Source of the DNA: Haloplanus natans DSM 17983 | GTDB taxonomy: Archaea; Halobacteriota; Halobacteria; Halobacteriales; Haloferacaceae | Length of the DNA stretch: 64,000 nucleotides | Assembly (NCBI RefSeq): GCF_000427685.1 | Contig: NZ_ATYM01000003.1 | Span: forward strand, 124,001 to 188,000 | Direction of reading: 5' to 3' | In this document: in pieces, positions 1 to 64,000 of the stretch | Position numbering within the stretch: position 1 is the stretch's first letter | Layout of the letters: each line of letters opens with the position of its first letter | Program-made: the position numbers and the translations under genes | The notes under the pieces: model-generated | Told to the model about the DNA's origin: nothing | Databases searched by the model: none | The model's input: only the letters and a program-made list of their open reading frames with translations

Positions 1-1316
1 CCGTCATCGGTCGCCGTCCGCAGCTCGATCGCTGCATTGTACGCGTGACAGCCGACCTGTCCGTTCGTGGTCGGTCGGATGCTGAACGAGAGTTCGGTCG
101 TTCGTGCGTCCGTCTTCGCCCCTGTGTCCGTCCCCGCCTCGCTCTCTCTTATCGAGCGCTCCGCAACGGCTTCCTGACAGCCGCCCGCCGAGCCACTCAC
201 TTCGAAGGCGCGATCGCCGCTGGCGGCTGGGGCGTCGACGACTCGCTGCGTGCCGTTCCCTGTAGCAGTCCAGTTCGCCGGGGAGCCGTTGACTGGCGTG
301 GATTCGAAGCCAGTGTCGAGTACTGTCTCCGTGGTCGTTGCAGCATCCGCCTCAACGTCGAGCGTTCGAGTGGCGTTGACTTGCGCTCCCGTGCCCGTGA
401 CGACTGTTACCGTCGTCGCGTATCGTCCCGGTGTACGATACGTATGCCTCGTGGTCGGGACGGACGTGGTTACGTCGGTCGTCCCGTCTCCGTCGACGTC
501 CCACTGATACGCCCGGATCGTGCCGTCGAACGCGGCTAGCTCCGCTTCGAACGTGACTGGCTCGCCGGGCGTTGGCGACGACGGTGAGGTGGTGTACGCC
601 GATACCGTCGGCGGTGCGTTGCTAGCCTCGACGCTGACGGTCGCTCGGTCCCGCGCGTCCCCGTCCGAGACGACCACCTCGAAGACGTACGTTCCCGCTT
701 CGGGCAGCGACACAGAGAGGCTGGCCGATGACGATCGATTGAGAGACGCGTTTGCTGGACCGCGTATCTGCCGCCACTCGTAGGAGCGGTCGTCGGGGGT
801 GTCGGCGTCGCCGGTGACGACCGCAACGAGCTGGAGCGTCCCGCCTACGTTGACCGAATCGTTTTCCGGAGCGATGGTCACGGCCGGCGCCGATGACTCG
901 CTCAGCTGATACAGATCCACCACGTCATCGAAATCCAGCAAACCGTTCCGATTGAAGTCGTACTGTGCGGCGTTGTCCGTGACTACCGGCCGATCGAAAT
1001 TAGCAAACAGCAGCGTCGAATCCTCGTAATCGATCCGTCCGTTGGCGTTGAGGTCTTCGAACAGCCCATCACGGTCGGGATCAGTCGGGGGCGAGCTAGC
1101 TGTCGGGAGCGGCGGTGGTGACTCGGCTACTGGTTGCACCGCTGTTGTTCTGCCCTCCGGTGTCACCGGCGCGTCGTTCCCGGCGGCAGGTACAGCCCGG
1201 TCAGCCGCGGCGACGGGCATCAGCCACGGAGTCAGTACACCGAACCCGACCCATAATAAAATGCACAGCAATAGACCGACGCTCCGCAGTGTTGACTGTC
1301 CGGACGGGTGAGCCAT
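1..1316 (-). CDS. Secreted dockerin- and PKD-domain protein (3' part beyond the window)
   Basis: The reading frame is open from an ATG at 1316 to the left edge (at least 438 residues), so the C-terminus is missing. It begins with a signal-peptide-like segment: basic start, a hydrophobic run of about 20 residues, then AAAD. At about residues 75-140 are two dockerin-type calcium loops (DLNANGRIDYED and DFNRNGLLDFDD). Two PKD-like repeats follow, with typical YEWRQ and YQWDVDGDG strands, and then a Cys-containing segment resembling carbohydrate-binding modules. Dockerins bind cohesin modules on partner proteins in known systems. The partner is unknown here, but a cohesin-like module occurs in the protein encoded at 51,152-54,373. 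A cell-surface or secreted role is inferred. Confidence 0.75.
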   Translation of the reverse strand, partial: MAHPSGQSTLRSVGLLLCILLWVGFGVLTPWLMPVAAADRAVPAAGNDAPVTPEGRTTAVQPVAESPPPLPTASSPPTDPDRDGLFEDLNANGRIDYEDSTLLFANFDRPVVTDNAAQYDFNRNGLLDFDDVVDLYQLSESSAPAVTIAPENDSVNVGGTLQLVAVVTGDADTPDDRSYEWRQIRGPANASLNRSSSASLSVSLPEAGTYVFEVVVSDGDARDRATVSVEASNAPPTVSAYTTSPSSPTPGEPVTFEAELAAFDGTIRAYQWDVDGDGTTDVTTSVPTTRHTYRTPGRYATTVTVVTGTGAQVNATRTLDVEADAATTTETVLDTGFESTPVNGSPANWTATGNGTQRVVDAPAASGDRAFEVSGSAGGCQEAVAERSIRESEAGTDTGAKTDARTTELSFSIRPTTNGQVGCHAYNAAIELRTATDD

Positions 1317-1515
1317 GATCCTGCTTCCCTGCCGAACTCATTTGAACGATGATATTTTTGATATGTATATTTCGGGTCGCGTACTGGCCAGAACATAGCC
1401 GTACGTGGACGGACGGCGGATACACGGCCTTAGCGCTTCATACAGGCCCCAGCAAATTTTATATTACCTGACCTGTTCTATTTTCGTGTACACGTCGAAG
1501 CCCACCTCGCCCAGT

Positions 1516-1665
1516 ATGTCCGACTCTACTTCATCGCTTGGCGTCTGCCCGCGCTGTGGCTCACCTATCCCTCACGGCGCAGTGCTCATTACGTACGAAG
1601 TCGACGGAGCGATGCGCCTCTTCGCAGAGTGCACTGATTGTGGTGAGCCCGTCCGTCCAGAGTAA
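1516..1665 (+). CDS. 49-residue zinc-ribbon protein
   Basis: The ATG at 1516 opens a 49-residue frame containing CPRC and CTDC pairs about 25 residues apart, the spacing of a one-knuckle zinc ribbon. Small proteins of this kind (DUF7837-like, from memory) are common in haloarchaea and have no established function. A longer start in the same frame at 1405 is less likely, because the extra N-terminus is basic and contains no recognisable sequence. An AT-rich stretch at about 1456-1466 may be its promoter. Confidence 0.6.
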   Translation: MSDSTSSLGVCPRCGSPIPHGAVLITYEVDGAMRLFAECTDCGEPVRPE

Positions 1666-1887
1666 GGGTCCACAGGGCGTTGCCTCAGGCTGGCTGTCGC
1701 CACCAGCACCTCGGGCCATTACATGTAACGCCCACCAGCGCCGACCGCGTCGGCACCCGTGCTGTGACGCGTCTAAAGCTGTCAAGGGAATCGCAACGCT
1801 CCCGCGGCACGGTCATGGCTATCGGTACCTGTGGCGAATCGCCCTCTCGACGTCGCGACGCCCTCGTTACAGGCACAGCCGACTGTC

Positions 1888-2496
1888 CTACGATTCGATC
1901 GAGCGCCACTCGCCGCCGGTATCGGCTTTCCCTTCGACCTTGGCTTTCATGAGCCCCGTCTCCGCCCTGTGGAGGCCGACAACGTAATCGAAGTGCGTCC
2001 GCACGATAGCGAACTCGGGCGCATCGTTGGCCTGTCGCGGCGACATAAATATACCACCCATTTCGTGGTTGCGAAGTTGGCCGACGACGACCTGCAGGAA
2101 CTGGCCGATGACGTCTGGCGAGTGGAACGCCAGCAACTGAGACAGTGAGTGGAACCCGAGCACCGTTTTCTCCGTTTCGGCGTGGCGCTCTATCGCGTCG
2201 CTAATCCGCATTCCAAGCCGAGTCAGATTGCCGCAACTGGCTGTCGTCACTGCCTGCCCATCGCTGGCGACCGATACGCCATCGGCGCGCGTACAGTCCA
2301 CGATTGTCAGACCGCCGCCGGAGATGTCCTCGCTGAGCGTCGACGCCGGGTATTTTGTCGACACGACGATGCCATCTTGCGACAGGCTATTGAACAGCCG
2401 AACGAAGGCGTCGTATTCGACTTCGTTTCCGTCACCGGTGAGGAGGAACACGTCCGAACTGTCCGCCTGGAGTGGCGGGTGACGATTGTGTGACAT
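1888..2496 (-). CDS. DUF7504-like haloarchaeal protein (RecA-fold type)
   Basis: This 202-residue soluble acidic protein has a pattern seen in the haloarchaeal DUF7504 group: an early hydrophobic strand (VFLLTGDG), a mid-protein VDCT strand, and a late LGFHSLSQLL helix/strand pair. These resemble a degenerate RecA/KaiC-like fold without a clear Walker A. Members often sit near signal-transduction genes, but no partner gene is adjacent here. Family assignment is from remembered sequence character and the function is unknown. Confidence 0.6.
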   Translation of the reverse strand: MSHNRHPPLQADSSDVFLLTGDGNEVEYDAFVRLFNSLSQDGIVVSTKYPASTLSEDISGGGLTIVDCTRADGVSVASDGQAVTTASCGNLTRLGMRISDAIERHAETEKTVLGFHSLSQLLAFHSPDVIGQFLQVVVGQLRNHEMGGIFMSPRQANDAPEFAIVRTHFDYVVGLHRAETGLMKAKVEGKADTGGEWRSIES

Positions 2497-3402
<906 letters not shown>

Positions 3403-4023
3403 ATGGGATTACTCGATGATCTCACGTCGACGCTGCTGTCGACTCACGAGGCCACGCAGATCGGTGTGTACGGCCCGCCGAACGCGGGGAAGACGACGTT
3501 CGTAAATCAGGTACTCGCCGACTGCGGGGAAGCCGCGTCAGGCACGACGAGCCATCGTCCCCACGAGACGCGAACGGCCGATCGGACGACATCGGTCGAC
3601 ATTGCGGGTAAGACAGGGACCACAACCATCGACATCGTGGATATGCCGGGCGTCTCCACGACCGTCGACGAGGCGACGTTCCGCGCCCACGGACTGGACG
3701 AGGAGACGGCTCGACAGCGCGCGCGAGAAGCGACCAGCGGCATCTCGGACGCCCTCCGCTGGCTTCGAGAGGACATTACCGGCGTCATCTACGTCCTCGA
3801 TGCGACGCGTGACCCGCTCAGGCAGGTGAACACGATGCTCATCGGAATGGTCGACAACGAAGCGCTTCCCGTCTTGATCCTGGCGAACAAGACCGACCTC
3901 CCCGAGGCCGACGTCGAGCGCGTCCGCGAGGCGTATCCCACGTACGATGTCGTGCCCGTCTCTGCACTAGAAGGAACGAACCTCGACACGGCCTACGCAC
4001 GTATCGTCGACACATTCGGGTGA
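3403..4023 (+). CDS. OapA/ArvA-like small GTPase (Era-like)
   Basis: This 206-residue P-loop GTPase has G1 GPPNAGKTT at about residues 24-32, G3 DMPG at about 78-81, G4 NKTD at about 161-164 and G5-like SALE near 186. It strongly resembles haloarchaeal OapA, recently studied as ArvA, a Ras-superfamily GTPase needed for extracellular vesicle formation in Haloferax volcanii. The canonical oapA lies beside an orc1 gene. Here there is none, so this is probably a paralogue. The following genes encode a ribbon-helix-helix protein and an exported protein on the same strand. Confidence 0.8.
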   Translation: MGLLDDLTSTLLSTHEATQIGVYGPPNAGKTTFVNQVLADCGEAASGTTSHRPHETRTADRTTSVDIAGKTGTTTIDIVDMPGVSTTVDEATFRAHGLDEETARQRAREATSGISDALRWLREDITGVIYVLDATRDPLRQVNTMLIGMVDNEALPVLILANKTDLPEADVERVREAYPTYDVVPVSALEGTNLDTAYARIVDTFG

Positions 4024-4411
4024 GTGCGTAGGCCTCGCCCGCGTCCGAGGCCGTCTGCCGTACCTGTTTCACGGCGTCATCCGATCCGGGTCGCCGATAT
4101 CGAGCGTGCGACGCGATCCCGCGAACGCGGTGGCCTCGTGGGTACTCCGCGGGTCGGTCGAGCGTCCTCGGGGTCAGTCCGTCGGGCTATGCCCTCGACG
4201 CGACAGCGATTCCAACCGTCACGCCGTTCGATTGCGTGGCCACCACGAGGGCGTTCACCCGTCGCCCGCTGCTGGCTCGCCCCGTCGCGTCCGCTCCCCA
4301 TCCTCTAACGGACCGCCTCGCAGCTTCGGCTGCCGCCGGTAGGACCACCGACGACCGCGACGCACCCACCACGCCCGAAGTTGTTTACTACTGGCCGCGA
4401 TAGTACTGAGT
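4024..4411. other. 388-base intergenic interval
   Basis: The interval is GC-rich with no RNA gene or clear protein gene. A 61-codon minus-strand frame (4187-4372) ends in a hydrophobic stretch but has no supporting signal. The AT-rich bases GTTGTTTACTACTGG about 25 bases before the ATG at 4412 could be the promoter of the next gene. Confidence 0.4.
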
Positions 4412-4858
4412 ATGGTAAAGTCGACCGTGCGGTTTCCAGCGGAGGTGCTGGACGCCGTCCAGAACCACGTCGACGACGGCGAATTCGCTAACCAGTCCGA
4501 ATTTCAGCGATTCGCCGTCGAATACCTGCTCGACAACATCGAGGAGGACTACGACCCGACGCTGGCCGAATACAACGAGATCCGAACGACAGCACTGAAC
4601 ACCGACTCGAACGCGGGCTCCGACGGGTCGGTCGACACGCGAGGCGACGACTACCCCGACTTCCTCCAGACAGCGGCTCGCGTCCGACAGTACGCCGTGC
4701 GAGGCGATGCCGACACGGCGTATGAACTGATCGACACCTACTTTCCGCCCGAGAGCTCCGCGGCGATGCTCCTCGATCACGTCGTCCGCGGCGTGCAGTC
4801 CGACATGGCGGCGACCGACGGGGCCGACGAGTCAACCGAAGTGCCCCAGTCCGGCTGA
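4412..4858 (+). CDS. Ribbon-helix-helix domain protein with acidic C-terminal domain
   Basis: Residues 1-45 form a typical ribbon-helix-helix unit: the strand STVRFPAEVLDAV is followed by two helices ending in EYLLDNI. Such domains dimerise and bind DNA through the strand. The remaining 100 residues form an acidic, helical domain of unknown role. The order GTPase, RHH protein, surface protein suggests a small functional set, although the 388-base gap before this gene argues for its own promoter. A CdrL-like cell-division regulator is a possibility I cannot confirm. Confidence 0.7.
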   Translation: MVKSTVRFPAEVLDAVQNHVDDGEFANQSEFQRFAVEYLLDNIEEDYDPTLAEYNEIRTTALNTDSNAGSDGSVDTRGDDYPDFLQTAARVRQYAVRGDADTAYELIDTYFPPESSAAMLLDHVVRGVQSDMAATDGADESTEVPQSG

Positions 4859-4912
4859 CGACGCCCGCTGTGACTCTCCCGGGGTTCGTGACTGCGGCCC
4901 GGCAAAGAGGCT

Positions 4913-5872
4913 ATGAGGCTTCACGGTGCATATCGGCGTATGCGACGGACCTTCATTATCCTCTGTGCTGGCTGGCTGGTCGTCGCCGGGCTCAGCTTCG
5001 GCGTCGGCGCTGACTCCTACGCGCTGGCCTCGCCAGCCGCTGTCGATACCCCCGACCGGACGGTGACCGTCGGCGGCAACACGTACCAAGTCACGAACGC
5101 CGTCCGCGTTGCTGGCGGGACGCCCTTTACGATTCGACCGACTGCCCCGGACAACGCAACGTTCGATCTCTACTTGTACAACAGCGACCAGGCCGTCACC
5201 GGGATCAAGACCGACCTCACCGACGGGAGCGACCCATCGTTCGCTACCGACGACCGCCCGCCCGGATCGTACGTCGTAGCCCTGTTTTACCAGGGTCGAT
5301 TCGAGGCGATCCTCCCCGTCGTCGTGATGGGCTATCGGGTGAGTGCGACACACGACGGTCCCGTTCGGGCGGGCGAGGCCCTGACCGTGACGGCCGAGGT
5401 ACGCGAAGAGCCGGCTGCGCCGAACGTCAGCGCCGTCGAAGCCGTCGTGACCAACGCGTCCACCGACCGAGTCGTCACGCGCGTCCCGATGGACCGACAG
5501 GCTGCCGGCACGTACGAAACGTCCGTCACCGTCGATGCGGCGGGCGCACACAAGGTGTACGTGAACGTCCGTGGCGAGCAGCGAGTCCGCGGCCAACGCG
5601 AACTGCTTGGCTTTAGCAACGCCGTCTCGCTCACCGTCACCCCGGGTGCGACACAGACGGCGACGCCATCTGCGACGCCGACACCAGCGTCAACACCGAC
5701 CCCGACCACACCGTCGACGACGGCCGCGCCCACGACGGCCGACCCGATCACGCCACGCGCGGCGACGGCGACGGCGACCCAGACCTCCGCACAGGGTGGC
5801 GTCCATCTCTGGGCCGCCCTCGTCGTCGGCGTCTTGCTCTTGCTCGTCGGTCTCGCGTCTCGGGTCGTCTGA
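4913..5872 (+). CDS. Secreted, C-terminally anchored surface protein with Thr-rich stalk
   Basis: The 319-residue product has a signal peptide (RRMRR, then about 20 hydrophobic residues), two beta-sandwich-like regions, a stalk rich in Thr, Pro and Ala (about residues 243-290), and a final hydrophobic segment followed by SRVV. This layout is usual for haloarchaeal surface glycoproteins, with the stalk probably O-glycosylated. The start is uncertain: the ATG at 4913 has AGAGG just before it, and a second in-frame ATG lies at 4940. Function unknown. Confidence 0.7.
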   Translation: MRLHGAYRRMRRTFIILCAGWLVVAGLSFGVGADSYALASPAAVDTPDRTVTVGGNTYQVTNAVRVAGGTPFTIRPTAPDNATFDLYLYNSDQAVTGIKTDLTDGSDPSFATDDRPPGSYVVALFYQGRFEAILPVVVMGYRVSATHDGPVRAGEALTVTAEVREEPAAPNVSAVEAVVTNASTDRVVTRVPMDRQAAGTYETSVTVDAAGAHKVYVNVRGEQRVRGQRELLGFSNAVSLTVTPGATQTATPSATPTPASTPTPTTPSTTAAPTTADPITPRAATATATQTSAQGGVHLWAALVVGVLLLLVGLASRVV

Positions 5873-6204
5873 GAGACCTTCTCAGCGGCACAACGCCCCC
5901 GTCCGGCCCCCAAACCGGTGCGCGCCCCGCGCGTACGCGGCACCGACACGGTGGCTCGCGGCTTTTGTAATCCGCTCAGCCTCTGCCGGTAGCGCTCCAC
6001 GCGAGGCGATTTTGCGGGATGAAGACGGGCGGTTTACAGAACGCCCCGACCCAGACAGGCTCACCTCCCGAACAAATGGTTGGGTTTTGCAAGTCCGGTA
6101 CGTAACCGATGCAACAGCTACGCCAGCGTGGTTCGCCCACGCTCGCCACGCCACATTCACACGTTGCTTTCGGGGGCGTGATACGAACGACCTCCCCTCC
6201 GAAG
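5873..6204. other. 332-base intergenic interval between convergent genes
   Basis: This lies between the surface protein gene (plus) and glmS (minus), whose 3' ends face each other. No RNA gene, repeat or credible frame is visible. Confidence 0.4.
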
Positions 6205-8004
6205 TCACTCGACGGTCACGCTCTTCGCGAGATTTCGGGGCTTATCGATGTTCCGGTCCTTGTTTTTCGCGATGTGATATGCGAACAGTTGCAGTGCAAC
6301 GTTCGCCACGAGTGACTCCATTCGCCCGATATCCGGAATGTCGACCGTCTCGTCACAGAAGGCCGTGCTCTCCTCGATACTCGCCATGCCGATCACCGAC
6401 GCGCCGCGGGATTCGACTTCTTTGACATTGTTGAGGGTCTTCTGTGGCTCCGTGCCCTCGGTAAGCAAGGCGATCACCGGCGTCTCGGGCGTGACAAGGG
6501 CCAGGGGGCCGTGTTTCAACTCACCCGCCGCGAACCCTTCGGCGTGATCGTACGAGATTTCCTTGAGTTTGAGTGCGCTTTCGAGCGCTACCGGATAGCC
6601 GAGATGGCGGCCAATAAAAAAGAAGGACTCGCCATCGCCGTACGCCGCTGCAAGGCGTTCGATCTCTCCCTCTGCATCCAGGATTTCCTGTACTGCACCG
6701 GGTAACTCGCGGAGATTCGAGAGAAAGGTCGCGGCGTCGTTGCGCGAGATCGCGTTCCGAGTGCGGCCAAGGTAGACACTGAAGAGTGCAAGCGTCGCCA
6801 CCTGCGAGACGAAGGTCTTGGTTGCGGCGACACCGATTTCCGGACCGGCTTGGATGAATATCGTGTCGTCGACCTCGCGGGTGACGGTGCTTCCAACGGT
6901 GTTGGTCACGGCCATGGTCCGCGCCCCCATCGAGACCGCCTCGCGGATGGCCGACAGGGTGTCTGCCGTCTCACCCGACTGCGTAATGGCAAGAGCAAGC
7001 GTACTTGCGGGGTCATCCGCGCCCGTGACGTGATACTCGGATGCACGAGTGACTGTGACCGAGACGTTCGCAAGCGTCTCAAACAGGCGCTTGGCGAACA
7101 GCCCGGCGTGATAGGAAGTGCCACAGGCGACAAGCTGAATCCGGTCGATATCAGCCAACACTTCCTGGTCGATATCGATATCCAGATCCACCTCGCCGGC
7201 GAGTTCGTCGAGCCGGCCCGACAGCGACTGTCGGAGGGCGTGTGGTTGCTCGTGAATCTCTTTGTGCATGTAGTGGTCGTGACCGCTCTTGCCGGCCGCG
7301 GCTGCGTCCCACGTGACTTGTGTGATGGGGCGGTTGACGACTGTGCCGTCGTTGGTGATCGTGACGCCATCCGGAGTGAGTGCAGCCACGTCGCCGTCCT
7401 CGAGATACGTCACTTGTCGGGTGTACTCGACGAACGCGGTAACGTCGCTGCCGATGAACATTCCGTCATCGCCGTGGCCGATCACGAGCGGGCTATCCTG
7501 TCGGGCGAGCACGACCGCGTCACAGTCGGCGTGGGTAACGGCAATCGCGAAGCTCCCTTCGAGCCGGTTGATCACATCACTGACTGCCGGGTAGAGGTCG
7601 CGGCCCCGTTCGAGTTCCTCTTCGATGAGGTGAGGAATCACTTCGGTATCGGTATCGCTGGTGAAGACGTGGCCACCGAGTTCCGCTTTCAATTCGTGGA
7701 AGTTACCGATGATGCCGTTATGGACGACTGCCAACTCACCGGTGCAGTCCGTATGGGGGTGAGCGTTGTCGTCGGACGGTTCGCCGTGAGTCGACCATCG
7801 CGTGTGCCCGATGCCGTGTGATGGATCGCAGTCGGTCGGGACGGCGACGTCATCGATCGTCCCCTGCCGTTTATACACCTCGACGGTATCATCGACCAGC
7901 GCGATCCCGGCCGAGTCATAGCCTCGATATTCGAGATTCTTGAGGCTCGATTTGAGTACGGCTGTGCTGTCACTTCCGCCGATATACCCCGTTATTCCAC
8001 ACAT
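6205..8004 (-). CDS. glmS: Glutamine-fructose-6-phosphate aminotransferase (isomerizing)
   Basis: The 599-residue protein starts MCGITGYIGG, placing the N-terminal nucleophile Cys at residue 2 of the class II glutamine amidotransferase domain (to about 240). Two SIS sugar-isomerase domains follow, with SGETADT and ATKTF motifs. The C-terminus ends KPRNLAKSVTVE, as in full-length GlmS. It makes glucosamine-6-phosphate from fructose-6-phosphate and glutamine, the entry step to UDP-GlcNAc. It lies downstream of a GlmU-like gene on the same strand; glmM is 38 kb away at 45.0-46.3 kb. Confidence 0.95.
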   Translation of the reverse strand: MCGITGYIGGSDSTAVLKSSLKNLEYRGYDSAGIALVDDTVEVYKRQGTIDDVAVPTDCDPSHGIGHTRWSTHGEPSDDNAHPHTDCTGELAVVHNGIIGNFHELKAELGGHVFTSDTDTEVIPHLIEEELERGRDLYPAVSDVINRLEGSFAIAVTHADCDAVVLARQDSPLVIGHGDDGMFIGSDVTAFVEYTRQVTYLEDGDVAALTPDGVTITNDGTVVNRPITQVTWDAAAAGKSGHDHYMHKEIHEQPHALRQSLSGRLDELAGEVDLDIDIDQEVLADIDRIQLVACGTSYHAGLFAKRLFETLANVSVTVTRASEYHVTGADDPASTLALAITQSGETADTLSAIREAVSMGARTMAVTNTVGSTVTREVDDTIFIQAGPEIGVAATKTFVSQVATLALFSVYLGRTRNAISRNDAATFLSNLRELPGAVQEILDAEGEIERLAAAYGDGESFFFIGRHLGYPVALESALKLKEISYDHAEGFAAGELKHGPLALVTPETPVIALLTEGTEPQKTLNNVKEVESRGASVIGMASIEESTAFCDETVDIPDIGRMESLVANVALQLFAYHIAKNKDRNIDKPRNLAKSVTVE

Positions 8005-8324
8005 GGTTTCCCTTGATTACTCACGGCTGGCACGGTGCCTGCTGCAGAGTAGCACTACATGAGAACGTATAATGATAACGGTGATTATGTTTATTCGACC
8101 CCATCAGGTGCTCGGTCAACACCGACTTCCCGGCATTTCGAATTCATGCGGAGTGTGTCGATTGCTGTGACACGGGTACTGCTGTCACACAATGGGCTTG
8201 CGTGACTCGACCGGTGAGAGAGCGGTGACGCAGTGAGCGCCCACCCGCTCACGATGGTCCGAACGGCGTGTTCGGAGCCGTATCCAACGCGTGAGCATGC
8301 CCGCCCGTTGGAGCGAGGAGGGCG
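8005..8324. other. Intergenic region with probable glmS promoter
   Basis: No gene is visible in this interval. On the minus strand an AT-rich box (AATAAACATAAT, about 8085-8096) lies some 80 bases before the glmS start and could be its TATA element, implying a leader. A second AT-rich stretch (ATCATTATACG, about 8066-8076) is closer. Confidence 0.35.
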
Positions 8325-9494
8325 TCATCCGCGCCGAACGTGTGTGTCGTTTTCGACGCGGCCGGAGACCGTACACCCAAGCTCAACCGTGGTGTGATTT
8401 CCGACGATCGCCCCGGGGTCGAGCGTTACGTCAGCGCCGATAGTAGCATTGTGCCCGATCAACCCCCCGAACTCGACAGCAGAATAGACCGACTCATTGA
8501 GGACGACATCGGCGCCACCGCCCCCAATCGTCGTGTGTGCCCCGATGGTGGCACCCTCGCCGATGATGCAGTCAGTCAGCACGCAGCCAGGTCCGATCGT
8601 CACGTCGGAGAAGACGACCGAATTGGTAATTACGGTGTTCGCACCCAGTCGAACGTTCGCACCCAGCGTCGTCCCGCGCAACACACGGCCACCCGACGCG
8701 ATATGTGTATCGGCACCGATGGCAACGGGGCTGGTGATGGTCGCATCCGGATGCACCTGTGCCGTAGAGATAACCTGTGACCCGGTGGTGCTCAAGATCC
8801 CGTCGTTGGCATCGAGCAGATCCCAGGGGTGTTCGAGTTCAAGCCAGAGCCCATCGTATCGGAGTGCCCGAACCGGAAGCTTCCTCAAGTAGTCCGCGAG
8901 CGTCTGTGTGAGCTTCAGTTCACCCCGGCGCTCGGTCTGGCGAATCGCAGCGAAGATGTCCGGCCCAAATGCATAGATGCCCGCGTTCACGAGATTCGAG
9001 GTGACCTCGTGTGTGGCCGGCTTCTCGACTATGCTACTGACGTACTCCCCGTCCAGTTCGACCATCCCGTAGCGCGTCGGGTCATCGACGGACGTGATGA
9101 CCATGCACTGATCACCCGTCTTCTCGCGTCGCCGAATGAGGCGTTCGATCAGCGCTTGCTCGACGATCCGATCGCCGTTCACGACGAGAAAGTCACTGCC
9201 GAGATAGGGCTCGGCCGTCAGTAGCGCATCACCCGTCCCGAGCGGGTTCTCTTGCACGGCGTACGTGATGTTGGGGCCGTGGCCATCTTGTTCCCGCTCG
9301 CTGAAATGCGTCTGAATCCGTTCGCGCTGGTAGCCAACGACCAGAACGACCTCCTCGATGCCGGCCGCTGCCAGACGATCGACGACGTGGTCGAGAAGCG
9401 GCTTTCCGGCAACGGGTAGCATCGGCTTTGGCCGGATATCAGTCAGCGGGCGAAATCGCTTCCCCTCGCCAGCGGCCAGAATGACGGCCTTCAC
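8325..9494 (-). CDS. GlmU-like bifunctional sugar-phosphate nucleotidyltransferase
   Basis: The N-terminal nucleotidyltransferase domain opens with KAVILAAGEGKRFRPLT, the pyrophosphorylase signature, and has the NPLGTGDA and VNGDR motifs. From about residue 245 a left-handed beta-helix of hexapeptide repeats follows (for example ITSPVAIGADT), as in GlmU or glucose-1-phosphate thymidylyltransferase. I chose the GTG at 9494, immediately before the conserved start of the domain; an upstream ATG at 9641 would add a non-conserved extension. Likely product: a UDP- or dTDP-sugar, perhaps UDP-GlcNAc. A second gene of this kind lies at 41,728. Confidence 0.85.
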   Translation of the reverse strand: MKAVILAAGEGKRFRPLTDIRPKPMLPVAGKPLLDHVVDRLAAAGIEEVVLVVGYQRERIQTHFSEREQDGHGPNITYAVQENPLGTGDALLTAEPYLGSDFLVVNGDRIVEQALIERLIRRREKTGDQCMVITSVDDPTRYGMVELDGEYVSSIVEKPATHEVTSNLVNAGIYAFGPDIFAAIRQTERRGELKLTQTLADYLRKLPVRALRYDGLWLELEHPWDLLDANDGILSTTGSQVISTAQVHPDATITSPVAIGADTHIASGGRVLRGTTLGANVRLGANTVITNSVVFSDVTIGPGCVLTDCIIGEGATIGAHTTIGGGGADVVLNESVYSAVEFGGLIGHNATIGADVTLDPGAIVGNHTTVELGCTVSGRVENDTHVRRG

Positions 9495-9740
9495 GGCTCG
9501 ACCCCGCTCCTTGCGAGGGCCCGCTCCGGTGGACAACCTATTCTCATCGTCCCCGATAGGGCGACGGTGCCAATTAAACATAGGGATCGGCTGCGATTCC
9601 GCATCGTACCCGGTGTGACCGTGCTCAGGTCTGCCTGGCAATGACGCGGCCGTTGTGCGCCCACCCGCATGGCCATCAGCCCGCCTCTCCTGACGGTGTC
9701 CGTCGACGACCTAGACGAGTCATCGGGGGTACGATCCCGC

Positions 9741-10370
9741 TCAGTCGCTGGCCGCGAACGTGAGCAGATGGCGGATGACGCATCCGAGCTGTCGGGCGTG
9801 TTGCCACGCGATGCCCCGGGGCTTTCGAATCGATCGGGTTTCGATCTGGACCTCGCCGAGCCTCGCCCCTTTGGTGGCCGCTTCGAGCGCGAGCGTGCCA
9901 CAGGGACAGGCCGTCTCGAGGGTGAGCCTCGTCGCCAGCGAGCGACGGATCGCCCGTAGTCCCGATCCGGAATCGGAGATATCGAGTGCGAGCTGTGTCA
10001 CCCGATTCAGTAATCGCTCCGACGGCCGAGGGATCTCGTCCCGGGCGCCGAAGACCAGATCGTACCGGTCACGACAAACGGGCGTGATGACTTTCGAGAC
10101 GTGCGCGGGTTTGTGCTCGCCATCGGCGTCGTACGTCACGAGTACCTCGGCGTCTGCCTCGTCGAATCCGCGCGTGAGTGCAGCCATGTAGCCACGGTTC
10201 GTCTCCTGTTCGACGACCGTCGCTCCTGCCTCCCGCGCTTCGGCCGCCGTCTCATCGCCCGATCCGTCGTCGACAACGAGGACATCGTACGCGCCGATCA
10301 GCTCCCGCACCGTCGGTCCGATTCGTCCGGCTTCGTTGTACGCCGGGATGAGCACCGTCACGTCTGCCAT
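9741..10370 (-). CDS. Family 2 glycosyltransferase, soluble
   Basis: This 209-residue GT-A glycosyltransferase shows TVLIPAYNEAGRI at the start, VVDDGSGDET, and TYDADGEH at about residues 92-99 (metal- and nucleotide-binding). There are no membrane segments, so it is closer to polyprenyl-phosphate mannose/glucose synthases lacking anchors. Start chosen at the ATG directly preceding the conserved strand. It is transcribed toward the nucleotidyltransferase gene with a 246-base gap and diverges from the TrmB gene. It probably charges a lipid carrier or adds one glycan sugar. Confidence 0.85.
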   Translation of the reverse strand: MADVTVLIPAYNEAGRIGPTVRELIGAYDVLVVDDGSGDETAAEAREAGATVVEQETNRGYMAALTRGFDEADAEVLVTYDADGEHKPAHVSKVITPVCRDRYDLVFGARDEIPRPSERLLNRVTQLALDISDSGSGLRAIRRSLATRLTLETACPCGTLALEAATKGARLGEVQIETRSIRKPRGIAWQHARQLGCVIRHLLTFAASD

Positions 10371-10513
10371 GTTCCCAACACCGTGGCCCTGCGGTGTAGC
10401 TCTCCCGCTCTGCTCATTGCCCGAACACTCCTCGTCCACGACACGAGCACGACAGGAGTGTGAGACGGTCTCGAGACGAATGGACTTACTACGGCGCTCG
10501 ACTACGGATATCT

Positions 10514-11371
10514 ATGCCGCAACGGACAGCACACGACCAGTTGCTCTCGGTACTCGACCTCAAGGAGTACGAACAGGTCGCACTCGAAGAACTCCTGATG
10601 CTCGGACGGACGACTGCGCCGGACCTCTCAGAGGCGACCGGCATTCCACAGGCACGCATCTACGGCGTACTCGAGTCGCTGGCCAATCAGGGGTATATCG
10701 AGATCATCCCCGGCCGGCCGAAGGCCTATCAGCCGAAAGCCCCCGAAGGTATCCTCGACCGGGCTACGGAGAACCGCCGACAGGACTTCGAGTCCTACCG
10801 CCAGTCGATCGACGACGTGCGAGCGGAGTTCATCGAGACGTTCCGCCCACTCTACGAGCAAGCAAGCGAGGAAGTCTCGCCGACGAGCGAGCTCTTTCAC
10901 GTCGTCGATGTCGGTGATCCGAGCATTGCCGAGACGCGGGCACTCTATCGTGAGGCGACCGAACAAGTCAACATCGTCACGAAAAGCTTCGAGTACTTCG
11001 ACCGGGTGCGGCCGTCATTCGAGACGGCGCTTGAGGCTGGGTGTGCCATCGACGTGCTCGCTCTCGATCCAACCCATCTCTCTACCGACAACCAGCGCAT
11101 CCAGCGCGAAATCGTGACCGAGATTGCTGACCGGTATCCAGAAGCCTCGCTCCGTTTCAGCGAGCACCGTCTCCCCTGGCGTGGCACGCTGATCGATCCG
11201 GACCTGACCTATGAGACCGGTAAGGCAATTCTGCTCGTCGAAGAGAAACACGTCCCACTGCATAAACGGCAAGCGGCCGTCACGGAAAACGAGTCGTTCG
11301 TCGCGGGAATGAAGCGGTATTTCGACCTGATCTGGAAGTACGACAGTCTCGATTCGTCTCCCGCGCCCTGA
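10514..11371 (+). CDS. TrmB-family transcriptional regulator
   Basis: The 285-residue protein has an N-terminal winged helix-turn-helix at about residues 15-75 (EEYEQVALEELL-type start, TTAPDLSEATGIPQARIYGVLESL recognition region) typical of TrmB. A C-terminal sugar-sensing-like domain follows. TrmB proteins in archaea regulate sugar transport and metabolism. The gene sits between divergent GT2 and convergent epimerase genes inside the glycan cluster and may control sugar-nucleotide supply. The ATG at 10514 is preferred over an upstream in-frame start because the family begins near there. Confidence 0.85.
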   Translation: MPQRTAHDQLLSVLDLKEYEQVALEELLMLGRTTAPDLSEATGIPQARIYGVLESLANQGYIEIIPGRPKAYQPKAPEGILDRATENRRQDFESYRQSIDDVRAEFIETFRPLYEQASEEVSPTSELFHVVDVGDPSIAETRALYREATEQVNIVTKSFEYFDRVRPSFETALEAGCAIDVLALDPTHLSTDNQRIQREIVTEIADRYPEASLRFSEHRLPWRGTLIDPDLTYETGKAILLVEEKHVPLHKRQAAVTENESFVAGMKRYFDLIWKYDSLDSSPAP

Positions 11372-11389
11372 GTTCGCTGCCCTCGACGC

Positions 11390-12376
11390 TCAGGCCTTCT
11401 CTCTGATTAGTTTTCTGACGCTGTCTGCGACCGTATGGCGCGTCTCCCAGCCGAGGGTCTCGTGGGCGGTTGCCGTATCGACCTGGAAGTCAGCAACGAG
11501 TGTCTCGTTCCCCCGAGGGTTCGCAACGAGTTCGACCGCCGTCTCGATGCCAGCCTCGTCGACGGCGATCTCTGTGACGAGTTCCGCAACGGCTCTGACG
11601 CTTGGGTCCTCGCCGCTCGCGATTTCGTATTTTTCGACGCCTGTCTCACCCTCCTCAAGTTGCGTTTCGAGCCGCTCGGCACTCCGCACGTAAGCCCGCG
11701 CCACGTCGTCGACGTGCACGTAGTTTCGTGACTGCGTCCCCGGCTCGTAGACCGTTAGCGGCTCGTCGCTGAAGACACGGCTGACGAAGAAATTGATCAC
11801 CGTGCCCTTCGAGACGCGCTGGCCGTCGATCCGGTGTTCGCCATAGAGATTCGATTTCAGGTATAGATGCGCGGGAAAGGCACCCTCGGCGAGTGCGTCG
11901 ACCGCCTGCTCGCCAAGTACTTTGGTCCGTCCGTACCAGTTGAGGGGGTCGCGGGGCGCATCGACGGTGATCGGAAACCGGTCGGGGTCGCCGAGGACCG
12001 CCATGCTGTAGGGAAAGACAAGCCCTGCGCCCGTCTTCTTACAGAACCAAGCGACGTTGGTCGTCCCGGTGACGTTCACTTCATACGCGAGGTCGCGCTT
12101 CGTCGCACAGTCGTCGACCCCGCTGATGGCGGCGAGATGCATGACGATATCGGCGCCATCGAGTGCCGTCTCGAGTCGCTCTCTGTTACGGATGTCGACG
12201 TGCGTGACCTCGACATCGCCAATCTGGCGGACGTCACCGAGATAGAAGTTATCCAGCGCGGTAACCTCCCACTCCGGATGTGTCTGTGCAAGCAGGTAGA
12301 CGACGCGACTGCCGATGTAGCCCGCCGCGCCAGTGACGGCAATCTCAAGCGGGTCGTGTGGGGAGTGCTCTGTCAT
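11390..12376 (-). CDS. NAD-dependent epimerase/dehydratase (extended SDR)
   Basis: The 328-residue protein has the Rossmann nucleotide motif TGAAGYIGSR at about residues 16-25 and the catalytic YGRTK (YxxxK) at about 150. It belongs with UDP-glucose 4-epimerases and nucleotide-sugar dehydratases. The ATG at 12376 overlaps the upstream gene by 32 bases, so translation is probably coupled. It is the third gene of a three-SDR operon running leftward. The substrate cannot be named from sequence alone. Confidence 0.88.
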   Translation of the reverse strand: MTEHSPHDPLEIAVTGAAGYIGSRVVYLLAQTHPEWEVTALDNFYLGDVRQIGDVEVTHVDIRNRERLETALDGADIVMHLAAISGVDDCATKRDLAYEVNVTGTTNVAWFCKKTGAGLVFPYSMAVLGDPDRFPITVDAPRDPLNWYGRTKVLGEQAVDALAEGAFPAHLYLKSNLYGEHRIDGQRVSKGTVINFFVSRVFSDEPLTVYEPGTQSRNYVHVDDVARAYVRSAERLETQLEEGETGVEKYEIASGEDPSVRAVAELVTEIAVDEAGIETAVELVANPRGNETLVADFQVDTATAHETLGWETRHTVADSVRKLIREKA

Positions 12377-13331
12377 GTGTGTCGTCGTGTATTGCGGTGA
12401 ATTTCGCGGCGAGTTCGTTGATCCCGTCTCGAAGCGTGATTTCAGGGGCGTAGCCGGTCCGCCCGATCCTGTCGAAGTTGACGTGATACGACGGCCCGGG
12501 ATGCTCGTCCCTGAGGTAGGTGATGTCGAGGGCCGTCCCGAGTTCGTCTCGGACGAGTCCGGCAATCTCGCTGATCTGGTAGTTGGCGTCGTTAGCGCCG
12601 ACGTTATAGATCAACTCATCCCACTGCGCCGGCTGGAGCGCGGCGTGCTTGTACGCACGCGCCGCATCACGGACGTGAATGAACGGCCGCCAGTTCGTCC
12701 CGTCGCCGTAGACGGTGAGCGGACGGTCGGTGAGGCCCCGGAAGACGAACCGGTTCACGACCAGATTGAACCGGACGCCCGGCGAGTAGCCGTAGTTCGT
12801 GGCCATCCGCAGCGCAGTCGCGTCGAAGCCGTGCTCGGTCATGCGCTCGCGGAGCAAGGACTCCGAGGCGTGTTTGGTCTCTGCATACGGATTCAGTGGG
12901 TCCGGCTCCGTCTCCTCGGTGATGTTCCGGCTCGCCGCTCGTCCGTAGATGTTACACGACGACGCGAGAACGACGTTGTCGACGTCGAACTTCCCGGCGG
13001 CCGTGAGGACGTTTCGGGTGCCGTCGAGATTCACCGCGACGGTTTCCTCGCGTCGGTCATGGGTACTGTCCGCGCCCGTGATGGCGGCCAGGTGGACAAC
13101 GGCGTCAGCCCCACCCATCGCGGCCTCGACATCGCCGTAGTTGCGAACGTCGCCGCGATGGAAGACGTATCCATCACGCGCGTTGAGGCCGGTCCCAAAG
13201 AGGTTTCGTGGAGAACTCATCGACAGATTGTCGAGGACGCGCACCTCGTCGACCCGCTCGTCCGCGAGGAGTTGTGCCAGGAGTTCGCTTCCGATGTACC
13301 CGAGCCCGCCCGTGACGAGGACGCTAGTCAT
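12345..13331 (-). CDS. NAD-dependent epimerase/dehydratase (extended SDR)
   Basis: The 328-residue extended SDR has TGGLGYIGSE at residues 7-16, the strand SSCNIYGRA, and YAETK as the catalytic YxxxK. It is related to, but clearly distinct from, the downstream SDR, so this is an old duplication or separate recruitment. It overlaps the upstream intein-bearing gene by 8 bases and the downstream gene by 32 bases. Probably converts a nucleotide sugar used in surface glycan assembly. Confidence 0.88.
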   Translation of the reverse strand: MTSVLVTGGLGYIGSELLAQLLADERVDEVRVLDNLSMSSPRNLFGTGLNARDGYVFHRGDVRNYGDVEAAMGGADAVVHLAAITGADSTHDRREETVAVNLDGTRNVLTAAGKFDVDNVVLASSCNIYGRAASRNITEETEPDPLNPYAETKHASESLLRERMTEHGFDATALRMATNYGYSPGVRFNLVVNRFVFRGLTDRPLTVYGDGTNWRPFIHVRDAARAYKHAALQPAQWDELIYNVGANDANYQISEIAGLVRDELGTALDITYLRDEHPGPSYHVNFDRIGRTGYAPEITLRDGINELAAKFTAIHDDTHDRALPTRPA

Positions 13332-15588
13332 CCGTCGCCGTCGCTGCCTCTCCGTCGACCGACTGCTGGCGGTTCTCGAGCACGTCCGGCAGGAAGCGGT
13401 CCTCGTAGGCGGTGATCGTCTCCTGATAGCGCGTCAGCGTATCGAGGATGTCATCGACGCCGGCTTCGAAGCTCTGTGCCTGCTCGTCGATCAGGCCCAT
13501 ATACCGGGTGTTTTCGATCTCCATCTTGTGGCTTTCGTCCTCGTCGCGCGGGTTCTCGACGTGTTCGACCTCCACATGCAGCCCGTGGTCGTCTCCGACC
13601 TGTTCGATCGTCGTGGCAATCTCGACGATGCTGATGGCACGCGTGACCTGATTGTACACCACGTGGTCGGCCTCGCGCTCGTCGGGGGCCATCAGGGCTA
13701 CCTCCGCGAGCCCCTCGACGGCGTCCTCGAGGCTGATGAACGGCTTGCGCTGTGCGCCCTTCCCATAGACCGTGACGGGGTAGCCGGCGACGGCCTGTGC
13801 ACAGAAGCGATGCGCAACGGTCCCGAAGTAGTAATCGAAGTCGAAGCGGGTTTTGAGGCGGTCGTCAGCGCGCGTTTCCTCGGTCTCGGAGCCGTAAACG
13901 ATGGCCGTCCGGACGTCGGAGATCGGCACGTCGAACTGTTTGTTCGCCAGTCGCATATTGGCCGCGTCAAAGCTCTTCGAGTTCCCACACCAGATCGGTT
14001 TTCCGTTCCGACGCACCAACACGATTCCGCCGTCGACCGTACAGCAGTAGACGGAGCCATCGTACTTCTCTCGCCCGAACGCGTTACCCCCTTGGTTCGT
14101 CTGGAAACACCACGTGGGGCTAATACCGACCCGGTATTCGCGTTTCGTTTGGTAATTGTTTTCGTCACTTCTGTCGAGGTCGTGGACAGTTGCTCCGTAC
14201 CCCAGTTTGAGTGCTATTTCTTGGACATCGGCGGCGAACCGTTCGCTCGACGTATAGAAGGTCCATCCGCGGCCGTTGTTAGTTCCGTCTCCTTCGATGA
14301 GTGTTTCGAGCAGAACTTCGAGGTGGTCCTCGGACAGATTCCGCATCCATTCCGGAATGTGCTTTTCATCCTTGAATTGACGGAGATACGTCGCCAGCTG
14401 GTGATCGCTGAGTTCGATGTATTCCTGTTTGGAATCGATCTGGTGTCTGACTTTCTCGCGGTCGAAGCCAATATCCTCGAACAGCTCGATCAGTTCCTTC
14501 GCTCCCGTCTGGTAGATCCGTACGTTACCCGTTTGCTTGGCCTTGCCGACCGTTCCCTCGGTGAGCCACCACCCGAAGAACCGGATCCATGCGTCCAGTT
14601 CGATCTCCCGCGACTGGAGCTTGATCATCTTCGTTTGATTCACTTCGCGATCGCACCCCGGAAGTTCGAAGGTGTCCGGATCGGTCCCCTCCCAATCAGG
14701 GAACGACGCGAAAAAGCACGGATGTTTGTACTCATCGCCCAGCTGATCGGCCTCGACGATTTCCCGGCGATTCTCGAACGTGGCGTGACCACCCTGTGCC
14801 CAACTCGTCCCGATTAGCATACGATGGTTCGGCGTCACTTTCAGGTCGACACGTCGGTTCGAAACGGTGACCATCTCGCCAGAGTAGTCGTACTCTTGGA
14901 TGTCTGATGGGACCGTCCAGCCGGTATCCCCAGTGTCGGCGTCCATCGCCATCACTTCGTCCCGTTCGCTCAGCTCTTCGAATGGCTTCCAGCCGTCTTT
15001 CGTCAGAATTTCCGTCTCATCGTCGTAGCACTGGTGGTACCAACTCCCTGCCATAGAGGGAAAGGGGACTTCGTCCCGTTCGCCCTGGTTCTCCATCGTC
15101 GCGCCACCCTCGGGGATGGGGAACTCCGGCGCGCCGTAGACGCCGGTCGTCGTGGTTTCGATGAAGTGGGTGTCCGTCAGACCGTGTTCTTCGAGGCCCC
15201 AGAGGAGGTTGCGGGTCGCCTGCAGGTTGTTTCGCTGGGTGAAGTTCGCGCGCTCGCCGTTGATCTGGGAGTACGGCGCGGAGGGTTGGGCCGCCGCGTG
15301 GACAATCGCGTCCGGTTCGTGGACTTCGAGGAGTTGGTCAGTGAACTCCTTCTCCGTGAGGTCGCCCTCGACGAACGAGAGGTTGGTGAGGCCGTGGACG
15401 GCTTCGGCGGCGTCGAGACGGGCTTCGATATCCGCGACAGGGGTGGCGGAGACGCTGCCGATCTCTTCGACCCACTCTCGGCGACTGAAGTCGTCAACGA
15501 GAACGACACGGTCGTCGGTTCTCGAGGCGATACGAAGTGCTGTTGGCCAGCCGACGTAGCCGTCGGCACCAGTCACTAGCAGCGTCAT
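13324..15588 (-). CDS. SQD1-like NAD-dependent epimerase interrupted by an intein
   Basis: The 754-residue precursor contains 404 extein residues and a 350-residue intein (residues 187-536). The extein has TGADGYVGWP at the N-terminus and resembles UDP-sulfoquinovose synthase-like SDRs (SQD1/Agl3 type): the long N-terminal part with HAAAQPSAPYSQ and the GSWYHQSK active site fit that group. After splicing, YHQ joins SK to make the catalytic YHQSK, so enzyme activity should require protein splicing. It is the first gene of a three-SDR operon and has a TATA-like box 33 bases upstream. A sulfonated sugar product is a guess. Confidence 0.88.
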   Translation of the reverse strand: MTLLVTGADGYVGWPTALRIASRTDDRVVLVDDFSRREWVEEIGSVSATPVADIEARLDAAEAVHGLTNLSFVEGDLTEKEFTDQLLEVHEPDAIVHAAAQPSAPYSQINGERANFTQRNNLQATRNLLWGLEEHGLTDTHFIETTTTGVYGAPEFPIPEGGATMENQGERDEVPFPSMAGSWYHQCYDDETEILTKDGWKPFEELSERDEVMAMDADTGDTGWTVPSDIQEYDYSGEMVTVSNRRVDLKVTPNHRMLIGTSWAQGGHATFENRREIVEADQLGDEYKHPCFFASFPDWEGTDPDTFELPGCDREVNQTKMIKLQSREIELDAWIRFFGWWLTEGTVGKAKQTGNVRIYQTGAKELIELFEDIGFDREKVRHQIDSKQEYIELSDHQLATYLRQFKDEKHIPEWMRNLSEDHLEVLLETLIEGDGTNNGRGWTFYTSSERFAADVQEIALKLGYGATVHDLDRSDENNYQTKREYRVGISPTWCFQTNQGGNAFGREKYDGSVYCCTVDGGIVLVRRNGKPIWCGNSKSFDAANMRLANKQFDVPISDVRTAIVYGSETEETRADDRLKTRFDFDYYFGTVAHRFCAQAVAGYPVTVYGKGAQRKPFISLEDAVEGLAEVALMAPDEREADHVVYNQVTRAISIVEIATTIEQVGDDHGLHVEVEHVENPRDEDESHKMEIENTRYMGLIDEQAQSFEAGVDDILDTLTRYQETITAYEDRFLPDVLENRQQSVDGEAATATDD
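13981..15030 (-). other. Intein with LAGLIDADG homing endonuclease, inside the SDR active site
   Basis: The intein spans precursor residues 187-536. It starts with Cys (block A CYDDETEILT), has a block B TPNH at intein residues 66-69, and ends WCGN with Ser as the first C-extein residue. The penultimate residue is Gly instead of the usual His, a known variant. Two dodecapeptide-like motifs, FFGWWLTEGTVG (about 151-162) and LLETLIEGDGTN (about 240-251), indicate a LAGLIDADG homing endonuclease that appears complete. Endonuclease and splicing residues look intact, but activity is inferred. Confidence 0.9.
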
Positions 15589-15618
15589 TTGTTACTCAGT
15601 ATCTGGGTACTAGCCATC

Positions 15619-15632
15619 TTATTTAAAAATTT
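15619..15632 (-). promoter_or_regulatory. TATA box of the SDR operon
   Basis: On the minus strand ATTTTTAAAT (15621-15630) lies about 33 bases before the ATG at 15588, the distance expected for a leaderless or nearly leaderless haloarchaeal transcript. Confidence 0.55.
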
Positions 15633-15846
15633 TGATTAATTAGTAAAGCATCTGGCAAAATTAGGCTAAAACAACGGGTGGGCGTGACTTGCGGTATCGC
15701 TTGGGTTGCCCCGGCGCAGATAATCAAAACTGTGATCCGGAACTGCGAGTGCAGCGAGAGAGACCGTCCTCAGACGGTCATCGATTCATTCTCTCCATCT
15801 CGTTCACCGACGCAACGCTTTTGTCATCTACCTCAGTGTATCGCAT

Positions 15847-15981
15847 ATGGGTCGATACCCTCGGGCGGCGCGAGCCGCGCGAATAAAATGCATCCCGTGT
15901 AACGCGCCGGTGACTGAAACTGTCGATGGTCGGACCGTCTGCGTCGCCTGCGGAAGAGAGACTATCAGCCCCTGCGAGTGA
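15847..15981 (+). CDS. 44-residue zinc-finger protein
   Basis: A short frame from ATG 15847 to TGA 15981 encodes a basic N-terminus followed by CIPC and CVAC pairs separated by 14 residues, plus a last Cys near the end. This is a compact zinc-ribbon layout. It stops 18 bases before the ATG of the following GT2 gene, so the two are probably co-transcribed. I recognise no specific family and the function is unknown. Confidence 0.5.
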   Translation: MGRYPRAARAARIKCIPCNAPVTETVDGRTVCVACGRETISPCE

Positions 15982-15998
15982 CGAAAGGACAAACGGCA

Positions 15999-17240
15999 AT
16001 GAGTACGAATCAGCCTACCACGGACGCCGTCGAACCAGCTGCGGAGGCGCGCACAAGGGCGGAGGCGCACACTGACGCCGACGCCGCGGACCTACTCGTT
16101 ACGGCGGACAGTGACCGCACGCCAACGCTCTCGGTCATCATGCCGACTCTAAACGAGGAAGACGGGATCGGCGAATGCCTGCATCGCATCAGGCAGGCGG
16201 TGGTCGACCTCCAAGTGCCGACGGAGATCGTCGTCAGCGATAGTTCGACCGACCGCACTCCCGATATCGCCCGTGACCACGGAGCGATCGTCGTCGAACC
16301 GGATCAACCCGGCTACGGTTACGCCTATCGCTACGCGTTCAAGCGCGCTCGCGGTGACTACATCGCCATCGGAGACGCTGACACAACGTACGATTTCACC
16401 GAACTGCCCAAACTGTACGCGCTCGTCGAATCGGGTGACGCCGATATGGCGATGGGAAGCCGGCTCAACGGGGAGATCAAACCCGGCGCGATGCCACCGC
16501 TGCATCGCTACATCGGCAACCCACTGCTCACGAAGTTTCTCAACGTCTTCTACGGCGCAGGGGTGAGCGACGCCCACAGCGGGATGCGCGTGTTCTCCCG
16601 CGACGCGCTCGAGGAGATGGATCTGCAGACGACCGGGATGGAGTTCGCCAGCGAAATGATCATGGAAGCCGGCGCGAGCGATCTCACCATCCGCGAAGAG
16701 CCCATCACCTATCACGAACGGGAAGGCGACGCCACCATCGAGAGCTTCCGGGACGGCTGGCGACACGTCCGGTTCATGCTCCTCAACGCGCCCGGCTATC
16801 TCTTCTCGGTCCCCGGATTCCTGTTGACGATTCTTGGCACGCTCATCATGGGCATTGCCCACTTCGGCATCTCGCTTGGCGGCGTGACACTCGGCACGCA
16901 CTCGATGATCGGTGGGAGTCTACTGACCCTTGTCGGCTTCGAGGTGCTCGCACTCGGGGTGTTCGCAACCGTGGCTGCCGATCCCGTTCGAAAACCGTCC
17001 GATCCCGTCACGACGTGGCTACTCGATCGGGTCCAACTCGAACACGGGGCCAGCGTGGGGGCGCTCGTCGCCGGGGTCGGGGGGATCTACATGCTCGTTA
17101 TGTTCGGACGCTGGGTCAGTAGCGGATTTACGCAACTCCCGCTGCTCACGACGAACGTGCTCGCGCTCACGGCGATCGTCTTCGGACTGGAAGTGATCTT
17201 CAGTTCCTTCTTCCTCAGCGCAATCGGGGAGAGCCACTGA
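15999..17240 (+). CDS. Membrane-anchored family 2 glycosyltransferase (DPM-like)
   Basis: The 413-residue protein has an acidic N-terminal tail of about 45 residues and a GT-A domain with SVIMPTLNEEDGIG, SDSSTDRTP and GDADTTYDF (DxD). Its C-terminal third carries about four hydrophobic helices. This resembles archaeal dolichol-phosphate hexose synthases and AglJ-type enzymes that start or extend dolichol-linked N-glycans. The ATG at 15999 is preferred over a GTG at 15978 that overlaps the upstream zinc-finger gene. It is the last glycan gene before the integrated replicon. Confidence 0.85.
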   Translation: MSTNQPTTDAVEPAAEARTRAEAHTDADAADLLVTADSDRTPTLSVIMPTLNEEDGIGECLHRIRQAVVDLQVPTEIVVSDSSTDRTPDIARDHGAIVVEPDQPGYGYAYRYAFKRARGDYIAIGDADTTYDFTELPKLYALVESGDADMAMGSRLNGEIKPGAMPPLHRYIGNPLLTKFLNVFYGAGVSDAHSGMRVFSRDALEEMDLQTTGMEFASEMIMEAGASDLTIREEPITYHEREGDATIESFRDGWRHVRFMLLNAPGYLFSVPGFLLTILGTLIMGIAHFGISLGGVTLGTHSMIGGSLLTLVGFEVLALGVFATVAADPVRKPSDPVTTWLLDRVQLEHGASVGALVAGVGGIYMLVMFGRWVSSGFTQLPLLTTNVLALTAIVFGLEVIFSSFFLSAIGESH

Positions 17241-17929
17241 GGTGCGCCCGTCTGCATCGATCCGTTTGCTGCTCGGGTTTTTGTGAGTGCTGGACAGACC
17301 TTGTCGGCTGATCGAGAGAGTTCTAGCAACGGATCGGTACGACTCGCCATCTTCTAGTCGTTCGAGTGCGTCTACGAGTTCAAAGTAACTGTCCTCACCG
17401 TCGTCAGGTTCGACGATGGGCTGTAGGTCCCCGCCGTCGTTGTGTCGGAATCCTGCAGGGACGTTTCGACCTATTTTCCTTGGTCGCTCGCTCGCTTCAC
17501 GCCGGCCTTCACGCGCCGTATCAATTGTTGTCGCTCTTGCTGATACACCATGCCGACGATATCAGCGACGGACCGACCGGTGCCGTCCGGTTTGACCTTC
17601 TCGACAGCTCCGTCCGTGATGTGAATTGTGACGCCGTGTTCCTCACAGGCGTCGAAGAATTCCTGCAGCGTTGCACCGCGCCGAGAGATCCGGCTGATCT
17701 CCCAGACGATGACGTGGTCGAACTCGTCATTTCGGATCGCGTCCAGGAGGGCGTTGAATTGTTCGCGCTCGTCGTTCGATCCGGATTCGATATCGACATA
17801 CTGTTCGACCCTGTCTTGGGGGAGGTCATGCCCGTCGATGTACCGGGTGATCGAATCGCGTTGGTGCTGGTCGTCTTGTCGATCTGTAGAAGGGCGAATG
17901 TACGTCCCGACTTTCCCCGCGTTCTCCAT
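17241..17929 (-). pseudogene. Serine resolvase, frameshifted
   Basis: The first 152 residues form a resolvase N-terminal domain: GTYIRPSTDRQDD with the catalytic Ser, then VWEISRISRRG and the YQQERQQ helix. Translation then stops at TAG after SDQGK. The continuation is readable one frame over: KIGRNVPAGFRHNDGG, then LERLEDGESYRSVARTLSISRQGLSS, which is the expected C-terminal helix-turn-helix. Loss of one A in the AAAA run at about 17473-17476 explains the break. The natural 3' end also appears lost at the junction with the GT2 gene. It may still make a short catalytic fragment without its DNA-binding domain. Confidence 0.75.
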
Positions 17930-18013
17930 GCCTCACTTACCGCCCGTCCTACACTTAAAGTTCGGATGTTGGTTGCAGGCTGCAAGCAGACATGTGCCTC
18001 GTTACAGGGGTGT

Positions 18014-18361
18014 TCACCTGAATTCGACTCGGTCAATACTGTCGAACACTTCCCGCCACTGGTCGGGCATGTCGCTACTCGTATACTCGCCGTTGTTCGC
18101 TCGCTTTAGGACTTGGCGAGCTTCCGTGTTACTGAGGGTCGTGAGGTTCATTTCGCTGACCGCGTGTTTCCGGGACCGTTCTGTGCTCATCACACGATCT
18201 TCCCGTATCGCCGTGTAGACGTAGTACCAGAACCACATGTCGCCTTCTTGCTCGATTGATTCCGCCGATGGACTCGACGCCTCAGGGGATGCAAAAAGTC
18301 GCTCAGTGAGTGATACCCCGGGAAGTGTTGCGACCGTGTTGAGGAAAGCCCGGCGTAACAT
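18014..18361 (-). CDS. Hypothetical protein of the integrated replicon
   Basis: This 115-residue protein starts MLRRAFLNTVATLPGVSL, a possible short hydrophobic leader, followed by an acidic Ser/Glu-rich linker and a C-terminal helical part (TLSNTEARQVLKRANNGEY). I recognise no family. It lies between the resolvase remnant and the TFB-like gene; no promoter is obvious. An upstream start at 18388 adds nine residues and is less likely. Confidence 0.5.
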   Translation of the reverse strand: MLRRAFLNTVATLPGVSLTERLFASPEASSPSAESIEQEGDMWFWYYVYTAIREDRVMSTERSRKHAVSEMNLTTLSNTEARQVLKRANNGEYTSSDMPDQWREVFDSIDRVEFR

Positions 18362-18596
18362 ACTCTGTCGACAGAGGATGAGACACAAAACCCTTCCCCC
18401 AAGTGCAGTGACACCGGAATTTCGAACTAATCACGAAGGACTGTAAATGGTGGGCGTGCGAGCGCGAGCTGACTACCCAAGCAGGAATCGACTCCCGCTC
18501 ACACGGCTCCCATTCGCGGGGAGGAATCCGAATTTGATAACGAACCATAATACATCTATCGCCACATCCGCTGAACCGTAATCATACGTTTGTTGA

Positions 18597-18604
18597 CTTT
18601 AAAG
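18597..18604 (+). promoter_or_regulatory. TATA box of the TFB-like gene
   Basis: CTTTAAAG lies 24 bases before the ATG at 18629, suited to a leaderless transcript. Confidence 0.5.
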
Positions 18605-18628
18605 TAGATGGCTGACTAATAATGAGAT

Positions 18629-19054
18629 ATGAGTGCAGGGCTTGGCGACCAACTTGACCCGGCGACTTACTTACCCGACGAGGATCGTGTTGCTGTTGAA
18701 CCGGAGGCGTACCGGTTCGCAGGTATCCTTCTTTCTGCGGCGTATCCGAGCGTCGATTTCCAGCACTTCTCTCGCTCCGGATTGGCTGGCAGTGCGCTGT
18801 ACATAGCGTCGGTGGCGGTGTCTGGGCGAGGCCGGGTGTCGCAGGAGGAAATCGCCAGTTCAGTCGGGACAACGAGAATGTCCATCCACACGCATACAGC
18901 TCGACTCGCCCGATTAGCGACAGAAGAAGTCGATCTCAGCACCTATCCAAGCATATCACCAGACGTACTGCAGCGTCTTGCGCAAGGACAGAGTGTTCAA
19001 CGAGTACTGCAGGAGAGGGCTGGTAGGGGCATCGAACCCAGTTCTCTGCCCTAG
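18629..19054 (+). CDS. Mini-TFB-like protein (single cyclin-type repeat)
   Basis: The 141-residue protein matches the second cyclin repeat of archaeal transcription factor B at about residues 28-95: the RSGLAGSALYIASVA helix is followed by VSQEEIASSVGTTRMSIHTHTARL, the recognition helix-turn-helix that reads BRE elements. It lacks the TFB zinc ribbon and first repeat. It could act as a DNA-binding regulator of the integrated replicon or as a dominant competitor of TFB. The call rests on motif resemblance only. Confidence 0.6.
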   Translation: MSAGLGDQLDPATYLPDEDRVAVEPEAYRFAGILLSAAYPSVDFQHFSRSGLAGSALYIASVAVSGRGRVSQEEIASSVGTTRMSIHTHTARLARLATEEVDLSTYPSISPDVLQRLAQGQSVQRVLQERAGRGIEPSSLP

Positions 19055-19101
19055 CTATTGGGGGTCATTTACGCCGAAAACAGAGCAAAGTCTAATTATT
19101 C

Positions 19102-19145
19102 TGACTACCAACAGCTACTAGAAGACTGATAACTGTTGGTAGTCA
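19102..19145. repeat. 13-base perfect inverted repeat between convergent genes
   Basis: TGACTACCAACAG (19102-19114) and its exact complement CTGTTGGTAGTCA (19133-19145) are separated by 18 bases. The pair sits between the 3' ends of the TFB-like gene (plus) and the winged-helix gene (minus). It could be a two-way transcription terminator or a protein-binding site such as a replicon operator. Confidence 0.6.
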
Positions 19146-19213
19146 TTCAGATTACACTTTTCTGTGTCTCTTCTTGGAGAATGACCCTAACTAGAAACAG
19201 GGGACATTCGCAC

Positions 19214-19849
19214 TCACTCATCGAAGGAAGGCCCCGATCTGTCTTTAGACGTGATCATATTCCAGGTTCGATTCGCGTCCTTCACAGTCGCCTGAACAGG
19301 CTGATCGAGGAGTCGCCGCCCACGGGCGGTGAGATCATAGATTTCTCCCTCAGACGTGACTGCCCGGCTAAGAAGGTCGAAGAAATACAGCTCGTACAAA
19401 ATTCCCTGTGTCGCGTAGAGATTCATCCCGATTCGATCTGCCGCTTCTCGTGGGGATATCCCGCTTCGATTCTCCAGTTTCTGAAGTAAGTCATGCGCCT
19501 GTTCGGTCACAACCACGATATCGCTCGGAGTAACTTCCTCGTCAGCTTCCGCTGATAGCTCACGAGCTAGTTCGACAGCCGACTCGACGAGTTCGCCGAA
19601 CAGTTCGGATTGCCGCCGTTCGTACTTCTCCTGTTTCGAGAGGACAAACTCTCCTTTCTCCGTCGTGACGTGCATCCCGGAGTTCTTGGCCGGACCGGGT
19701 TGTTCGAGCAACCCCATCTCGCTGAGTTTCGAGAGTTCTTTCGAGATGTAGTTCGGTGATTTGTCCAGCGCTGCGGCGATGTTCTTGCGCGTTTCGCGGT
19801 CCTCGCTACAGAGGTAGAGGATCCCCCAATCGGTATCTGAAAGCTCCAT
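19214..19849 (-). CDS. Winged-helix transcriptional regulator
   Basis: The 211-residue protein opens with a winged HTH: TRKNIAAALDKSPNYISKELSKLSEMGLLEQ (about residues 20-50), followed by a Lys/Glu-rich helical linker. A second HTH-like region (ISPREAADRIGMNLYATQGILYEL, about 130-153) suggests two DNA-binding units. It is transcribed divergently from the acidic protein/helicase/PrimPol operon and probably represses it, like plasmid or provirus maintenance regulators. No specific family name is supported. Confidence 0.7.
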   Translation of the reverse strand: MELSDTDWGILYLCSEDRETRKNIAAALDKSPNYISKELSKLSEMGLLEQPGPAKNSGMHVTTEKGEFVLSKQEKYERRQSELFGELVESAVELARELSAEADEEVTPSDIVVVTEQAHDLLQKLENRSGISPREAADRIGMNLYATQGILYELYFFDLLSRAVTSEGEIYDLTARGRRLLDQPVQATVKDANRTWNMITSKDRSGPSFDE

Positions 19850-19939
19850 TTACCAGTCTCCTGTACGTCTGTCGTATTAGTAATTATGGACTGGGTGCGA
19901 ACACAATACCTACACAGAGACACAATAGGTTTACTGTAA

Positions 19940-20145
19940 AACTTTATAAGTAGCGAAGCCATAGCGGGGAGTAGACACGATCTGACGGGCCCAGAACGAA
20001 GGTGGCGTCGGGACGAAGTGAGCGTCCCGCGCCTTTGGGTCTCTCGTCGTGCAGCACGAGGTGAATACAGTATGCGACCCAGCTCAACGTACGCGTTAAG
20101 GCTACTAAAAGAACCGGGAAGTCACCCAACTCACGGTGGTGGTCG
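19940..20145 (+). promoter_or_regulatory. Promoter and long structured leader of the replication operon
   Basis: CTTTATAAG at about 19940-19948 is a good TATA box for the plus-strand operon. A transcript starting about 25 bases later would have an unusually long leader of roughly 170 bases. It contains a strong hairpin: GGCG (20004-20007) plus CGGGACG (20009-20015), a 7-base loop, then CGTCCCG (20023-20029) plus CGCC (20030-20033). CCCA (19990-19993) may extend the pairing with TGGG (20036-20039). It could be an attenuator, a replication-origin hairpin or a small RNA. Confidence 0.5.
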
Positions 20146-21486
20146 ATGAGCGAAAACGGCGACAACGCTTCTGATACTGCCGATCAGGAGCCTGACGCTG
20201 ATGCCGACACCACCGATGACGAGGAGGTGACTCCCGACCAGCAACTTGCCGAGATCTGGACCGAGTACGAGACTGAACTGCGGGACTTGGACGGCGGGCA
20301 GGGAACGCGGAAAGCAATCGAGATGATCGAAGAGATGTCGGCGATCCAGGCCGACGTCGAGGTGAATGGTTCCGACAGCGGTGACCGGATCGAGTTGATC
20401 ATCGAGGGGTACGTCAACCAGATCGCCGACCGAAAATCGTACCTCACTCGCACCTCGCTCAAGGAGATCTGGGACGAGGAGGTGAGCCGTGCGAAGTCCG
20501 CAGCGAGCGTGGACGACGAGCTCCCTACGCAGTTCTGTCCTCTCATCAGGGAAACGCTGGAAAGCGTCGAGAAGAAGGTCACGCGCGACAGCGACTCGTC
20601 CGAGGCCGAGTACACGCTCGCCTTCGACGACGGCCGAGACACGAACTTCTCCGTCCCGCGTGGCAGCCTGTTCAGCGAAAAGAAGTTCTGGGAGGCATAC
20701 ACCAGCGCTAGCGGGCAGTACCCGCTTCGCCCCGATATGGAGGACGCCGAGTGGGGCAACTTCATCGGGTCAGTCATCGAACCACTGGAGGAGACGACCT
20801 GGGAAGACGGCCCGCGAACCACCGCGTTCTACCAGCTAGAGAATCTCGTGGCGAGCTCGGTCGCCTACGGCACCCTCTCGGACGCCGTCGAGCATGGAGG
20901 TGTGTACGTCGATGATGAGCCTCCGAATCACACGGAAGTCTGGGTACTGCGGGAGGACATCGCCCGAATCCTGCAGACCCACGACATCTCGGATCGCGCG
21001 TTGCAGATCGAGATCTCCTCCCGAGACGCGCACGCCGCAGCCGCTCGGAACGATCCCGACGACGAGGACAGCACTGGCGGCGGTGAGTCTGTCAGTTACT
21101 CAACGCACGTGAACGGACTGTGGCAAACGTTCTGGCAGCTGGACGCCGACTCGTTCGACGATCCAGACGCGTACGTCGAGGATCCAGACGACCGCCGAGA
21201 CCGTGAAGACGCGGCCATCGACGCAGCGACCGGGACGAACACAACTGGCGACAGCAATGAGGCGTCCTCCGATAGTGTGGATGAGGACAGCAACGATGAT
21301 GGTGAGTCGAATGACGACGACAACGATAACGAGGTAGACCACGCTCCAGGTGAAGGCCACTCCTCCGAGGCACATGACGAAGATGAACGGCGTGACGACG
21401 CTGTCGGTAGGAGTGCTGATGATCAATCTGAGGATGTCGGTGACACTATTCGATCAACAGAGATAGGAGACGATCAACAGAGATAG
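20146..21486 (+). CDS. Acidic partner protein of the helicase-PrimPol operon, C-terminally truncated
   Basis: This 446-residue very acidic protein has a folded centre (about residues 30-330, including a VPRGSLFSEKKFWEAY segment and a winged-helix-like region near EVWVLREDIARIL) and a long Asp/Glu-rich tail. I do not recognise a named family, but such genes accompany helicase and PrimPol genes in haloarchaeal integrative elements. The tail is cut short: a 20-base tandem duplication at 21451-21490 shifts the frame and brings in TAG at 21484. Without the duplication the frame would run on to TGA at 21612-21614, overlapping the next gene's ATG. Confidence 0.7.
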   Translation: MSENGDNASDTADQEPDADADTTDDEEVTPDQQLAEIWTEYETELRDLDGGQGTRKAIEMIEEMSAIQADVEVNGSDSGDRIELIIEGYVNQIADRKSYLTRTSLKEIWDEEVSRAKSAASVDDELPTQFCPLIRETLESVEKKVTRDSDSSEAEYTLAFDDGRDTNFSVPRGSLFSEKKFWEAYTSASGQYPLRPDMEDAEWGNFIGSVIEPLEETTWEDGPRTTAFYQLENLVASSVAYGTLSDAVEHGGVYVDDEPPNHTEVWVLREDIARILQTHDISDRALQIEISSRDAHAAAARNDPDDEDSTGGGESVSYSTHVNGLWQTFWQLDADSFDDPDAYVEDPDDRRDREDAAIDAATGTNTTGDSNEASSDSVDEDSNDDGESNDDDNDNEVDHAPGEGHSSEAHDEDERRDDAVGRSADDQSEDVGDTIRSTEIGDDQQR

Positions 21487-21490
21487 GAGA
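21451..21490 (+). repeat. 20-base tandem duplication causing a frameshift
   Basis: CGATCAACAGAGATAGGAGA occurs twice head to tail with no mismatch. Twenty is not a multiple of three, so the second copy changes the reading frame of the acidic protein gene. Confidence 0.95.
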
Positions 21491-21606
21491 CGGAGAGTGT
21501 GCCGACCGTGTAGACGAAACAGACAACGATTCGAACGACGACTACGGAATCACTGGTCGGTACGGGCCGGGTAGTGACGAAGAGGACGGGGACGGAGGTG
21601 AGTCGG

Positions 21607-23634
21607 ATGCGTGAGGTGGACTCGCTGCCCGAGTGGTGGAGTCGTGCTGTTGCAGCTCCGGGCGAGGTGCTGTCGATGGCCGACGGCTGGGAAGACATGG
21701 CGCTCCCGCTCGATCTCGTCCGCCGACTCCCTGAGAAGTTGCGGAACGCCGTGATCCGGGAAGGAGACGTCCATCCGCCGACCGACAGTGTGCGGCTCAA
21801 CGGTCCGCCGGGAACTGGGAAAACCACGCAGATCGCCCTCCGGTTGGCCGTCCTGATCGACGTCGAGGGGATTGACCCGGCGGAGATGACCGTCGTGACG
21901 TATCGGGTCGATCTCGCGGACGCGGTGAAACGGAAACTCCGTGCTTGGGGCGTCGTCTCTGACGACGCCGAACTGGAGTTCTTCTGCACGATGCACGCGG
22001 CAGCGAACAGAGCGACCGGGCTGTTACAGCGCGATCCGCGAGAGGCAGTTCGTGACGGAAACCTCGGAAACGCGATGGGCTACCGCGAGCGAGCGTTCTA
22101 CTGCAAGAAGCAGGACATCCAGTTCTACCCGCCGAAGAACCGACCGTGGGAAGACACGCGCGGCCAGTTGCTGCTCGGCCTGTTCGACTACATGCGGAAC
22201 AACCTACTGGACCCGACGGATGAGGCGGACGTCCGACAGTGTCCCTCTTACGACGACTTGCGGGAGAAGTGGCCCGGCGTCGATGTCCAGGCGGAGTGGG
22301 AGAAGTACCAGGACTTCAAGGCGCAACGCGGCTGGCACGACTTCTGGGAACTCCTCGAAGCAGCGCTGGACGGCTCGTCGCTCCCGCCGACGCGGGTCGT
22401 GGTCGTCGATGAGTACCACGACGCAACGCCCTTGATGGCAGCTGTCGCCGAAAAGTGGTTCGAGCACGCGGATACCGCCATTGCCGCCGGTGACCCGCTA
22501 CAGGTGGTCAATCAGTACGCCGGCTCCCATCCCCGGTTCTTCACGGAGCGGCTGGACCACCTGCCGGAGATCCTGCTTGATCGAACCTACCGCGTCGGTG
22601 AGGAGCACTGGCAGTCGGCCACGCGGATGCTCCAGAAAGAATTCACGCCGCCACCGGTCGAGCGCACCGGTCGGTCGGAGATCTTGACGTACAACGCGCC
22701 GCCGATCAAACCGCCGGAAGGCCGGACCAGTGACTGGACGACGCCGAGTGAATCCACGCCCGGGTCGCCAGCGTGGCTGTACAACGAGTTCATCGCCGAC
22801 ACGGAGCGGTCGATCCTGTACCTCGCCCGAACGCGACGATGGGCGCGGGGCGTGTCGGTGGCGCTGGATCGCGCCGGCATCATCCACGACGGCCAGCGTG
22901 GTCCCGGCGGCTGGGGATGGGACGGTCATCGCCTCGACGTCTTCAACGCGCTGAAGAAACTGGAGCGGGTTCCGGCGACGTACGGCGACGCACACCACGG
23001 CCGCGGACTCGACGAGTACGCCACCGACGCCGCCGACGCGATCAACCTCCGGTTCACAGCCGACGAGTTTGCCGAACTTCTCGATCACGCCAACGCGCGG
23101 ACGCTCACCCTGTCCCGTGACGACGCTGAGGACTTGGCTGCGGAACATCGCCGCGAGGAACGTGTGGCGACCATCCGTGACGTTGAGGAGATAGCGACGT
23201 CGGAGTTCTGGCAGCAGTACACCACTGGTGCTGCGAGCGTGAAGCGGCTCACGAAGGGCGACCTGACCGATCACGACCTGAAGGCACTCCGTCGAGCACT
23301 CCCGCGGTACGACGACGTCGTCGAAGACACGCATCACGTTCGCGTCCTCACCATCCACGCGAGCAAGGGAGCCGAGGCCACGGACGTCTGCTGCTTCGAT
23401 GGAATCACAGGGAAGATCGCCCGCGAGATGGATCGGTCGGAGGAGACGCGCCAGAACGAAGCTCGAACGTGGTACGTCGGCCTGAGCAGAGCGTCAGAGC
23501 GACTGCACCTGATGTACGACGCCTTCCCTGGGTCCATCGACCATCTACCGGGGAATCTCGCGCCGCAGGCGGCAGCGTCCGCTCGGCGGCAGGCGAGCGA
23601 AGCGATGACGGACGGGGGTGCTGACGACCGATGA
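21607..23634 (+). CDS. UvrD/PcrA-type superfamily 1 DNA helicase
   Basis: The 675-residue SF1 helicase has motif I LNGPPGTGKTT (about 64-74), motif II DEYHD (about 268-272), motif III-like AGDPLQVVNQYAG, motif V-like HASKGAEA and motif VI WYVGLSRASERL. It is presumed to unwind DNA during replication of the integrated element. I chose the ATG at 21607, which overlaps the ancestral stop of the upstream gene as ATGCGTGA; a GTG at 21574 is possible. Its 3' end overlaps the PrimPol gene by four bases, so the operon is translationally coupled. Confidence 0.88.
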   Translation: MREVDSLPEWWSRAVAAPGEVLSMADGWEDMALPLDLVRRLPEKLRNAVIREGDVHPPTDSVRLNGPPGTGKTTQIALRLAVLIDVEGIDPAEMTVVTYRVDLADAVKRKLRAWGVVSDDAELEFFCTMHAAANRATGLLQRDPREAVRDGNLGNAMGYRERAFYCKKQDIQFYPPKNRPWEDTRGQLLLGLFDYMRNNLLDPTDEADVRQCPSYDDLREKWPGVDVQAEWEKYQDFKAQRGWHDFWELLEAALDGSSLPPTRVVVVDEYHDATPLMAAVAEKWFEHADTAIAAGDPLQVVNQYAGSHPRFFTERLDHLPEILLDRTYRVGEEHWQSATRMLQKEFTPPPVERTGRSEILTYNAPPIKPPEGRTSDWTTPSESTPGSPAWLYNEFIADTERSILYLARTRRWARGVSVALDRAGIIHDGQRGPGGWGWDGHRLDVFNALKKLERVPATYGDAHHGRGLDEYATDAADAINLRFTADEFAELLDHANARTLTLSRDDAEDLAAEHRREERVATIRDVEEIATSEFWQQYTTGAASVKRLTKGDLTDHDLKALRRALPRYDDVVEDTHHVRVLTIHASKGAEATDVCCFDGITGKIAREMDRSEETRQNEARTWYVGLSRASERLHLMYDAFPGSIDHLPGNLAPQAAASARRQASEAMTDGGADDR

Positions 23635-24998
23635 CAACGGAGCGGAGTGCGTCGACACAGCCTCCAGACGCGTCGGCGGTCACGGGGAGTCCGGTACGCG
23701 TTGACGAGGTGACTGACGAGCACGTCGTGTTGGAGCTACCTGACTCGGTGCACGACGCCGACCGTGTGATTCCACAGGATCTGATCGAGTTCGGGCAGAC
23801 GGCCCGGAACTGGTTCTGCTGGGATCTGGAACAGAAGCAACCGCGTGCCCCGTTCAACGACGGTTATGCAGGGACAGTGAAGTGGGGCCGGGATTCGATT
23901 TCGTGGGACAACCGAGTCGGCGGACGGTTCGGCGACGCGATGGAGGCGCTGAACGGAACCGTAAACGGCCACGTCGATCCGGCGTGGTACTGGGGGACGA
24001 CAAACCACGGCGAGGCCGTGGAGCCACGTCCGTTGTACCCGATGGTGATCGTGCCCCACGCAGACTTCCAGCCTGACGACGGGCCGCTCATGCTCGTTGA
24101 TTTGGACGACGTGATCGACGTTCGGGACGACGGGACAGGTATGATGACCCGGGAGGCGTGGGACATCATTCAGTCGCTCGGCGGATACGCGGAGGTGTCA
24201 CGGTCGATGACCGGTGCGCACGTCTTCGTGAAGGGACGGATTCCCGGCGACGTCGATGGGCGGAAGATCATGGAGGAGTTGAATGAGGGCGGGCACGTCG
24301 AGATCTACGGATACCCCGCCAACGGTCGGGTGGTCGGGACGACGTGGCTGCACATCGAGGATACACCGCGGCACACTGTCCCCGAGGCACAGAACGTGAT
24401 TGACGAGTTGGTCGATGAGTACGTCGATGATGAGGATCAGTTGAGCGACCAGGAGCAGGCTGCTGCCGTGATCGAACGGTACCAGTCCCAGATTCGGGGC
24501 GACCAGAGTGGGGGTAGTCAGTCAAAGTACTACGACCTCGATCCGGTTCCGATAGCGAACACCGGACCATTCCGGACGTACGGGAGGAACGGTCAGGGTC
24601 CGCATCCTGTCCACGGGGCGACGACGTCCCACGACAATCCCGGGCCGGACGACGAAGACAGCACGAACTTCGGTGTGGATAGCCAGAACGGGTGGAAGTG
24701 CTGGGCACACGACGACGGTGGGGGTGCGCTCCAGCTGATTGCGGTCCTCGAAGGCATCAGGGACTGCGGGAATGCCGCGGACGTCATGCAGGATCCGGAG
24801 GATGCGCTTCAAATCTGTTTGGCAGCGCGTGACGAGTACAGTTCTGACCTAGATGACGAAGACCCGCCTACAGTGGCGTTGAAAGGTGTTTGTGAGGTTC
24901 AGAATCTGGATTATCCCGAGGATGGGGCGCTCGATAGTGGGACATACGAGATTGCTCGGGGGCTGTACGATGCTATGAGATTCTCTGCAAAGGGTTGA
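23631..24998 (+). CDS. PrimPol-like archaeo-eukaryotic primase
   Basis: The 455-residue protein has the AEP signature in order: LVDLDD (about 155-160, metal-binding Asp pair), EVSRSMTGAHVFVKG (about 188-202, the usual EvSpSGtGlHvf motif) and EIYGYPANGRVVGTT (about 224-238). This matches mobile-element primase-polymerases. A C-terminal region with HPVHG and WKCWAHDDGGG (about 325-365) resembles the Cys/His zinc module of replicative primases. With the upstream helicase it forms a minimal replication module. A stretch of the normal second Cys is missing from the zinc module, so metal binding is doubtful. Confidence 0.8.
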   Translation: MTTERSASTQPPDASAVTGSPVRVDEVTDEHVVLELPDSVHDADRVIPQDLIEFGQTARNWFCWDLEQKQPRAPFNDGYAGTVKWGRDSISWDNRVGGRFGDAMEALNGTVNGHVDPAWYWGTTNHGEAVEPRPLYPMVIVPHADFQPDDGPLMLVDLDDVIDVRDDGTGMMTREAWDIIQSLGGYAEVSRSMTGAHVFVKGRIPGDVDGRKIMEELNEGGHVEIYGYPANGRVVGTTWLHIEDTPRHTVPEAQNVIDELVDEYVDDEDQLSDQEQAAAVIERYQSQIRGDQSGGSQSKYYDLDPVPIANTGPFRTYGRNGQGPHPVHGATTSHDNPGPDDEDSTNFGVDSQNGWKCWAHDDGGGALQLIAVLEGIRDCGNAADVMQDPEDALQICLAARDEYSSDLDDEDPPTVALKGVCEVQNLDYPEDGALDSGTYEIARGLYDAMRFSAKG

Positions 24999-25060
24999 TG
25001 ATCTCACTCACCCAGAGATCAAGCGAACTGTGTGGCTAAATGACAGCGAAATTAAATCGT

Positions 25061-25859
25061 TTAGAGGCCCTCAACGTAGGATCGTCGTGCCTCACGGCGC
25101 TCGGACTTCTTACACATATCGTACCACAGTTCGATGGTTTCCGGACTCGCGTCGCATCAGCCCGAGATCACGTCAGCTGTCGGGACGCTGTTTTCCCGGA
25201 GATGAGTATTATAGCCACGTCGAAGGGGATGTGGCGAGACGGACTCTGGACAGTCATACGCAGCATTGTTTGTTTGCGCTGCCAGGCATGCCTCCGGATC
25301 CTCTCCGACTGGGCACTCTTCACCAATTGAGCAGGGTCGAGACCACGCATACACGTACTGACGGATTGTACTCTTCTGGAGTCGCCCGTTGCCCGTCGTG
25401 AGTAATGGCTCTCTGCAATCGTCGTCGGTTACGTCGTTTCGTTTGGCTTGGATATAGCCGTCGAGGGCTTTCGCTGCTTTACTCGAAATACTGATTTCGC
25501 GTTCGCCTGCCACACCATTATTCAATCGTGTTCCCCGTTTCCTCACGGTTGACTACCTTGATGTAGCGCTCATCAGAATCATAATCATCGAGATCGAATG
25601 CGTACAGGGTAGACTGTCGAACTCCAGTTTCGGCCAGGATTTCCCAGACGATGTGTTCCTTGGTAAAGGGTTCATACTTAGCGAGATTGGCCACGATCTC
25701 CTTTGCCTCTTCGCGGGGCAACCACGTGTCATTGACCTTCTCTGTCTCTGAGATGGTCGGGAGGATAACGAATTCGTGGAACGCCTTCTCGAATACTTCT
25801 CGCCGCTCGCAGTACCGAAAGAACTTCCGGAGCGATCTAGATATCATCCAGCCAGTCTA
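25061..25859 (-). pseudogene. Tyrosine integrase of the replicon, broken three times
   Basis: Reading leftward, the frame starts with LRKFFRYCERREVF (truncated N-terminal SAM-like domain, with TAG just upstream). It includes the catalytic region LAETGVRQSTLYAFDLDDY, then shifts by one base near 25525 between EETGN and TRLNNGVAGERE. It then gives HPLRRGYNTHLRE (the HxxR box) and meets TGA after ADVISG. Beyond that stop the family-typical ending is still legible, DASPETIELWYDM followed by basic residues up to TAA at 25061. The WYD tyrosine is the DNA-joining nucleophile and lies beyond the stop, so the enzyme should be inactive. Confidence 0.8.
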
Positions 25860-25996
25860 CGCTGAAGCAATCGAGTATGCTGCTGATGCAACTCTCCTTC
25901 AGGAAGAGGTAAAGTTCCAGTTCTTAATTTAAAACTGAACGTTAGTATATCTTCAGGATCACAACGCCAAAGTACTGAGAGTACAAATTTTAGTTC

Positions 25997-27079
25997 ATGA
26001 CAAAAGTGCTGATGTATTCTCCAATCTATCCCCCTCAATCCGGTGGTGCTGCCTCCTATTTTTCGAATCTAGTTAATAATATAGAACAAGATCATGAGGC
26101 GGTTGTAATAACAACAAAAGTGAAAAACGCAGAGGGCTTATTCCATAACGGCCAGCCGGGGATCTATAGAATAATACCGCGTCTACACCGTCTTCCGTTG
26201 TTCCTACGAACTGCGATACCCTCAATCATTGCATTTATTGTAGGAATGTATTTTATAATTTTCAAGGATATAGATGTAGTGCATTCCCATTCCACTGCAA
26301 ATGCTGTGCCCGGCTTAGCGATAGCAACCACCTTGACGAGAACTCCATTGATTTTTGATTGCCGAGACGCGGATTTCCCGCTCTGGATGATCACTCTGGG
26401 GAACTCTGTCCACTGGTTTAGTTGCAGTTCAAATATTGACCAACGACTTCGGCGAGCAGGGGTTCCAGCAGATAAGATTACAAGAATCCCAGTGGTTAAC
26501 CCAGATTATATTACAAAATATGCTACGAAAGAAAGAAAGGATGAATTCACAGTCATTTTTGTGGGGACAATTGCCCGATTTAAGGGAATAAATCTATTAT
26601 TGGATGGGTTTGAGATACTTCAGTCACGCCATGATGACGTAAACTTGGTAATAGTTGGAAATGGCCCAGATATCAACGATGTTAGAGAGCAGATCCAGAC
26701 GTCTCCTTCTTCGGATTCTATTCATCTTCAAGGACAAATGTCACACTCTGAGGCGCTTACTGAAATATCGAAATCGGATGTACTTGTTCTGCCATCTGAG
26801 CGTGAGGGACTTCCTAGGGTGATCGTAGAAGCATTTGAGCTAGGAACCCCCGTCATATCAACTCCCGTTGGAGGGGTACCGGAGCTCATTGAAGACGGGG
26901 AGACCGGATTATTAGTCGAGCGAGAACCAGAGAATATTGCGGACGCTTTGGACAAATTGTATTCTTCTCAAGAACTCCGAGAGCGACTCTCGAAGAATGC
27001 ATTTAAACAAACAGAGGATTGGAACTGGGAAACAGTGAAGACTCGTGTTAATAAGGTCTACTGCGATGTATCTCGGTAA
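25997..27079 (+). CDS. Family 4 glycosyltransferase
   Basis: The 360-residue GT-B enzyme has YSPIYPPQSGGAASYFSNL at the N-terminus (nucleotide-sugar GT4 start), VIFVGTIARFKGINLLLDG mid-protein and the donor-binding SEREGLPRVIVEAFELGTPVIST motif near 265-290. It probably transfers a hexose to a lipid-linked glycan on the cytoplasmic face. It is the first gene of the AT-rich island and its codon use is visibly unlike the GC-rich genes to its left, supporting import. Confidence 0.9.
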   Translation: MTKVLMYSPIYPPQSGGAASYFSNLVNNIEQDHEAVVITTKVKNAEGLFHNGQPGIYRIIPRLHRLPLFLRTAIPSIIAFIVGMYFIIFKDIDVVHSHSTANAVPGLAIATTLTRTPLIFDCRDADFPLWMITLGNSVHWFSCSSNIDQRLRRAGVPADKITRIPVVNPDYITKYATKERKDEFTVIFVGTIARFKGINLLLDGFEILQSRHDDVNLVIVGNGPDINDVREQIQTSPSSDSIHLQGQMSHSEALTEISKSDVLVLPSEREGLPRVIVEAFELGTPVISTPVGGVPELIEDGETGLLVEREPENIADALDKLYSSQELRERLSKNAFKQTEDWNWETVKTRVNKVYCDVSR

Positions 27080-27274
27080 ATGTACAGTCTTGTAGTCGCT
27101 GATATCCTTGTTGCGAACGCTAACGACGAGAACGGTTTCGGATCTCCCAACTCAGCACTTACATGATATTTCAGATAGTAGAGACGGATAGCTGAATTCG
27201 GGTATCCATGTTGGTAACTTAGCTTTGCATGTTAGCATCGGTAGTTGAGTGAACAAAGTGGTGGCCGATCTCGG

Positions 27275-27893
27275 TCATGAGGTCATCGATACCACAAGCA
27301 TCGTTGTTTCGAACCACGAGAGGGGGTTGTAAACGGCTTCTTTCAGGGAGAGTTCAAGGCTCGCTTGAAGCGGTGCCACTTTCGAGCGAACGTCCCCAGG
27401 CGCTCGACTCAGGATCAAGACGAACGAGACTGTAGGCAGCCATGAGAAGGTGCCGCTGGCGACTGGCACTTCATTGATCTGCATCTCGCAGTCTCCCAAG
27501 CTGAGATCCTGCTTCAAAGCCTCGAAGAACGACCCAGACGGTGTCGCCTTCGCATAATCGTAGAAGTGGCCGACACCGGGGACGTCGTCCCCAGCTTTTT
27601 CGGTGATCGTGTCGTCAAGAATAATGTAGCCGTCTGTTGACCACATGTTTCTCCGCGTTTCTGGAGTTCGTCGAGGTATTCGTGGTTGAATTGGTCTTCG
27701 TCCCTGTCTACTTGGGGAGGAGCTTGTTGAGTGCGTGTTTCCTTGATCTGAAGGACTTCCGTACGATGTCCGCCACGGTCTTGTTCCGGCCAGCAACAAG
27801 ACCTGTGGCGTAGGTTTTGGAGTAATGACGTTGTGTTGGAGAATGCGACTCGAACTCGTCAAACACGTTCGTATGCGATACAAACTCCGTCAT
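27275..27893 (-). pseudogene. Decayed IS701-type transposase
   Basis: Two frames carry pieces of one haloarchaeal transposase. The N-terminal piece (27893 leftward) is MTEFVSHTNVFDEFESHSPTQRHYSKTYATG. Next, in another frame, comes DGYIILDDTITEKAGDDVPGVGHFYDYAK, and then directly the C-terminal piece SFFEALKQDLSLGDCEMQI. The middle of the protein, with further catalytic residues, is missing. Internal deletion plus frameshifts make it non-functional. Family name (IS701, or a close ISH relative) is from memory of these motifs. Confidence 0.75.
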
Positions 27894-27963
27894 CTGCATT
27901 ATCCGTCCTTGCCACCGCCTAAGTCACTCCCCTACATCAACGTAAAGATTTGCTGTCATATAC

Positions 27964-29391
27964 TTAGATTAATGACTTAATAGTAGTTTTATTAACTCCT
28001 CCAAGAAGGAAAATGAGAAAACCGTACAAAAGAACGCCAACAAAGATTGTCACAGTAATATGAACGAATGGTATTATGGTTAATCCAATTGACATACCAA
28101 GTGAGGATAAGACGACTGCTGCCAGTCGTCTCCAAAAGATAATGAACGGAAAACGTCGTTGTAGAATAACTTGTATCAAGAGACTACTTCCAACATATGT
28201 TATTGCCGTTGCAGCTGCTGCTCCAACTACACCGAAGTATGGAATAAGCGTGAGGTTTAGTCCGACATTCCCTATCGCGGCTAAAGATCGTATGATAGCT
28301 ACAGGTTTTGTTTCTCTCGCCGCGAATAGCGTCGTACCATGGAGTTGACTTAACCCGAAAAAAAGGATGCCAAGGCCGAGTATGAAGACGAATTGCGCAG
28401 CTTGCCTAGCCTCTTCAACACTCATAAAATATCCGAATAATGGTTCGGAGACAAATACAAATCCTACAACACTGGGGATTGCCAAAACCAAAAAATAGTG
28501 GGTAGCTGTTGAGAGATAGTTCCCAATTTTTTCAGTACCGCCTTCAGCGGTGAGCCGCGAGAATTCCGGGAAGAACACGTTTCGAATAGGGGTGACAAAA
28601 ATAAGTAACAAAGAGGCCAGACCATATGCTATTGAGTACATTCCAACGGCGGTTGACCCAATGAAGAAGCCAATGAGTAGTCGGTCTGCTCTTGAATTGA
28701 CTTGGGAGGCATATGTAGAGACTGTTAACCATAGGGAGTATTTAAGTATATCTCGAACCTGACTAATACCAGGAGTCGTTAAGCCAATATCGGATATAAT
28801 CAAGATTTGCAACAAGAATGCGAATATTGATTCAACAATCACAATTATAATAACAATTTCCCTTAAAGACGATTGGAATACATATATAACAATCAAAATT
28901 GACATAAGTCGAACATAGTCGGGACCAGCTTGGAGTAATGCTGCAAGCTTATTGCGCATTTGGGCTCGATAGTAGCCTCTTCCGAGTTCAGAGAGCGCCG
29001 TTGAAGGGACAAGTACACCACCGGCTACGAACACATATTTGTATTCAGTTGAGCTGAGAGTCAGAATGGAAATGGTTTCAGCATTCAATGAAATTAGGAG
29101 TCCAACAGCACCCGAAGAAATAGCTAATACTGTTAAGATACCATAGTAGAGTCTATCAGACTTACGGTCTGAATCTTGAGCAAAATTCACATACCCCGGA
29201 ACAAGAGCAAGGCTAGATACGATCGTCGCTAAGGCTGTAACTGCCAGAAGTTGTACGTATACACCATATCCACTGACGCCGATACTAGTGGTCAGAATCG
29301 GGATCATGGCAATATCTCTAATACGAGAGGATAAATTGAGAGCACCACTTACAATCACGTCTGTAGATAGTTTGTGCCCAAGCGAGGTCAT
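27964..29391 (-). CDS. Polysaccharide flippase (Wzx/MOP superfamily)
   Basis: The 475-residue protein has 12-14 hydrophobic helices spread along its length and the MOP-superfamily start (GHKLSTDVIVSGALNLSSRI, with an early polar helix). It resembles Wzx/AglR-type exporters that flip dolichol-linked glycans across the membrane. It is AT-rich and ends in Lys/Ile codons like its island neighbours. The pyruvyl-transferase-like gene lies 24 bases upstream on the same strand, so the two probably form an operon. Confidence 0.88.
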   Translation of the reverse strand: MTSLGHKLSTDVIVSGALNLSSRIRDIAMIPILTTSIGVSGYGVYVQLLAVTALATIVSSLALVPGYVNFAQDSDRKSDRLYYGILTVLAISSGAVGLLISLNAETISILTLSSTEYKYVFVAGGVLVPSTALSELGRGYYRAQMRNKLAALLQAGPDYVRLMSILIVIYVFQSSLREIVIIIVIVESIFAFLLQILIISDIGLTTPGISQVRDILKYSLWLTVSTYASQVNSRADRLLIGFFIGSTAVGMYSIAYGLASLLLIFVTPIRNVFFPEFSRLTAEGGTEKIGNYLSTATHYFLVLAIPSVVGFVFVSEPLFGYFMSVEEARQAAQFVFILGLGILFFGLSQLHGTTLFAARETKPVAIIRSLAAIGNVGLNLTLIPYFGVVGAAAATAITYVGSSLLIQVILQRRFPFIIFWRRLAAVVLSSLGMSIGLTIIPFVHITVTIFVGVLLYGFLIFLLGGVNKTTIKSLI

Positions 29392-29414
29392 AGAATGACT
29401 CCTCTATAGGGTCC

Positions 29415-30413
29415 TCACTTGGCTAATTTAACTGCTCTCACCAAAGCATTAACTTGTTTTTCCTTCTCTTCTTCTAATTTCCCTCTATTTATTCGGCAAA
29501 GTTCTTTATCAATTTCTCCTACAACAAGCTTATCTAATAATTTTCGACGGTTGGTTTCATAATAGAATTTTACTTCTCCCCCAAATACTAGACCAGGAAC
29601 AGAGGCGTGGATTCTGTCGGTGTGAATCTCCTCTGAATTTTTGTATATGAGAAGATAATCTTCTAAGTTGTCGGAGATGAAGGTATTAGGCCGGGAGAGT
29701 TTGCTTCCGTAGCTTTTCCCATCGGTAGATATTGGCGTATAGCTCCGAAGAAACCGTTTTCCAAGACCAATGAATGGTGAGTCAAACGCAGAGTGATGCG
29801 GTCTAACTACCTCATGTTGGTATTCGACTTTAGGCTCGTCAATAATATCAAATGTAGCGGCACTAAAGCTTTTATTCAATTCTGGCGGATCATGCCAATC
29901 ATCAATAAAATATGCACAGTCAATCCCCTTATGAGCGTGAGGCACCTCATCAGAATAAATATCATAAGCGAGATCATTTCTCGATATCAGAGAGTATATG
30001 TTAAGTTCGGAGATTGCTCGTTTAATATACTTTCTCGCCTCTTGCGAATAATCACCACTGCCCGCACCTAATAATATGATTGGAACATCTCTATTTGAGA
30101 GAAATTTGAGAGTAGAATAGTATGTTTTTAGCGCGGGTTCGTACAACATACAGCCAGGAAGTATGGCAATGTCCGGGTCAAGATGTTCAGCAGGATGAAA
30201 GTGGTCACTTTTTAAATCTGATGTTTTTCTGAAATGCTCTGTCAAAATATTTGAAATTGTTTTCATTCTCCGTTCCTCTACCAGTTTTGTATATCCACCA
30301 ACCGACACCAAAGTAGAATCCGGGAAAGCTTTTGAGACAATCGCTTCTGCTCCCCGATCAATAAACCCATTTCCGATATTTGTTAACCACGATTTGAGTA
30401 TGAGGATTCTCAT
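29415..30413 (-). CDS. Polysaccharide pyruvyl transferase family protein
   Basis: The 332-residue protein starts MRILILKSWLTNIGNGFIDRGAE, where the GNxGDxA-like loop of the family is recognisable as NIGNGFIDRG. It ends with TDRIHASVPGLVFGG, the conserved HxxR-type motif (RxHaxi...G) of WcaK/CsaB-like proteins. These add pyruvate ketals to sugars, though haloarchaeal members are uncharacterised. I chose the ATG at 30413; one at 30440 adds nine residues without conservation. Likely co-transcribed with the flippase. Confidence 0.75.
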   Translation of the reverse strand: MRILILKSWLTNIGNGFIDRGAEAIVSKAFPDSTLVSVGGYTKLVEERRMKTISNILTEHFRKTSDLKSDHFHPAEHLDPDIAILPGCMLYEPALKTYYSTLKFLSNRDVPIILLGAGSGDYSQEARKYIKRAISELNIYSLISRNDLAYDIYSDEVPHAHKGIDCAYFIDDWHDPPELNKSFSAATFDIIDEPKVEYQHEVVRPHHSAFDSPFIGLGKRFLRSYTPISTDGKSYGSKLSRPNTFISDNLEDYLLIYKNSEEIHTDRIHASVPGLVFGGEVKFYYETNRRKLLDKLVVGEIDKELCRINRGKLEEEKEKQVNALVRAVKLAK

Positions 30414-30479
30414 AACCCAACCTGTTGCATTCAACATCATAAGTCATCCGTCTTTAGCTAAGAGGAGAACAACGTGACA

Positions 30480-30930
30480 GCGGCGACTTATCGAAGCTTC
30501 TTTTCGAGAAGGATGAGGAGACGAAGAGTGTGTACAACGATTCCACCACACCTCGAATTATGCGTCGGCTCACTACACTGTTCCCCCCCGAGTAACTCGA
30601 AGAGCACGGTGAGGAACTCGGGCGTGGTCAAGCGAGAGAACAGGCTTCAGGTTCCAATCCTTGTGTGGGCGCTCGTGTTCGGCTTCGCCGCAAGCGAGAT
30701 CCGAACACTCGCTGGGTCCAGACGGAGCTACAACTCGACAGCCAACGAGACGAGCTCATCGGGAGGATCACCGGTTGACACCAACACTCGCGGATTACCT
30801 TTGTCACATCGTCGAGCAAGGTATCGACAAGGTCGCTGTCCCCGACGCTGTTGACGCTGATATCGCTCGGTTCAGGGACGTGATGATCGCAGATGGATCT
30901 GCATCATTTCACTTGATGCTCTCTGAATAA
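30480..30930 (+). pseudogene. Remnant of an ISH8-like (IS4 family) transposase
   Basis: Shifted frames show pieces typical of ISH8-group transposases: RRLTTLFP and VKRENRLQVPILVWALVFGFAAS, then RTLAGSRRSYNSTANET, and in another frame LTPTLADYLCHIVEQGIDKVAVPDAVDADIARFRDVMIADG. The sequence ends after about 130 residues, with no DDE catalytic core. It is an N-terminal fragment with at least two frameshifts. Family name is from motif memory. Confidence 0.7.
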
Positions 30931-30985
30931 TGTCTATCCTCAGAGGTAGGTTTGATAATCCCTCCCCTTTAACTTCCGAGATAGG

Positions 30986-31156
30986 ATGTCGTTAATGAGG
31001 AGACTGCTAGTGGCACTACTACTTGTTACCGTTGTCGGGGTTTTTTTATGGGTCGGTCTAGATGCAGTCATGCGCGGTGTTACCGAGATGGAACGAAACA
31101 TGGGTGGAGCGAGACAGGCTGCAAAGAATGACCGGATGCCGGAAAGAGATAAATAG
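30986..31156 (+). CDS. 56-residue single-span membrane protein
   Basis: An ATG at 30986 opens a frame with MRR, a hydrophobic stretch of about 20 residues (LLVALLLVTVVGVFLWVGL), then a charged, Arg/Glu-rich tail to TAG at 31156. The positive-in topology and soluble tail look real, but there is no family match I can name and the gene lies beside transposase debris. Confidence 0.4.
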   Translation: MSLMRRLLVALLLVTVVGVFLWVGLDAVMRGVTEMERNMGGARQAAKNDRMPERDK

Positions 31157-31530
31157 GGATTCATAGTTTTTGAATTCCACATTATTGTTCAACGGTGAAT
31201 GGTGACGATGTATTTTCAGTACTATAGTCTGAGTTATCAGTGTCGATCAGCTACGACGGATAGTATTGTTCTAACGTAGCTGGAGCAATCACATGCTCTG
31301 TTGAATAGCGCTTGGGTAGACTGCCAAAACTGGGTCGGCGCGTGAACGGTTGAGGTTCGCAGTCTCAAATTCGGTGTTGCCTCCACCTCCAGGCATTTCA
31401 GTGGAATTCACATGAAGTCACTCTCGGACGCTTAAAAATAGCCAAACACCACGTTGACGATCTGGACCTACCCGACACACTAGATGGTATCGATCGAATA
31501 TAATTTAACCCAAGCCATAGTTTAGAGACT
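31157..31530. other. 374-base AT-rich interval
   Basis: I see no gene or structured element. The sequence just before 31531 (AATATAATTTAACC, about 31496-31509) could supply the TATA box for the FkbM gene. Confidence 0.35.
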
Positions 31531-32334
31531 ATGCTCAATGTTTTTGAGGGTCTCCGACGGGTTGGCTCAGTAACTCCCCGTCAGTTTCATCAGTATGGAT
31601 ATATGATGCTGGATTATGTTAGCGTTGCGGCTGAGCACCTGGGGGAAAATGAATGGACAATCGAAGATGGGGGAGAAACGTTCTCATTTAGATTTGATGA
31701 TGGGGCGTCCCTCATGTACTTGCATAACGCGGTCTCGGATGGGGTTATAGTCCACGAGAAAATCCCGACATCCCTGTTCGATTTGACTTACGATTTCGAT
31801 GTCGCTTTTGACATTGGCGCCCATTATGGCATATACACTGTTTTACTTGGTGTCTTGAATCCAGATCTGCCTATCGTAAGCTTTGAGCCAAATCTGAGGA
31901 ATGCCGCACTGTTGGAAGCTAATATTCAGGCAAATGGACTGTCTGCGGAAGTTGATACACGTGTTGTATCTGACTCGGAGGATACTGTGACCTTCTATAA
32001 TGTCTCCACACCGGGTTCCAATAGCCACGGGACAGCACCAGCAGACGGGTTGCCAACAACACCGATCACAAAACGTTGCACCAAGTTGTCTGAGATCATT
32101 AAAAACCGTAACGCCAGTTCAGCATTTGTAAAAATCGACGCAGAGGGGGAAGAACTTCGCATATTAGATGACCTATTACCCGCAGTGGACTCGATTAGCG
32201 GGGTCGTTGAGGTCCATCCTCAACTACTTGAGTGTGAGTCTGGAGAGGTTTTATCTTTATTAGAAAAACACGGCGCTTCTTACGACCGTCTCAGTCACGT
32301 TGAGGAAGCATACTGGTTTACAAATATAGACTGA
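31531..32334 (+). CDS. FkbM family methyltransferase
   Basis: The 267-residue protein has the SAM-binding strand VAFDIGAHYGIYT at about residues 90-102, VSFEPN (acidic residue binding the SAM ribose), and FVKIDAEGEELRIL at about 202-215, all diagnostic of FkbM methyltransferases. These O-methylate sugars in haloarchaeal surface glycans. It is a lone gene in the AT-rich island between IS remnants and has a plausible promoter just upstream. Confidence 0.88.
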   Translation: MLNVFEGLRRVGSVTPRQFHQYGYMMLDYVSVAAEHLGENEWTIEDGGETFSFRFDDGASLMYLHNAVSDGVIVHEKIPTSLFDLTYDFDVAFDIGAHYGIYTVLLGVLNPDLPIVSFEPNLRNAALLEANIQANGLSAEVDTRVVSDSEDTVTFYNVSTPGSNSHGTAPADGLPTTPITKRCTKLSEIIKNRNASSAFVKIDAEGEELRILDDLLPAVDSISGVVEVHPQLLECESGEVLSLLEKHGASYDRLSHVEEAYWFTNID

Positions 32335-32357
32335 CTACAGACGGCATATAACCAGTT

Positions 32358-32903
32358 CGCTCTTGTGAAGCACGTTGTTGATTTTCAGAGCGCGGCATCG
32401 AGAGCGTGTTTGAGCGCTTCGTCGCCTGGTCTTCTGTAGAGTTCACGGCGGAGTTCGAAGGATCTGAGATACGGCGTGAGCTTGTCTATGGAGACTCAAC
32501 TCGCCGCCTCAGTGTCCTGTACGAAAGATCGAGTTCCGCCTCGATCTGGCGAATACTCGTGTTGAACCGTGAAAACACGTAAATCGTGAAGTACCACTCC
32601 TTCAGCGTGAGCTTTGAGTGAGCAAAAATTGTCCCGGCCTTGTCGTTGAACGTCCGACTGCAATTCTTACACAGATATCGCTGATACACCCGATAGCTGC
32701 CGTTTCTGACCGTCAGGTCAGAACGGCAGCGGGGGCACTCGACACCATCACGCCAGCGAACCGGCTGCAACAGGTCCGCTGCAGCCGATTCGTGTCGGAA
32801 TCGGCTTACAGGGAACATATCGGACACCGCTGACGCTGTGCCCTTGCCCTCTTCGACTTTCAGCCGCAGCTCTCGCAATCAACAATCTACTTCGCAAGAG
32901 CGT
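32358..32903 (-). mobile_element. Internally deleted IS1595-type element
   Basis: Terminal inverted repeats are recognisable: CGCTCTTGTGAAGC...GTTGTTGATT at the left (from 32358) and its near complement ending CAAGAGCG at 32903. They match the ends of the two larger IS1595 copies at 49.5 and 55.6 kb. The flanking 8-mers (AACCAGTT and TAATCAGT) do not match, so the element is old or rearranged. Confidence 0.7.
32385..32818 (-). pseudogene. IS1595 transposase with the catalytic core deleted
   Basis: The N-terminal zinc-ribbon and HTH part is present: WRDGVECPRC, YLCKNCSRTFNDKAG, FNTSIRQIEAELDLSYRTLRRRV. A jump follows, directly to the C-terminal tail DKLTPYLRSFELRRELY and EALKHALDAAL in another frame, ending TGA at 32385. 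The DDE core lying between these parts in the complete copies is gone. Confidence 0.8.
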
Positions 32904-33181
32904 AATCAGTAAGTCCTGACACGAACTATTTATGGAGCGACCTCCATGTGGAGTGCCACTCTGAGTCAACGCGACCGTTGATCAAGCACACAACGAACAG
33001 ACATTGTTGGAACGATATCGACCACCTCTTCGTTTACTCAATAGCCGATGCTAACGTATAGAGCGAGTTCTTAAACATGCTATCCAAGAAACACTCTGAA
33101 ATCAACAAGTGCTACCCAAGAGTGAGAGGACATAATCGATTCCCGTAAATGATTAGGACTTACAAAGTGTTTCTACGTTTG

Positions 33182-34213
33182 ATGTCAAGTGCCAAGGTCT
33201 GCTTTATACACAACAAAGTCATGGACTATCGCCTCCCTCTGTTTAAAAATTTAAATAAAGAGATCGATGTTGATTTCCTTATTTTCGACCAGGACAATAT
33301 TGATAACTTAGATGCGACGGCCGTAAACAAGATAACTCTACTTGGAAAAATTGCGTTTTCAAACTACGATGTTATTGTGTGTCCCGATTTTATATTCACT
33401 GAGTCCCTTTTCACCTCCATCCTCGCAAAAATAAAGGAGTCTACTGTCGTTCTATATACTGAAGTTTGGGATATGCCAAATGCCTCCATAATGGAAACTA
33501 TCCATAAAAAAACGGTTTTAAATATAATTGATGAGTTTGTGGATGCCTATGTCGTGCCTGGAAAGAAGTCTAAACATTACATTCAACGAGAAACAAACTG
33601 TGAAAAAAATGATGTGTTTATGACCCGGAGTGCATGCAACATTAATAGCGCAAAACCCTCGGACAGCTCATTGGATAAATTTACTATCTGTTACGTTGGG
33701 CGACTAATACCGCTAAAAAGAATTCAAGACGTTCTATACTCAGCAGAGAAGTCCCAATACGCTGATGATATCATTATAAAAATCGCCGGAACCGGTTCTG
33801 AAGAGTATTTAGAATATCTAAAAGAGATCGCAGCCGAAATAACTCCTGATACTGAATTCTTGGGCTGGGTTGATGATGTTACAGGTGTCTACGATTCGTC
33901 TGATGTTTGTATTTTGCCAAGTGAGAGGGACTCATTTCCATTAACTGTAATAGAATCTATGAAAAGATCAACACCGGTGGTTGTCTCCGATGGGGTGGGA
34001 GAGGCAAATGATCTTGTAATAAATGGCTATAATGGATTCGTAAACTCGGTGGGGGATCAAGAAGGTATAGCGGAAGTGATTGACCTATTGATTGAAAGAC
34101 CTTCTTGCCGAAACAAATTGGCAGAGAATGCCTATTCAACCATCAATAGTGAAGTGTCCTATAACCAGATGGTGGGAAAATTCATAGAGGCAATTGAATA
34201 TGCGACGAAATAA
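33182..34213 (+). CDS. Family 4 glycosyltransferase
   Basis: The 343-residue GT-B enzyme begins SSAKVCFIHNKVMDYRLPLF, carries CYVGRLIPLKRIQDVL at about 165-180 and the donor motif LPSERDSFPLTVIESMKRSTPVVVSDGVGE near 245-275. The strongly AT-rich composition and Lys/Asn/Ile-rich protein set it apart from the genomic background. An upstream start at 33149 would add eleven residues. Its 3' end overlaps the following membrane-protein gene by 14 bases, so the two are translationally coupled. Confidence 0.88.
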   Translation: MSSAKVCFIHNKVMDYRLPLFKNLNKEIDVDFLIFDQDNIDNLDATAVNKITLLGKIAFSNYDVIVCPDFIFTESLFTSILAKIKESTVVLYTEVWDMPNASIMETIHKKTVLNIIDEFVDAYVVPGKKSKHYIQRETNCEKNDVFMTRSACNINSAKPSDSSLDKFTICYVGRLIPLKRIQDVLYSAEKSQYADDIIIKIAGTGSEEYLEYLKEIAAEITPDTEFLGWVDDVTGVYDSSDVCILPSERDSFPLTVIESMKRSTPVVVSDGVGEANDLVINGYNGFVNSVGDQEGIAEVIDLLIERPSCRNKLAENAYSTINSEVSYNQMVGKFIEAIEYATK

Positions 34214-35981
34214 AATCCTTGTTAGCACGGCTATCCTCGTTACTGTAGCTTCAGTTGTGGCCTCCATATTATCTAATCAGTTATTTCCATCCATAATATT
34301 TGGAGCTATAATTTCATCCATCTTGCTTGGAATCCTTGCCGTTACTACCCATTCCCACTTTGTCACACTTTTTACTATCGTCTCTGTCTCAGTAGTAAGA
34401 AATATCTCGATATTTGCTTTCCCCGCTTCAGTAATTGGAATAGATCCAAATAGGGATATCCATGTTATTTCTAGGATCGTAAATACTGGAACAACAGATC
34501 ACCTAGTTATCGGTTTCTACTCCGAGGCTCCTTTCTACTACCTTCTCGCGGGGATCTTTGAGATTGTATCTAACGTCACGCACGAATCTCCATTGTTCGT
34601 ATATTCAATCTTAATGGGCGTACTCATTCCCTGTACCTCATTTATAATAGCAGACAGGCTATCAAACAAAAAATTGGCAAATTTGGCTGCCCTTTTTGCA
34701 TCAATTATTACTCTTGGAGTTAAATTTGCATATTGGCCGGTTCCGCAAACTCTAGCGGTTTTATTCTGTTATATAATATTCGTACTTTGGATAAAAAATA
34801 GAACTAATAACCGTGAAATGGGAATCTCTCTAGTTATCCTCGGTGTGCTAGTCTTCACCCACAAAGTACCTCTTCTCTTTCTTTTCTTTTCATTTTCTAC
34901 CGTAAGTATAGTCGCATTCGCATCAAATTACATATATAAAAGGAATATACTCTACTGGCTGTCGGTTTGTGGTATAATGCTTGCTTGGCAGGTGGTTGTT
35001 TCTTCTATAAATAATACAGTCATCCAAATAGTTGGGCTATTTTTAGGACTATTGGCCTCCTTATGGGCATGGGAAAATGATGCACAAAACGTTATGCTGA
35101 GGAACAATGCCAATCGACACTTCCCAGGTGTTTTCTTTGCTATACTATCAGGATTGTTTCTCATTGTTCAATGGATTTATGCTACCACGTTTATACAGAA
35201 AGGGGTTTTAAAAATCTCCACGTTATTTTCTTGGAGAGACGACTTTGCTCCAGAACCAATAAATCCTTCGTCAGCAGCTGCTGTAGATCCCGGTCAGTTA
35301 GATTTCCTTTATCACTATTCCGAAACTCTTCTATTTATGCTAGGGGTAGCAATACTACTTGCAAGTTATACTATACTTGAGCAAAAGCCTGAACCATATT
35401 TAGTATCGTTTATAGGTATTGGGCTGGTATTAACCGGGATTGTTTCAACAGACCCTAATGCAGGATCACCATTTCGATTCTTACTATTTATTATCCCTCT
35501 GGGTGCAGTTATAATATCAATAAATTTTCGGGAAAAATTACCTCTGAAATCATTTAGTGGTACCCAAGCCTTAGGCCTTATCTTTGTAGTCCTTCTTCTA
35601 TTATTCCAAACTTCCTCCATATTCTTTGTTCCCGACTATAGCGGAACCCCTCGATCATACCTTGATCAGTCAGAAATGTCTGCAAAATCAAGTATAGATG
35701 AGTTTGGTATAGACGGAAGAATTGTATATACTGATCAGTACACTACTTTGATTAGGACGTCTCCTGACCCAGATTTAAATTACAAACAGAGTGAAAACCT
35801 ATATTTGGAATCGTCGTACTCAGAACTGGAGAAGAGTAGTTATATTTTGTACAGAGACGAGAAAATAATACGGTTGAATGGGAATTGGTGGAGATTAAAA
35901 TGGGGTTCGAATATGTTGGATCGTAACTTTAGTCGGATATACTCTTCAGGAGACTCTCATATATATATAACTGATGCGTAA
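34200..35981 (+). CDS. Multi-span membrane protein of the glycan island
   Basis: The 593-residue protein has about 12 hydrophobic helices in residues 1-470 and a soluble C-terminal part (about 480-593) containing YLDQSEMSAKSSIDEF. The pattern of many helices then an outer C-terminal domain recalls oligosaccharyltransferase-like or GT-C enzymes, but no WWDYG-type motif is visible. Possible roles are glycan polymerase or GT-C glycosyltransferase. Coupled to the GT4 gene upstream. Confidence 0.7.
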   Translation: MRRNKILVSTAILVTVASVVASILSNQLFPSIIFGAIISSILLGILAVTTHSHFVTLFTIVSVSVVRNISIFAFPASVIGIDPNRDIHVISRIVNTGTTDHLVIGFYSEAPFYYLLAGIFEIVSNVTHESPLFVYSILMGVLIPCTSFIIADRLSNKKLANLAALFASIITLGVKFAYWPVPQTLAVLFCYIIFVLWIKNRTNNREMGISLVILGVLVFTHKVPLLFLFFSFSTVSIVAFASNYIYKRNILYWLSVCGIMLAWQVVVSSINNTVIQIVGLFLGLLASLWAWENDAQNVMLRNNANRHFPGVFFAILSGLFLIVQWIYATTFIQKGVLKISTLFSWRDDFAPEPINPSSAAAVDPGQLDFLYHYSETLLFMLGVAILLASYTILEQKPEPYLVSFIGIGLVLTGIVSTDPNAGSPFRFLLFIIPLGAVIISINFREKLPLKSFSGTQALGLIFVVLLLLFQTSSIFFVPDYSGTPRSYLDQSEMSAKSSIDEFGIDGRIVYTDQYTTLIRTSPDPDLNYKQSENLYLESSYSELEKSSYILYRDEKIIRLNGNWWRLKWGSNMLDRNFSRIYSSGDSHIYITDA

Positions 35982-36070
35982 TATCTGTAACCATCGGTAG
36001 TGGCCATTCAGCGACTTCGAGTAACAAGAGGTCAGTTCTGTCCATGAAACTCACAAACCGCCTCAATCAC

Positions 36071-36163
36071 CTAGACCTGAAGTGTCGTTGTGACCTGCTG
36101 AATGTAGTATTGGGCGCCACCGTACTTATCGGGGGAAACATCATTAACTAAAAGCAATTCCAT
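36071..36163 (-). pseudogene. 30-codon N-terminal stump of a family 4 glycosyltransferase
   Basis: A frame starting at ATG 36163, overlapping the TGA of the upstream GT4 gene as TGATG, encodes MELLLVNDVSPDKYGGAQYY and ten more residues before TAG at 36071. The start is the classic GT4 N-terminus (VNDxxPxxxGGAQ/E). The rest of the gene is missing: AT-rich island DNA begins at this point. It marks a recombination junction. Confidence 0.65.
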
Positions 36164-37302
36164 CAGTTGAGACACTCTCGATATACGTCCAGGACAGGCT
36201 GGATGCGGCTCTCCCAACTGTATTCCGAGATCACCGTTGTTCTGGCATTTGCGGCGAGACGTGTCCGCTCGGTTGGTTCTTTGATTAGCCGCGTCAGGGT
36301 GGCGGCGATGTCGTCTGCCTCGCGTTGAACGATTATTCCGTTCTGTCCGGATTCGATAATCTCCTCGACGCCGCCGGCAGGAGTGACGACCGGACAAAGT
36401 CCGGACGCCATTGCCTCAAGTAGCGTGAGCGGCAAGCCCTCGGTGTCGGAGGGGCGACAAAAGATATCTGCCTCTGCCATCACCGCCGGGACTGACTTAA
36501 CGAACCCACGGAACTCAACCTGGTCGCTAATATCGTTTTGTTCGACGAACGTCTGGCACTGGTCGGCTAGTGGCCCGGTGCCAACGACGAGCAATCGCCA
36601 GTTGGCGGGCCGATCTAATTCACTGACCGCTTCCAGCAGCCGCAGGATACCCTTGTTCTCAATCAATCGCCCGACGAAGAGGATAGTGGTTTCTTCCTCT
36701 GAGGAATCTGTGTTGCTCGGCTGAAACTCGTCGGTATCGACGCCGTTGTAGATGGTGGTGGCAGAACCACCGGTTAGATGTGATACTGCATGCAGCGCGG
36801 CCTCACTCACGCCGATGACGGCGGTGCTCGTCTTGAAGACGAGGCGGCCGAGCGTCTCTTCGAGTACCCGGGCAGCGATCCCAGCCGTGCCGGTGATCTC
36901 GGAGATGTCCCCCAGATGGACCGTTGTGACCAGTGGTGGTGGGGATGAGCACAGGTTCAACACAACCGCGGTACTCCAGGTCGAAAAGAAAAACCGGTTA
37001 TGTGCGTGGACGACATCTGGCTGGAAGCGCCAGATCACCCACCACAGTACGAATGGAAACAGTGGCGAGATCCGCGCTTGGACACCGAGTAGTTCGGTTA
37101 GATCAAGTGAAGGCACATCGATCACACGCACATCCGATTCAGCGAGTTCTCCGTTCTCGCCCTCCAGTGCGAGCACTGTTACATCCACACCTTCGTCGGC
37201 AAGGCCGAGTGCGAGTTCGGTCACAACCCGCTCGACCCCGCCAGAAGAAGGGGGAAGATAGTCGGTCGTCAGCAGCACTGAATCGGGGTTACGCACGGTC
37301 AC
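36163..37302 (-). CDS. Family 4 glycosyltransferase
   Basis: The 379-residue GT-B protein has TTDYLPPSSGGVERVVTELALGL at the N-terminus, ILFVGRLIENKGILRLLEA at about 205-223, and the donor-site motif PSDTEGLPLTLLEAMASGLCPVVT near 285-308. GC-rich like the genome background. It overlaps the upstream GT4 gene by 14 bases and the truncated third gene by one base, so an operon of at least three GT4 genes existed before the island arrived. Confidence 0.92.
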   Translation of the reverse strand: MTVRNPDSVLLTTDYLPPSSGGVERVVTELALGLADEGVDVTVLALEGENGELAESDVRVIDVPSLDLTELLGVQARISPLFPFVLWWVIWRFQPDVVHAHNRFFFSTWSTAVVLNLCSSPPPLVTTVHLGDISEITGTAGIAARVLEETLGRLVFKTSTAVIGVSEAALHAVSHLTGGSATTIYNGVDTDEFQPSNTDSSEEETTILFVGRLIENKGILRLLEAVSELDRPANWRLLVVGTGPLADQCQTFVEQNDISDQVEFRGFVKSVPAVMAEADIFCRPSDTEGLPLTLLEAMASGLCPVVTPAGGVEEIIESGQNGIIVQREADDIAATLTRLIKEPTERTRLAANARTTVISEYSWESRIQPVLDVYRECLN

Positions 37303-38446
37303 TTACCTCAATTAACAACTGCTCCAGATCATTTACGGTCTGGTCCCAAGAGTGCTGCTGAGCCCACTCACGAGCATCATTTCCGAACTGCTCACGGGCC
37401 TCGTCCTCGAATAGCTGGACTACCCGCGAAGCGAATGCGTCGTGATCGCCTTCTGGGACGAGATAACCGGTTGTGCCGTCGCAAATCGAATCACGAAGGC
37501 CAGCAATATTATTGCCGACAGCTGGCGTGGCACACGCGTTAGCTTCGAGGACTACAATTCCCCAACCCTCTATACGACTCGGGGCGATATATACCCACGC
37601 TGACTGGAGCAACTCAACTTTCTGATCCAAGGAGACGAACCCATGGAATGTGGCCGTTTCCGTACGCTCACAGTATTCCGCGATCTCCTCACGGAGTGGT
37701 CCGTCACGACCAGCAACGTCGAGTGCCACAGGCTCGGTGGCCTGATCGGTTATCGACTGATGGATCTCGGGGATACGATCAACTCCCTTGTAGCGTTCCA
37801 GTCCCCCAATGTAGAGAATACGCGGCGTTTTGGACTCCGAACCGGGGGTATACCGATCAGTATCGATCCCGTTAGTGATCTCGGCGACTGTCGCCGGATC
37901 GTGGCCCCGAGAAACCAGTTCCGCGGTCGTGCTTGGGCTCACACTGACGGTTGGATTCTCACGCTCTCGGAGTACACCTGCCCACTGGGCCAGGAAGCCA
38001 AACAGGTTCTGAGGAAACGGATGAGTTTCGAAAAACGAGTCGATGGCGATATGATGAAAGATCGAGACTCGTGGCCGGCGGGTGAAAACTGGCCAGGGAA
38101 GCGGCGTATTGACGGTGTAGACGACATCCGGTGAGACGCGATATTGGTACCAGTAGAAGTAGATAGAGACGAAGAGATACGAGACCACCACATCCCATGG
38201 GGAACCAATTCGGTCGTCGATCCCAACGCGGCGAATAATGACACCGTTGTCAATAACTGTCCGGTCCTGGCCTTCGTCTGCCCCCGTCAGAAGGTAAACG
38301 CTATGACCCCGGTCGGTAAGGCGCGTAAGTGTTTCTTCAAGGTTGTGTTCCGACCCACCGGCCTTCGAGTGGTGCCAACTCCGCTTGTTAAGAGCCAAAA
38401 TACAACGTCGATCAGTGCACCCCTGATCGACCTCAGATGCGGACAC
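37289..38446 (-). CDS. Family 4 glycosyltransferase
   Basis: The 385-residue GT-B enzyme has KRSWHHSKAGGSEHNLEETL near the N-terminus, ILYIGGLERYKGVDRIPEI mid-protein, and the donor motif APSRIEGWGIVVLEANACATPAVG at about 285-308. It is the first gene of the leftward GT4 operon and diverges from the sulfatase-like gene across a 114-base gap that must hold both promoters. Predicted to add a sugar to a lipid-linked glycan. Confidence 0.92.
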   Translation of the reverse strand: MSASEVDQGCTDRRCILALNKRSWHHSKAGGSEHNLEETLTRLTDRGHSVYLLTGADEGQDRTVIDNGVIIRRVGIDDRIGSPWDVVVSYLFVSIYFYWYQYRVSPDVVYTVNTPLPWPVFTRRPRVSIFHHIAIDSFFETHPFPQNLFGFLAQWAGVLRERENPTVSVSPSTTAELVSRGHDPATVAEITNGIDTDRYTPGSESKTPRILYIGGLERYKGVDRIPEIHQSITDQATEPVALDVAGRDGPLREEIAEYCERTETATFHGFVSLDQKVELLQSAWVYIAPSRIEGWGIVVLEANACATPAVGNNIAGLRDSICDGTTGYLVPEGDHDAFASRVVQLFEDEAREQFGNDAREWAQQHSWDQTVNDLEQLLIEVSDRA

Positions 38447-38560
38447 GATATATGTGACGACTTTCCGTGTGTGTTAATTCTTTTCGGAAATCAACCTGAC
38501 CCTTTCGTCCCGTTGTTAGCGTGAATCTTTTGACCAGCGAATCAGGTTGTATATGCAGTA

Positions 38561-40006
38561 ATGAGTAAGAATGTGGTATTGCTGGTTATGGATACGGCCC
38601 GGGCGTCGGAAACACGACACGTTCGAGAATATCTCTCCGACTCGAAACTTGCTGATCTCGCCGCTGAGGGGACTACCTACACCGAAGTATTTACGAGCTC
38701 GCCGTGGACCCTCCCGTCCCACACGTCACTGTTTACCGGGACATACACCTCAAAACACGGAACCCACGCGGGACACAAATCATACGACGGACAGTTTCCA
38801 ACGCTCGCTGAGAAGCTCTCAGCAGCAGGTTACGAAACCATTGGAATCACAAATAATGCCTGGGTCACTGATGAATTCGGCTTGGCACGGGGATTCGAGA
38901 AATTCCGCAAAGTCTGGCAGTACATTCAAACCGAAACCGATCTGGGCGAGATTAAGCTCACTACCCACGGCACCGATCAGATCATTGAAACCGCAAATGC
39001 GCTCCTGAACGGTGATCTGATAGCGAACCTTATCAACACGTTCTATGGAAAGTTCCTCTATCGGCGCTCCGATTACGGAGCGGCACGGACGAATACACTC
39101 GTTGAGCAGTGGCTCACTAACCGAGAGACGGACGATCCGTTCTTTCTATTTCTCAACTATCTCGAACCTCATCTGGATTACCAGCCACCAAAGGAGTGGG
39201 CGCAACCGTTTCTCCCAGACGACGCCACCTACAGGGATGCGATGGCAGTTCCACAGAAACCCTGGGAGTACGTCGCCGGCACCCTGTCTGTATCAGATTC
39301 GGAGTTTGAACTGTTACGAGCGCTCTACCGCGGGGAGATCGCGTATCTCGACCACCAAATCGGTGCCCTGCGGTCGCTGCTCGACCGACACGGCGAGTGG
39401 GAGGATACCGTCTTCGTGATCGTCGGGGATCACGGCGAGAACATCGGCGACCACGGCTTGATGGACCACCAGTACTCCGTCCACGACACGCTTTTGCACG
39501 TGCCTCTAACCATCACTGGTGGGGCGTTTGTGGACGGCGGCGAGGCCGACCGACTGGTCCAGATGCTGGATCTGTACCCGACGATCCTGAATATCGCTGG
39601 CGTATCGGTACCCGATCACGTCCAAGGGGTGTCGTTCCATCCTAACGCGGTGACCGAGCCACGAGAGCAGGTCGTAGCCGAGTATTGTTCACCACAACCG
39701 ACAATCGAACGCCTGAGCGAGCAGACGGGGGTCCCCCGGGAAGAACTCACCCAGTACGATCGATCGTTGCGGGCACTCAGAACCAGCGACTACAAGCTCG
39801 TTCGGGATTCGCGGGACACCGTCGAGTTGTTCGATATGACTACAGATGGCGAGACCGACCCTTGTACAGAGCCGAAGGTACGAGAGGAACTCGAAGCACG
39901 GCTCGATGACTGGCTCGCCTCCTTCGAGCAGAATATGGGCAATGGTGCGATTGATATGAGCGATAGTATGAAACAGAAATTGGAAGATTTGGGCTACCTG
40001 CAGTGA
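38561..40006 (+). CDS. Sulfatase/alkaline phosphatase superfamily enzyme
   Basis: The 481-residue protein has VVLLVMDTARA at residues 4-14 (metal-binding Asp), TSSPWTLPSHTSLFTGTY at about 46-63, and VGDHGENIGDHG at about 287-298 with the second metal site. In true sulfatases the nucleophile motif is C/S-x-P-S-R; here the matching position is T-L-P-S-H, so formylglycine cannot form. A Thr nucleophile suggests a phosphodiesterase- or phosphotransferase-like activity. Located with GT4 genes, it may modify the surface glycan. Confidence 0.85.
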   Translation: MSKNVVLLVMDTARASETRHVREYLSDSKLADLAAEGTTYTEVFTSSPWTLPSHTSLFTGTYTSKHGTHAGHKSYDGQFPTLAEKLSAAGYETIGITNNAWVTDEFGLARGFEKFRKVWQYIQTETDLGEIKLTTHGTDQIIETANALLNGDLIANLINTFYGKFLYRRSDYGAARTNTLVEQWLTNRETDDPFFLFLNYLEPHLDYQPPKEWAQPFLPDDATYRDAMAVPQKPWEYVAGTLSVSDSEFELLRALYRGEIAYLDHQIGALRSLLDRHGEWEDTVFVIVGDHGENIGDHGLMDHQYSVHDTLLHVPLTITGGAFVDGGEADRLVQMLDLYPTILNIAGVSVPDHVQGVSFHPNAVTEPREQVVAEYCSPQPTIERLSEQTGVPREELTQYDRSLRALRTSDYKLVRDSRDTVELFDMTTDGETDPCTEPKVREELEARLDDWLASFEQNMGNGAIDMSDSMKQKLEDLGYLQ

Positions 40007-40133
40007 CTTGAGCTAGTTGCTCGATGGTTGTACTCTTATGTAGGCCACAATCGATATTGGTTCCATAATAAGTACCGACGAGGCCAAGATTATACCGTCC
40101 GCCACGCTTGATGAGTGTATCGCGTATCGCAAA

Positions 40134-40872
40134 TTACCGATGACCCCGCTCACGAAGCACCTTCCCAATCTGGTTCCAGTCCGTCGAGACGTACTTCATC
40201 GTCGTATCCAGCTTCCGGTGTCCGAGAACCTTGGCCAACATGTGGACGGGGATTCCGTCTCCGTTCGGATCGGCAGGTTGTGTCCCGTTCGCTGAGTGGG
40301 ACGCCATCGAATGGCGAAACGTGTTTGCGGTCACGAGCCACCTCGTGTTCCCGTTGGCGTCTTCGGTGATCGGTTCGTTGACGCCCGCCTCTTTGGCCTG
40401 CTCTTTCACGATCCGACTGATGTAGCTCGGCCGCATCTTCGGCTTCTGCTGGGTGAGAAAGAGGTAGTCGGAGTCGGCTGCCGGCGCGTATGACTGGCGC
40501 TGCTTCTCGACCCACTCGCACGTTAGGTAGTCCAAATTCTCGTGTAGTAGACGTATCGGATGTAGTTTTTGTCGCCCGCATTTACCTTCGCCGACGTGAT
40601 TCGCATCTTGCGATTCCCGAAGTGGATGTCCGCAAGCTGGATGTTGGCCAGTTAGACTGATCGAACGCCGTATGTTACAGCAATCGTATCACCAGTTTGT
40701 TGCAGATGGCCGGCGAGCCGGGATGCTCGACAATCTTCTGAACGTCCTCGGGAGAGATGGCCACGACGGCGTCGTCCGTATCGCCACGCTGTTGGAGCAC
40801 CTTGACCTTCTGTTGGAGCGAAACCAAGGGAAAACTGAACAAAGCAGCGTCGAACGTCCCGAAAGGGAAATG
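40134..40872 (-). pseudogene. Tyrosine integrase, frameshifted
   Basis: Reading leftward: KVKVLQQRGDTDDAVVAISPEDVQKIVEH, then VIRLL with an in-frame stop, then in other frames a JTAF-like region and ADIHFGNRKMRITSAK, and finally an open 133-codon piece (40535-40134). That last piece has NTFRHSMASHSANG, the HMLAKVLGHRKLDTTMKYV box and the nucleophilic Tyr. The catalytic C-terminal half is intact but its N-terminal DNA-binding part is broken by at least two frameshifts. Separate from the integrase at 25 kb. Confidence 0.75.
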
Positions 40873-41727
40873 GACTACCCGATGGGTACCCCGTAGTTCT
40901 GATGTCGCGCTAGATGTTCGGTGATACGTTGTCTCGGTTGTGTCGGGAGAGAATTCAGATGGTCAGAATCTCCTATTAGGTTGCATCGGCGTCTTGTGCA
41001 AGTCGCTAGTTCGTCAACTCGATGTCCTTCTGTGAAGGACTCGTAATCACTTCTGCCAGAGTATCTGTCACTCACACGAAGAGAAGAACCCGGTTTTTTG
41101 ACCTAGAGACTACGTATAAAGATTGCCCAGCAAACAGTTCCTTCGAAGAGAAAATATCTGGATTAAACTCTGGCACACATAAAGAACGCACAGATCAGTA
41201 GTCCCAGATGATTGCCTCGAAGATTTGGTGCGGGCATTCATCTGGGTGATTTATCTCAGCCTCGAATTAGGCCTGCTCAATCGAATTATTCTGGAAGGCA
41301 ATTAACTGGGTTCTTTTTCCGTCTCCAGCACAAAAATCGCTCTACACGGCCGAAAATGGGGGTTTCAGGCGTCGGATCGGAGCCAAAAAAGCGCTCAGAG
41401 GCGGTTGGATGGGATTGCCTGCTCGAGGCAATCATCCGGGTCCACTGGCACCTCACCAGCCAGGCGGTACGCTTCTTGCGGCACTACCCCGAAGCGTGAC
41501 CAACGGCGTTCCAAGCCACGGCTGCTCTGCGATTCTCACTTGACAGTAGCAGCTCTCAACGCACGATTCAATTCCGTAGTGAAGCCAGTCACAGCGAAGG
41601 AGTTGCGGGATAATATTGAAACGAGCCACCAGCGCGCGGCGGAGCCGCGTCGCAACCACACGAGCTGTGACCGGCGGCGTATAGCGACGAGAAGCAGGTA
41701 TTTACGACCGGGTGATGAGTGAAGTAT
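40873..41727. other. Debris region upstream of the second GlmU-like gene
   Basis: I see no intact gene. On the minus strand about 41410-41520 there is a plausible C-terminal gene fragment (RFGVVPQEAYRLAGEVPVDP followed by DDCLEQAI and a stop) with haloarchaeal acidic character. The stretch 41090-41340 is AT-rich and has no recognised element. The promoter of the downstream gene is probably within 41690-41715. Confidence 0.4.
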
Positions 41728-42975
41728 ATGCAAACCGTCGTCCTAGCCGCAGGCGAGGGCACCCGAATCCGTCCCCTCACCGCCAATCGACCCAAGCCGA
41801 GCCTCCCGGTCACGAACCGCTCTCTCCTCGCACACACGCTCTCGGCGGCCGTCGACGCCGGCGCGACCTCGATCACCCTCGTCGTCGGCTACGAGAAAGA
41901 CGCGATCGTGGACGCCATCGGCGACGAGTTCGAGCACACGCCGGTCGAGTACGTCGTTCAGGACGTCCCGCGCGGCACGGCCCACGCGGTCCGCACGGCG
42001 AAGCCCACGCTCGACGACGAACCGTTCGCCGTGCTCAACGGCGACGTGCTCTACGACGTCGACTCCCTCGAAACCCTCTTCGAGTCCGGTCCCGCGGTCG
42101 GCTCCTATCGCGTCGACGACCCATCCAACTACGGCGTCCTCACCACGGCCGACGACCCATCCCAGCGAGTCACCGGCGTCGTCGAAAAGCCCGACGACCC
42201 GCCGTCGAACCTCATCAACACGGGCTCGTACGTCTTCCCCGCCGACGCGCAGGCGTGGCTCGACGTCAACCAGAGCGACCGCGGCGAGATGGAACTCACG
42301 GACGTGCTCGACCGCACCTGCGCAGAATATGACGTCGACGCCGTCCCCTTCGAGCGCTGGCTCGACGTCGGTCGCCCGTGGGAGCTCCTCGAGGCAAACG
42401 AGTGGAAACTGGAGGAACTCGACACCGACCTCCGCGGGACCGTCAGCGACGACGCGACCCTGCGTGGGGCCGTCGTCGTCGAGGAGGGCGCACACGTGAA
42501 AGAGGGCGTTACCATCGAGGGGCCGGCGCTTATCCGCGAGGGCGCGACTGTCGGCCCGAACGCGTACGTCCGGGGGTCCACCGTCGTCGGCCCGGACGCC
42601 AGGGTCGGCCACTCGGTCGAAGTCAAAAACAGCGTGCTCATGGCAGGCGCGACCGTGGGCCATCTCTCGTACGTCGGCGACAGCATCCTCGGTCGCGACG
42701 TGAACTTCGGGGCGGGCACGACGGTCGCGAATCTCCGTCACGGCGACGAAGACGTGAAGACCGTCGTCAAGGGCGAGGTCACCTCGACGAACCGCCGGAA
42801 GTTCGGCGTCGTCCTCGGCGACGGGGCGAAGACCGGCATCAACACGACCCTCAACGCGGGCGTCATGCTGCCCGCTGGCTCCCGGACGATGCCCGACGAG
42901 ACGATCCTTCGGACGCCGGCCAGTGACGACGCCGACGCGTCCGAGTCCGAATCAGCCACGAGGCAGACCGACTGA
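41728..42975 (+). CDS. glmU: GlmU-like bifunctional nucleotidyltransferase/acetyltransferase
   Basis: The 415-residue protein starts MQTVVLAAGEGTRIRPLT, has VQDVPRGTAHAVRTA and NGDVLYD in the uridylyltransferase half, and from about residue 245 a hexapeptide-repeat helix ending NRRKFGVVLGDGAKTGINTTLN, which matches the acetyltransferase half of archaeal GlmU-like enzymes. Expected role: glucosamine-1-phosphate acetylation and UDP-GlcNAc formation. It lies convergent to glmM across the orc1 segment, supporting the GlmU assignment over the paralogue at 8.3 kb. ATG at 41728 chosen over GTG at 41719. Confidence 0.85.
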   Translation: MQTVVLAAGEGTRIRPLTANRPKPSLPVTNRSLLAHTLSAAVDAGATSITLVVGYEKDAIVDAIGDEFEHTPVEYVVQDVPRGTAHAVRTAKPTLDDEPFAVLNGDVLYDVDSLETLFESGPAVGSYRVDDPSNYGVLTTADDPSQRVTGVVEKPDDPPSNLINTGSYVFPADAQAWLDVNQSDRGEMELTDVLDRTCAEYDVDAVPFERWLDVGRPWELLEANEWKLEELDTDLRGTVSDDATLRGAVVVEEGAHVKEGVTIEGPALIREGATVGPNAYVRGSTVVGPDARVGHSVEVKNSVLMAGATVGHLSYVGDSILGRDVNFGAGTTVANLRHGDEDVKTVVKGEVTSTNRRKFGVVLGDGAKTGINTTLNAGVMLPAGSRTMPDETILRTPASDDADASESESATRQTD

Positions 42976-42976
42976 G

Positions 42977-43089
42977 GACCGACCGCGCCCTGTCGAGCAG
43001 GTCGTCCGCCCGGTCGGAGTCACGCGCCTCGGCTGTCAGCCGGATCAGCGGCTGGGTCTCGCTTTCGAGGACCAGGACCCGCCGTCGTC
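42977..43089 (-). pseudogene. Decayed 3' end of a second glmM copy
   Basis: The minus strand reads VLVLESETQPLIRLTAEARD and then RADDLLDRARSVLSR, the C-terminus of phosphoglucosamine mutase. It aligns base for base with the 3' end of glmM at 45038-45150 (about 85 percent identity over the first 90 bases by my count). No stop codon follows and the rest of the gene is absent; its end overlaps the end of the GlmU-like gene region. Confidence 0.75.
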
Positions 43090-43148
43090 AGGGTCGACAC
43101 GAGTCCGATCCACTGTCGTGCCATCCTTGCCCCGTCTTCTCTCGTCGG

Positions 43149-44399
43149 TCACTCGAAGTACGTGATATCTGCGTCTCTGGAGAGAGCTTTTTTCACGATA
43201 TCGAGATCCTCGATGATGCGGTGTCTGTTGGTGATGCCGCGACCACGGCCGCGGCCGACACGCTCCGACCGCACCACCGAGTGGAAATTAAACTGCTTGA
43301 GAATATCGGATACGCGGCGTTCGGATACTGTCTTGGTATCCATAGCGGTCGCGATCTGCGTGTACTGCTCGTACACTGCCTGCGTTGGGACAGCCCCCTC
43401 TTGCTGTTCCGCCTGGAGAACGAGCGCACTAAGCACCAGCTTCGCTAGCTGCGTTTCCCCGTCGATTAGTTCCCGCACCCGGTTAATTTCGGTCTGTTCT
43501 TTGGCTTGCCGAGCGTGGGCTTCTGTGACCATTTCTGCGTCTTCGTCCTTTGCGATATCACCCGCGATCCGAAGGATATCGATCGCTTTGCGAGCATCGC
43601 CGTGTTCGCGAGCAGCCAGGGCCGAGACGAGCGGAATGACGTCGTCAGTCAGGACGCCCGGCTTGAACGCTTCTTTCCGGCGCTCGAGGATTTCGTTCAA
43701 CTGATTTGCGTCGTATGCAGGGAAGACGAGGTCGGTATGTTGCAGACTCGATTTCACGCGCTCGGAGAGATTGTCGGGATAGTCAAGCTGATTCGAGATA
43801 CCGATGATTCCAACCCGTGAATCGACGATTTTCTGATTTTCGCGAGCCCGTGAGAGTGTGCGGAGCACCTCGTCATCTTCGAGCATGTCGACCTCGTCGA
43901 ATATCACGAACACAATGTCGGTCATCGTGTCGACGATCGTCCAGAGTCGCTTGTAGTAATCTGATTTCGACAGCCCTCGAAGCGGAACGGTGACCCCCGT
44001 TTCGTCAGCGTCGTTCAGTTTATTTGCGATCGTTTTGACCGCAGCCGTTTCCGTCGTTTCCTCACCACAATCGAGAATTACGGTCTCGACGGACGTGCCT
44101 CGCTCGGCAGCCTCAGGTTTGAGTCGCTCCGTGACCATCCGCGCGGTCAGGCTTTTTCCCGTCCCAGTTTTTCCGAAGATGAGGAGAGCAGTCGGTGCTT
44201 CACCGAAGATTGCCGGATTCAGTGCATTTGCAACTCGCTGCATCTGTGTATCTCGGCCAACTACTTTGTCTGGGTCGGGCAAATGTCCGATTTCGAGTAA
44301 GGTCTTGTCGCGGAAAATGGGCCGGTCGTAGCGAAACAGTGGGTCGCCGTCATCATCAGGCGAACCGTTCGTGCCGTCCGTTCCGGAGGGGTGTTCCAT
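43149..44399 (-). CDS. orc1: Orc1/Cdc6 replication initiation protein
   Basis: The 416-residue AAA+ protein has Walker A GKTGTGKSLTARM (about 75-87), Walker B VFVIFDEVDML (about 160-170), sensor 1 IIGISNQLDYPDNLS, and a C-terminal winged helix (about 340-410) that binds origin repeats. It starts RYDRPIFRDKTLLEIGHLPD, as haloarchaeal Orc1 proteins do. I chose the ATG at 44399; an upstream start at 44510 would run through the promoter. A TATA box lies 24 bases upstream and origin-like repeats occupy the adjoining 450 bases, so it probably serves its own origin. Confidence 0.93.
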   Translation of the reverse strand: MEHPSGTDGTNGSPDDDGDPLFRYDRPIFRDKTLLEIGHLPDPDKVVGRDTQMQRVANALNPAIFGEAPTALLIFGKTGTGKSLTARMVTERLKPEAAERGTSVETVILDCGEETTETAAVKTIANKLNDADETGVTVPLRGLSKSDYYKRLWTIVDTMTDIVFVIFDEVDMLEDDEVLRTLSRARENQKIVDSRVGIIGISNQLDYPDNLSERVKSSLQHTDLVFPAYDANQLNEILERRKEAFKPGVLTDDVIPLVSALAAREHGDARKAIDILRIAGDIAKDEDAEMVTEAHARQAKEQTEINRVRELIDGETQLAKLVLSALVLQAEQQEGAVPTQAVYEQYTQIATAMDTKTVSERRVSDILKQFNFHSVVRSERVGRGRGRGITNRHRIIEDLDIVKKALSRDADITYFE

Positions 44400-44422
44400 G
44401 GACTGACTCTTCCATTCGAACT

Positions 44423-44434
44423 CATATAAATATA
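44423..44434 (-). promoter_or_regulatory. TATA box of orc1, next to an origin repeat
   Basis: On the minus strand TATATTTATATG ends 23 bases before the orc1 ATG, implying a leaderless transcript. A repeat TTTCGTGTGTAAA at 44443-44455 lies directly upstream, so Orc1 could repress or modulate its own promoter. Confidence 0.6.
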
Positions 44435-44442
44435 CAGTAACA

Positions 44443-44854
44443 TTTCGTGTGTAAATCGTTCTTAGAGCCGCTATGTAAGCTAGAAAATGGACTTTAACTT
44501 GTAGATACATTTGAAGTCATACTTCGAGTGTATCGCGACACACACGGTACCGTTTCGAGTGTAAGCTTTGTCAGAGGGAGATAGAATACTCCGTAGATGT
44601 GGTCCGTTATCCGAGAACACACACACACCCCCGCTTCGAGTGTAAACACGCGAAATCAATCGAAAAATACGAATCAAACGCCGAATTTCTAGAGGATGAC
44701 GCCACACGCTTATAGAGGCCTAGAACACGACCTCGTATCGGACCACCTGCAACGACCCCGACTCACCCGAAACGCTACCCTGCTCACATCGTACCGACAT
44801 ACACTCGAAACGGTGGTGTGCCCCCATGGAACATCCAGTCGAATACACTCGAAG
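44443..44854. other. Probable replication origin with inverted origin-recognition repeats
   Basis: Copies of (C/T)TTCGAGTGTA(A) occur in one orientation at 44522-44532, 44553-44564 and 44634-44646, with a variant TTTCGTGTGTAAA at 44443-44455, and in the opposite orientation at 44800-44810 and 44844-44854. The two groups face each other around a segment with an AT-rich core (about 44650-44695). Inverted repeats flanking an AT-rich unwinding region beside an orc1 gene is the standard haloarchaeal origin layout. The core resembles, but differs from, the canonical TCCAGTGGAAAC-like box. Confidence 0.75.
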
Positions 44855-45016
44855 TCCTCCCCCGACACTACAACGACGTCTGATAGATGCCGTGCACCGC
44901 TCGTCAACGAGCATACATGACATATCTCAAACTCCAAACCCCACAAATACAGGTCGCAGACTCGCTCGATACCACCTCAAAACTCATCTCGCGCCAACGT
45001 GTTCGGAGTTAATAAG

Positions 45017-46333
45017 TCACGCCTCAGCCCGACTAACGACCGACCGGGCCGTATCAAGCAGGTCGTCAGCCCGGTCGGGATCGCGCGCTTCGGCCGTCAG
45101 CCGGATCAGCGGCTGAGTCCCGCTTGCCCGGATCAACACCCAACCATCATCGAAGCCAATGCGGACGCCGTCGATCGTGGTGACGTCGTCGTACGCCGCT
45201 ACGACGTGGTCGCGCACCTGCGACATGCGCGTGCCCTTCGCGTTGGTCTCGATACTCTCACGCCGAATTGGATAGCGTTCGACCGCTTCGAGCAGCGAGG
45301 AGAGCGGCCCCGCCTCGTCGACCAGTTCGGCGAGTTTGCACGCGGCGAGCGGGCCGTCCGGACAGAGCGTCTCGTCGGGCCAGATCCACGCCCCACTCGG
45401 CTCGCCGCCGAAGACCACCGTCTCACTGGTCGCGCGCTCGGCGACGTGGACATCACCAACTCGCGTACGCGTCACGGACGCGCCAAGGGGCTCCAGCGTG
45501 TCGTCGACGGCGAGACTCGTGTTGACCGGCGCTGCGACCTCGTCGCCACGTGAGACCGCCTCCCGGGCGAAGAGCGCAAGCAGCCGGTCGCCGGAGACGA
45601 AGCGCCCGGTCTCGTCGACGGCCACCAGGCGGTCGGCATCGCCGTCGTGGGCGACGCCGAGGTCGGCGTCGGTGGTCGCGACCTGTGCTCGCAGCGATGT
45701 CAGAGTCTCCTCGGTCGGCTCGCTCGGGCGTGCGGGAAAGGAGCCGTCGGGCTGTGCGTTGATCGTCTCGACGGCACAGCCGAGTCGGTGAAGCGCGGTC
45801 GCGGTGACGCCGCCCGCACCGGTGCCGATGTCGACGACGACCGAGCAATCGCTAACCTCCGTGCCGGCGTCGACCAGCGCCTCGGCGTGGCGCTCGGTCG
45901 CCCCGTCCCACGACCGTTCGTTTCCGATCCCGTCCCACGTGGCGAGGTCGTAGTTCTCGGCCTCGACGCGGCCCGTAATCTCCGCTCGCCGTGACTCGTC
46001 GAACGCCTGTCCGGTGGGTTGCCAGAGTTTGAGCCCGTTATCGGCCGGCGGGTTGTGCGAGGCGGTCACCGAAATACCGGTGTCTGCACCCCGCCACGCA
46101 ACACTCCGAGCGATCGTCGGCGTCGCCGCGAGGCCGATGTCGATCACGTCCACGCCACACTCGCGGAGTCCTGCGGAGACGGCGTCCGAGAGGATCTCAC
46201 CGCTGTGCCGGGGGTCGCGGCCGATCACGGCGCGGTCGATATCGGTGCTCCCGACCGCGCGTCCGACCGACAGCGCGAGGGCAGCCGTGACTGTCTCGCC
46301 GATCGGTCCCCGTATGCCGCTCGTTCCGAACAT
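45017..46333 (-). CDS. glmM: Phosphoglucosamine mutase
   Basis: The 438-residue protein begins MFGTSGIRGPIGETV and has the phosphoserine loop SVTASHNPPADNG (about 85-97), metal loop DGDADRL (about 225-231), sugar-binding GGEPSGAW, and the C-terminal phosphate-binding RASGTQPLIRLTAE. It interconverts glucosamine-6-phosphate and glucosamine-1-phosphate between GlmS and GlmU. The assignment over phosphomannomutase rests on the pathway context. ATG at 46333 fits the family start. Its 3' end faces the origin; a decayed copy of that end lies at 43 kb. Confidence 0.88.
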   Translation of the reverse strand: MFGTSGIRGPIGETVTAALALSVGRAVGSTDIDRAVIGRDPRHSGEILSDAVSAGLRECGVDVIDIGLAATPTIARSVAWRGADTGISVTASHNPPADNGLKLWQPTGQAFDESRRAEITGRVEAENYDLATWDGIGNERSWDGATERHAEALVDAGTEVSDCSVVVDIGTGAGGVTATALHRLGCAVETINAQPDGSFPARPSEPTEETLTSLRAQVATTDADLGVAHDGDADRLVAVDETGRFVSGDRLLALFAREAVSRGDEVAAPVNTSLAVDDTLEPLGASVTRTRVGDVHVAERATSETVVFGGEPSGAWIWPDETLCPDGPLAACKLAELVDEAGPLSSLLEAVERYPIRRESIETNAKGTRMSQVRDHVVAAYDDVTTIDGVRIGFDDGWVLIRASGTQPLIRLTAEARDPDRADDLLDTARSVVSRAEA

Positions 46334-46632
46334 GGCTGGAAGTGGCATATGAGGGAATATATAACCGCTTGCCGCGGAGTGAGGGCTCCCCCCGGACCGA
46401 CACAGGTAAACTCGTGTCGAGGTGTGTGCCATCCGAGAGTCGCTCTCGCCACCGATCCACAGTCGACAGCCTGACCGACGCGAGGACGGGAGTCGCTGCC
46501 CACTGAGCTTCATGAGTCACGCCCGCTGGTCGTGATACTGGGCTGGTACGAATCTCGGTCGAATCACTCGCCGATAAAGTTAATTCGTATCGGCCGAGTT
46601 ACTATGGTGATAGTCGGCCTCCTTCGGTAGTG

Positions 46633-46908
46633 ATGCCTACTGGCGATAAGCCGACCGCGACCGAGCGTGCTGTGCTCGCAGCCGACGATGGTCGCGATAA
46701 CTCGACGGCCGTGTTGACGACCGTGACTGGCGCTGCGAACGGCGGCTACGCGTATCATCGTATCGGCGCCGACGGCCGTCCGCTGTGTGGGGCCGGTGGC
46801 CCGGAGACGGACCTAGTCAGGGTGACGATCGCGGCGGCCCGACGACGCAACACGGCCCCGTGCCAGCGGTGTCGACAGCTCGCTGAGACGGCGCCGGACG
46901 AGCGCTGA
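46633..46908 (+). CDS. Small Cys/His protein, paralogue 1 of 3
   Basis: This 91-residue protein shares a pattern with the genes at 47,001 and 48,750: a polar N-terminus, GGYAYHRIGADGRPLCGAG, an (V/M)TI strand, and CQRCRQL near the end. One His and three Cys could bind a metal, probably Zn. Family unknown to me; similar short proteins occur in haloarchaea. This copy is the most diverged of the three (no TEYVT segment). A GTG three bases upstream is an alternative start. Confidence 0.65.
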   Translation: MPTGDKPTATERAVLAADDGRDNSTAVLTTVTGAANGGYAYHRIGADGRPLCGAGGPETDLVRVTIAAARRRNTAPCQRCRQLAETAPDER

Positions 46909-47000
46909 TACGCACGCCTGCTGCAGGAGAGCCCGCACTGCTTGGCCTCGCGCCTAACGCGGACAATTATAGTCTCGACCGTTGTCTGGTTGGTGTGGCC

Positions 47001-47273
47001 ATGACTGATGATCGAAAGCCAACATGGGACGAGCCAGTCCAGCGGACGCGTGATGAGTCCCGGGACGGCTCCACGCCCGTCCTCGTGCAGGCAGGTGAAC
47101 CGACCGGCGGAGGCTATGCGTATCACGATATGAATACCGACGGCCGCCCGTTGTGTGGCGCCGGGGATCAAGAGACGGAGTATATGACGGTGACGATCGA
47201 GGAGGCGCGGCGCCACGGCAAGTCGCCGTGTCAACGGTGTCGGCAACTGCCGGATCTGAGCCACAGAGAGTAA
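47001..47273 (+). CDS. Small Cys/His protein, paralogue 2 of 3
   Basis: This 90-residue protein has GGGYAYHDMNTDGRPLCGAG, ETEYMTVTIEEARRHGKSPC and QRCRQL. It is most similar to the third paralogue, sharing a GTGGCCATGAC context at the start. It follows paralogue 1 by 92 bases on the same strand. The conserved H, LCGAG and PCQRC residues argue for a structural metal site. No function can be assigned. Confidence 0.7.
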   Translation: MTDDRKPTWDEPVQRTRDESRDGSTPVLVQAGEPTGGGYAYHDMNTDGRPLCGAGDQETEYMTVTIEEARRHGKSPCQRCRQLPDLSHRE

Positions 47274-48749
47274 TCGACCACGACGGAGCGACACGCCGCC
47301 GCCGCAGCCCCGCGTGGGGGCGAGCAGTAAGCGTCTGCACACGGCTGTCTCGCCGGCCAGTGTCGGAAGACAGGCAGGGCGGCGCGGGAGCGATGTCTGT
47401 GTCGTCCCGCCGTGCGCTCGAAGATGTCCGACCCACAGCGACCGAGCTGAACCGTGGCGCGGTCAACCGCGCCGCTGCGCACGGCCGGAGGAACCCGGGT
47501 TGGATCGCGCTCTGCACGGCGACCTGCTAAGGATTGCACGAACGATGCTCGGGATGCGGACGTGCGGGGGCGTTCGCGCCACCAGGTTGAGGCGAATGTC
47601 ATGCACTCGCGCCCACGCACGCCATCGGATTCTTTTCACGGCTACAGCCGTCGGCGTCCCCCTGCCATCGCTGTGGCAGGCGCCAAGCCAGGAGGTGAGA
47701 GTGCCCTTCGTGGCTTCATACTCGGGGGACGCCCGCCAGCGCGGCCGAGAGGCGCTCCACGGTACGCTACGGTCGAGTCTTCATGTGCCATACTCGCGAA
47801 TGCCCCCGCAAGGAGCGGTGATCTGCTCGTGCACGCGACGATTGACACTGTGGATGACGGAGAGATTGACCTCCTCCGGCCCCTGCAGACGGTGGTATGC
47901 GCTCTTGACATCCTCCCCGCGCTAACGCGCGAGGATTCCACGAAGTGGAGAGGAACTCTCTCGTGTCGCTTCCCCACTGACACGGCGAATACGACCACGA
48001 CACCGGCCGCGACAGCCAGTGCCAGTGGAGCCACACCACGAGGATCAACGGCGCGCCACATGGCTACACGAGTCGAGAGGGGAGTCTGGCCCGCGCTCCA
48101 CAACACGACCTGTCGGTACCGTCTCGAACACGCCCGAGCGAGGCACGCCTGGAGCCACCTCTCGACGGCTGCGCAGACTGTCGCGACGTGTGCCGTGTGG
48201 TGTCTTGACTGACTACGACGGCTGGCACGTCCCAATCCGTGCCCCCCTGATGCGTCGGCCCGAGTCCGAAGCGTGGGGCTGCACTCGTCGCGTCGTGATC
48301 GTGAGCGGTTTCATAATCGGATGCCGGCTGCTGATTTGGGGTGTTCTGTCGGTCCGGCGAGGGTGCACGCTCCGTTGCGAGCAGTGCGGTTCGTCCGCGT
48401 ACGGGGGCGAGCGCGGAGGTGTGTCGGGGACGCGGTTTCGACGCGGGTGGTGTCTCGGTGGCGTGTGGCGCTCGCCATAATTGGGGTTTCAGTGGGTTCT
48501 TCCGGGCGTTCAGGCCGATTATGAAGATTCTCTGACCGCCGGAGCGACGCGCACGGCATAGTTCCGTCTCTCTCCAACCCGAACGCCGATGATGAGGTCG
48601 CCATCGAGGAACCACCTGGCACGGCCGTGCTCGACGCCGGGATGATCGAGACGGCGACCCGGGTCGGGGAGACAAGATAGTTTCGCGATATGCTATTTGC
48701 ATATAATGGGCGAGGGTATATAAGCGAAGTTCTTGTGCCATGTGTGGCC
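47274..48749. other. 1.5 kb interval without a convincing gene
   Basis: Long frames here are basic, Arg/Ser-rich and look like shadows. One minus-strand fragment at about 47960-48060 encodes a short hydrophobic stretch (LALAVAAGVVVVFAVSVGKR) that ends against an IS200/IS605-type scar at 47.9 kb, possibly a truncated membrane protein. An AT-rich TATA-like stretch (GGTATATAAG, about 48714-48723) lies 27 bases before the third paralogue. Confidence 0.45.
47905..47955 (-). repeat. IS200/IS605 right-end-like hairpin scar
   Basis: Read on the minus strand: a short stem with ACTTCGTGG, then CCTCGCGCGTTAGCGCGGGG followed by AGGATGTCAA. This is the same palindrome plus GAGGATGTCAA ending as at 2964-3020, without transposase genes nearby. 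Confidence 0.6.
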
Positions 48750-49022
48750 ATGACAGACAACGGGAAACCGACGCGGGATGAGCGTGTCGAGCGGGCGGAG
48801 GCGGAGTCTCGGGAGGCGTCCACGGAGGTGCTCGTGTCGGCGAGTGGCACGGCCGGCGGGAGCTACGCCTATCACGATATGAGGACGGCTGGGCGGCCGC
48901 TGTGTGGGGCGGGAGACGAGGAGACGGAGTACGTCACGGTAACCATCGAGGAGGCACAGCGCCGAAACAAGGCGCCGTGTCAGCGATGTCGATATCTCGA
49001 TAGCATTACCGAGCGCGACTGA
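48750..49022 (+). CDS. Small Cys/His protein, paralogue 3 of 3
   Basis: This 90-residue protein has GGSYAYHDMRTAGRPLCGAG, ETEYVTVTIEEAQRRNKAPC and QRCRYL. It closely resembles paralogue 2 in length and motif spacing; the N-terminal 30 residues vary. A TATA-like GGTATATAAG lies about 27 bases upstream, suggesting its own promoter. It is separated from paralogue 2 by 1.5 kb containing a mobile-element scar, so the array was probably once tighter. Confidence 0.7.
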   Translation: MTDNGKPTRDERVERAEAESREASTEVLVSASGTAGGSYAYHDMRTAGRPLCGAGDEETEYVTVTIEEAQRRNKAPCQRCRYLDSITERD

Positions 49023-49463
49023 ACCTCAGACATGCTGTCGGCGCGTTCGCTCGCTGCACTACTGTGACAGCATTACAACCGTCACACTGTATCGGTAGCC
49101 CGGAACACCGAAGCGACGGACTGAGTGGGAGGACTCACCGTTCGCACTGATGCGAACCGTGCCCAGCACGCTGGAGACCGTGCCGACCGCTTCGCAGTCG
49201 CCTGCGATGAGCAGGTGGGAGGCAGCGTTGACCCTGCTACACGCGCTGCAAAGCACGCCATCGGAGATACTTAGGGCGGCGACCCATGACGCTGGCCACG
49301 CGAAAGCGTACTCGAGCCGCTGAGGAGCCGCGCAATCCTCATATCCCGTCGGGGACTCCCGCGGCTTCAGCCGTGGGAAGAGGTCAAGCTGGCAACAACG
49401 GGGACACCAACACGCTTCAGCACATTCCACTGGGAGCGCCAACTGGGAGCATACAAAAGAACA
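49023..49463. other. Interval between paralogue 3 and the composite transposon
   Basis: No intact gene is visible. A plus-strand acidic fragment near 49155-49270 (DANRAQHAGDRADRFAVACD) ends in TAG and may be the tail of a lost gene. A solo IS200/IS605-type hairpin lies at 49351-49387. The last eight bases, AAAGAACA (49456-49463), repeat beyond the far end of the transposon. Confidence 0.45.
49351..49387 (+). repeat. IS200/IS605 right-end-like hairpin scar
   Basis: GGGGACTCCCGCGGCTTCAG is followed by CCGTGGGAAGAGGTCAA, matching the end of the intact element at 60.4 kb (CCCGCG stem, then GAGGAGGTCAA). No tnpA or tnpB is attached. Confidence 0.6.
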
Positions 49464-49491
49464 CGCTCTTGTGGCGGAGATTATTGGTGAG

Positions 49492-50376
49492 TCATAGCGC
49501 AGTTCCGAGGATGGTTTTGAGCGCTTCTTTCCCCGGTTTGCGGAACACTTCTCGACGGAGCTGAAACGCTCGGATATACGGCGTGAGTCTGTCTTTAGAC
49601 ACACCTCGATGCGGCGAGAGCCACCGTCGCGCCAGCGACGCGTGGCTCTCGCAGGTGTTCACGTGAACGGCTCCATCAACGTACTCGCCGTCACCGTGGA
49701 CGACGTATTCACGGGTGAATGCGTCGTCCTCGTCAAGTGGATCGTATGCCCGAAAGCCGTCTGTGTAGACGGTTACCGACTCCTGCTGGCGGTCGGCCAG
49801 CAGGAGTCGAATCCCCGATTCGGTCGCGGCTTTCGTCGGGATCACGTGTCGTTCACCACTGCCGCGATCAGCGAGAACAAACACAGCGAGCTTGTCCTCA
49901 GCGTATGTTCCACGTCCGCGCGTAGACAGGCCACGCGAGCGCGACGGCTGGTCGCGCTCGCGGCCCTTGAGACCTGCTTTCACGTAGAATTCATCTATCT
50001 CGACCGGGCCTTCGAGCTGTAGTCGAGGCGCGTCCAGCGCCTGCAGGAAGCGCTGGACGCGCCGGTAGATCGTCTTGTATGAAACGTCAATCTCTACGTC
50101 TAATTGCCTGAGACTTGTGTTGAAGCGGATGTACGTGTAGACGGCGAGAGACCACTTTCTGAGCGCCACCGAAGAATGTTCGAAGATCGTGCCGGTCTGA
50201 TCGTTGAACGTGCGGTCGCAATCCTTACAGAGATACCGCTGAAACACGCGATAGCCGCCGTACCGAATCACAGATTCGCCACGGCAGCGTGGGCAATAGA
50301 CGCCGTCGCGCCAGCGAACCTGTGCCAGCAGGTTCGCGGCGCGACGCTCCGAGACGAACGTCCTGATAGGGAACAT
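49492..50376 (-). CDS. IS1595 family transposase
   Basis: The 294-residue transposase has an N-terminal zinc ribbon (YCPRC, YLCKDCDRTFNDQTG), an HTH (FNTSLRQLDVEIDVSYKTIYRRVQ), and the ISXO2-like DDE core: EIDEFYVKAG, VYTDGFRAYD and VNTCESHASLARRWL (the DDN/E set). No internal stop or frameshift is visible, so this copy may be active and could drive the composite transposon. Its right side contains two overlapping end-like sequences (about 50457-50466 and 50484-50493), a sign of earlier nested insertion. Confidence 0.88.
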   Translation of the reverse strand: MFPIRTFVSERRAANLLAQVRWRDGVYCPRCRGESVIRYGGYRVFQRYLCKDCDRTFNDQTGTIFEHSSVALRKWSLAVYTYIRFNTSLRQLDVEIDVSYKTIYRRVQRFLQALDAPRLQLEGPVEIDEFYVKAGLKGRERDQPSRSRGLSTRGRGTYAEDKLAVFVLADRGSGERHVIPTKAATESGIRLLLADRQQESVTVYTDGFRAYDPLDEDDAFTREYVVHGDGEYVDGAVHVNTCESHASLARRWLSPHRGVSKDRLTPYIRAFQLRREVFRKPGKEALKTILGTAL

Positions 50377-50482
50377 TGTTCGTCGGGTGACGCGGTCGCG
50401 TCACCCTTGCCCGCTGTGACTTCCAGCTACTGCTGAGAACTCACCAACAATCCTCTACCCAAGAACGCACCAACAATGTTCT

Positions 50483-51037
50483 TCACAAGAGCGTCTCTGT
50501 GAACTCCGCCGCGATCGGGATCTTTTGCCCGGTCGAGACGATCGTACAGCCGTAGCCGTAGTAGTATTCGTCGTCGGTTGGATCGTAGCATTTCGACGCG
50601 TCTTGATCGGCAGGCATCGCCCTCACATCCGTTGAATCGATACAGTAGGTCAAGTCGAGCAGGCCGCGGACGGCGGCCTGCTCGACGAGTCGGTCAAAGA
50701 CTTCGTCGACGACGTGTTCGAGATCGGTGAGGAAACGATCGACCACGTCTCTCGACGGCGGTCGATCGAAGCCACAGCTCAGCCAGACAACTGTGTTTTG
50801 AAGCTCTCGTTCGACGGGACGAATGCCGTAGATGTCGTGGTAGTAGCAGTGGAGAAAGCCACGCATCAGCTCTGGTGGTTCGTGCTCTCGTGTTCGCCCC
50901 GTCTGCGCCGGGGCGAACACGTCGAACTCTTCGAGAAACTCGAAAGAGAGGTGCTCAGACAACGCTAGCGTCTCGGTTTCCGCGACATTGAACAACGAGT
51001 CTACCGAAGGGTGATCCTGCAGGGTCGCTGGGCTCAT
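50483..51037 (-). pseudogene. IS5-type transposase cut by the IS1595 copy
   Basis: The first 180 residues of a haloarchaeal transposase are present: HPSVDSLFNVAETETLALSE, FLHCYYHDIYGIRP, VVWLSCGFDRPPSRDVVDRF, and LDLTYCIDSTDVRAMPADQD with the first catalytic Asp. At AAEFTE the frame runs into the IS1595 end and stops after three foreign codons. The catalytic second half is absent. The element's own outer end is retained at about 51085-51161 next to the downstream gene. IS5 family assignment is from memory. Confidence 0.75.
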
Positions 51038-51151
51038 ACCACCTCAGCGTTCACCCTGCTCTTTCGTGTGATAACCGTTCTATGACACCCTCGTAAGTCG
51101 TTACCGGCACTTGGCCAACCCGTCTTGGCAAAGTGTCGGTGAACAGTTACA

Positions 51152-54100
51152 CTAAACAGTATGATACAGCGTGACGATGTCGTCGTAGTCGACCCGGCCG
51201 TTCCCGTTGAAGTCGTAGGCGACCGCGTTCTGGTTGATCGCTGCGTCTTCGAAGTTGTCGAACAGGATCGTCACGTCGTCGTAGTCGAGTCGCCCGTTTC
51301 CGTTCAGGTCCTCGTACGCGCCGTCACTGTCGATGTCGGTCGGGGGCACGCCGTCGACCATCGGTGGACCCGCTGTCACGGTCGCACGGCCGGCCGCGAC
51401 CGACATACTTGTGCCGTTGTCGTCGTCGAACCGATCGATTACGACGGTCAGGGTGGTCGTGCCAGTGCCGTTCGCCGCGAGGGTGAGTTCGGCGAGCGCG
51501 CTGTCGGTCGCACCGGACTGAATCTCTTTTTCCACGTCGGCGACGGCAAGCGTGACCGAGGAGTCGTTCTCCGTGATCTGTGGCTCGCGGCTCAGCAGGC
51601 TCTCGGGGTAGCTCGCAGCCTCGACCTCCGCGACAGTCGGGTCGGAGACGGAGACGGTCAGTGTGCCGCCGGCGAAGCCGTCGGGGGCCGCAGAGAGCGT
51701 GATGGGAACGACTGCGGCGTCACCCGACTCCAGCGTCACGTCGGTCACCGCAACCGTCGGCGTCGCGGGCGTACCGTCGGGGGCGTCCCGGTCGAGTTCG
51801 ACGTTCAGCACCGCGGTGTCGAAGTTCTCGTACTGACTGCTGTACTCGGCGTCGGTGTAGGGGACGTACAGATCGACGCCCGACCCAGCCGCGAGCGGAT
51901 CGGTCCCGAACGCGTCGAAGTCACTCGCCGGGACGGTCACAGTGACCGTTCTAGCCTCGCCGTCTAACTGGACGTCTGTCGTGGTAACGCGCGTGCCGGT
52001 GCGATCTGCGAGCACCGCCTCGTCTTCGACGCCCGTAACCCGGGCCGGGACGTCGACGGTGAGGGTGGTGTCGGTGTCTGTCTCGGTTCGAGTGACCGCG
52101 TTCGCCCCGAGCGTCTCGTCGACGCGCCGCATCCGGTCGCCGCGTTCCGTGTCGACCTCGTCGGCGTCGATCCGTTCGCGCGCGCTCAGGTACGCGAGGA
52201 CGCCCTGAGCCATCGTGGTATCGGTGTAGATCTTCACGCGCGGTTTGTCGGCGAGCGGGTAGCCGCTCCCGCCATCGGCGATGTAGGAGTTCGTCGCGAG
52301 TGTGTACGTCGCGGAGTCGTTCACTGGTTCACCGTCGATGGTCAGGTCGCGAATCTCTCCGTCGCCCTCACCGGGTGAAGAGCTGTTCGTGTGCGGCACC
52401 CACTCGAAGGTGACGCCGGCGACCTGCTGTTGGATCTGCGTGCCGTACTGGTAGTCGTACTCGAGTGGCGTAATCTGACTGCGGAGAATCTCGCGCAACT
52501 CCGCGCCGGTCACCTCGACCACGACGATGTTGTTTCCGAACGACAGCGTCGACGTGACCATCCCACGGGTGATCTCGAACTCCTCACCCGCGCCGTACTC
52601 GCTCGGATAGAGCGTGTCGCGGATGCCACCAGCGTTCGTGACGGCGACGTCAGCACCAGTGTAGTTGCGGACACCGTCCATGAGGAGCGCCCCCGTCGCG
52701 GTGTCGTCGGTGTAACTGGAGCCGACGCCGGTGTGCTCTGGCATCTCCGCGCGCACGACGGGCGTGTCGAGGTAGTTCTCCCGGAGTGGGTTGATGTACG
52801 CTTTCCACGTGTCGTTGCGGGGCGTGTCGGTCGTCACGTCGATTAGTTCGCCCGATGCGTCGGTCACCGTGTTGTTCGCGGTGTCGACCGTGAGCGTCAT
52901 CGTCGCGATGGCGTTCGCCCGGCCGCTCGTCTCGGCGATGAGCACGCCGTCGGTCTGCTGGGGCGGATACCGTTGCTGGTCGTCGCCCGAGATGAGCGCG
53001 TCGATGCCGTCGACGTTTCGCGCGAGGGCCTTCGAGTCGGGAATACCGAGCGGTGCGAGCGCGACGACCACATCGACGTTCTCCTCGGTACGGAGCGTGT
53101 CGGTCACGTTCTGTGCGGCCACGACCGGGTCTGTCACCTCGTAACCGTTCCGAGAGACGACGCCGTCGGTCTTCGAATCGATCGCACCATCGGTGACTCC
53201 GAAGTAGCCGACGCGGACGCCGTCACGTTCGACGACGGTGTAGTCCTGTGTGCCGGGGAGGTTCGATCCGTCGCTCGTTTTCTCGACGTTCGCGAGCAGC
53301 CACGGGTACGTCGACTCCGCGGAGATGTTCTCGAAGACCTCGAAGTCGTTCGTACCCGCGTCCTCGTCGTAGTCGAGTTCGTGGTTCTGGACGACCTCGG
53401 CGTCGGGATCGATGAGGTTCAGCGCCGTCACCGGCGGTTCGTAGCCGTTCTCCAGGCCCGCGTAGTTGCGAAGCGCGTGGGGGCTGACCTCGTCACCGCC
53501 GCCGGCGACGAACACCGGGCCCTCGCTCTCGGCGCGCTGTTGGTCGATCAGCGTGATCATCCGACCGAGGTCGTCGTCGCGGGCTCCCGCCGCCGCCTTG
53601 CCGATGTCGTTGTAGCCGACGAGGGTGATCTCCGTCGTGTCCGTGCCGGTGTCACCCGTTTGCCCCCCGAGGCCGGTTATCACCTTGGGCTGGAGTTTGA
53701 ACGCGCCGAAACTGTAGTAGATCGGTCCTTCGACAGCGTCGACGGACACACCCGACGTCGATGGCGTGGCAGAGTCACCCGTGTCGACGTCGTCGACGGC
53801 GAGCGAACCGCTCCCGTCCGTGACCGCCCACTCACCGTACGGGCCCGGTGTCGACGAGACTGTGAGGCCGGAGACGGTGACCAGGACGCTCTCGTACGCC
53901 TCCTGGCCCGCTTCCGCAGTAGACAGCGAAACCGCCTCGGGCACCGCACCGGTCCCGGTGACGTTGACGGAGGCCGACTCCGCCGTGAGATCGAGTTCTG
54001 TCAGACCGTAGTGCTCTTTCAGGAGGGAGGTGACCTCGACCGTGTCGCCGACCGAGACGTCGGGTGAGCCACCGCTGTACGCGAAGAGACCGCTGTAGGC

Positions 54101-54373
54101 GACGTCCGACGCGGAGGCGTTCTGGACAAAGAAGCCGTCGGGCGAGACGGCCGTCACCGTCCCAGTTACTGTGACGGTCTGGCCGGCGTACGCCGACGCG
54201 CCGTCGCTCGTGGTGTTTGACTGGAGTTCCGAGATCGGTATCTGACCGTCCGTCGTTGTCTGGGCCGCGACGGGTCCCGCGCCTCCGACAGGAAGCGTCG
54301 CGACGAACAGTGCGACGACGAGCAGAACCGTGACGATGCGTCTGTGTGGCCGTGTAGTGTGATTCGAGTCCAC
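51152..54373 (-). CDS. Secreted 5'-nucleotidase-like protein with cohesin and dockerin modules
   Basis: The 1073-residue protein has a signal peptide (residues 1-37), an OB-fold-like module (about 45-235), a metallophosphatase-like domain (about 248-490), a 5'-nucleotidase C-terminal domain with NAGGIR (580-585), a cohesin-like beta-sandwich (about 885-1003), and a C-terminal dockerin with two loops (DLNGNGRLDYDD, DFNGNGRVDYDD). The metallophosphatase motifs are altered: NDIG instead of NDxH, LAPLG instead of LxHxG, SGDDQQ instead of xGHxH; only NHE remains typical. Catalysis is therefore doubtful. The last two codons and stop (TV, TAG) come from an inserted IS end. Confidence 0.85.
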   Translation of the reverse strand: MDSNHTTRPHRRIVTVLLVVALFVATLPVGGAGPVAAQTTTDGQIPISELQSNTTSDGASAYAGQTVTVTGTVTAVSPDGFFVQNASASDVAYSGLFAYSGGSPDVSVGDTVEVTSLLKEHYGLTELDLTAESASVNVTGTGAVPEAVSLSTAEAGQEAYESVLVTVSGLTVSSTPGPYGEWAVTDGSGSLAVDDVDTGDSATPSTSGVSVDAVEGPIYYSFGAFKLQPKVITGLGGQTGDTGTDTTEITLVGYNDIGKAAAGARDDDLGRMITLIDQQRAESEGPVFVAGGGDEVSPHALRNYAGLENGYEPPVTALNLIDPDAEVVQNHELDYDEDAGTNDFEVFENISAESTYPWLLANVEKTSDGSNLPGTQDYTVVERDGVRVGYFGVTDGAIDSKTDGVVSRNGYEVTDPVVAAQNVTDTLRTEENVDVVVALAPLGIPDSKALARNVDGIDALISGDDQQRYPPQQTDGVLIAETSGRANAIATMTLTVDTANNTVTDASGELIDVTTDTPRNDTWKAYINPLRENYLDTPVVRAEMPEHTGVGSSYTDDTATGALLMDGVRNYTGADVAVTNAGGIRDTLYPSEYGAGEEFEITRGMVTSTLSFGNNIVVVEVTGAELREILRSQITPLEYDYQYGTQIQQQVAGVTFEWVPHTNSSSPGEGDGEIRDLTIDGEPVNDSATYTLATNSYIADGGSGYPLADKPRVKIYTDTTMAQGVLAYLSARERIDADEVDTERGDRMRRVDETLGANAVTRTETDTDTTLTVDVPARVTGVEDEAVLADRTGTRVTTTDVQLDGEARTVTVTVPASDFDAFGTDPLAAGSGVDLYVPYTDAEYSSQYENFDTAVLNVELDRDAPDGTPATPTVAVTDVTLESGDAAVVPITLSAAPDGFAGGTLTVSVSDPTVAEVEAASYPESLLSREPQITENDSSVTLAVADVEKEIQSGATDSALAELTLAANGTGTTTLTVVIDRFDDDNGTSMSVAAGRATVTAGPPMVDGVPPTDIDSDGAYEDLNGNGRLDYDDVTILFDNFEDAAINQNAVAYDFNGNGRVDYDDIVTLYHTV

Positions 54374-54583
54374 ACAGGGCCCCTGTTACCGAGCTGGTAT
54401 AAATCCTGATAATATACTTACGTATTGAACGATACCGAAACGACGACGTTAGAGGCGTACGTAGTGGTGGATAGTACCGAGAGGGTCTCGTGACCGGCCT
54501 GCAGACGGCCGTCGAGTGAATCGACACGCGAGCGTGGAGGAGGCTAAATCATTTACGCTCTTGTGGCGTAGATTGTTGATGAC
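54374..54583. other. Promoter region of the cohesin-dockerin gene and IS1595 left end
   Basis: On the minus strand TATA-like bases (GTATATTATC, about 54408-54417) lie 35-45 bases before the ATG at 54373. The IS1595 terminal repeat CGCTCTTG starts at 54556. Confidence 0.45.
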
Positions 54584-54669
54584 TCATAGTGTTTATTGTA
54601 AGTCATTACCGGTGGATCGCCGGACCGTCTTGGTGACCCACCGGTAACCAGTTACAATAAACACTATCA
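54584..54669. mobile_element. 80-base palindromic MITE inserted in a transposase stop codon
   Basis: An 80-base element (54587-54666) begins TAGTGTTTATTGTAA and ends with the exact complement, and its inner arms (TTACCGGTGG / CCACCGGTAA) also pair. It is flanked by TCA on both sides (54584-54586, 54667-54669). TCA is the complement of the TGA stop of the IS1595 transposase, and the other copy at 49.5 kb shows the empty site. Its sequence parallels the IS5-type end at 51085-51161, including the shared GTCTTGG loop. Confidence 0.8.
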
Positions 54670-55551
54670 CAGCGCAGTTTCGAGGATGGTTTTGAGCGCT
54701 TCTTCACCCGGAATTCAGAACACCTCACGGCGGAGCTGAAACGCTCGGAGATATGGTGTGAGTCTGCCTTTCGAGACGCCCCGATGTGGCGAGAGCCACC
54801 GTCGCGCCAGCGACGCGTGGCTCTCGCAGGTGTTCACGTGAACGGCTCCATCAACGTACTCGCCGTCGCCGTGGACGACGTATTCACGAGTGACTGCGTC
54901 GTCCTCTTCAAGCGGTTCGTATGCCTGAAAGCCATCGGTATAGACGGTCAGCGACTCCTGCTGGCGATCGGCCAGCAGGAGTCGAATCGTTGACTCGGTG
55001 GCGGCTTTCGCAGGGATCACGTACCGCTCACCGCTACCACGATCCGCGAGGACGAACACAGGTGGCTTGTCTTCAGTGTACGTTCCACGTCCGCGCGTGG
55101 ACAGCCCACGCGAGCGCGACGGCCCGTCGCGCTCGCGGCCTTTGCGTCCCGCCTTCACGTAGAATTCGTCGATCTCAACCGGTCCCTTGAGATGGAACTG
55201 GGGCGCGTCCAGCGCCTGCAGGAAGCGCTGGACGCGCCGATAGATCGTCTTGTACGAAACGTCGATTTCGACATCTAGCTGTCTCAGACTGGTGTTGAAG
55301 CGGATGTACGTGTAGACGGCGAGAAACCATTTTCTGAGTGCGACCGCAGAGTGTTCGAACACCATGCCTGTCTGATCGTTGAACGTGCGGTCGCAATCCT
55401 TACACAGATACCGCTGAAATACCCGATAGCTGCCGTACCGAATCACGGATTCGCCACGGCAGCGTGGGCAATAGACGCCGTCACGCCAGCGAATCTGTGA
55501 CAGCAGATTCGCGGCCCGACGCTCCGAGACGAACGTCTTGATTGGCATCAT
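54667..55551 (-). pseudogene. IS1595 family transposase with a late nonsense codon
   Basis: The protein is closely similar to the copy at 49.5 kb through zinc ribbon, HTH and DDE core (EIDEFYVKAG, VYTDGFQAYE, NTCESHASLARRW). Translation stops at TGA after RREVF (54715-54717). The remaining codons are still legible (PGEEALKTILETAL) to the original TGA at 54667, which doubles as the MITE target site. About 17 C-terminal residues are lost; whether the enzyme still works is unclear. Confidence 0.8.
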
Positions 55552-55642
55552 CGTTCGTCGGGTGACGCGGTCGCGTCACCCTTGCCCGCTGTGACTTCCA
55601 GCTACTGCTCGGAACTGACCAACAATCCTCTACCCAAGAGCG

Positions 55643-56224
55643 AAAGAACAAACCAAACGCCGGCAAAGTCTTATCGCTGAAAGCGACTCGACGACGGCGC
55701 AACGCTATACGAGCTGGCTCGTGGGGGAATATACGATCCGTCTCACGACTGACGGCCGAGAGGCGTTGCGTGAAATCGACGTCGGCGTCGATGTCGCCGT
55801 GTTGCATCGCAATCTGCCGGCCGTCTCGGGCCGTGAAGTCCTTTCGAAGATACGTGCTGACGGGCACAACTGTGGCGTTCTCATGGTTTTTGACCAACAG
55901 CCCGACGGCGACCTCGACGACATGGCGTTCGATGAGTCGCGGCTCGGGCCGGTCGAGCGCGACGACTTCCGCGAGACCGTCGCCGACTTGATCGAACGCG
56001 TCGCAGCGGCCGACGACGTCCGACAGTATCTCGCCCTCCGGGCAAAAATCACGCTGCTCGAGTCGGCCTATCCACCCGACACGCTCGCTACCGACGCGCA
56101 GTATGCCGAGCTCACCGCGCAGGCCGACGCGCTCGACATCGAACCGGCCGATATCCAGGCTGCCGGTCCCCGCGCCTTCCGTGGAATCCAGCAGTACGCT
56201 CCCGATTCCGCCTCGCCGACGTGA
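55643..56224 (+). pseudogene. HalX-type response regulator, degenerate and cut at its 5' end
   Basis: From about 55670 the frame reads LIAESDSTTAQRYTSWLVGEYTIR, aligning with receiver domains of HalX regulators, and ends with a HalX helix (RAKITLLESAYPPDTLATDAQY). No start codon precedes it because the composite transposon ends at 55642; only a GTG at 55721 is available. The phosphorylation Asp is replaced by His (VAVLHRNLP, CAT at 55805-55807), and the conserved Lys is also missing. It is either a dead gene or a truncated phosphorylation-independent protein of 167 residues. Confidence 0.7.
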
Positions 56225-56367
56225 CAGGGAAGGGGTAGTCGGGACCGGGCGACTGTCCGACGGCATGTCGAGACCACCGCCCCCGGCACACGGCCCAACC
56301 GATCCCTGCCGCGCCTGCTGATCGAGTCGACACCTTGGTAACGGTGGCTCTCCCATCGAAGAGTGGC

Positions 56368-56643
56368 ATGGCTACCCGACGACGCCAGCGGTTCATCCAC
56401 GCGACCATCGCGTGGATGCTGGGCGCAATCATCGTGCTAACGCTCCTCGAGTCACTCACGGGTGAACTCTTCTTTGTCGTCTCGCTCATCGGCTTCCTCG
56501 TCGTCGTCGAACTGACCGCGCCGTTCAGCGTCACGCCGCGGTGGCGGGCGCGGCTGAAGTGGGTGATCGCCCTTGGACTCCTCGCGTTCAGCTATATCGT
56601 CGTCAGACGGGTACTCGAGATCCTTCCCCCGGGGGTGGTGTGA
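56368..56643 (+). CDS. Small two- or three-span membrane protein
   Basis: This 91-residue protein has hydrophobic segments at about 14-32, 34-50 and 60-78 with a positively charged MATRRRQR start. It lies 3 bases before the DUF4350 gene and heads that operon, so it probably takes part in the same membrane-associated MoxR system. The upstream GTG-like start at 56335 is less likely. No family name recognised. Confidence 0.7.
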   Translation: MATRRRQRFIHATIAWMLGAIIVLTLLESLTGELFFVVSLIGFLVVVELTAPFSVTPRWRARLKWVIALGLLAFSYIVVRRVLEILPPGVV

Positions 56644-56646
56644 GCG

Positions 56647-57708
56647 ATGCGAGGCCCGCGCGACTGGGGGTATCCGGAGTGGGTGCTCGCCGGGGTGACG
56701 GTCGCCGTCGCGATTGCGATCGTCGTCGCAGCGAGTACGTCGGCCGCGGCCTTCGGGGTCTACAACGCCGCCTGGGACGGCACGTCGGGTCTCCAGACGG
56801 AAGCGGAGGCCGTCGGGACGGAGAGCCGCATCCTCCTGAACACCTCCTCGTACGACAGCGCAAACGCCACGGAGACGCTTGCCGTCGTGCTGGCACCCAC
56901 CGACCCCTACAACGCGTCGGAGACGCGGCGCGTGCGGCGGTTCGTCGAGCGAGGCGGGACGCTTCTCGTCGCCGAGGACGTCGGCACGGGCGGCAATCGG
57001 CTCCTGACGGCCGTCGGGGCCGAGGCGCGCGTGAATGGCTCGCTCCTTCGAGACGAACGGCACCACTACCGCTCGCCGGCGATGCCGCGGGCGCGGAACG
57101 TCTCCTCGAACGGACGCTTTAGCAACATCGACGCGCTCACGCTCAATTACGGCTCGGTCGTCGACCCCGCTAATGCGACCGTGCTCGTTCGCTCGTCGGC
57201 GTTCGCGTATCTGGATCGGAACGGCAACGCACGCCCGGACGACACCGAACCCCTCAACCAGTATCCGGTCGTGACGAGCGAATCCGTCGGCGAGGGACGC
57301 GTCATCGTCGTCTCCGATCCGAGCGTCTTCATCAACGCCATGATCGATCGGCCGGGCAACGCGGCGTTCACGCGACACCTGCTCGCTCGACACGAGCGCG
57401 TTCTCCTCGATTACTCACACGCGGGGAGCCAGCCGCCGCTGGCGGTTGCCGTCCTCTGGCTGCGCCGGTCGCCGCTTTTGCAACTCCTCGTGGGCGGCAT
57501 CGGCATCGCCGTGGTCTGGGGGCTGGGAACTCGTCGGGCGGCGCAGGCGCGTCCCCCGTGGGCTCGTCGCGACGCAGGGCGGGACACACCGGCGCCCGAA
57601 GACGGCGAATCACGGGCACGAACGCGATCACGCAACATCGAGGCGCCGCGAGGCCGGGTGATGGCAGGAACTTTGTACCGCGACGGTGACGAACAAACCG
57701 ATGAGTGA
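56647..57708 (+). CDS. DUF4350-domain membrane protein
   Basis: The 353-residue protein has an N-terminal helix (about 12-36), an extracellular-like Rossmann-type domain with FVERGGTLLVAEDVG at about 98-112 and VGEGRVIVVSDPSVFINAM at about 215-233 (DUF4350 hallmarks), then a second helix (about 275-297) and a basic tail. DUF4350 genes occur with MoxR ATPases and DUF58 proteins in haloarchaea. Its stop overlaps the MoxR start by eight bases (ATGAGTGA). Confidence 0.82.
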   Translation: MRGPRDWGYPEWVLAGVTVAVAIAIVVAASTSAAAFGVYNAAWDGTSGLQTEAEAVGTESRILLNTSSYDSANATETLAVVLAPTDPYNASETRRVRRFVERGGTLLVAEDVGTGGNRLLTAVGAEARVNGSLLRDERHHYRSPAMPRARNVSSNGRFSNIDALTLNYGSVVDPANATVLVRSSAFAYLDRNGNARPDDTEPLNQYPVVTSESVGEGRVIVVSDPSVFINAMIDRPGNAAFTRHLLARHERVLLDYSHAGSQPPLAVAVLWLRRSPLLQLLVGGIGIAVVWGLGTRRAAQARPPWARRDAGRDTPAPEDGESRARTRSRNIEAPRGRVMAGTLYRDGDEQTDE

Positions 57709-58729
57709 CCCGGCGGACGTGTACCAGGCAGTCAGCGAGGAAGTCAGTACCGTTCTCGTCGGCAACGAACCTATCATCGAGCGCCTGACGATCGCTGCAC
57801 TCACTGGCGGGCACGTACTCCTCGAGGGAGTGCCGGGCGTCGCCAAGACGACGATCGCGGATCTGTTCGCCCGAGCGTTGGGACTCGACTTCCGGCGGAT
57901 TCAGATGACTCCCGACATCCTCCCCGCAGACATCACTGGCACGCAGATGTACCGCGAGCAGACGGGCGAGTTTCAGGTGCAGCGCGGCCCCGTATTCGCC
58001 AATCTCGTTCTCGCGGACGAGATCAACCGCGCGACGCCGAAGACACAGAGTGCACTGCTCGAAGCGATGCAGGAGCGGCAAGTGACGATCGAGGGGGAGA
58101 CGCTGACGCTTCCCACACCGTTCATGGTGATCGCGACTCAGAACCCGATCGAATACGAGGGGACGTTCGCGCTCCCGGAGGCACAGCGCGATCGCTTCCA
58201 ATTCAAACTCGTCGTCGATGTGCCCGAAGCGGGCGACGAGCGGACGATGCTCAACCGCTTCGACGACGAACCGGGCCTCGGCCCGGAGAGCGTCTCGCAG
58301 GTCGTCGAGCCGGACGCGTTACTGGCGGCGCGACGTGAGGTCGAAGAGGTACACGTCAGCCCGAAAGTCAAAGAGTACATTCTGTCGGTCATTTCAGCGA
58401 CGCGAACCGCTTCCGACATCGAGTACGGCGCCTCGCCGCGGACATCACTCATGCTGCTGAATGCGGGAAAGGCCAACGCAGCGATTCGGGGGCGGGAGTA
58501 CGCGCTTCCGGCCGACATCAAAGCTATGGTCCCCGACGTGCTCAGACATCGGCTGGTGCTGAATACCGACGCAGTGCTCAGCGATCGATCGATCGAGTCC
58601 GTCGTCGACGACATCCTCGGGACGACGCCGGCGCCAGAAGCTCAACTCGACGTGCCACAGCCGGACGGACAGTCCCCGGCGGACGGCGAGACGGCGGGCG
58701 CGGAGGCGACCGAGGGGGCGGACGATTGA
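57701..58729 (+). CDS. MoxR-family AAA+ ATPase
   Basis: The 342-residue AAA+ protein has GVPGVAKTTIADLFARALG (Walker A, about 43-60), ADEINRATPKTQSALLEAMQE (Walker B, about 105-125), VIATQNPIEYEGTFALPEAQ (sensor 1) and a C-terminal lid domain with ASPRTSLMLL. MoxR proteins work with DUF58/von Willebrand-type partners as chaperones for membrane or metal-dependent complexes. The DUF58 partner is encoded at 62,241-63,707 on the other strand. ATG at 57701 chosen over GTG 57686. Confidence 0.92.
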   Translation: MSDPADVYQAVSEEVSTVLVGNEPIIERLTIAALTGGHVLLEGVPGVAKTTIADLFARALGLDFRRIQMTPDILPADITGTQMYREQTGEFQVQRGPVFANLVLADEINRATPKTQSALLEAMQERQVTIEGETLTLPTPFMVIATQNPIEYEGTFALPEAQRDRFQFKLVVDVPEAGDERTMLNRFDDEPGLGPESVSQVVEPDALLAARREVEEVHVSPKVKEYILSVISATRTASDIEYGASPRTSLMLLNAGKANAAIRGREYALPADIKAMVPDVLRHRLVLNTDAVLSDRSIESVVDDILGTTPAPEAQLDVPQPDGQSPADGETAGAEATEGADD

Positions 58730-58751
58730 CTGGCCCGGACTGCTCGCGGCG

Positions 58752-59723
58752 TCACGCCTCGGCCGTCGCTTCGGCTTCGGATAGGCTCGTATCGGAATCC
58801 GACGGCGTCCACCGACACGTCACCACCAGCGAGTCCGGGTTCTCGCCCGCCGTGGTTTCGACGACGATTGGCTCGTCGAGCCCGTTGGCGAGCCCGACCG
58901 CGAGAAACGACGCCACTGGATGGTCGAACTCCGTCGTGTCGGCGTACGTGTTGCCGGTCGTCTCGACCGAGAGGCGGCCGTTTGCCACGTCGAGGTCACG
59001 CTCAGCCGACTCGACGAGCTCGAACGATTCGACCAGCGCGTCCGTGAGTTGATCGACCAGTCGGGCGGGCGACCGCCCGAGCGAGCCGGTGAGCGTCGAA
59101 CGGAAGTCTCGAAACAGGCCGCTGCCGGTTGGCGTGAACGCCACGCCGCGCCGGGCGCTGTCATCCGGGACGACGAACACCGTATCGAGGTCGTCGCCCG
59201 GGGGGAGCTCGTACTGCTCGTGTTGGGGAACGAACAGCGTCGCGGTCACGGGCGATGCTCTCGGTACGTAAATCCGGTGATCGCTCACCCCGAGTTCCGC
59301 ACAGATGGCGGCCTCCGTCTCGGAGGCTGATTCGTAGACGCGCTCACCGACAGAGGCCGTGAGGAATCGCCCGGGCGTCAGGTAGTAGATCATGACGCCG
59401 CCGAAAAGGCCGGTGCCTCCGAGGGCAAACAGGACGGAGCGTGTGGTGGGAAAGAGCACGCCAGCAGCGAGTGCGAGCACGCCGACGAGGCCAAGCGCGA
59501 GTGCCGTCCGTCGATAGGTGAGCCGGCGGGTTCGCGCGTATTCGCGGCGGAGTCGGTCGTTTTCTTGCTGGAGCCGCCGGACCTGCGCACGCAACGTCTC
59601 GGGGTCGGTGGCGGCGTCCGTATCGGCCTCGCCGTCCCGGTCGTCAACGTCTGCATCCGTCTCCGCGTCGCGTTTCCGCGCGGGACTACCGGGCGATTCA
59701 TCGCGGCCGGCCGATCGACTCAC
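58752..59723 (-). CDS. Coiled-coil, two-span membrane protein of the MoxR cluster
   Basis: The 323-residue protein begins with a very acidic stretch, a coiled coil (about 40-70, LRAQVRRLQQENDRLRREYA), two hydrophobic helices (about 75-95 and 98-115), and a soluble domain (about 120-310). It overlaps the upstream small membrane gene by four bases (ATGA type). Similar proteins accompany DUF58 genes in haloarchaea; I recall a DUF7982-like label but cannot confirm it. It ends 23 bases from the MoxR stop, on the opposite strand. Confidence 0.7.
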   Translation of the reverse strand: MSRSAGRDESPGSPARKRDAETDADVDDRDGEADTDAATDPETLRAQVRRLQQENDRLRREYARTRRLTYRRTALALGLVGVLALAAGVLFPTTRSVLFALGGTGLFGGVMIYYLTPGRFLTASVGERVYESASETEAAICAELGVSDHRIYVPRASPVTATLFVPQHEQYELPPGDDLDTVFVVPDDSARRGVAFTPTGSGLFRDFRSTLTGSLGRSPARLVDQLTDALVESFELVESAERDLDVANGRLSVETTGNTYADTTEFDHPVASFLAVGLANGLDEPIVVETTAGENPDSLVVTCRWTPSDSDTSLSEAEATAEA

Positions 59724-60208
59724 GTCGCCACCTCACCGAGGACGACGAGTTCGTAGCGATGCAAACCGTACAGACAGAGCGCAAGCACACAGAGCACGCC
59801 GCCGCTCAACACCCAAAGGTCGATGTCGAGACCGGTGACGCGGATCCAGCCGACCGCACCACCGACAGCACCTGCAGCGACGGCGAAGCCCCCGACGACG
59901 CGGCGTCGTTGCCGGGCGATAGAGCGGTCAGTAACTAAGCAACCAGCGAGAGTGAGTGCAACGGCTACGACGCCGGCCGGCGGGGCACGGCCACTCAGTC
60001 CACCGAGCACAAGCATCCCGGCTGCAAAGCCCATGGGACCCCCGGCGACCAGACGGACACCTGCAGCGCACGCGCCGCCGACGAGGCCTACTGTCCCACC
60101 GACCAGCGTCGCGACGCCGACGAACAGCGCGGCGCTGACGAATTCGGCCAGCGTGGCCCGCAGTGGCGTTTCGATACCCGGTGCGTACCCGTCTGTGGAC
60201 AGTACCAT
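59720..60208 (-). CDS. Gly/Ala-rich multi-span membrane protein (DUF7519-like)
   Basis: The 162-residue protein has about five hydrophobic helices rich in Gly, Ala and Val, and little soluble sequence. Such proteins (DUF7519 group, from memory) are encoded beside DUF58 in haloarchaea. It presumably belonged to one leftward operon with the DUF58 gene; the IS200/IS605 element now separates the two by two kilobases. A short TATA-like stretch upstream is not obvious, so expression may depend on the inserted element or an internal promoter. Confidence 0.7.
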   Translation of the reverse strand: MVLSTDGYAPGIETPLRATLAEFVSAALFVGVATLVGGTVGLVGGACAAGVRLVAGGPMGFAAGMLVLGGLSGRAPPAGVVAVALTLAGCLVTDRSIARQRRRVVGGFAVAAGAVGGAVGWIRVTGLDIDLWVLSGGVLCVLALCLYGLHRYELVVLGEVAT

Positions 60209-60400
60209 GCGTGTGGGTTGGGGTGAACTGCGTTCGTGACTGTGCTAAAACCATCGGTGATCCCGTCTCCGCGGGGATGCCCGCTCGTGGTCCTGACTAC
60301 GCTGGGCGGGCCACCGAGAGCGCTCGCCTTCGTGTCGGGACCCTCTCTAGACGACAGATGTGGGCTTCCCCCTTATTAGCGTGAGGCCCTGTCGGGCTAC

Positions 60401-60440
60401 CTAATTGACCTCCTCCCGCGCCTAAAGTCGCGGGAATCCC
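60401..60440 (-). repeat. Right-end hairpin of the IS200/IS605 element (omega RNA 3' region)
   Basis: Reading the minus strand: GGGATTCCCGCGACTTTAGG, then CGCGGGAGGAGGTCAATTAG. In TnpB systems the transcript of this end and the adjoining target DNA forms the guide (omega) RNA; the guide here would be the flanking bases at about 60380-60400. Confidence 0.6.
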
Positions 60441-60476
60441 ACCATAGGATTTCAGGCCGAGCGCGGCCCTAAGGTT

Positions 60477-61712
60477 TCAAGACGCATACGTTCCAAGTGT
60501 CTCTTGCTGGGTGTCAGCATCGGCTTGGCTGTCTTGTGGGACGGTCAAACGTCCCCCTTCCTCAGCCGAGTCATCGCCACTCGTGTATTCTCTTGAATGG
60601 CTCTCTCCGCTGAGGTAGCGGTCTGCAATATTGAGCGCGGCGTTCACGTCTGCTTGGTACTCCGAAACCCAACACTCCGAATTGGAACACTTGAACGTCG
60701 CCTGCTTCGGACGGTAGCCCTGTTCTCCGCAACAGTGGCACGTCTTCGAAGTGTACGCGGGATTCACCGTCTCCACACGAATCCCTTTCTCAGCCGCCTT
60801 GTAGCGAATCTGAGCGTGCATCTTCGCAAATCCCCACCCGTGAAGGCGGCGGTTCATGAACGCGCCGTAGTCCATGTTCTCACGGATGTGCGTCAAGTCT
60901 TCGAGTACCAACACGGGGTTCTCGAATTGGTCGGCGTAGGCGACGACCTCCGACGTGACCGTGTGGAGGATGTGGTCGATGTGTCGCCACAACTCGTCGC
61001 CGTAGGACTCTGCTATACGTTCGCTTCCGCGTTTCTGAAGGCGTCGGGTCGCCGTGAAGTACGTCTCACGGAGTTGTCGGACTCGCTTGCCTTCGTCGTT
61101 CCAGAGGTTGGGTGCAGTCGGGGAGCCGCGCTCGTCACGGTGACACACCGTTAACAAAGAGGCTTCCCCGATGTCTACCCCAATCGGCGTCTCCGCCGAA
61201 CTGGTTTCTCGCTCCTCCACGTCTCGCGTGGCGACGATGTGGAAGTACCACTCACTGTCGCGGTTGAACAGCCGACATTCACCCATCTTCGCGTCTCCCG
61301 CGTGCAACGCTTCCAACCACTCCCGTTGTTCGGGGTTCGGTTGTGCGGGCAACCAGAGGTGGTAGTCGTCGTGGTGCGGGATTTTGACGTACCACTCAAT
61401 TGCGTTCTGCGGCTTGTGGTCGAGCTTCGGGCCTTCATTCGTGAACCGAACAGGGTGGTCGTCGTGAAGCTCTTTCGCGTTGTAGCTTCCGCCACAGAGT
61501 TGTGGGACGTACTTCTTGAGCGCGTTCTTCGCGTAGCCGCTCAGGTCGTAGTTGACCACTACGTCGTTGGCCGCTGACTGTGTGGTGCAGTTGGCGTTGA
61601 ACGCGGCTTCGAGCGCGTCTTGGTACGCTTGTTTCGTCTCACAGAGTTTGCGGTGCTTGTGGGCGTTCGGCTCCACAAGCTTGAGTTCCAGCGTCTCGGT
61701 GAGTTCCGTCAC
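60477..61712 (-). CDS. tnpB: TnpB RNA-guided nuclease (IS605 OrfB)
   Basis: The 411-residue protein has RuvC Asp180 (PIGVDIGEASL), Glu271 (LVLEDLTHIRENM) and Asp355 (YQADVNAALNIADRYL) in order, and the CHCCGEQGY...FKCSNSEC zinc finger. All three catalytic acids are present, so the nuclease should be functional. It starts at GTG 61712, overlapping the TGA of tnpA by four bases (GTGA). TnpB uses omega RNA from the element's right end to cut donor-joint DNA and keep the element in place. Confidence 0.92.
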   Translation of the reverse strand: MTELTETLELKLVEPNAHKHRKLCETKQAYQDALEAAFNANCTTQSAANDVVVNYDLSGYAKNALKKYVPQLCGGSYNAKELHDDHPVRFTNEGPKLDHKPQNAIEWYVKIPHHDDYHLWLPAQPNPEQREWLEALHAGDAKMGECRLFNRDSEWYFHIVATRDVEERETSSAETPIGVDIGEASLLTVCHRDERGSPTAPNLWNDEGKRVRQLRETYFTATRRLQKRGSERIAESYGDELWRHIDHILHTVTSEVVAYADQFENPVLVLEDLTHIRENMDYGAFMNRRLHGWGFAKMHAQIRYKAAEKGIRVETVNPAYTSKTCHCCGEQGYRPKQATFKCSNSECWVSEYQADVNAALNIADRYLSGESHSREYTSGDDSAEEGGRLTVPQDSQADADTQQETLGTYAS

Positions 61713-62098
61713 TGTTCGTCCTCCTCGTGACGCTCGATGTACTTCTCGACAGTCTCGCTCGAAACGTGTCCCGCTGTTCCTGCGTAGTAGCCGCGTGCCC
61801 ACTTGATTTTCTCGCCGTCGTGGTCGGCGTGTCGGTGGTTGTATTTCCGCGAACTGATGCCTTTGAACCAGTTGGCGAGAAGTGACGGGGCGTGTTTCGG
61901 CGGGCTACTGACGAACAGGTGGATGTGGTCGGGTTGGACGGTGAGGTCGATAATCTCCAACCCTTTCTCGTCGGCTATTTCGTGAAGGATGTCTCGCACA
62001 CGGGTTGCAACGTCACCGACGAGTACCGATTGGCGGTACTTCGGTATCCACACTATGTGGTAGTTGAGGTTGTACGTTGCGTGCCGTGTGGTCTTCAT
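61709..62098 (-). CDS. tnpA: TnpA Y1-HUH transposase (IS200 type)
   Basis: The 129-residue protein has the HUH motif PDHIHLF at about 64-70 and the catalytic Tyr in VEKYIERH near 118-122, preceded by WIPKYRQSVL (family start HxxWxPKYR). The length matches IS200 TnpA proteins. It performs single-strand transposition at the hairpin ends and is likely active. The start ATG at 62098 is the only family-consistent one. Confidence 0.92.
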   Translation of the reverse strand: MKTTRHATYNLNYHIVWIPKYRQSVLVGDVATRVRDILHEIADEKGLEIIDLTVQPDHIHLFVSSPPKHAPSLLANWFKGISSRKYNHRHADHDGEKIKWARGYYAGTAGHVSSETVEKYIERHEEDEQ

Positions 62099-62240
62099 CC
62101 GTACTACACACTATGCCTCTGTGGTGTCTTAAAACTATCGTACACGGTGGGAAATCCAGCCGTGCTATCATCGGTGGGGATGTACGCTATTGTCCGCTTG
62201 ACCCGCGCCTGAAGACGCGGGTATGCGCTCGCACTATGTG

Positions 62241-63707
62241 TCATGCGGACTGCCGCATACGAAGGCGATGGGCGTCAAGGAGCGCGTCGAGTCGGTTACC
62301 GGGGGCGACTTCGAACGCAGCGACACGCGAGAACTGATTCAATTCCTGACGAAAATTCTCGAACGAACGGTAGCGCTCGTAGGCGGCTTCCCCGTCCACG
62401 CTCGCGTCTGGCTCGTAGAGCACGCGCGGCGCGAGAAAGAGCATGACGTAATTCCCGTTCCGGCGCGCCAGCTTGACCGTCTCGCGGAGGCTTGCCCGCT
62501 TCGCGTCGTCGGTGAACAGTACCGTCCAGAGCGTGCCGCGCTGTCGAGTGTCGATCGTCCGCATCGTCTGGAACAGACTGTCACCGGAGAGTCGCGACAC
62601 GTACGCGTTCGTACTCTCGAGATATGGTCGAAGCGTCGTCGCAAAGCGCGTGTCTGACTGCGATAACCGGGAGCGGATACGCTCCGCGTACTCGGGGGCC
62701 ACCGCGGTATCCGCGGTGACGCGGTGTCGCGGCCGGTGGTGGTCGGCAGTGGCGGGGGCCGGGAGCGCCGACAGATCGAGCAGGCGGCGCCGGATCACTC
62801 CGTACGCCGACCGGGCCGCGGTCGACGGCTGACGAGTCGTGATTCCGTTGTTGCCAACTGTGTACAGCCGGAGCGGATCGTTCTGTTCCTCGGCGGCGCC
62901 GGCCGCACCCATCGCCACCTCGCGGAGATAGTCCAGCATCGTCTCGCCCTCGCGACCGACCTCGAGGGTCGACCGGTGGTCAACGACGAGAACCGTCTTG
63001 CGTTCGGTTTCGGTTTCGAACTGCTGGATGTGGAGATCAGCCAGTCGGGCCGTTGCCTTCCAGTCGATGTACCGCATACTGTCGCCAGGGACGTACTGTC
63101 GAATCTGGTCGGGGAGGAGCCCCGGTCCTGTTTCTTTAGTGGGGTGTTCACCGAACAGTGACTCCACGCTCTCGCCGCCCTGGCCGACGTGTAGGTTCCG
63201 CGGATACCGCGGCTCGACCGTCACCGCCGGTTGCGGCCCACGAACGAGCGTTTCCGCGTAGCAGCCACCCGCACCGCGCACCTCGACGCGGGCGGCATCG
63301 AAGTCGAACTCGCCGGCGACGGGCATCGTAAGCGTGAACTCGGTGCCGACGCCGGTCGTTCCGGGAGCGAGCCGGACGCGCCGCGCTGCGACCGACGTCC
63401 CTCGGGCACTCGTCGGTGGACGCGCCGTCACCGTCACCGCGGAGGCAGTCGGCACAGCGAGTTCGACAGTCAGTCTCACCTGTACCGTTTGTTCCACGGG
63501 GAGACGGGGTCGGTCGAGATCGTACTCGATCCGAAGGCCCTCGTCGATTTCGCGAAGCGATCGGTACGCGGCGTACTGGAGACCAAGCAGCCACGCTCCG
63601 ATGCCGATGGTCCCGAGCAACCAGCGCGGCTGGGCAGCGAGCACGGCGAGGGCGGCAAACACGCCTCCGATGCCCGCAACTGTCCAGAAGCGCCGCGTGA
63701 CGTTCAT
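62241..63707 (-). CDS. DUF58 domain protein
   Basis: The 488-residue protein has two hydrophobic helices at about 8-40, a beta-rich domain, and the DUF58 signature IRQYVPGDSMRYIDWKATARL at about 222-242, followed by a von Willebrand-like fold with VVDHRSTLEVG. The ATG at 63707 begins MNVTRRFW, a better start than one at 63818. It partners MoxR ATPases. The IS200/IS605 element has landed 11-20 bases after its stop codon. Confidence 0.88.
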   Translation of the reverse strand: MNVTRRFWTVAGIGGVFAALAVLAAQPRWLLGTIGIGAWLLGLQYAAYRSLREIDEGLRIEYDLDRPRLPVEQTVQVRLTVELAVPTASAVTVTARPPTSARGTSVAARRVRLAPGTTGVGTEFTLTMPVAGEFDFDAARVEVRGAGGCYAETLVRGPQPAVTVEPRYPRNLHVGQGGESVESLFGEHPTKETGPGLLPDQIRQYVPGDSMRYIDWKATARLADLHIQQFETETERKTVLVVDHRSTLEVGREGETMLDYLREVAMGAAGAAEEQNDPLRLYTVGNNGITTRQPSTAARSAYGVIRRRLLDLSALPAPATADHHRPRHRVTADTAVAPEYAERIRSRLSQSDTRFATTLRPYLESTNAYVSRLSGDSLFQTMRTIDTRQRGTLWTVLFTDDAKRASLRETVKLARRNGNYVMLFLAPRVLYEPDASVDGEAAYERYRSFENFRQELNQFSRVAAFEVAPGNRLDALLDAHRLRMRQSA

Positions 63708-63936
63708 GTCCTCTGCGCGTACAGACGCCCGACACACAATTGAATGTTCGGTGTCGGCAGCGGAACGATAGGCCGACGAGGATCGCCGACGAGGCGGTGC
63801 GGTGTCCGAGTGACTCATGCCCGAACTCGACCGCCCCGGCGATGGCAGCGACTACATCGGAGTGACGCGGTTACGCGCTTGCCAACCGATAGAGGTGGCT
63901 AAAACGGGAGTTCACTGGTCGCCGCCACCGTGCTAC

Positions 63937-64000
63937 TCAGTCCGACAGCAAGAGTACGTCCACCGGCAACGGGAGATCGGGGGGGTTCTGATCTGCCCGG
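63937..64000 (-). CDS. C-terminal tail of a further minus-strand gene (right edge)
   Basis: The minus strand is open from the window edge to TGA at 63937-63939 and encodes DQNPPDLPLPVDVLLLSD. It could be the end of another gene of the MoxR/DUF58 cluster, but 20 codons are not enough to identify it. Confidence 0.3.
   Translation of the reverse strand, partial: RADQNPPDLPLPVDVLLLSD

Follow-up and report, generated by a model that had tools for sequence, protein, structure and literature searches.

What is the 350-residue stretch that parts the catalytic tyrosine from the catalytic lysine of an SQD1-like enzyme in Haloplanus natans, and can the enzyme work while the stretch is in place? The gene sits on a 429-kb contig, 64,000 nucleotides of which (positions 124,001 to 188,000) make up the window, the whole stretch of DNA analysed here. 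Its reading frame is open across the whole insert, and its features are the following.

13324..15588, minus strand: precursor reading frame (754 aa), coding for an SQD1-like SDR enzyme with an intein inside it
15031..15588, minus strand: N-extein, residues 1-186, with the C-terminal end GSWYHQ
15145..15147, minus strand: codon of catalytic Thr148, placed by the SQD1 alignment
15037..15039, minus strand: codon of catalytic Tyr184 of the YxxxK motif, placed by the SQD1 alignment
13981..15030, minus strand: intein, residues 187-536 (350 aa), recognized by its motifs, its predicted fold and the empty sites in 139 orthologues
15028..15030, minus strand: codon of Cys1, the first splicing nucleophile, invariant in 26 inteins
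14824..14835, minus strand: block B, TPNH, intein residues 66-69 (no variation at T66, P67 and H69 among 26 inteins)
14554..14583, minus strand: LAGLIDADG motif 1, RFFGWWLTEG, with the acid E158
14284..14313, minus strand: LAGLIDADG motif 2, LLETLIEGDG, with the invariant acid D248 (Pfam LAGLIDADG_3)
13981..14052, minus strand: blocks F and G, VYCCTVDGGIVLVRRNGKPIWCGN, with a penultimate Gly and the terminal Asn350
13978..13980, minus strand: codon of Ser+1, the second splicing nucleophile (all four intact carriers have Ser here; 132 of the 139 empty sites have Thr)
13975..13977, minus strand: codon of the catalytic Lys, Lys538 in the precursor and Lys188 once spliced, placed by the SQD1 alignment
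13324..13980, minus strand: C-extein, residues 537-754 and the stop codon, with the N-terminal start SKSFDA

The insertion falls between extein residues 186 and 187, two residues past the Tyr and one ahead of the Lys (YHQ/SK). Excision of residues 187-536 brings GSWYHQ up to SKSFDA and leaves an extein of 404 residues. The reading frame, coordinates, junctions and motifs of the original prediction all hold, the intein running from C187 to N536, exactly 13981-15030, between these two flanks.

The identity of the host enzyme emerges only when the two exteins are joined. In an NCBIfam search the precursor matched NF041015 (UDP-sulfoquinovose synthase) as two separate stretches, and the joined extein matched it as a single stretch covering model positions 1-379 of 384. 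The extein has the Rossmann motif of an extended SDR, Pfam Epimerase matching the N-terminal half (E 1e-17), and joining restores the YxxxK. The joined extein also aligns with the Arabidopsis SQD1 structures 1qrr and 1i24 over nearly its whole length (E 7e-74, residues 3-375); its YHQSK faces the YHLSK of the plant enzyme, and the catalytic Thr is conserved. The claim that an intein splits the YxxxK of an SQD1-like enzyme is thus borne out. The difference from the plant UDP-sulfoquinovose synthase lies in the score: at 358.5 bits the joined extein falls short of the curated equivalog cut-off of 575 bits for NF041015, so the reaction is not assigned, and we use the label 'SQD1-like'. We infer that the host is an NAD-dependent sugar-nucleotide epimerase/dehydratase of SQD1-like kind. 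By what is known of SQD1 and of SDRs in general, Thr148, Tyr184 and Lys188 (spliced numbering) make up the catalytic triad. In SDR enzymes the catalytic Tyr and Lys lie on one helix, and the unspliced precursor should therefore be inactive; as deductions from sequence go, this is a strong one.

The insert itself carries the marks of an intein. A match to TIGR01445 (intein_Nterm, NCBIfam) begins at residue 187 (E 2e-4, slightly below its cut-off); Pfam LAGLIDADG_3 passes its cut-off (E 5e-7) and was found in all three inteins tested, and Pfam Hint_2 fails its own (E 1e-3). Cys1, TPNH, E158, D248, Asn350 and Ser+1 are common to all four intact carriers of the element. The intein ends in WCGN (intein residues 347-350), followed by Ser+1. 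Assignment to class 1 rests on Cys1, T66 and H69 of block B, Asn350 with Ser+1, the Hint fold and the existence of intein-free alleles; the penultimate His, a usual but non-obligatory class 1 trait, is absent here, Gly349 taking its place in all four intact carriers. The block F His of some relatives is also missing from all of them (intein residues 324-350, 13981-14061). In an alignment of 26 inteins, a penultimate Gly is the rule among the phage-type relatives. Class 3 was considered and is ruled out by Cys1, by the lack of a block B Trp (TPNHRM/TPNHRT) and by Ser at +1; of the class 3 triplet W/C/T, the block F Cys alone occurs in the SQD1-site inteins. That block has an adjacent Cys pair in the intact carriers (VYCCTV), where most relatives have VYCVTV. 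In all carriers the two LAGLIDADG motifs each keep a conserved acid (E158, D248), as a LAGLIDADG homing endonuclease should.

Structure prediction agrees with the motifs. AlphaFold2 gave a pLDDT of 44 with three input sequences and a confident model (pLDDT 88.6) with 26 related inteins. Foldseek matched this model to whole inteins, TliVMA (7qsu, E 7e-17), PI-SceI and PI-PfuI, and to the endonuclease I-DmoI. The predicted fold would then be a Hint domain with a LAGLIDADG endonuclease, the overall fold of the archaeal and yeast VMA inteins and of PI-PfuI, although sequence identity to these is 10-16% and their host genes are other ones.

The closest inteins at other sites, those of haloarchaeal PolB and of viral proteins, share 23-38% identity with the SQD1-site intein. 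Like the known haloarchaeal LAGLIDADG inteins (polB, cdc21/MCM, rir1, udp; Soucy et al., 2014, PMC4071816), the element has a Hint domain with a nested endonuclease, lies in frame at a conserved site of its host gene and has a patchy distribution that suggests horizontal transfer. It differs from them in its host, an SQD1-like SDR being outside the published list of 24 alleles (PMC4071816), and from the PolB inteins in sequence (at most about 35% identity). The likeness to phage inteins of terminase, ThyX and ribonucleotide reductase (e.g., from mycobacteriophage; PMC5050341) is found in the CYDxETEVLT start, VTPNHRM, VYCxTV, the VRRNGxPxWCGN end with its penultimate Gly, and full-length matches up to E 4e-35. 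Yet identity to them is 25-38%, and the SQD1-site host belongs to cellular sugar metabolism, not to DNA metabolism. In the intein tree, which is unrooted, a single clade (100/99) unites the SQD1 inteins and leaves out those of PolB and of viruses. A viral origin, suggested by the phage-like motifs, was considered and dropped: all that the tree shows is a division of SQD1, PolB and viral inteins into three clades, on which no root can be placed. The H. natans genome also holds a free-standing intein-like reading frame of 398 aa with no host protein (L040:3286-4482; contig C7, about 436285-437481, plus strand). It has a Hint-like N-terminus (GETEVMTTDG) with no Cys1 at the usual place, the motifs LLGWYITEG and LLKGDGD, and the end GRNGRLQWVGTGGAW; across the endonuclease part it is about 30% identical to the SQD1-site intein.

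The same codon is filled in four other haloarchaeal genomes, for a total of five carriers; three of these four are MAGs. Their inteins are 72-79% identical to that of the window: 72% in a Haloferacaceae MAG (L034/L095) and in a Salinirussus MAG (L094), and 79% in a genome of another family of the order (L090) and in the Halobacteriales QH_10_67_22 MAG (L093). The insert is not a product of chance, since other genomes have an insert of the same 350-residue length, at this identity, in the very same codon position. The copy in L093 is broken (L093:5440-7311): the intein ends after VYCCTVDGG, the frame shifts before HDAANM, and the C-terminal splice junction is missing. Either this is a real deletion in a decaying intein, or it is a misassembly, chimeric for occupied and empty alleles. 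A strict peptide-pattern scan of 84,980 species genomes found nothing beyond L093-L095. Of 391 genomes sampled across the class, two showed the N-terminal junction pattern, namely the genome of the window and that of L090, and plasmid records held no copy bearing the insert. The SQD1-like gene of G100 (L035:5025-7306) was considered as a second intein site and rejected: what interrupts it after about residue 70 is an insertion sequence of the TnpB type, and part of the region is masked.

The intein-free alleles that the original prediction proposed to look for are plentiful. We found 139 orthologues with an empty site, where the residues at -1/+1 are LT in 95, QT in 17, AT in 14, MT in 5, LS in 4, and MS, QS, TS and VT in one each. 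Every one of the four intact carriers has the pair Gln-1/Ser+1, which a single one of the 139 empty sites shares (Fisher P 3e-7, uncorrected for kinship). When the junction residues are masked, the extein tree scatters the five carriers, so that five changes are needed, at least three of them forced by supported branches.

The most telling case is L090. It belongs to a supported clade of seven genes, the other six of which are intein-free, and it is 94% identical to its intein-free congener L147. At the junction L147 reads CTC followed by ACCAAGAGC (empty), and L090 reads CAA followed by TCTAAATCA (occupied). The two DNAs are identical for 28 bases before the junction codon and again for 21 bases beyond a patch of about 12 nt to which the difference is confined; the patch is AT-rich, as is the intein. 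It looks like a short footprint of co-conversion and resembles the change at an MCM intein site, where a flanking Pro was converted to Ser (PMC10643990). It could also be an adaptive substitution that followed insertion. A long co-conversion tract in L090 was looked for and rejected, identity to L147 being flat except at the junction. The invasion of L090 looks recent, and homing is presumably active now. The opposite event may be seen in L140 (G365), the sole empty site with the carrier-type YHQSK, encoded CAG followed by TCGAAGAGC as in the window's own gene. L140 is the nearest relative of carrier L094 (91% identical), and it is possibly a precise loss of the intein, or else a naturally suited target. 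The original prediction had also held that the intein occupies a target from which it is hard to lose. This part finds no support: few genomes carry the element, and at one of the empty sites the flanking residues are those typical of occupied ones.

In the four intact carriers GC3 is 0.64-0.70 in the intein vs. 0.82-0.92 in its own extein. Identity between carriers is 67-79% for inteins vs. 72-79% for exteins; an excess of intein identity, as recent transfer would leave, was not seen. As the two have diverged about equally, the class has long carried the element, and recent spread is visible for L090 alone. With synonymous sites near saturation, dN/dS is 0.08-0.12 in the endonuclease segment and 0.06-0.13 in the N-terminal splicing segment (both for pairs with computable dS), and 0.04-0.16 over the splicing segments. 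These values suggest that both functions have been maintained.

On this evidence the element at 13981-15030 reads as a mobile class 1 intein, not an SDR domain. Very probably a LAGLIDADG intein of this class invaded the SQD1-like gene between its Tyr and Lys codons, still splices itself out and homes, and leaves the precursor inactive. The gene would be translated into the 754-aa precursor; an acyl shift at Cys1, transfer to Ser+1 and cyclisation of Asn350 would excise the intein; and joining of the exteins would create YHQSK and with it the 404-aa enzyme, inactive until then. The endonuclease would cut intein-free alleles and so spread the intein; the repair that copies it would carry along a short stretch of flank, and with it Gln-1/Ser+1.

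The insert might instead be a normal accessory domain of an SDR subfamily, as its open frame and its purifying selection would allow. Such a domain would part the catalytic Tyr from the Lys, is carried by just five genomes scattered on the tree, and is absent from the SQD1 structures. The comparisons that could have favored it went the other way: the insert is missing from all 139 orthologues and bears intein blocks and a predicted intein fold, and the joined extein aligns with intein-free orthologues as well as with Arabidopsis SQD1. By the empty sites and the intein blocks this reading appears nearly refuted, and we give it next to no credence. An intein that no longer splices, in a dead or truncated allele of H. 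natans, is very unlikely. The Gly in place of the penultimate His, the missing block F His and the visibly broken copy in L093 would fit it, but no nucleophile is missing, block B is whole, the reading frame runs on unbroken and the splicing segments are under the constraint given above. The Gly, moreover, is typical of the related phage inteins, one of which splices well and was slowed by a change of Gly to His (PMC5050341).

It is harder to set aside, though still improbable, that the intein splices but is an old insertion, inherited vertically, lost in most lineages and no longer homing. Inteins as diverged as their exteins, and an empty L140 with YHQSK next to carrier L094, as after a clean loss, are what such a history predicts. 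One ancestral insertion, however, demands very many independent losses; L090 stands alone among six intein-free genes with its junction patch replaced; and both endonuclease acids are kept at a dN/dS of about 0.1 in that segment. We therefore prefer an intein that is still mobile. A role beyond that of a parasite is a quite unlikely addition to this reading: slow or condition-dependent (salt, redox) splicing could make the intein a post-translational switch for a sugar enzyme of the cell surface. The idea comes from the parting of the Tyr-Lys pair, the vicinal Cys-Cys of block F and the absence of the usual C-terminal histidines.

The setting of the gene is one of sugar metabolism: the flanking genes include two epimerase-like reading frames, a TrmB-like regulator, a nucleotidyltransferase, an SIS/glutamine-amidotransferase protein and glycosyltransferases. 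No SQD1-like orthologue was found in the 11 other genomes of the genus. Adjoining the cluster is a reading frame of 152 aa (17471-17929, minus strand) with a serine resolvase N-terminal domain, which hints that the neighborhood is rearranging.

Inteins in sugar-nucleotide SDRs were expected to be uncommon, and the published record agrees. The halobacterial list has UDP-glucose 6-dehydrogenase, which is of a different enzyme family, and no SQD1-like gene (PMC4071816). A search of the openly accessible literature turned up nothing relevant on an intein in an epimerase, a nucleotide-sugar enzyme, a sulfoquinovose enzyme or an SDR. The element is an ordinary kind of mobile intein, and its host gene is one for which we found no earlier report. 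Nor is the principle of its placement new, native inteins lying close to active sites (mean 8.3 Å; PMC3359363).

What is added to the intein hosts of haloarchaea is a sugar-metabolic SDR, and because the insertion falls between two catalytic residues, the enzyme should have no activity at all unless splicing comes first. With its numerous empty alleles, an invasion that seems recent and left a footprint of about 12 nt, a broken copy and what may be a precise loss, the site opens the gain, co-conversion and loss of an intein to study in one compact natural system.

Follow-up and report, generated by a model that had tools for sequence, protein, structure and literature searches.

A probable replication and priming module of haloarchaeal mobile elements, with an acidic protein, an SF1 helicase and apparently exchangeable primase cores

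Known haloarchaeal plasmids replicate by Orc/Cdc6, Rep or pleolipovirus-type replicases. A different arrangement is found in the pTN2-like and pIRI48-like plasmids of Thermococcus, in which one operon combines an SF1 helicase with an AEP primase-polymerase (PrimPol) (PMC3543421, PMC3973330). The PrimPol of pTN2 is active, and integrated three-gene cassettes of integrase, primpol and helicase are on record (PMC3543421, PMC3973330). Catalytic and C-terminal primase domains shuffle between these plasmids, one of which carries a winged HTH there (PMC3543421). Other solutions are the NrS-1 polymerase, where an SPS loop takes the place of the zinc finger (PMC8718748), and the CCPol-MP-Cch2 operon of SCCmec, which consists of a polymerase/primase, a small partner conferring priming and a 3'-5' helicase (PMC7581432). 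AEPs of mobile elements have been reviewed (PMC5862659).

How does a haloarchaeal locus with a similar gene set compare? In the window, the whole stretch of 64,000 nucleotides from Haloplanus natans DSM 17983 that was analysed here, the open reading frame list places genes for an acidic protein, a helicase and a PrimPol one behind the other (Table 1). The original prediction had delimited these frames correctly and described them as the coupled replication module of a self-priming plasmid. Both couplings that it proposed are real: the helicase and PrimPol genes share an ATGA at 23631-23634, and in the copy of Halomicroarcula rubra (L001/L035) the acidic gene extends 8 nt into the helicase gene, over ATGCGTGA, precisely as had been suggested for the ancestral state. 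This copy comes from a different haloarchaeal family and is 94% identical in DNA to window positions 19192-24986. The sole indel between the two within the operon is the 20-bp tandem duplication of the window, where the acidic gene now stops 120 nt before the helicase ATG and the overlap is lost; the frameshift affects the variable acidic tail alone. Relative to the nearest copy, dN/dS is about 0.03 for the helicase gene and 0.12 for both the acidic and the PrimPol gene, which points to purifying selection on all three. Together with the synteny described below, this selection puts the three-gene set far beyond chance. We favor, at a probability of about three in four, the reading that the genes form a module for initiating and priming replication in integrating mobile elements of haloarchaea, which a tailed virus uses too.

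Table 1. Features in and around the module in the window, with the basis of each assignment.
Feature	Positions	Strand	Basis
Serine recombinase of 152 aa, truncated to the catalytic domain	17471..17929	-	PF00239 (1e-27); aligns to a 243-aa relative over the latter's residues 3-147
Small TFIIB/cyclin-like or HTH protein, conserved upstream neighbour of the module	18629..19054	+	Weak HTH/TFIIB matches
Divergent winged-HTH protein, probable operon regulator	19214..19849	-	PF14947 (4e-6)
Conserved non-coding leader, candidate promoter/leader, possibly origin	19924..20145	+	Conservation; function inferred
Acidic protein, probable primase partner; C-terminal tail cut short by frameshift	20146..21486	+	A1 family, fusions, AlphaFold
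20-bp tandem duplication causing the frameshift	21451..21490	+	Absent in L035
UvrD/Rep-like SF1 helicase, 675 aa	21607..23634	+	Pfam, motifs, own clade
NrS-1-type AEP primase-polymerase; HxxH...CxxH (CHC2-like) segment; conserved C-terminal tail, residues 385-455	23631..24998	+	
Tyrosine integrase pseudogene	25064..25847	-	tblastn, query the intact integrase of L034 (413 aa); N-terminal half gone, one frameshift, one internal stop

With the pTN2-like plasmids the module shares its placement on archaeal mobile elements and an SF1 helicase gene adjoining an AEP primase gene, but the order is reversed: PrimPol precedes helicase in Thermococcus, and helicase precedes PrimPol here. PolpTN2 is moreover a different AEP with a C-terminal PriL-like domain, which at the level of Pfam comparison has no match in the window PrimPol, and for the Thermococcus plasmids neither a homologue of the acidic protein nor a DnaG-type replacement is on record. 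By analogy, the haloarchaeal version would be a variant of a logic already known from these plasmids. The suggestion of an under-described replicon type can be kept in part. It applies to the haloarchaeal module and to the acidic protein, which has no known family, but not to the pairing of an SF1 helicase with an AEP, a type known from pTN2-like plasmids (PMC3543421). In the open-access literature we found no description of the haloarchaeal module or of the acidic family, nor any account of AEP and DnaG cores replacing each other in front of a conserved tail.

The helicase matches the N- and C-terminal UvrD domains in Pfam (PF00580, 9e-12; PF13361, 3e-7) and carries all main SF1 motifs, in line with the prediction: GPPGTGKTT at residue 66, DEYH at 268, GDPLQ at 295, RTYRV at 326, HASKGAE at 584 and GLSRASE at 625. 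These domains and motifs make it a member of the UvrD/Rep group (SF1A), and PcrA/UvrD structures are its best PDB matches. In a tree, the module helicases form a single clade (support 100/100) apart from host UvrD and from the helicases of Thermococcus pTN2/pIRI48, the latter separation being subject to a caveat of long branches. The helicases of the window and of H. rubra are 99% identical, and loci L037 and L038 are 98% identical in DNA over 12 kb. Such near-identity in different families indicates recent transfer.

For the PrimPol, the predicted motifs are present at residues 155 (LVDLDDV), 188 (EVSRSMTGAHVF) and 223 (VEIYG), and the four catalytic residues D157, D159, H197 and E224 are invariant in an alignment of 19 rows (A2; the window and 18 relatives). 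S190-x-S192 aligns with the SPS loop of NrS-1. The family profile of these sequences matches solved NrS-1 primase structures at 4.8e-13 to 2.8e-12, and another viral or island-type 'DNA primase' structure at about 4e-15 (3.8e-15). The window protein alone has no match in Pfam; its residues 149-284 match PHROG primases. The likeness to the NrS-1 phage enzyme thus comprises the AEP core with its DxD, SxS loop, H and E motifs and a match of about 5e-13 (PMC8718748, PMC7102993). Differences are the lack of the helix-bundle domain (HBD, PF22763) and of a ring helicase domain, and the presence of the CHC2-like segment, the tail and a separate SF1 helicase gene. Because the HBD is missing, the sequence is best described as having an NrS-1-type core rather than as a full NrS-1 homologue. 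The AlphaFold model is too poor for use (pLDDT 34.5). Primase and polymerase activity are predicted for the protein. Some PrimPol match is given by 185 of the 391 haloarchaeal genomes. Standalone NrS-1-type PrimPols of about 430 aa (L113-L117) are a separate and very common haloarchaeal family; their AEP core is about 40% identical to that of the window protein, but they possess their own HBD-like region and a coiled coil. They were not counted as module members, having no adjoining acidic or module helicase genes.

The search for the three-gene set elsewhere, which the original prediction had proposed, was productive: the order of acidic gene, helicase and third gene recurs in about 20 haloarchaeal loci of many genera, usually with overlaps of 1, 4 or 8 nt, and on a tailed-virus contig. 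The acidic family (A1) occurs in 20 of the 391 haloarchaeal genomes, in 12 genera, and was not detected in any genome sampled from classes of the phylum other than Halobacteria; the haloarchaeal and phylum-wide draws overlap. A module helicase gene adjoins the acidic gene downstream in 21 of the 22 loci with an acidic gene, followed by a primase in most; L076 has both genes, but no primase core can be recognised there. Upstream, a divergent winged-HTH gene precedes the module (equivalent positions in L035, L040, L043, L075 and L078-L081), as does the small TFIIB-like gene in the window, L075 (tblastn, 2e-15), L080 and L081.

Are these loci mobile? The module is flanked by an integrase of the window type in L037-L041, L050 and L077, and by a serine recombinase of about 240 aa related to that of the window (shared cluster 10) in L037, L038, L039 and L041. 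In L078 a tRNA-Leu gene is followed by an intact integrase (PF00589, 6e-18) and the module, and tRNA genes also abut it in L075, L079, L080 and L081. The expectation that the module belongs to mobile elements is borne out by this context and by the virus contig; the relatives are not a set of purely chromosomal genes without such links. A SIR2-type, defence-like gene (PDC-S25, 6e-69) lies between module and serine recombinase in two of these loci (L037:7011-8459, L038:11568-13016). A tblastn search with all three proteins in a plasmid collection for free circular copies returned only fragments on pNATPE01 and distant Thermococcus helicases. Phage records gave no match to the PrimPol and only distant bacterial phages for the helicase. 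For the scan of viral contigs the PrimPol alignment A2 was too diverse and a narrower one (A4) found none, while the helicase alignment (A3) found two contigs, L086 and L087. The second of these (IMG/VR 3300021446_000176), 134 kb long, has acidic and helicase genes adjoining a 1482-aa protein with a match to the large subunit of ribonucleotide reductase.

Several loci show the parts of the module in new combinations. The tail of the PrimPol (its last ~65 residues) is found on a PF09250-type core in L074 (3.9e-9), on another AEP-like core in L075 (1.4e-10; core motifs read by eye alone) and on a DnaG-like core in L077 (7e-12), which itself matches a PHROG DNA primase at 3e-10. All three sequences lay outside the search model. 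At the level of sequence, the catalytic core of the third gene is exchanged between primase superfamilies with retention of the C-terminal tail. On the tailed-virus contig L086 (IMG/VR 3300010222_000007) a single protein unites an AEP core, the NrS-1 HBD (PF22763, 4.7e-31) and the acidic domain (4e-65); its gene is ATGA-coupled to the helicase gene, with terminase, portal and head genes nearby. In L082 a protein with CHC2-like, DnaG_N and TOPRIM regions (DnaG structures, 3e-8) is encoded just upstream of the module helicase, and at its C-terminal end there is similarity to the acidic family (hmmsearch E 0.04; hhalign probability 94%), which makes a fusion of the acidic domain to a DnaG/TOPRIM primase probable. 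In pNATPE01 of Natrinema pellirubrum (L043/L096, 10735-13570) an MCM gene and a coiled-coil gene replace everything from about codon 18 of the acidic gene to about codon 566 of the helicase gene. What is kept there are the leader, the first acidic codons, the helicase C-terminus and pieces of the PrimPol, which is also split by a TnpB element. These examples may hint at a primase 'socket', in which a fixed acidic, winged-helix-like partner, the SF1 helicase and the conserved tail accept unrelated cores — several AEP classes and bacterial-type DnaG — and in which MCM can even stand in for helicase and partner together; we advance this generalization tentatively, at slightly less than even odds.

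The acidic protein (27% D+E overall, 38% in the tail) matched no family in Pfam, PHROGs or NCBIfam. Structure prediction, recommended from the start for this protein and run here on proteins of the window and of related loci, was partly informative: the AlphaFold model has a pLDDT of 70 (about 80 over residues 30-300), and its residues 223-333 are predicted in the order helix-strand-helix-helix-strand-strand that is typical of winged helices, but sequence searches, and fold searches of the PDB, returned no significant match and no confident fold. We disregarded matches of the model to NTPDases (TM 0.1) and helical bundles; a match to the SaPIbov1 initiator (Z 6.6 over 87 residues) falls below the level of trust. 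When compared with viral models by Foldseek, the best match is a phage DNA primase (probability 1.00), followed by two phage primase/Toprim proteins (0.95 and 0.90), all with low TM-scores of 0.14-0.23. The gene fusions and these viral matches place the acidic protein as a putative primase-associated domain, which is a separate chain in most elements, and a probable partner of the primase. Its C-terminal, winged-helix-like region probably binds DNA, as far as the model can tell. This division of labor resembles the replicon of SCCmec, likewise a three-gene replication operon of a mobile element, in how it would work and with no homology claimed: CCPol is an A-family polymerase and Cch2 an unrelated helicase. 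It also recalls the minimal replicon of pRN1 (ORF904/orf56), with AEP primase, helicase and winged-helix functions plus an upstream regulator (PMC4234260), although there a single chain with an SF3 helicase stands in place of three chains with an SF1 helicase.

Upstream of the operon, the leader differs from that of H. rubra at 2 of 222 nt, a conservation above that of the genes, and it is mostly retained in pNATPE01 though the genes downstream were replaced. It contains GC-rich dyads, one around 20002-20031, and a TATA-like TTTATAA near 19942, the latter making a promoter likely. Rfam gave no match to it, and when the sequences ahead of the acidic gene were compared between loci, no convincing iterons, clear origin repeats or shared dyads were found. 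A structured leader RNA or an origin is possible, the latter as a guess.

If the three genes do form a replication module, the SF1 helicase would unwind the DNA of the element and the NrS-1-type AEP would lay primers, and perhaps also short stretches of DNA, which host polymerases would extend. The acidic protein would join primase to helicase and, through its C-terminal region, probably bind DNA, maybe duplex; it would supply in trans the role of the C-terminal domains in single-chain plasmid replicases. The leader, together with the divergent winged-HTH gene, would be the likeliest promoter and the first candidate place for the origin from which the excised circle would presumably replicate.

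This proposal has to be weighed against other uses of the same proteins. UvrD/PcrA/Rep helicases and PrimPols work in repair and restart, and the genes could instead be a repair or restart cassette of SF1 helicase and lesion-bypass PrimPol, which aids the damage tolerance of host or element and does not act as initiator. The repair background of both families, the PcrA/UvrD structures among the helicase matches and the lack of origin repeats agree with such a cassette. We nevertheless consider it improbable, since the helicase clade is separate from host UvrD, the set is missing from about 95% of the sampled haloarchaea, it sits at the replication-gene position of the tailed virus and is replaced in pNATPE01 by MCM, a replicative helicase; an exchange of primase types, too, suits priming more than lesion bypass. 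A relation to Gabija anti-phage defence, in which a UvrD-like GajB helicase is paired with a Toprim-bearing partner, is far less credible. The helicase does match GajB profiles (1.8e-21) and structures (8.5e-21), and there is defence-like cargo in some elements, such as the SIR2-type gene of L037, but the matches fall in generic UvrD motifs, no GajA (an OLD-family Toprim nuclease) adjoins and neither neighbour matches it, and this reading was rejected. The Toprim proteins in the third slot are moreover DnaG-type primases, the third protein of the window is an AEP, and a virus contig itself bears the module.

Two further alternatives concern parts of the proposal. The module may serve replication with an acidic protein that merely binds ssDNA or recruits, without sequence-specific origin binding, the origin being opened by the helicase or by a leader RNA transcript. 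A precedent is MP of SCCmec, which gives its polymerase ssDNA binding and priming, origin recognition being left to the helicase (PMC7581432), and the conserved, structured leader and the acidic tail would fit; the winged-helix-like order of the model, itself a prediction, suggests duplex binding instead, and we hold this variant to be rather unlikely. The window copy, on the other hand, stands nearly an even chance of being a dead, functionless remnant kept by chance beside a surface-glycan gene island. Its broken integrase, truncated recombinase and frameshifted acidic gene speak for this, as do fragments of the same element that adjoin glycan genes in several genomes. Against it stand the intact helicase and PrimPol genes with their low dN/dS, although this ratio mainly reflects the time before decay. 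Whether true or not for the window, the remnant reading is inapplicable to the family.

The state of the window copy also decides the claim that it is a plasmid. The host contig is 429 kb long, with six Orc1/Cdc6 genes, of which one lies in the window (43149-44399, minus strand) and five elsewhere; 16S rRNA is absent from it, the rRNA being located on another contig. It is a probable megaplasmid built from several replicons. Given the broken integrase, the truncated recombinase and this Orc-rich contig without rRNA, the copy is an integrated, decaying element and not itself a plasmid, contrary to the original prediction. Its statement that Rep, MCM and Orc genes are lacking is correct for the genes scanned in 17.4-25.9 kb, but not for the window, in view of the Orc1/Cdc6 gene further along. 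No attachment sites in the form of direct repeats of tRNA ends (at least 14 nt, within 20 kb) were found. Surface-glycan islands of several genera, with glycosyltransferases and a sulfatase, hold intact or broken copies of PrimPol and helicase (window 15999-25850; L034, L036, L043, L044, L046, L084), and the element might travel with, or assist the shuffling of, surface-glycan genes. At 13324-15588 (minus strand) an NAD-dependent epimerase gene is broken by an intein-like insert with Hint and LAGLIDADG domains.

If the replication reading is true, haloarchaea would have one more type of replicon, equipped with a primase and an SF1 helicase of its own, from which shuttle vectors might be built. 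That AEP and DnaG-type primases have been exchanged in one slot, while the partner, the helicase and the tail stayed in place, bears on how two unrelated primase superfamilies can replace each other, and the relatives of the module offer a defined set of proteins in which this replacement could be tested.
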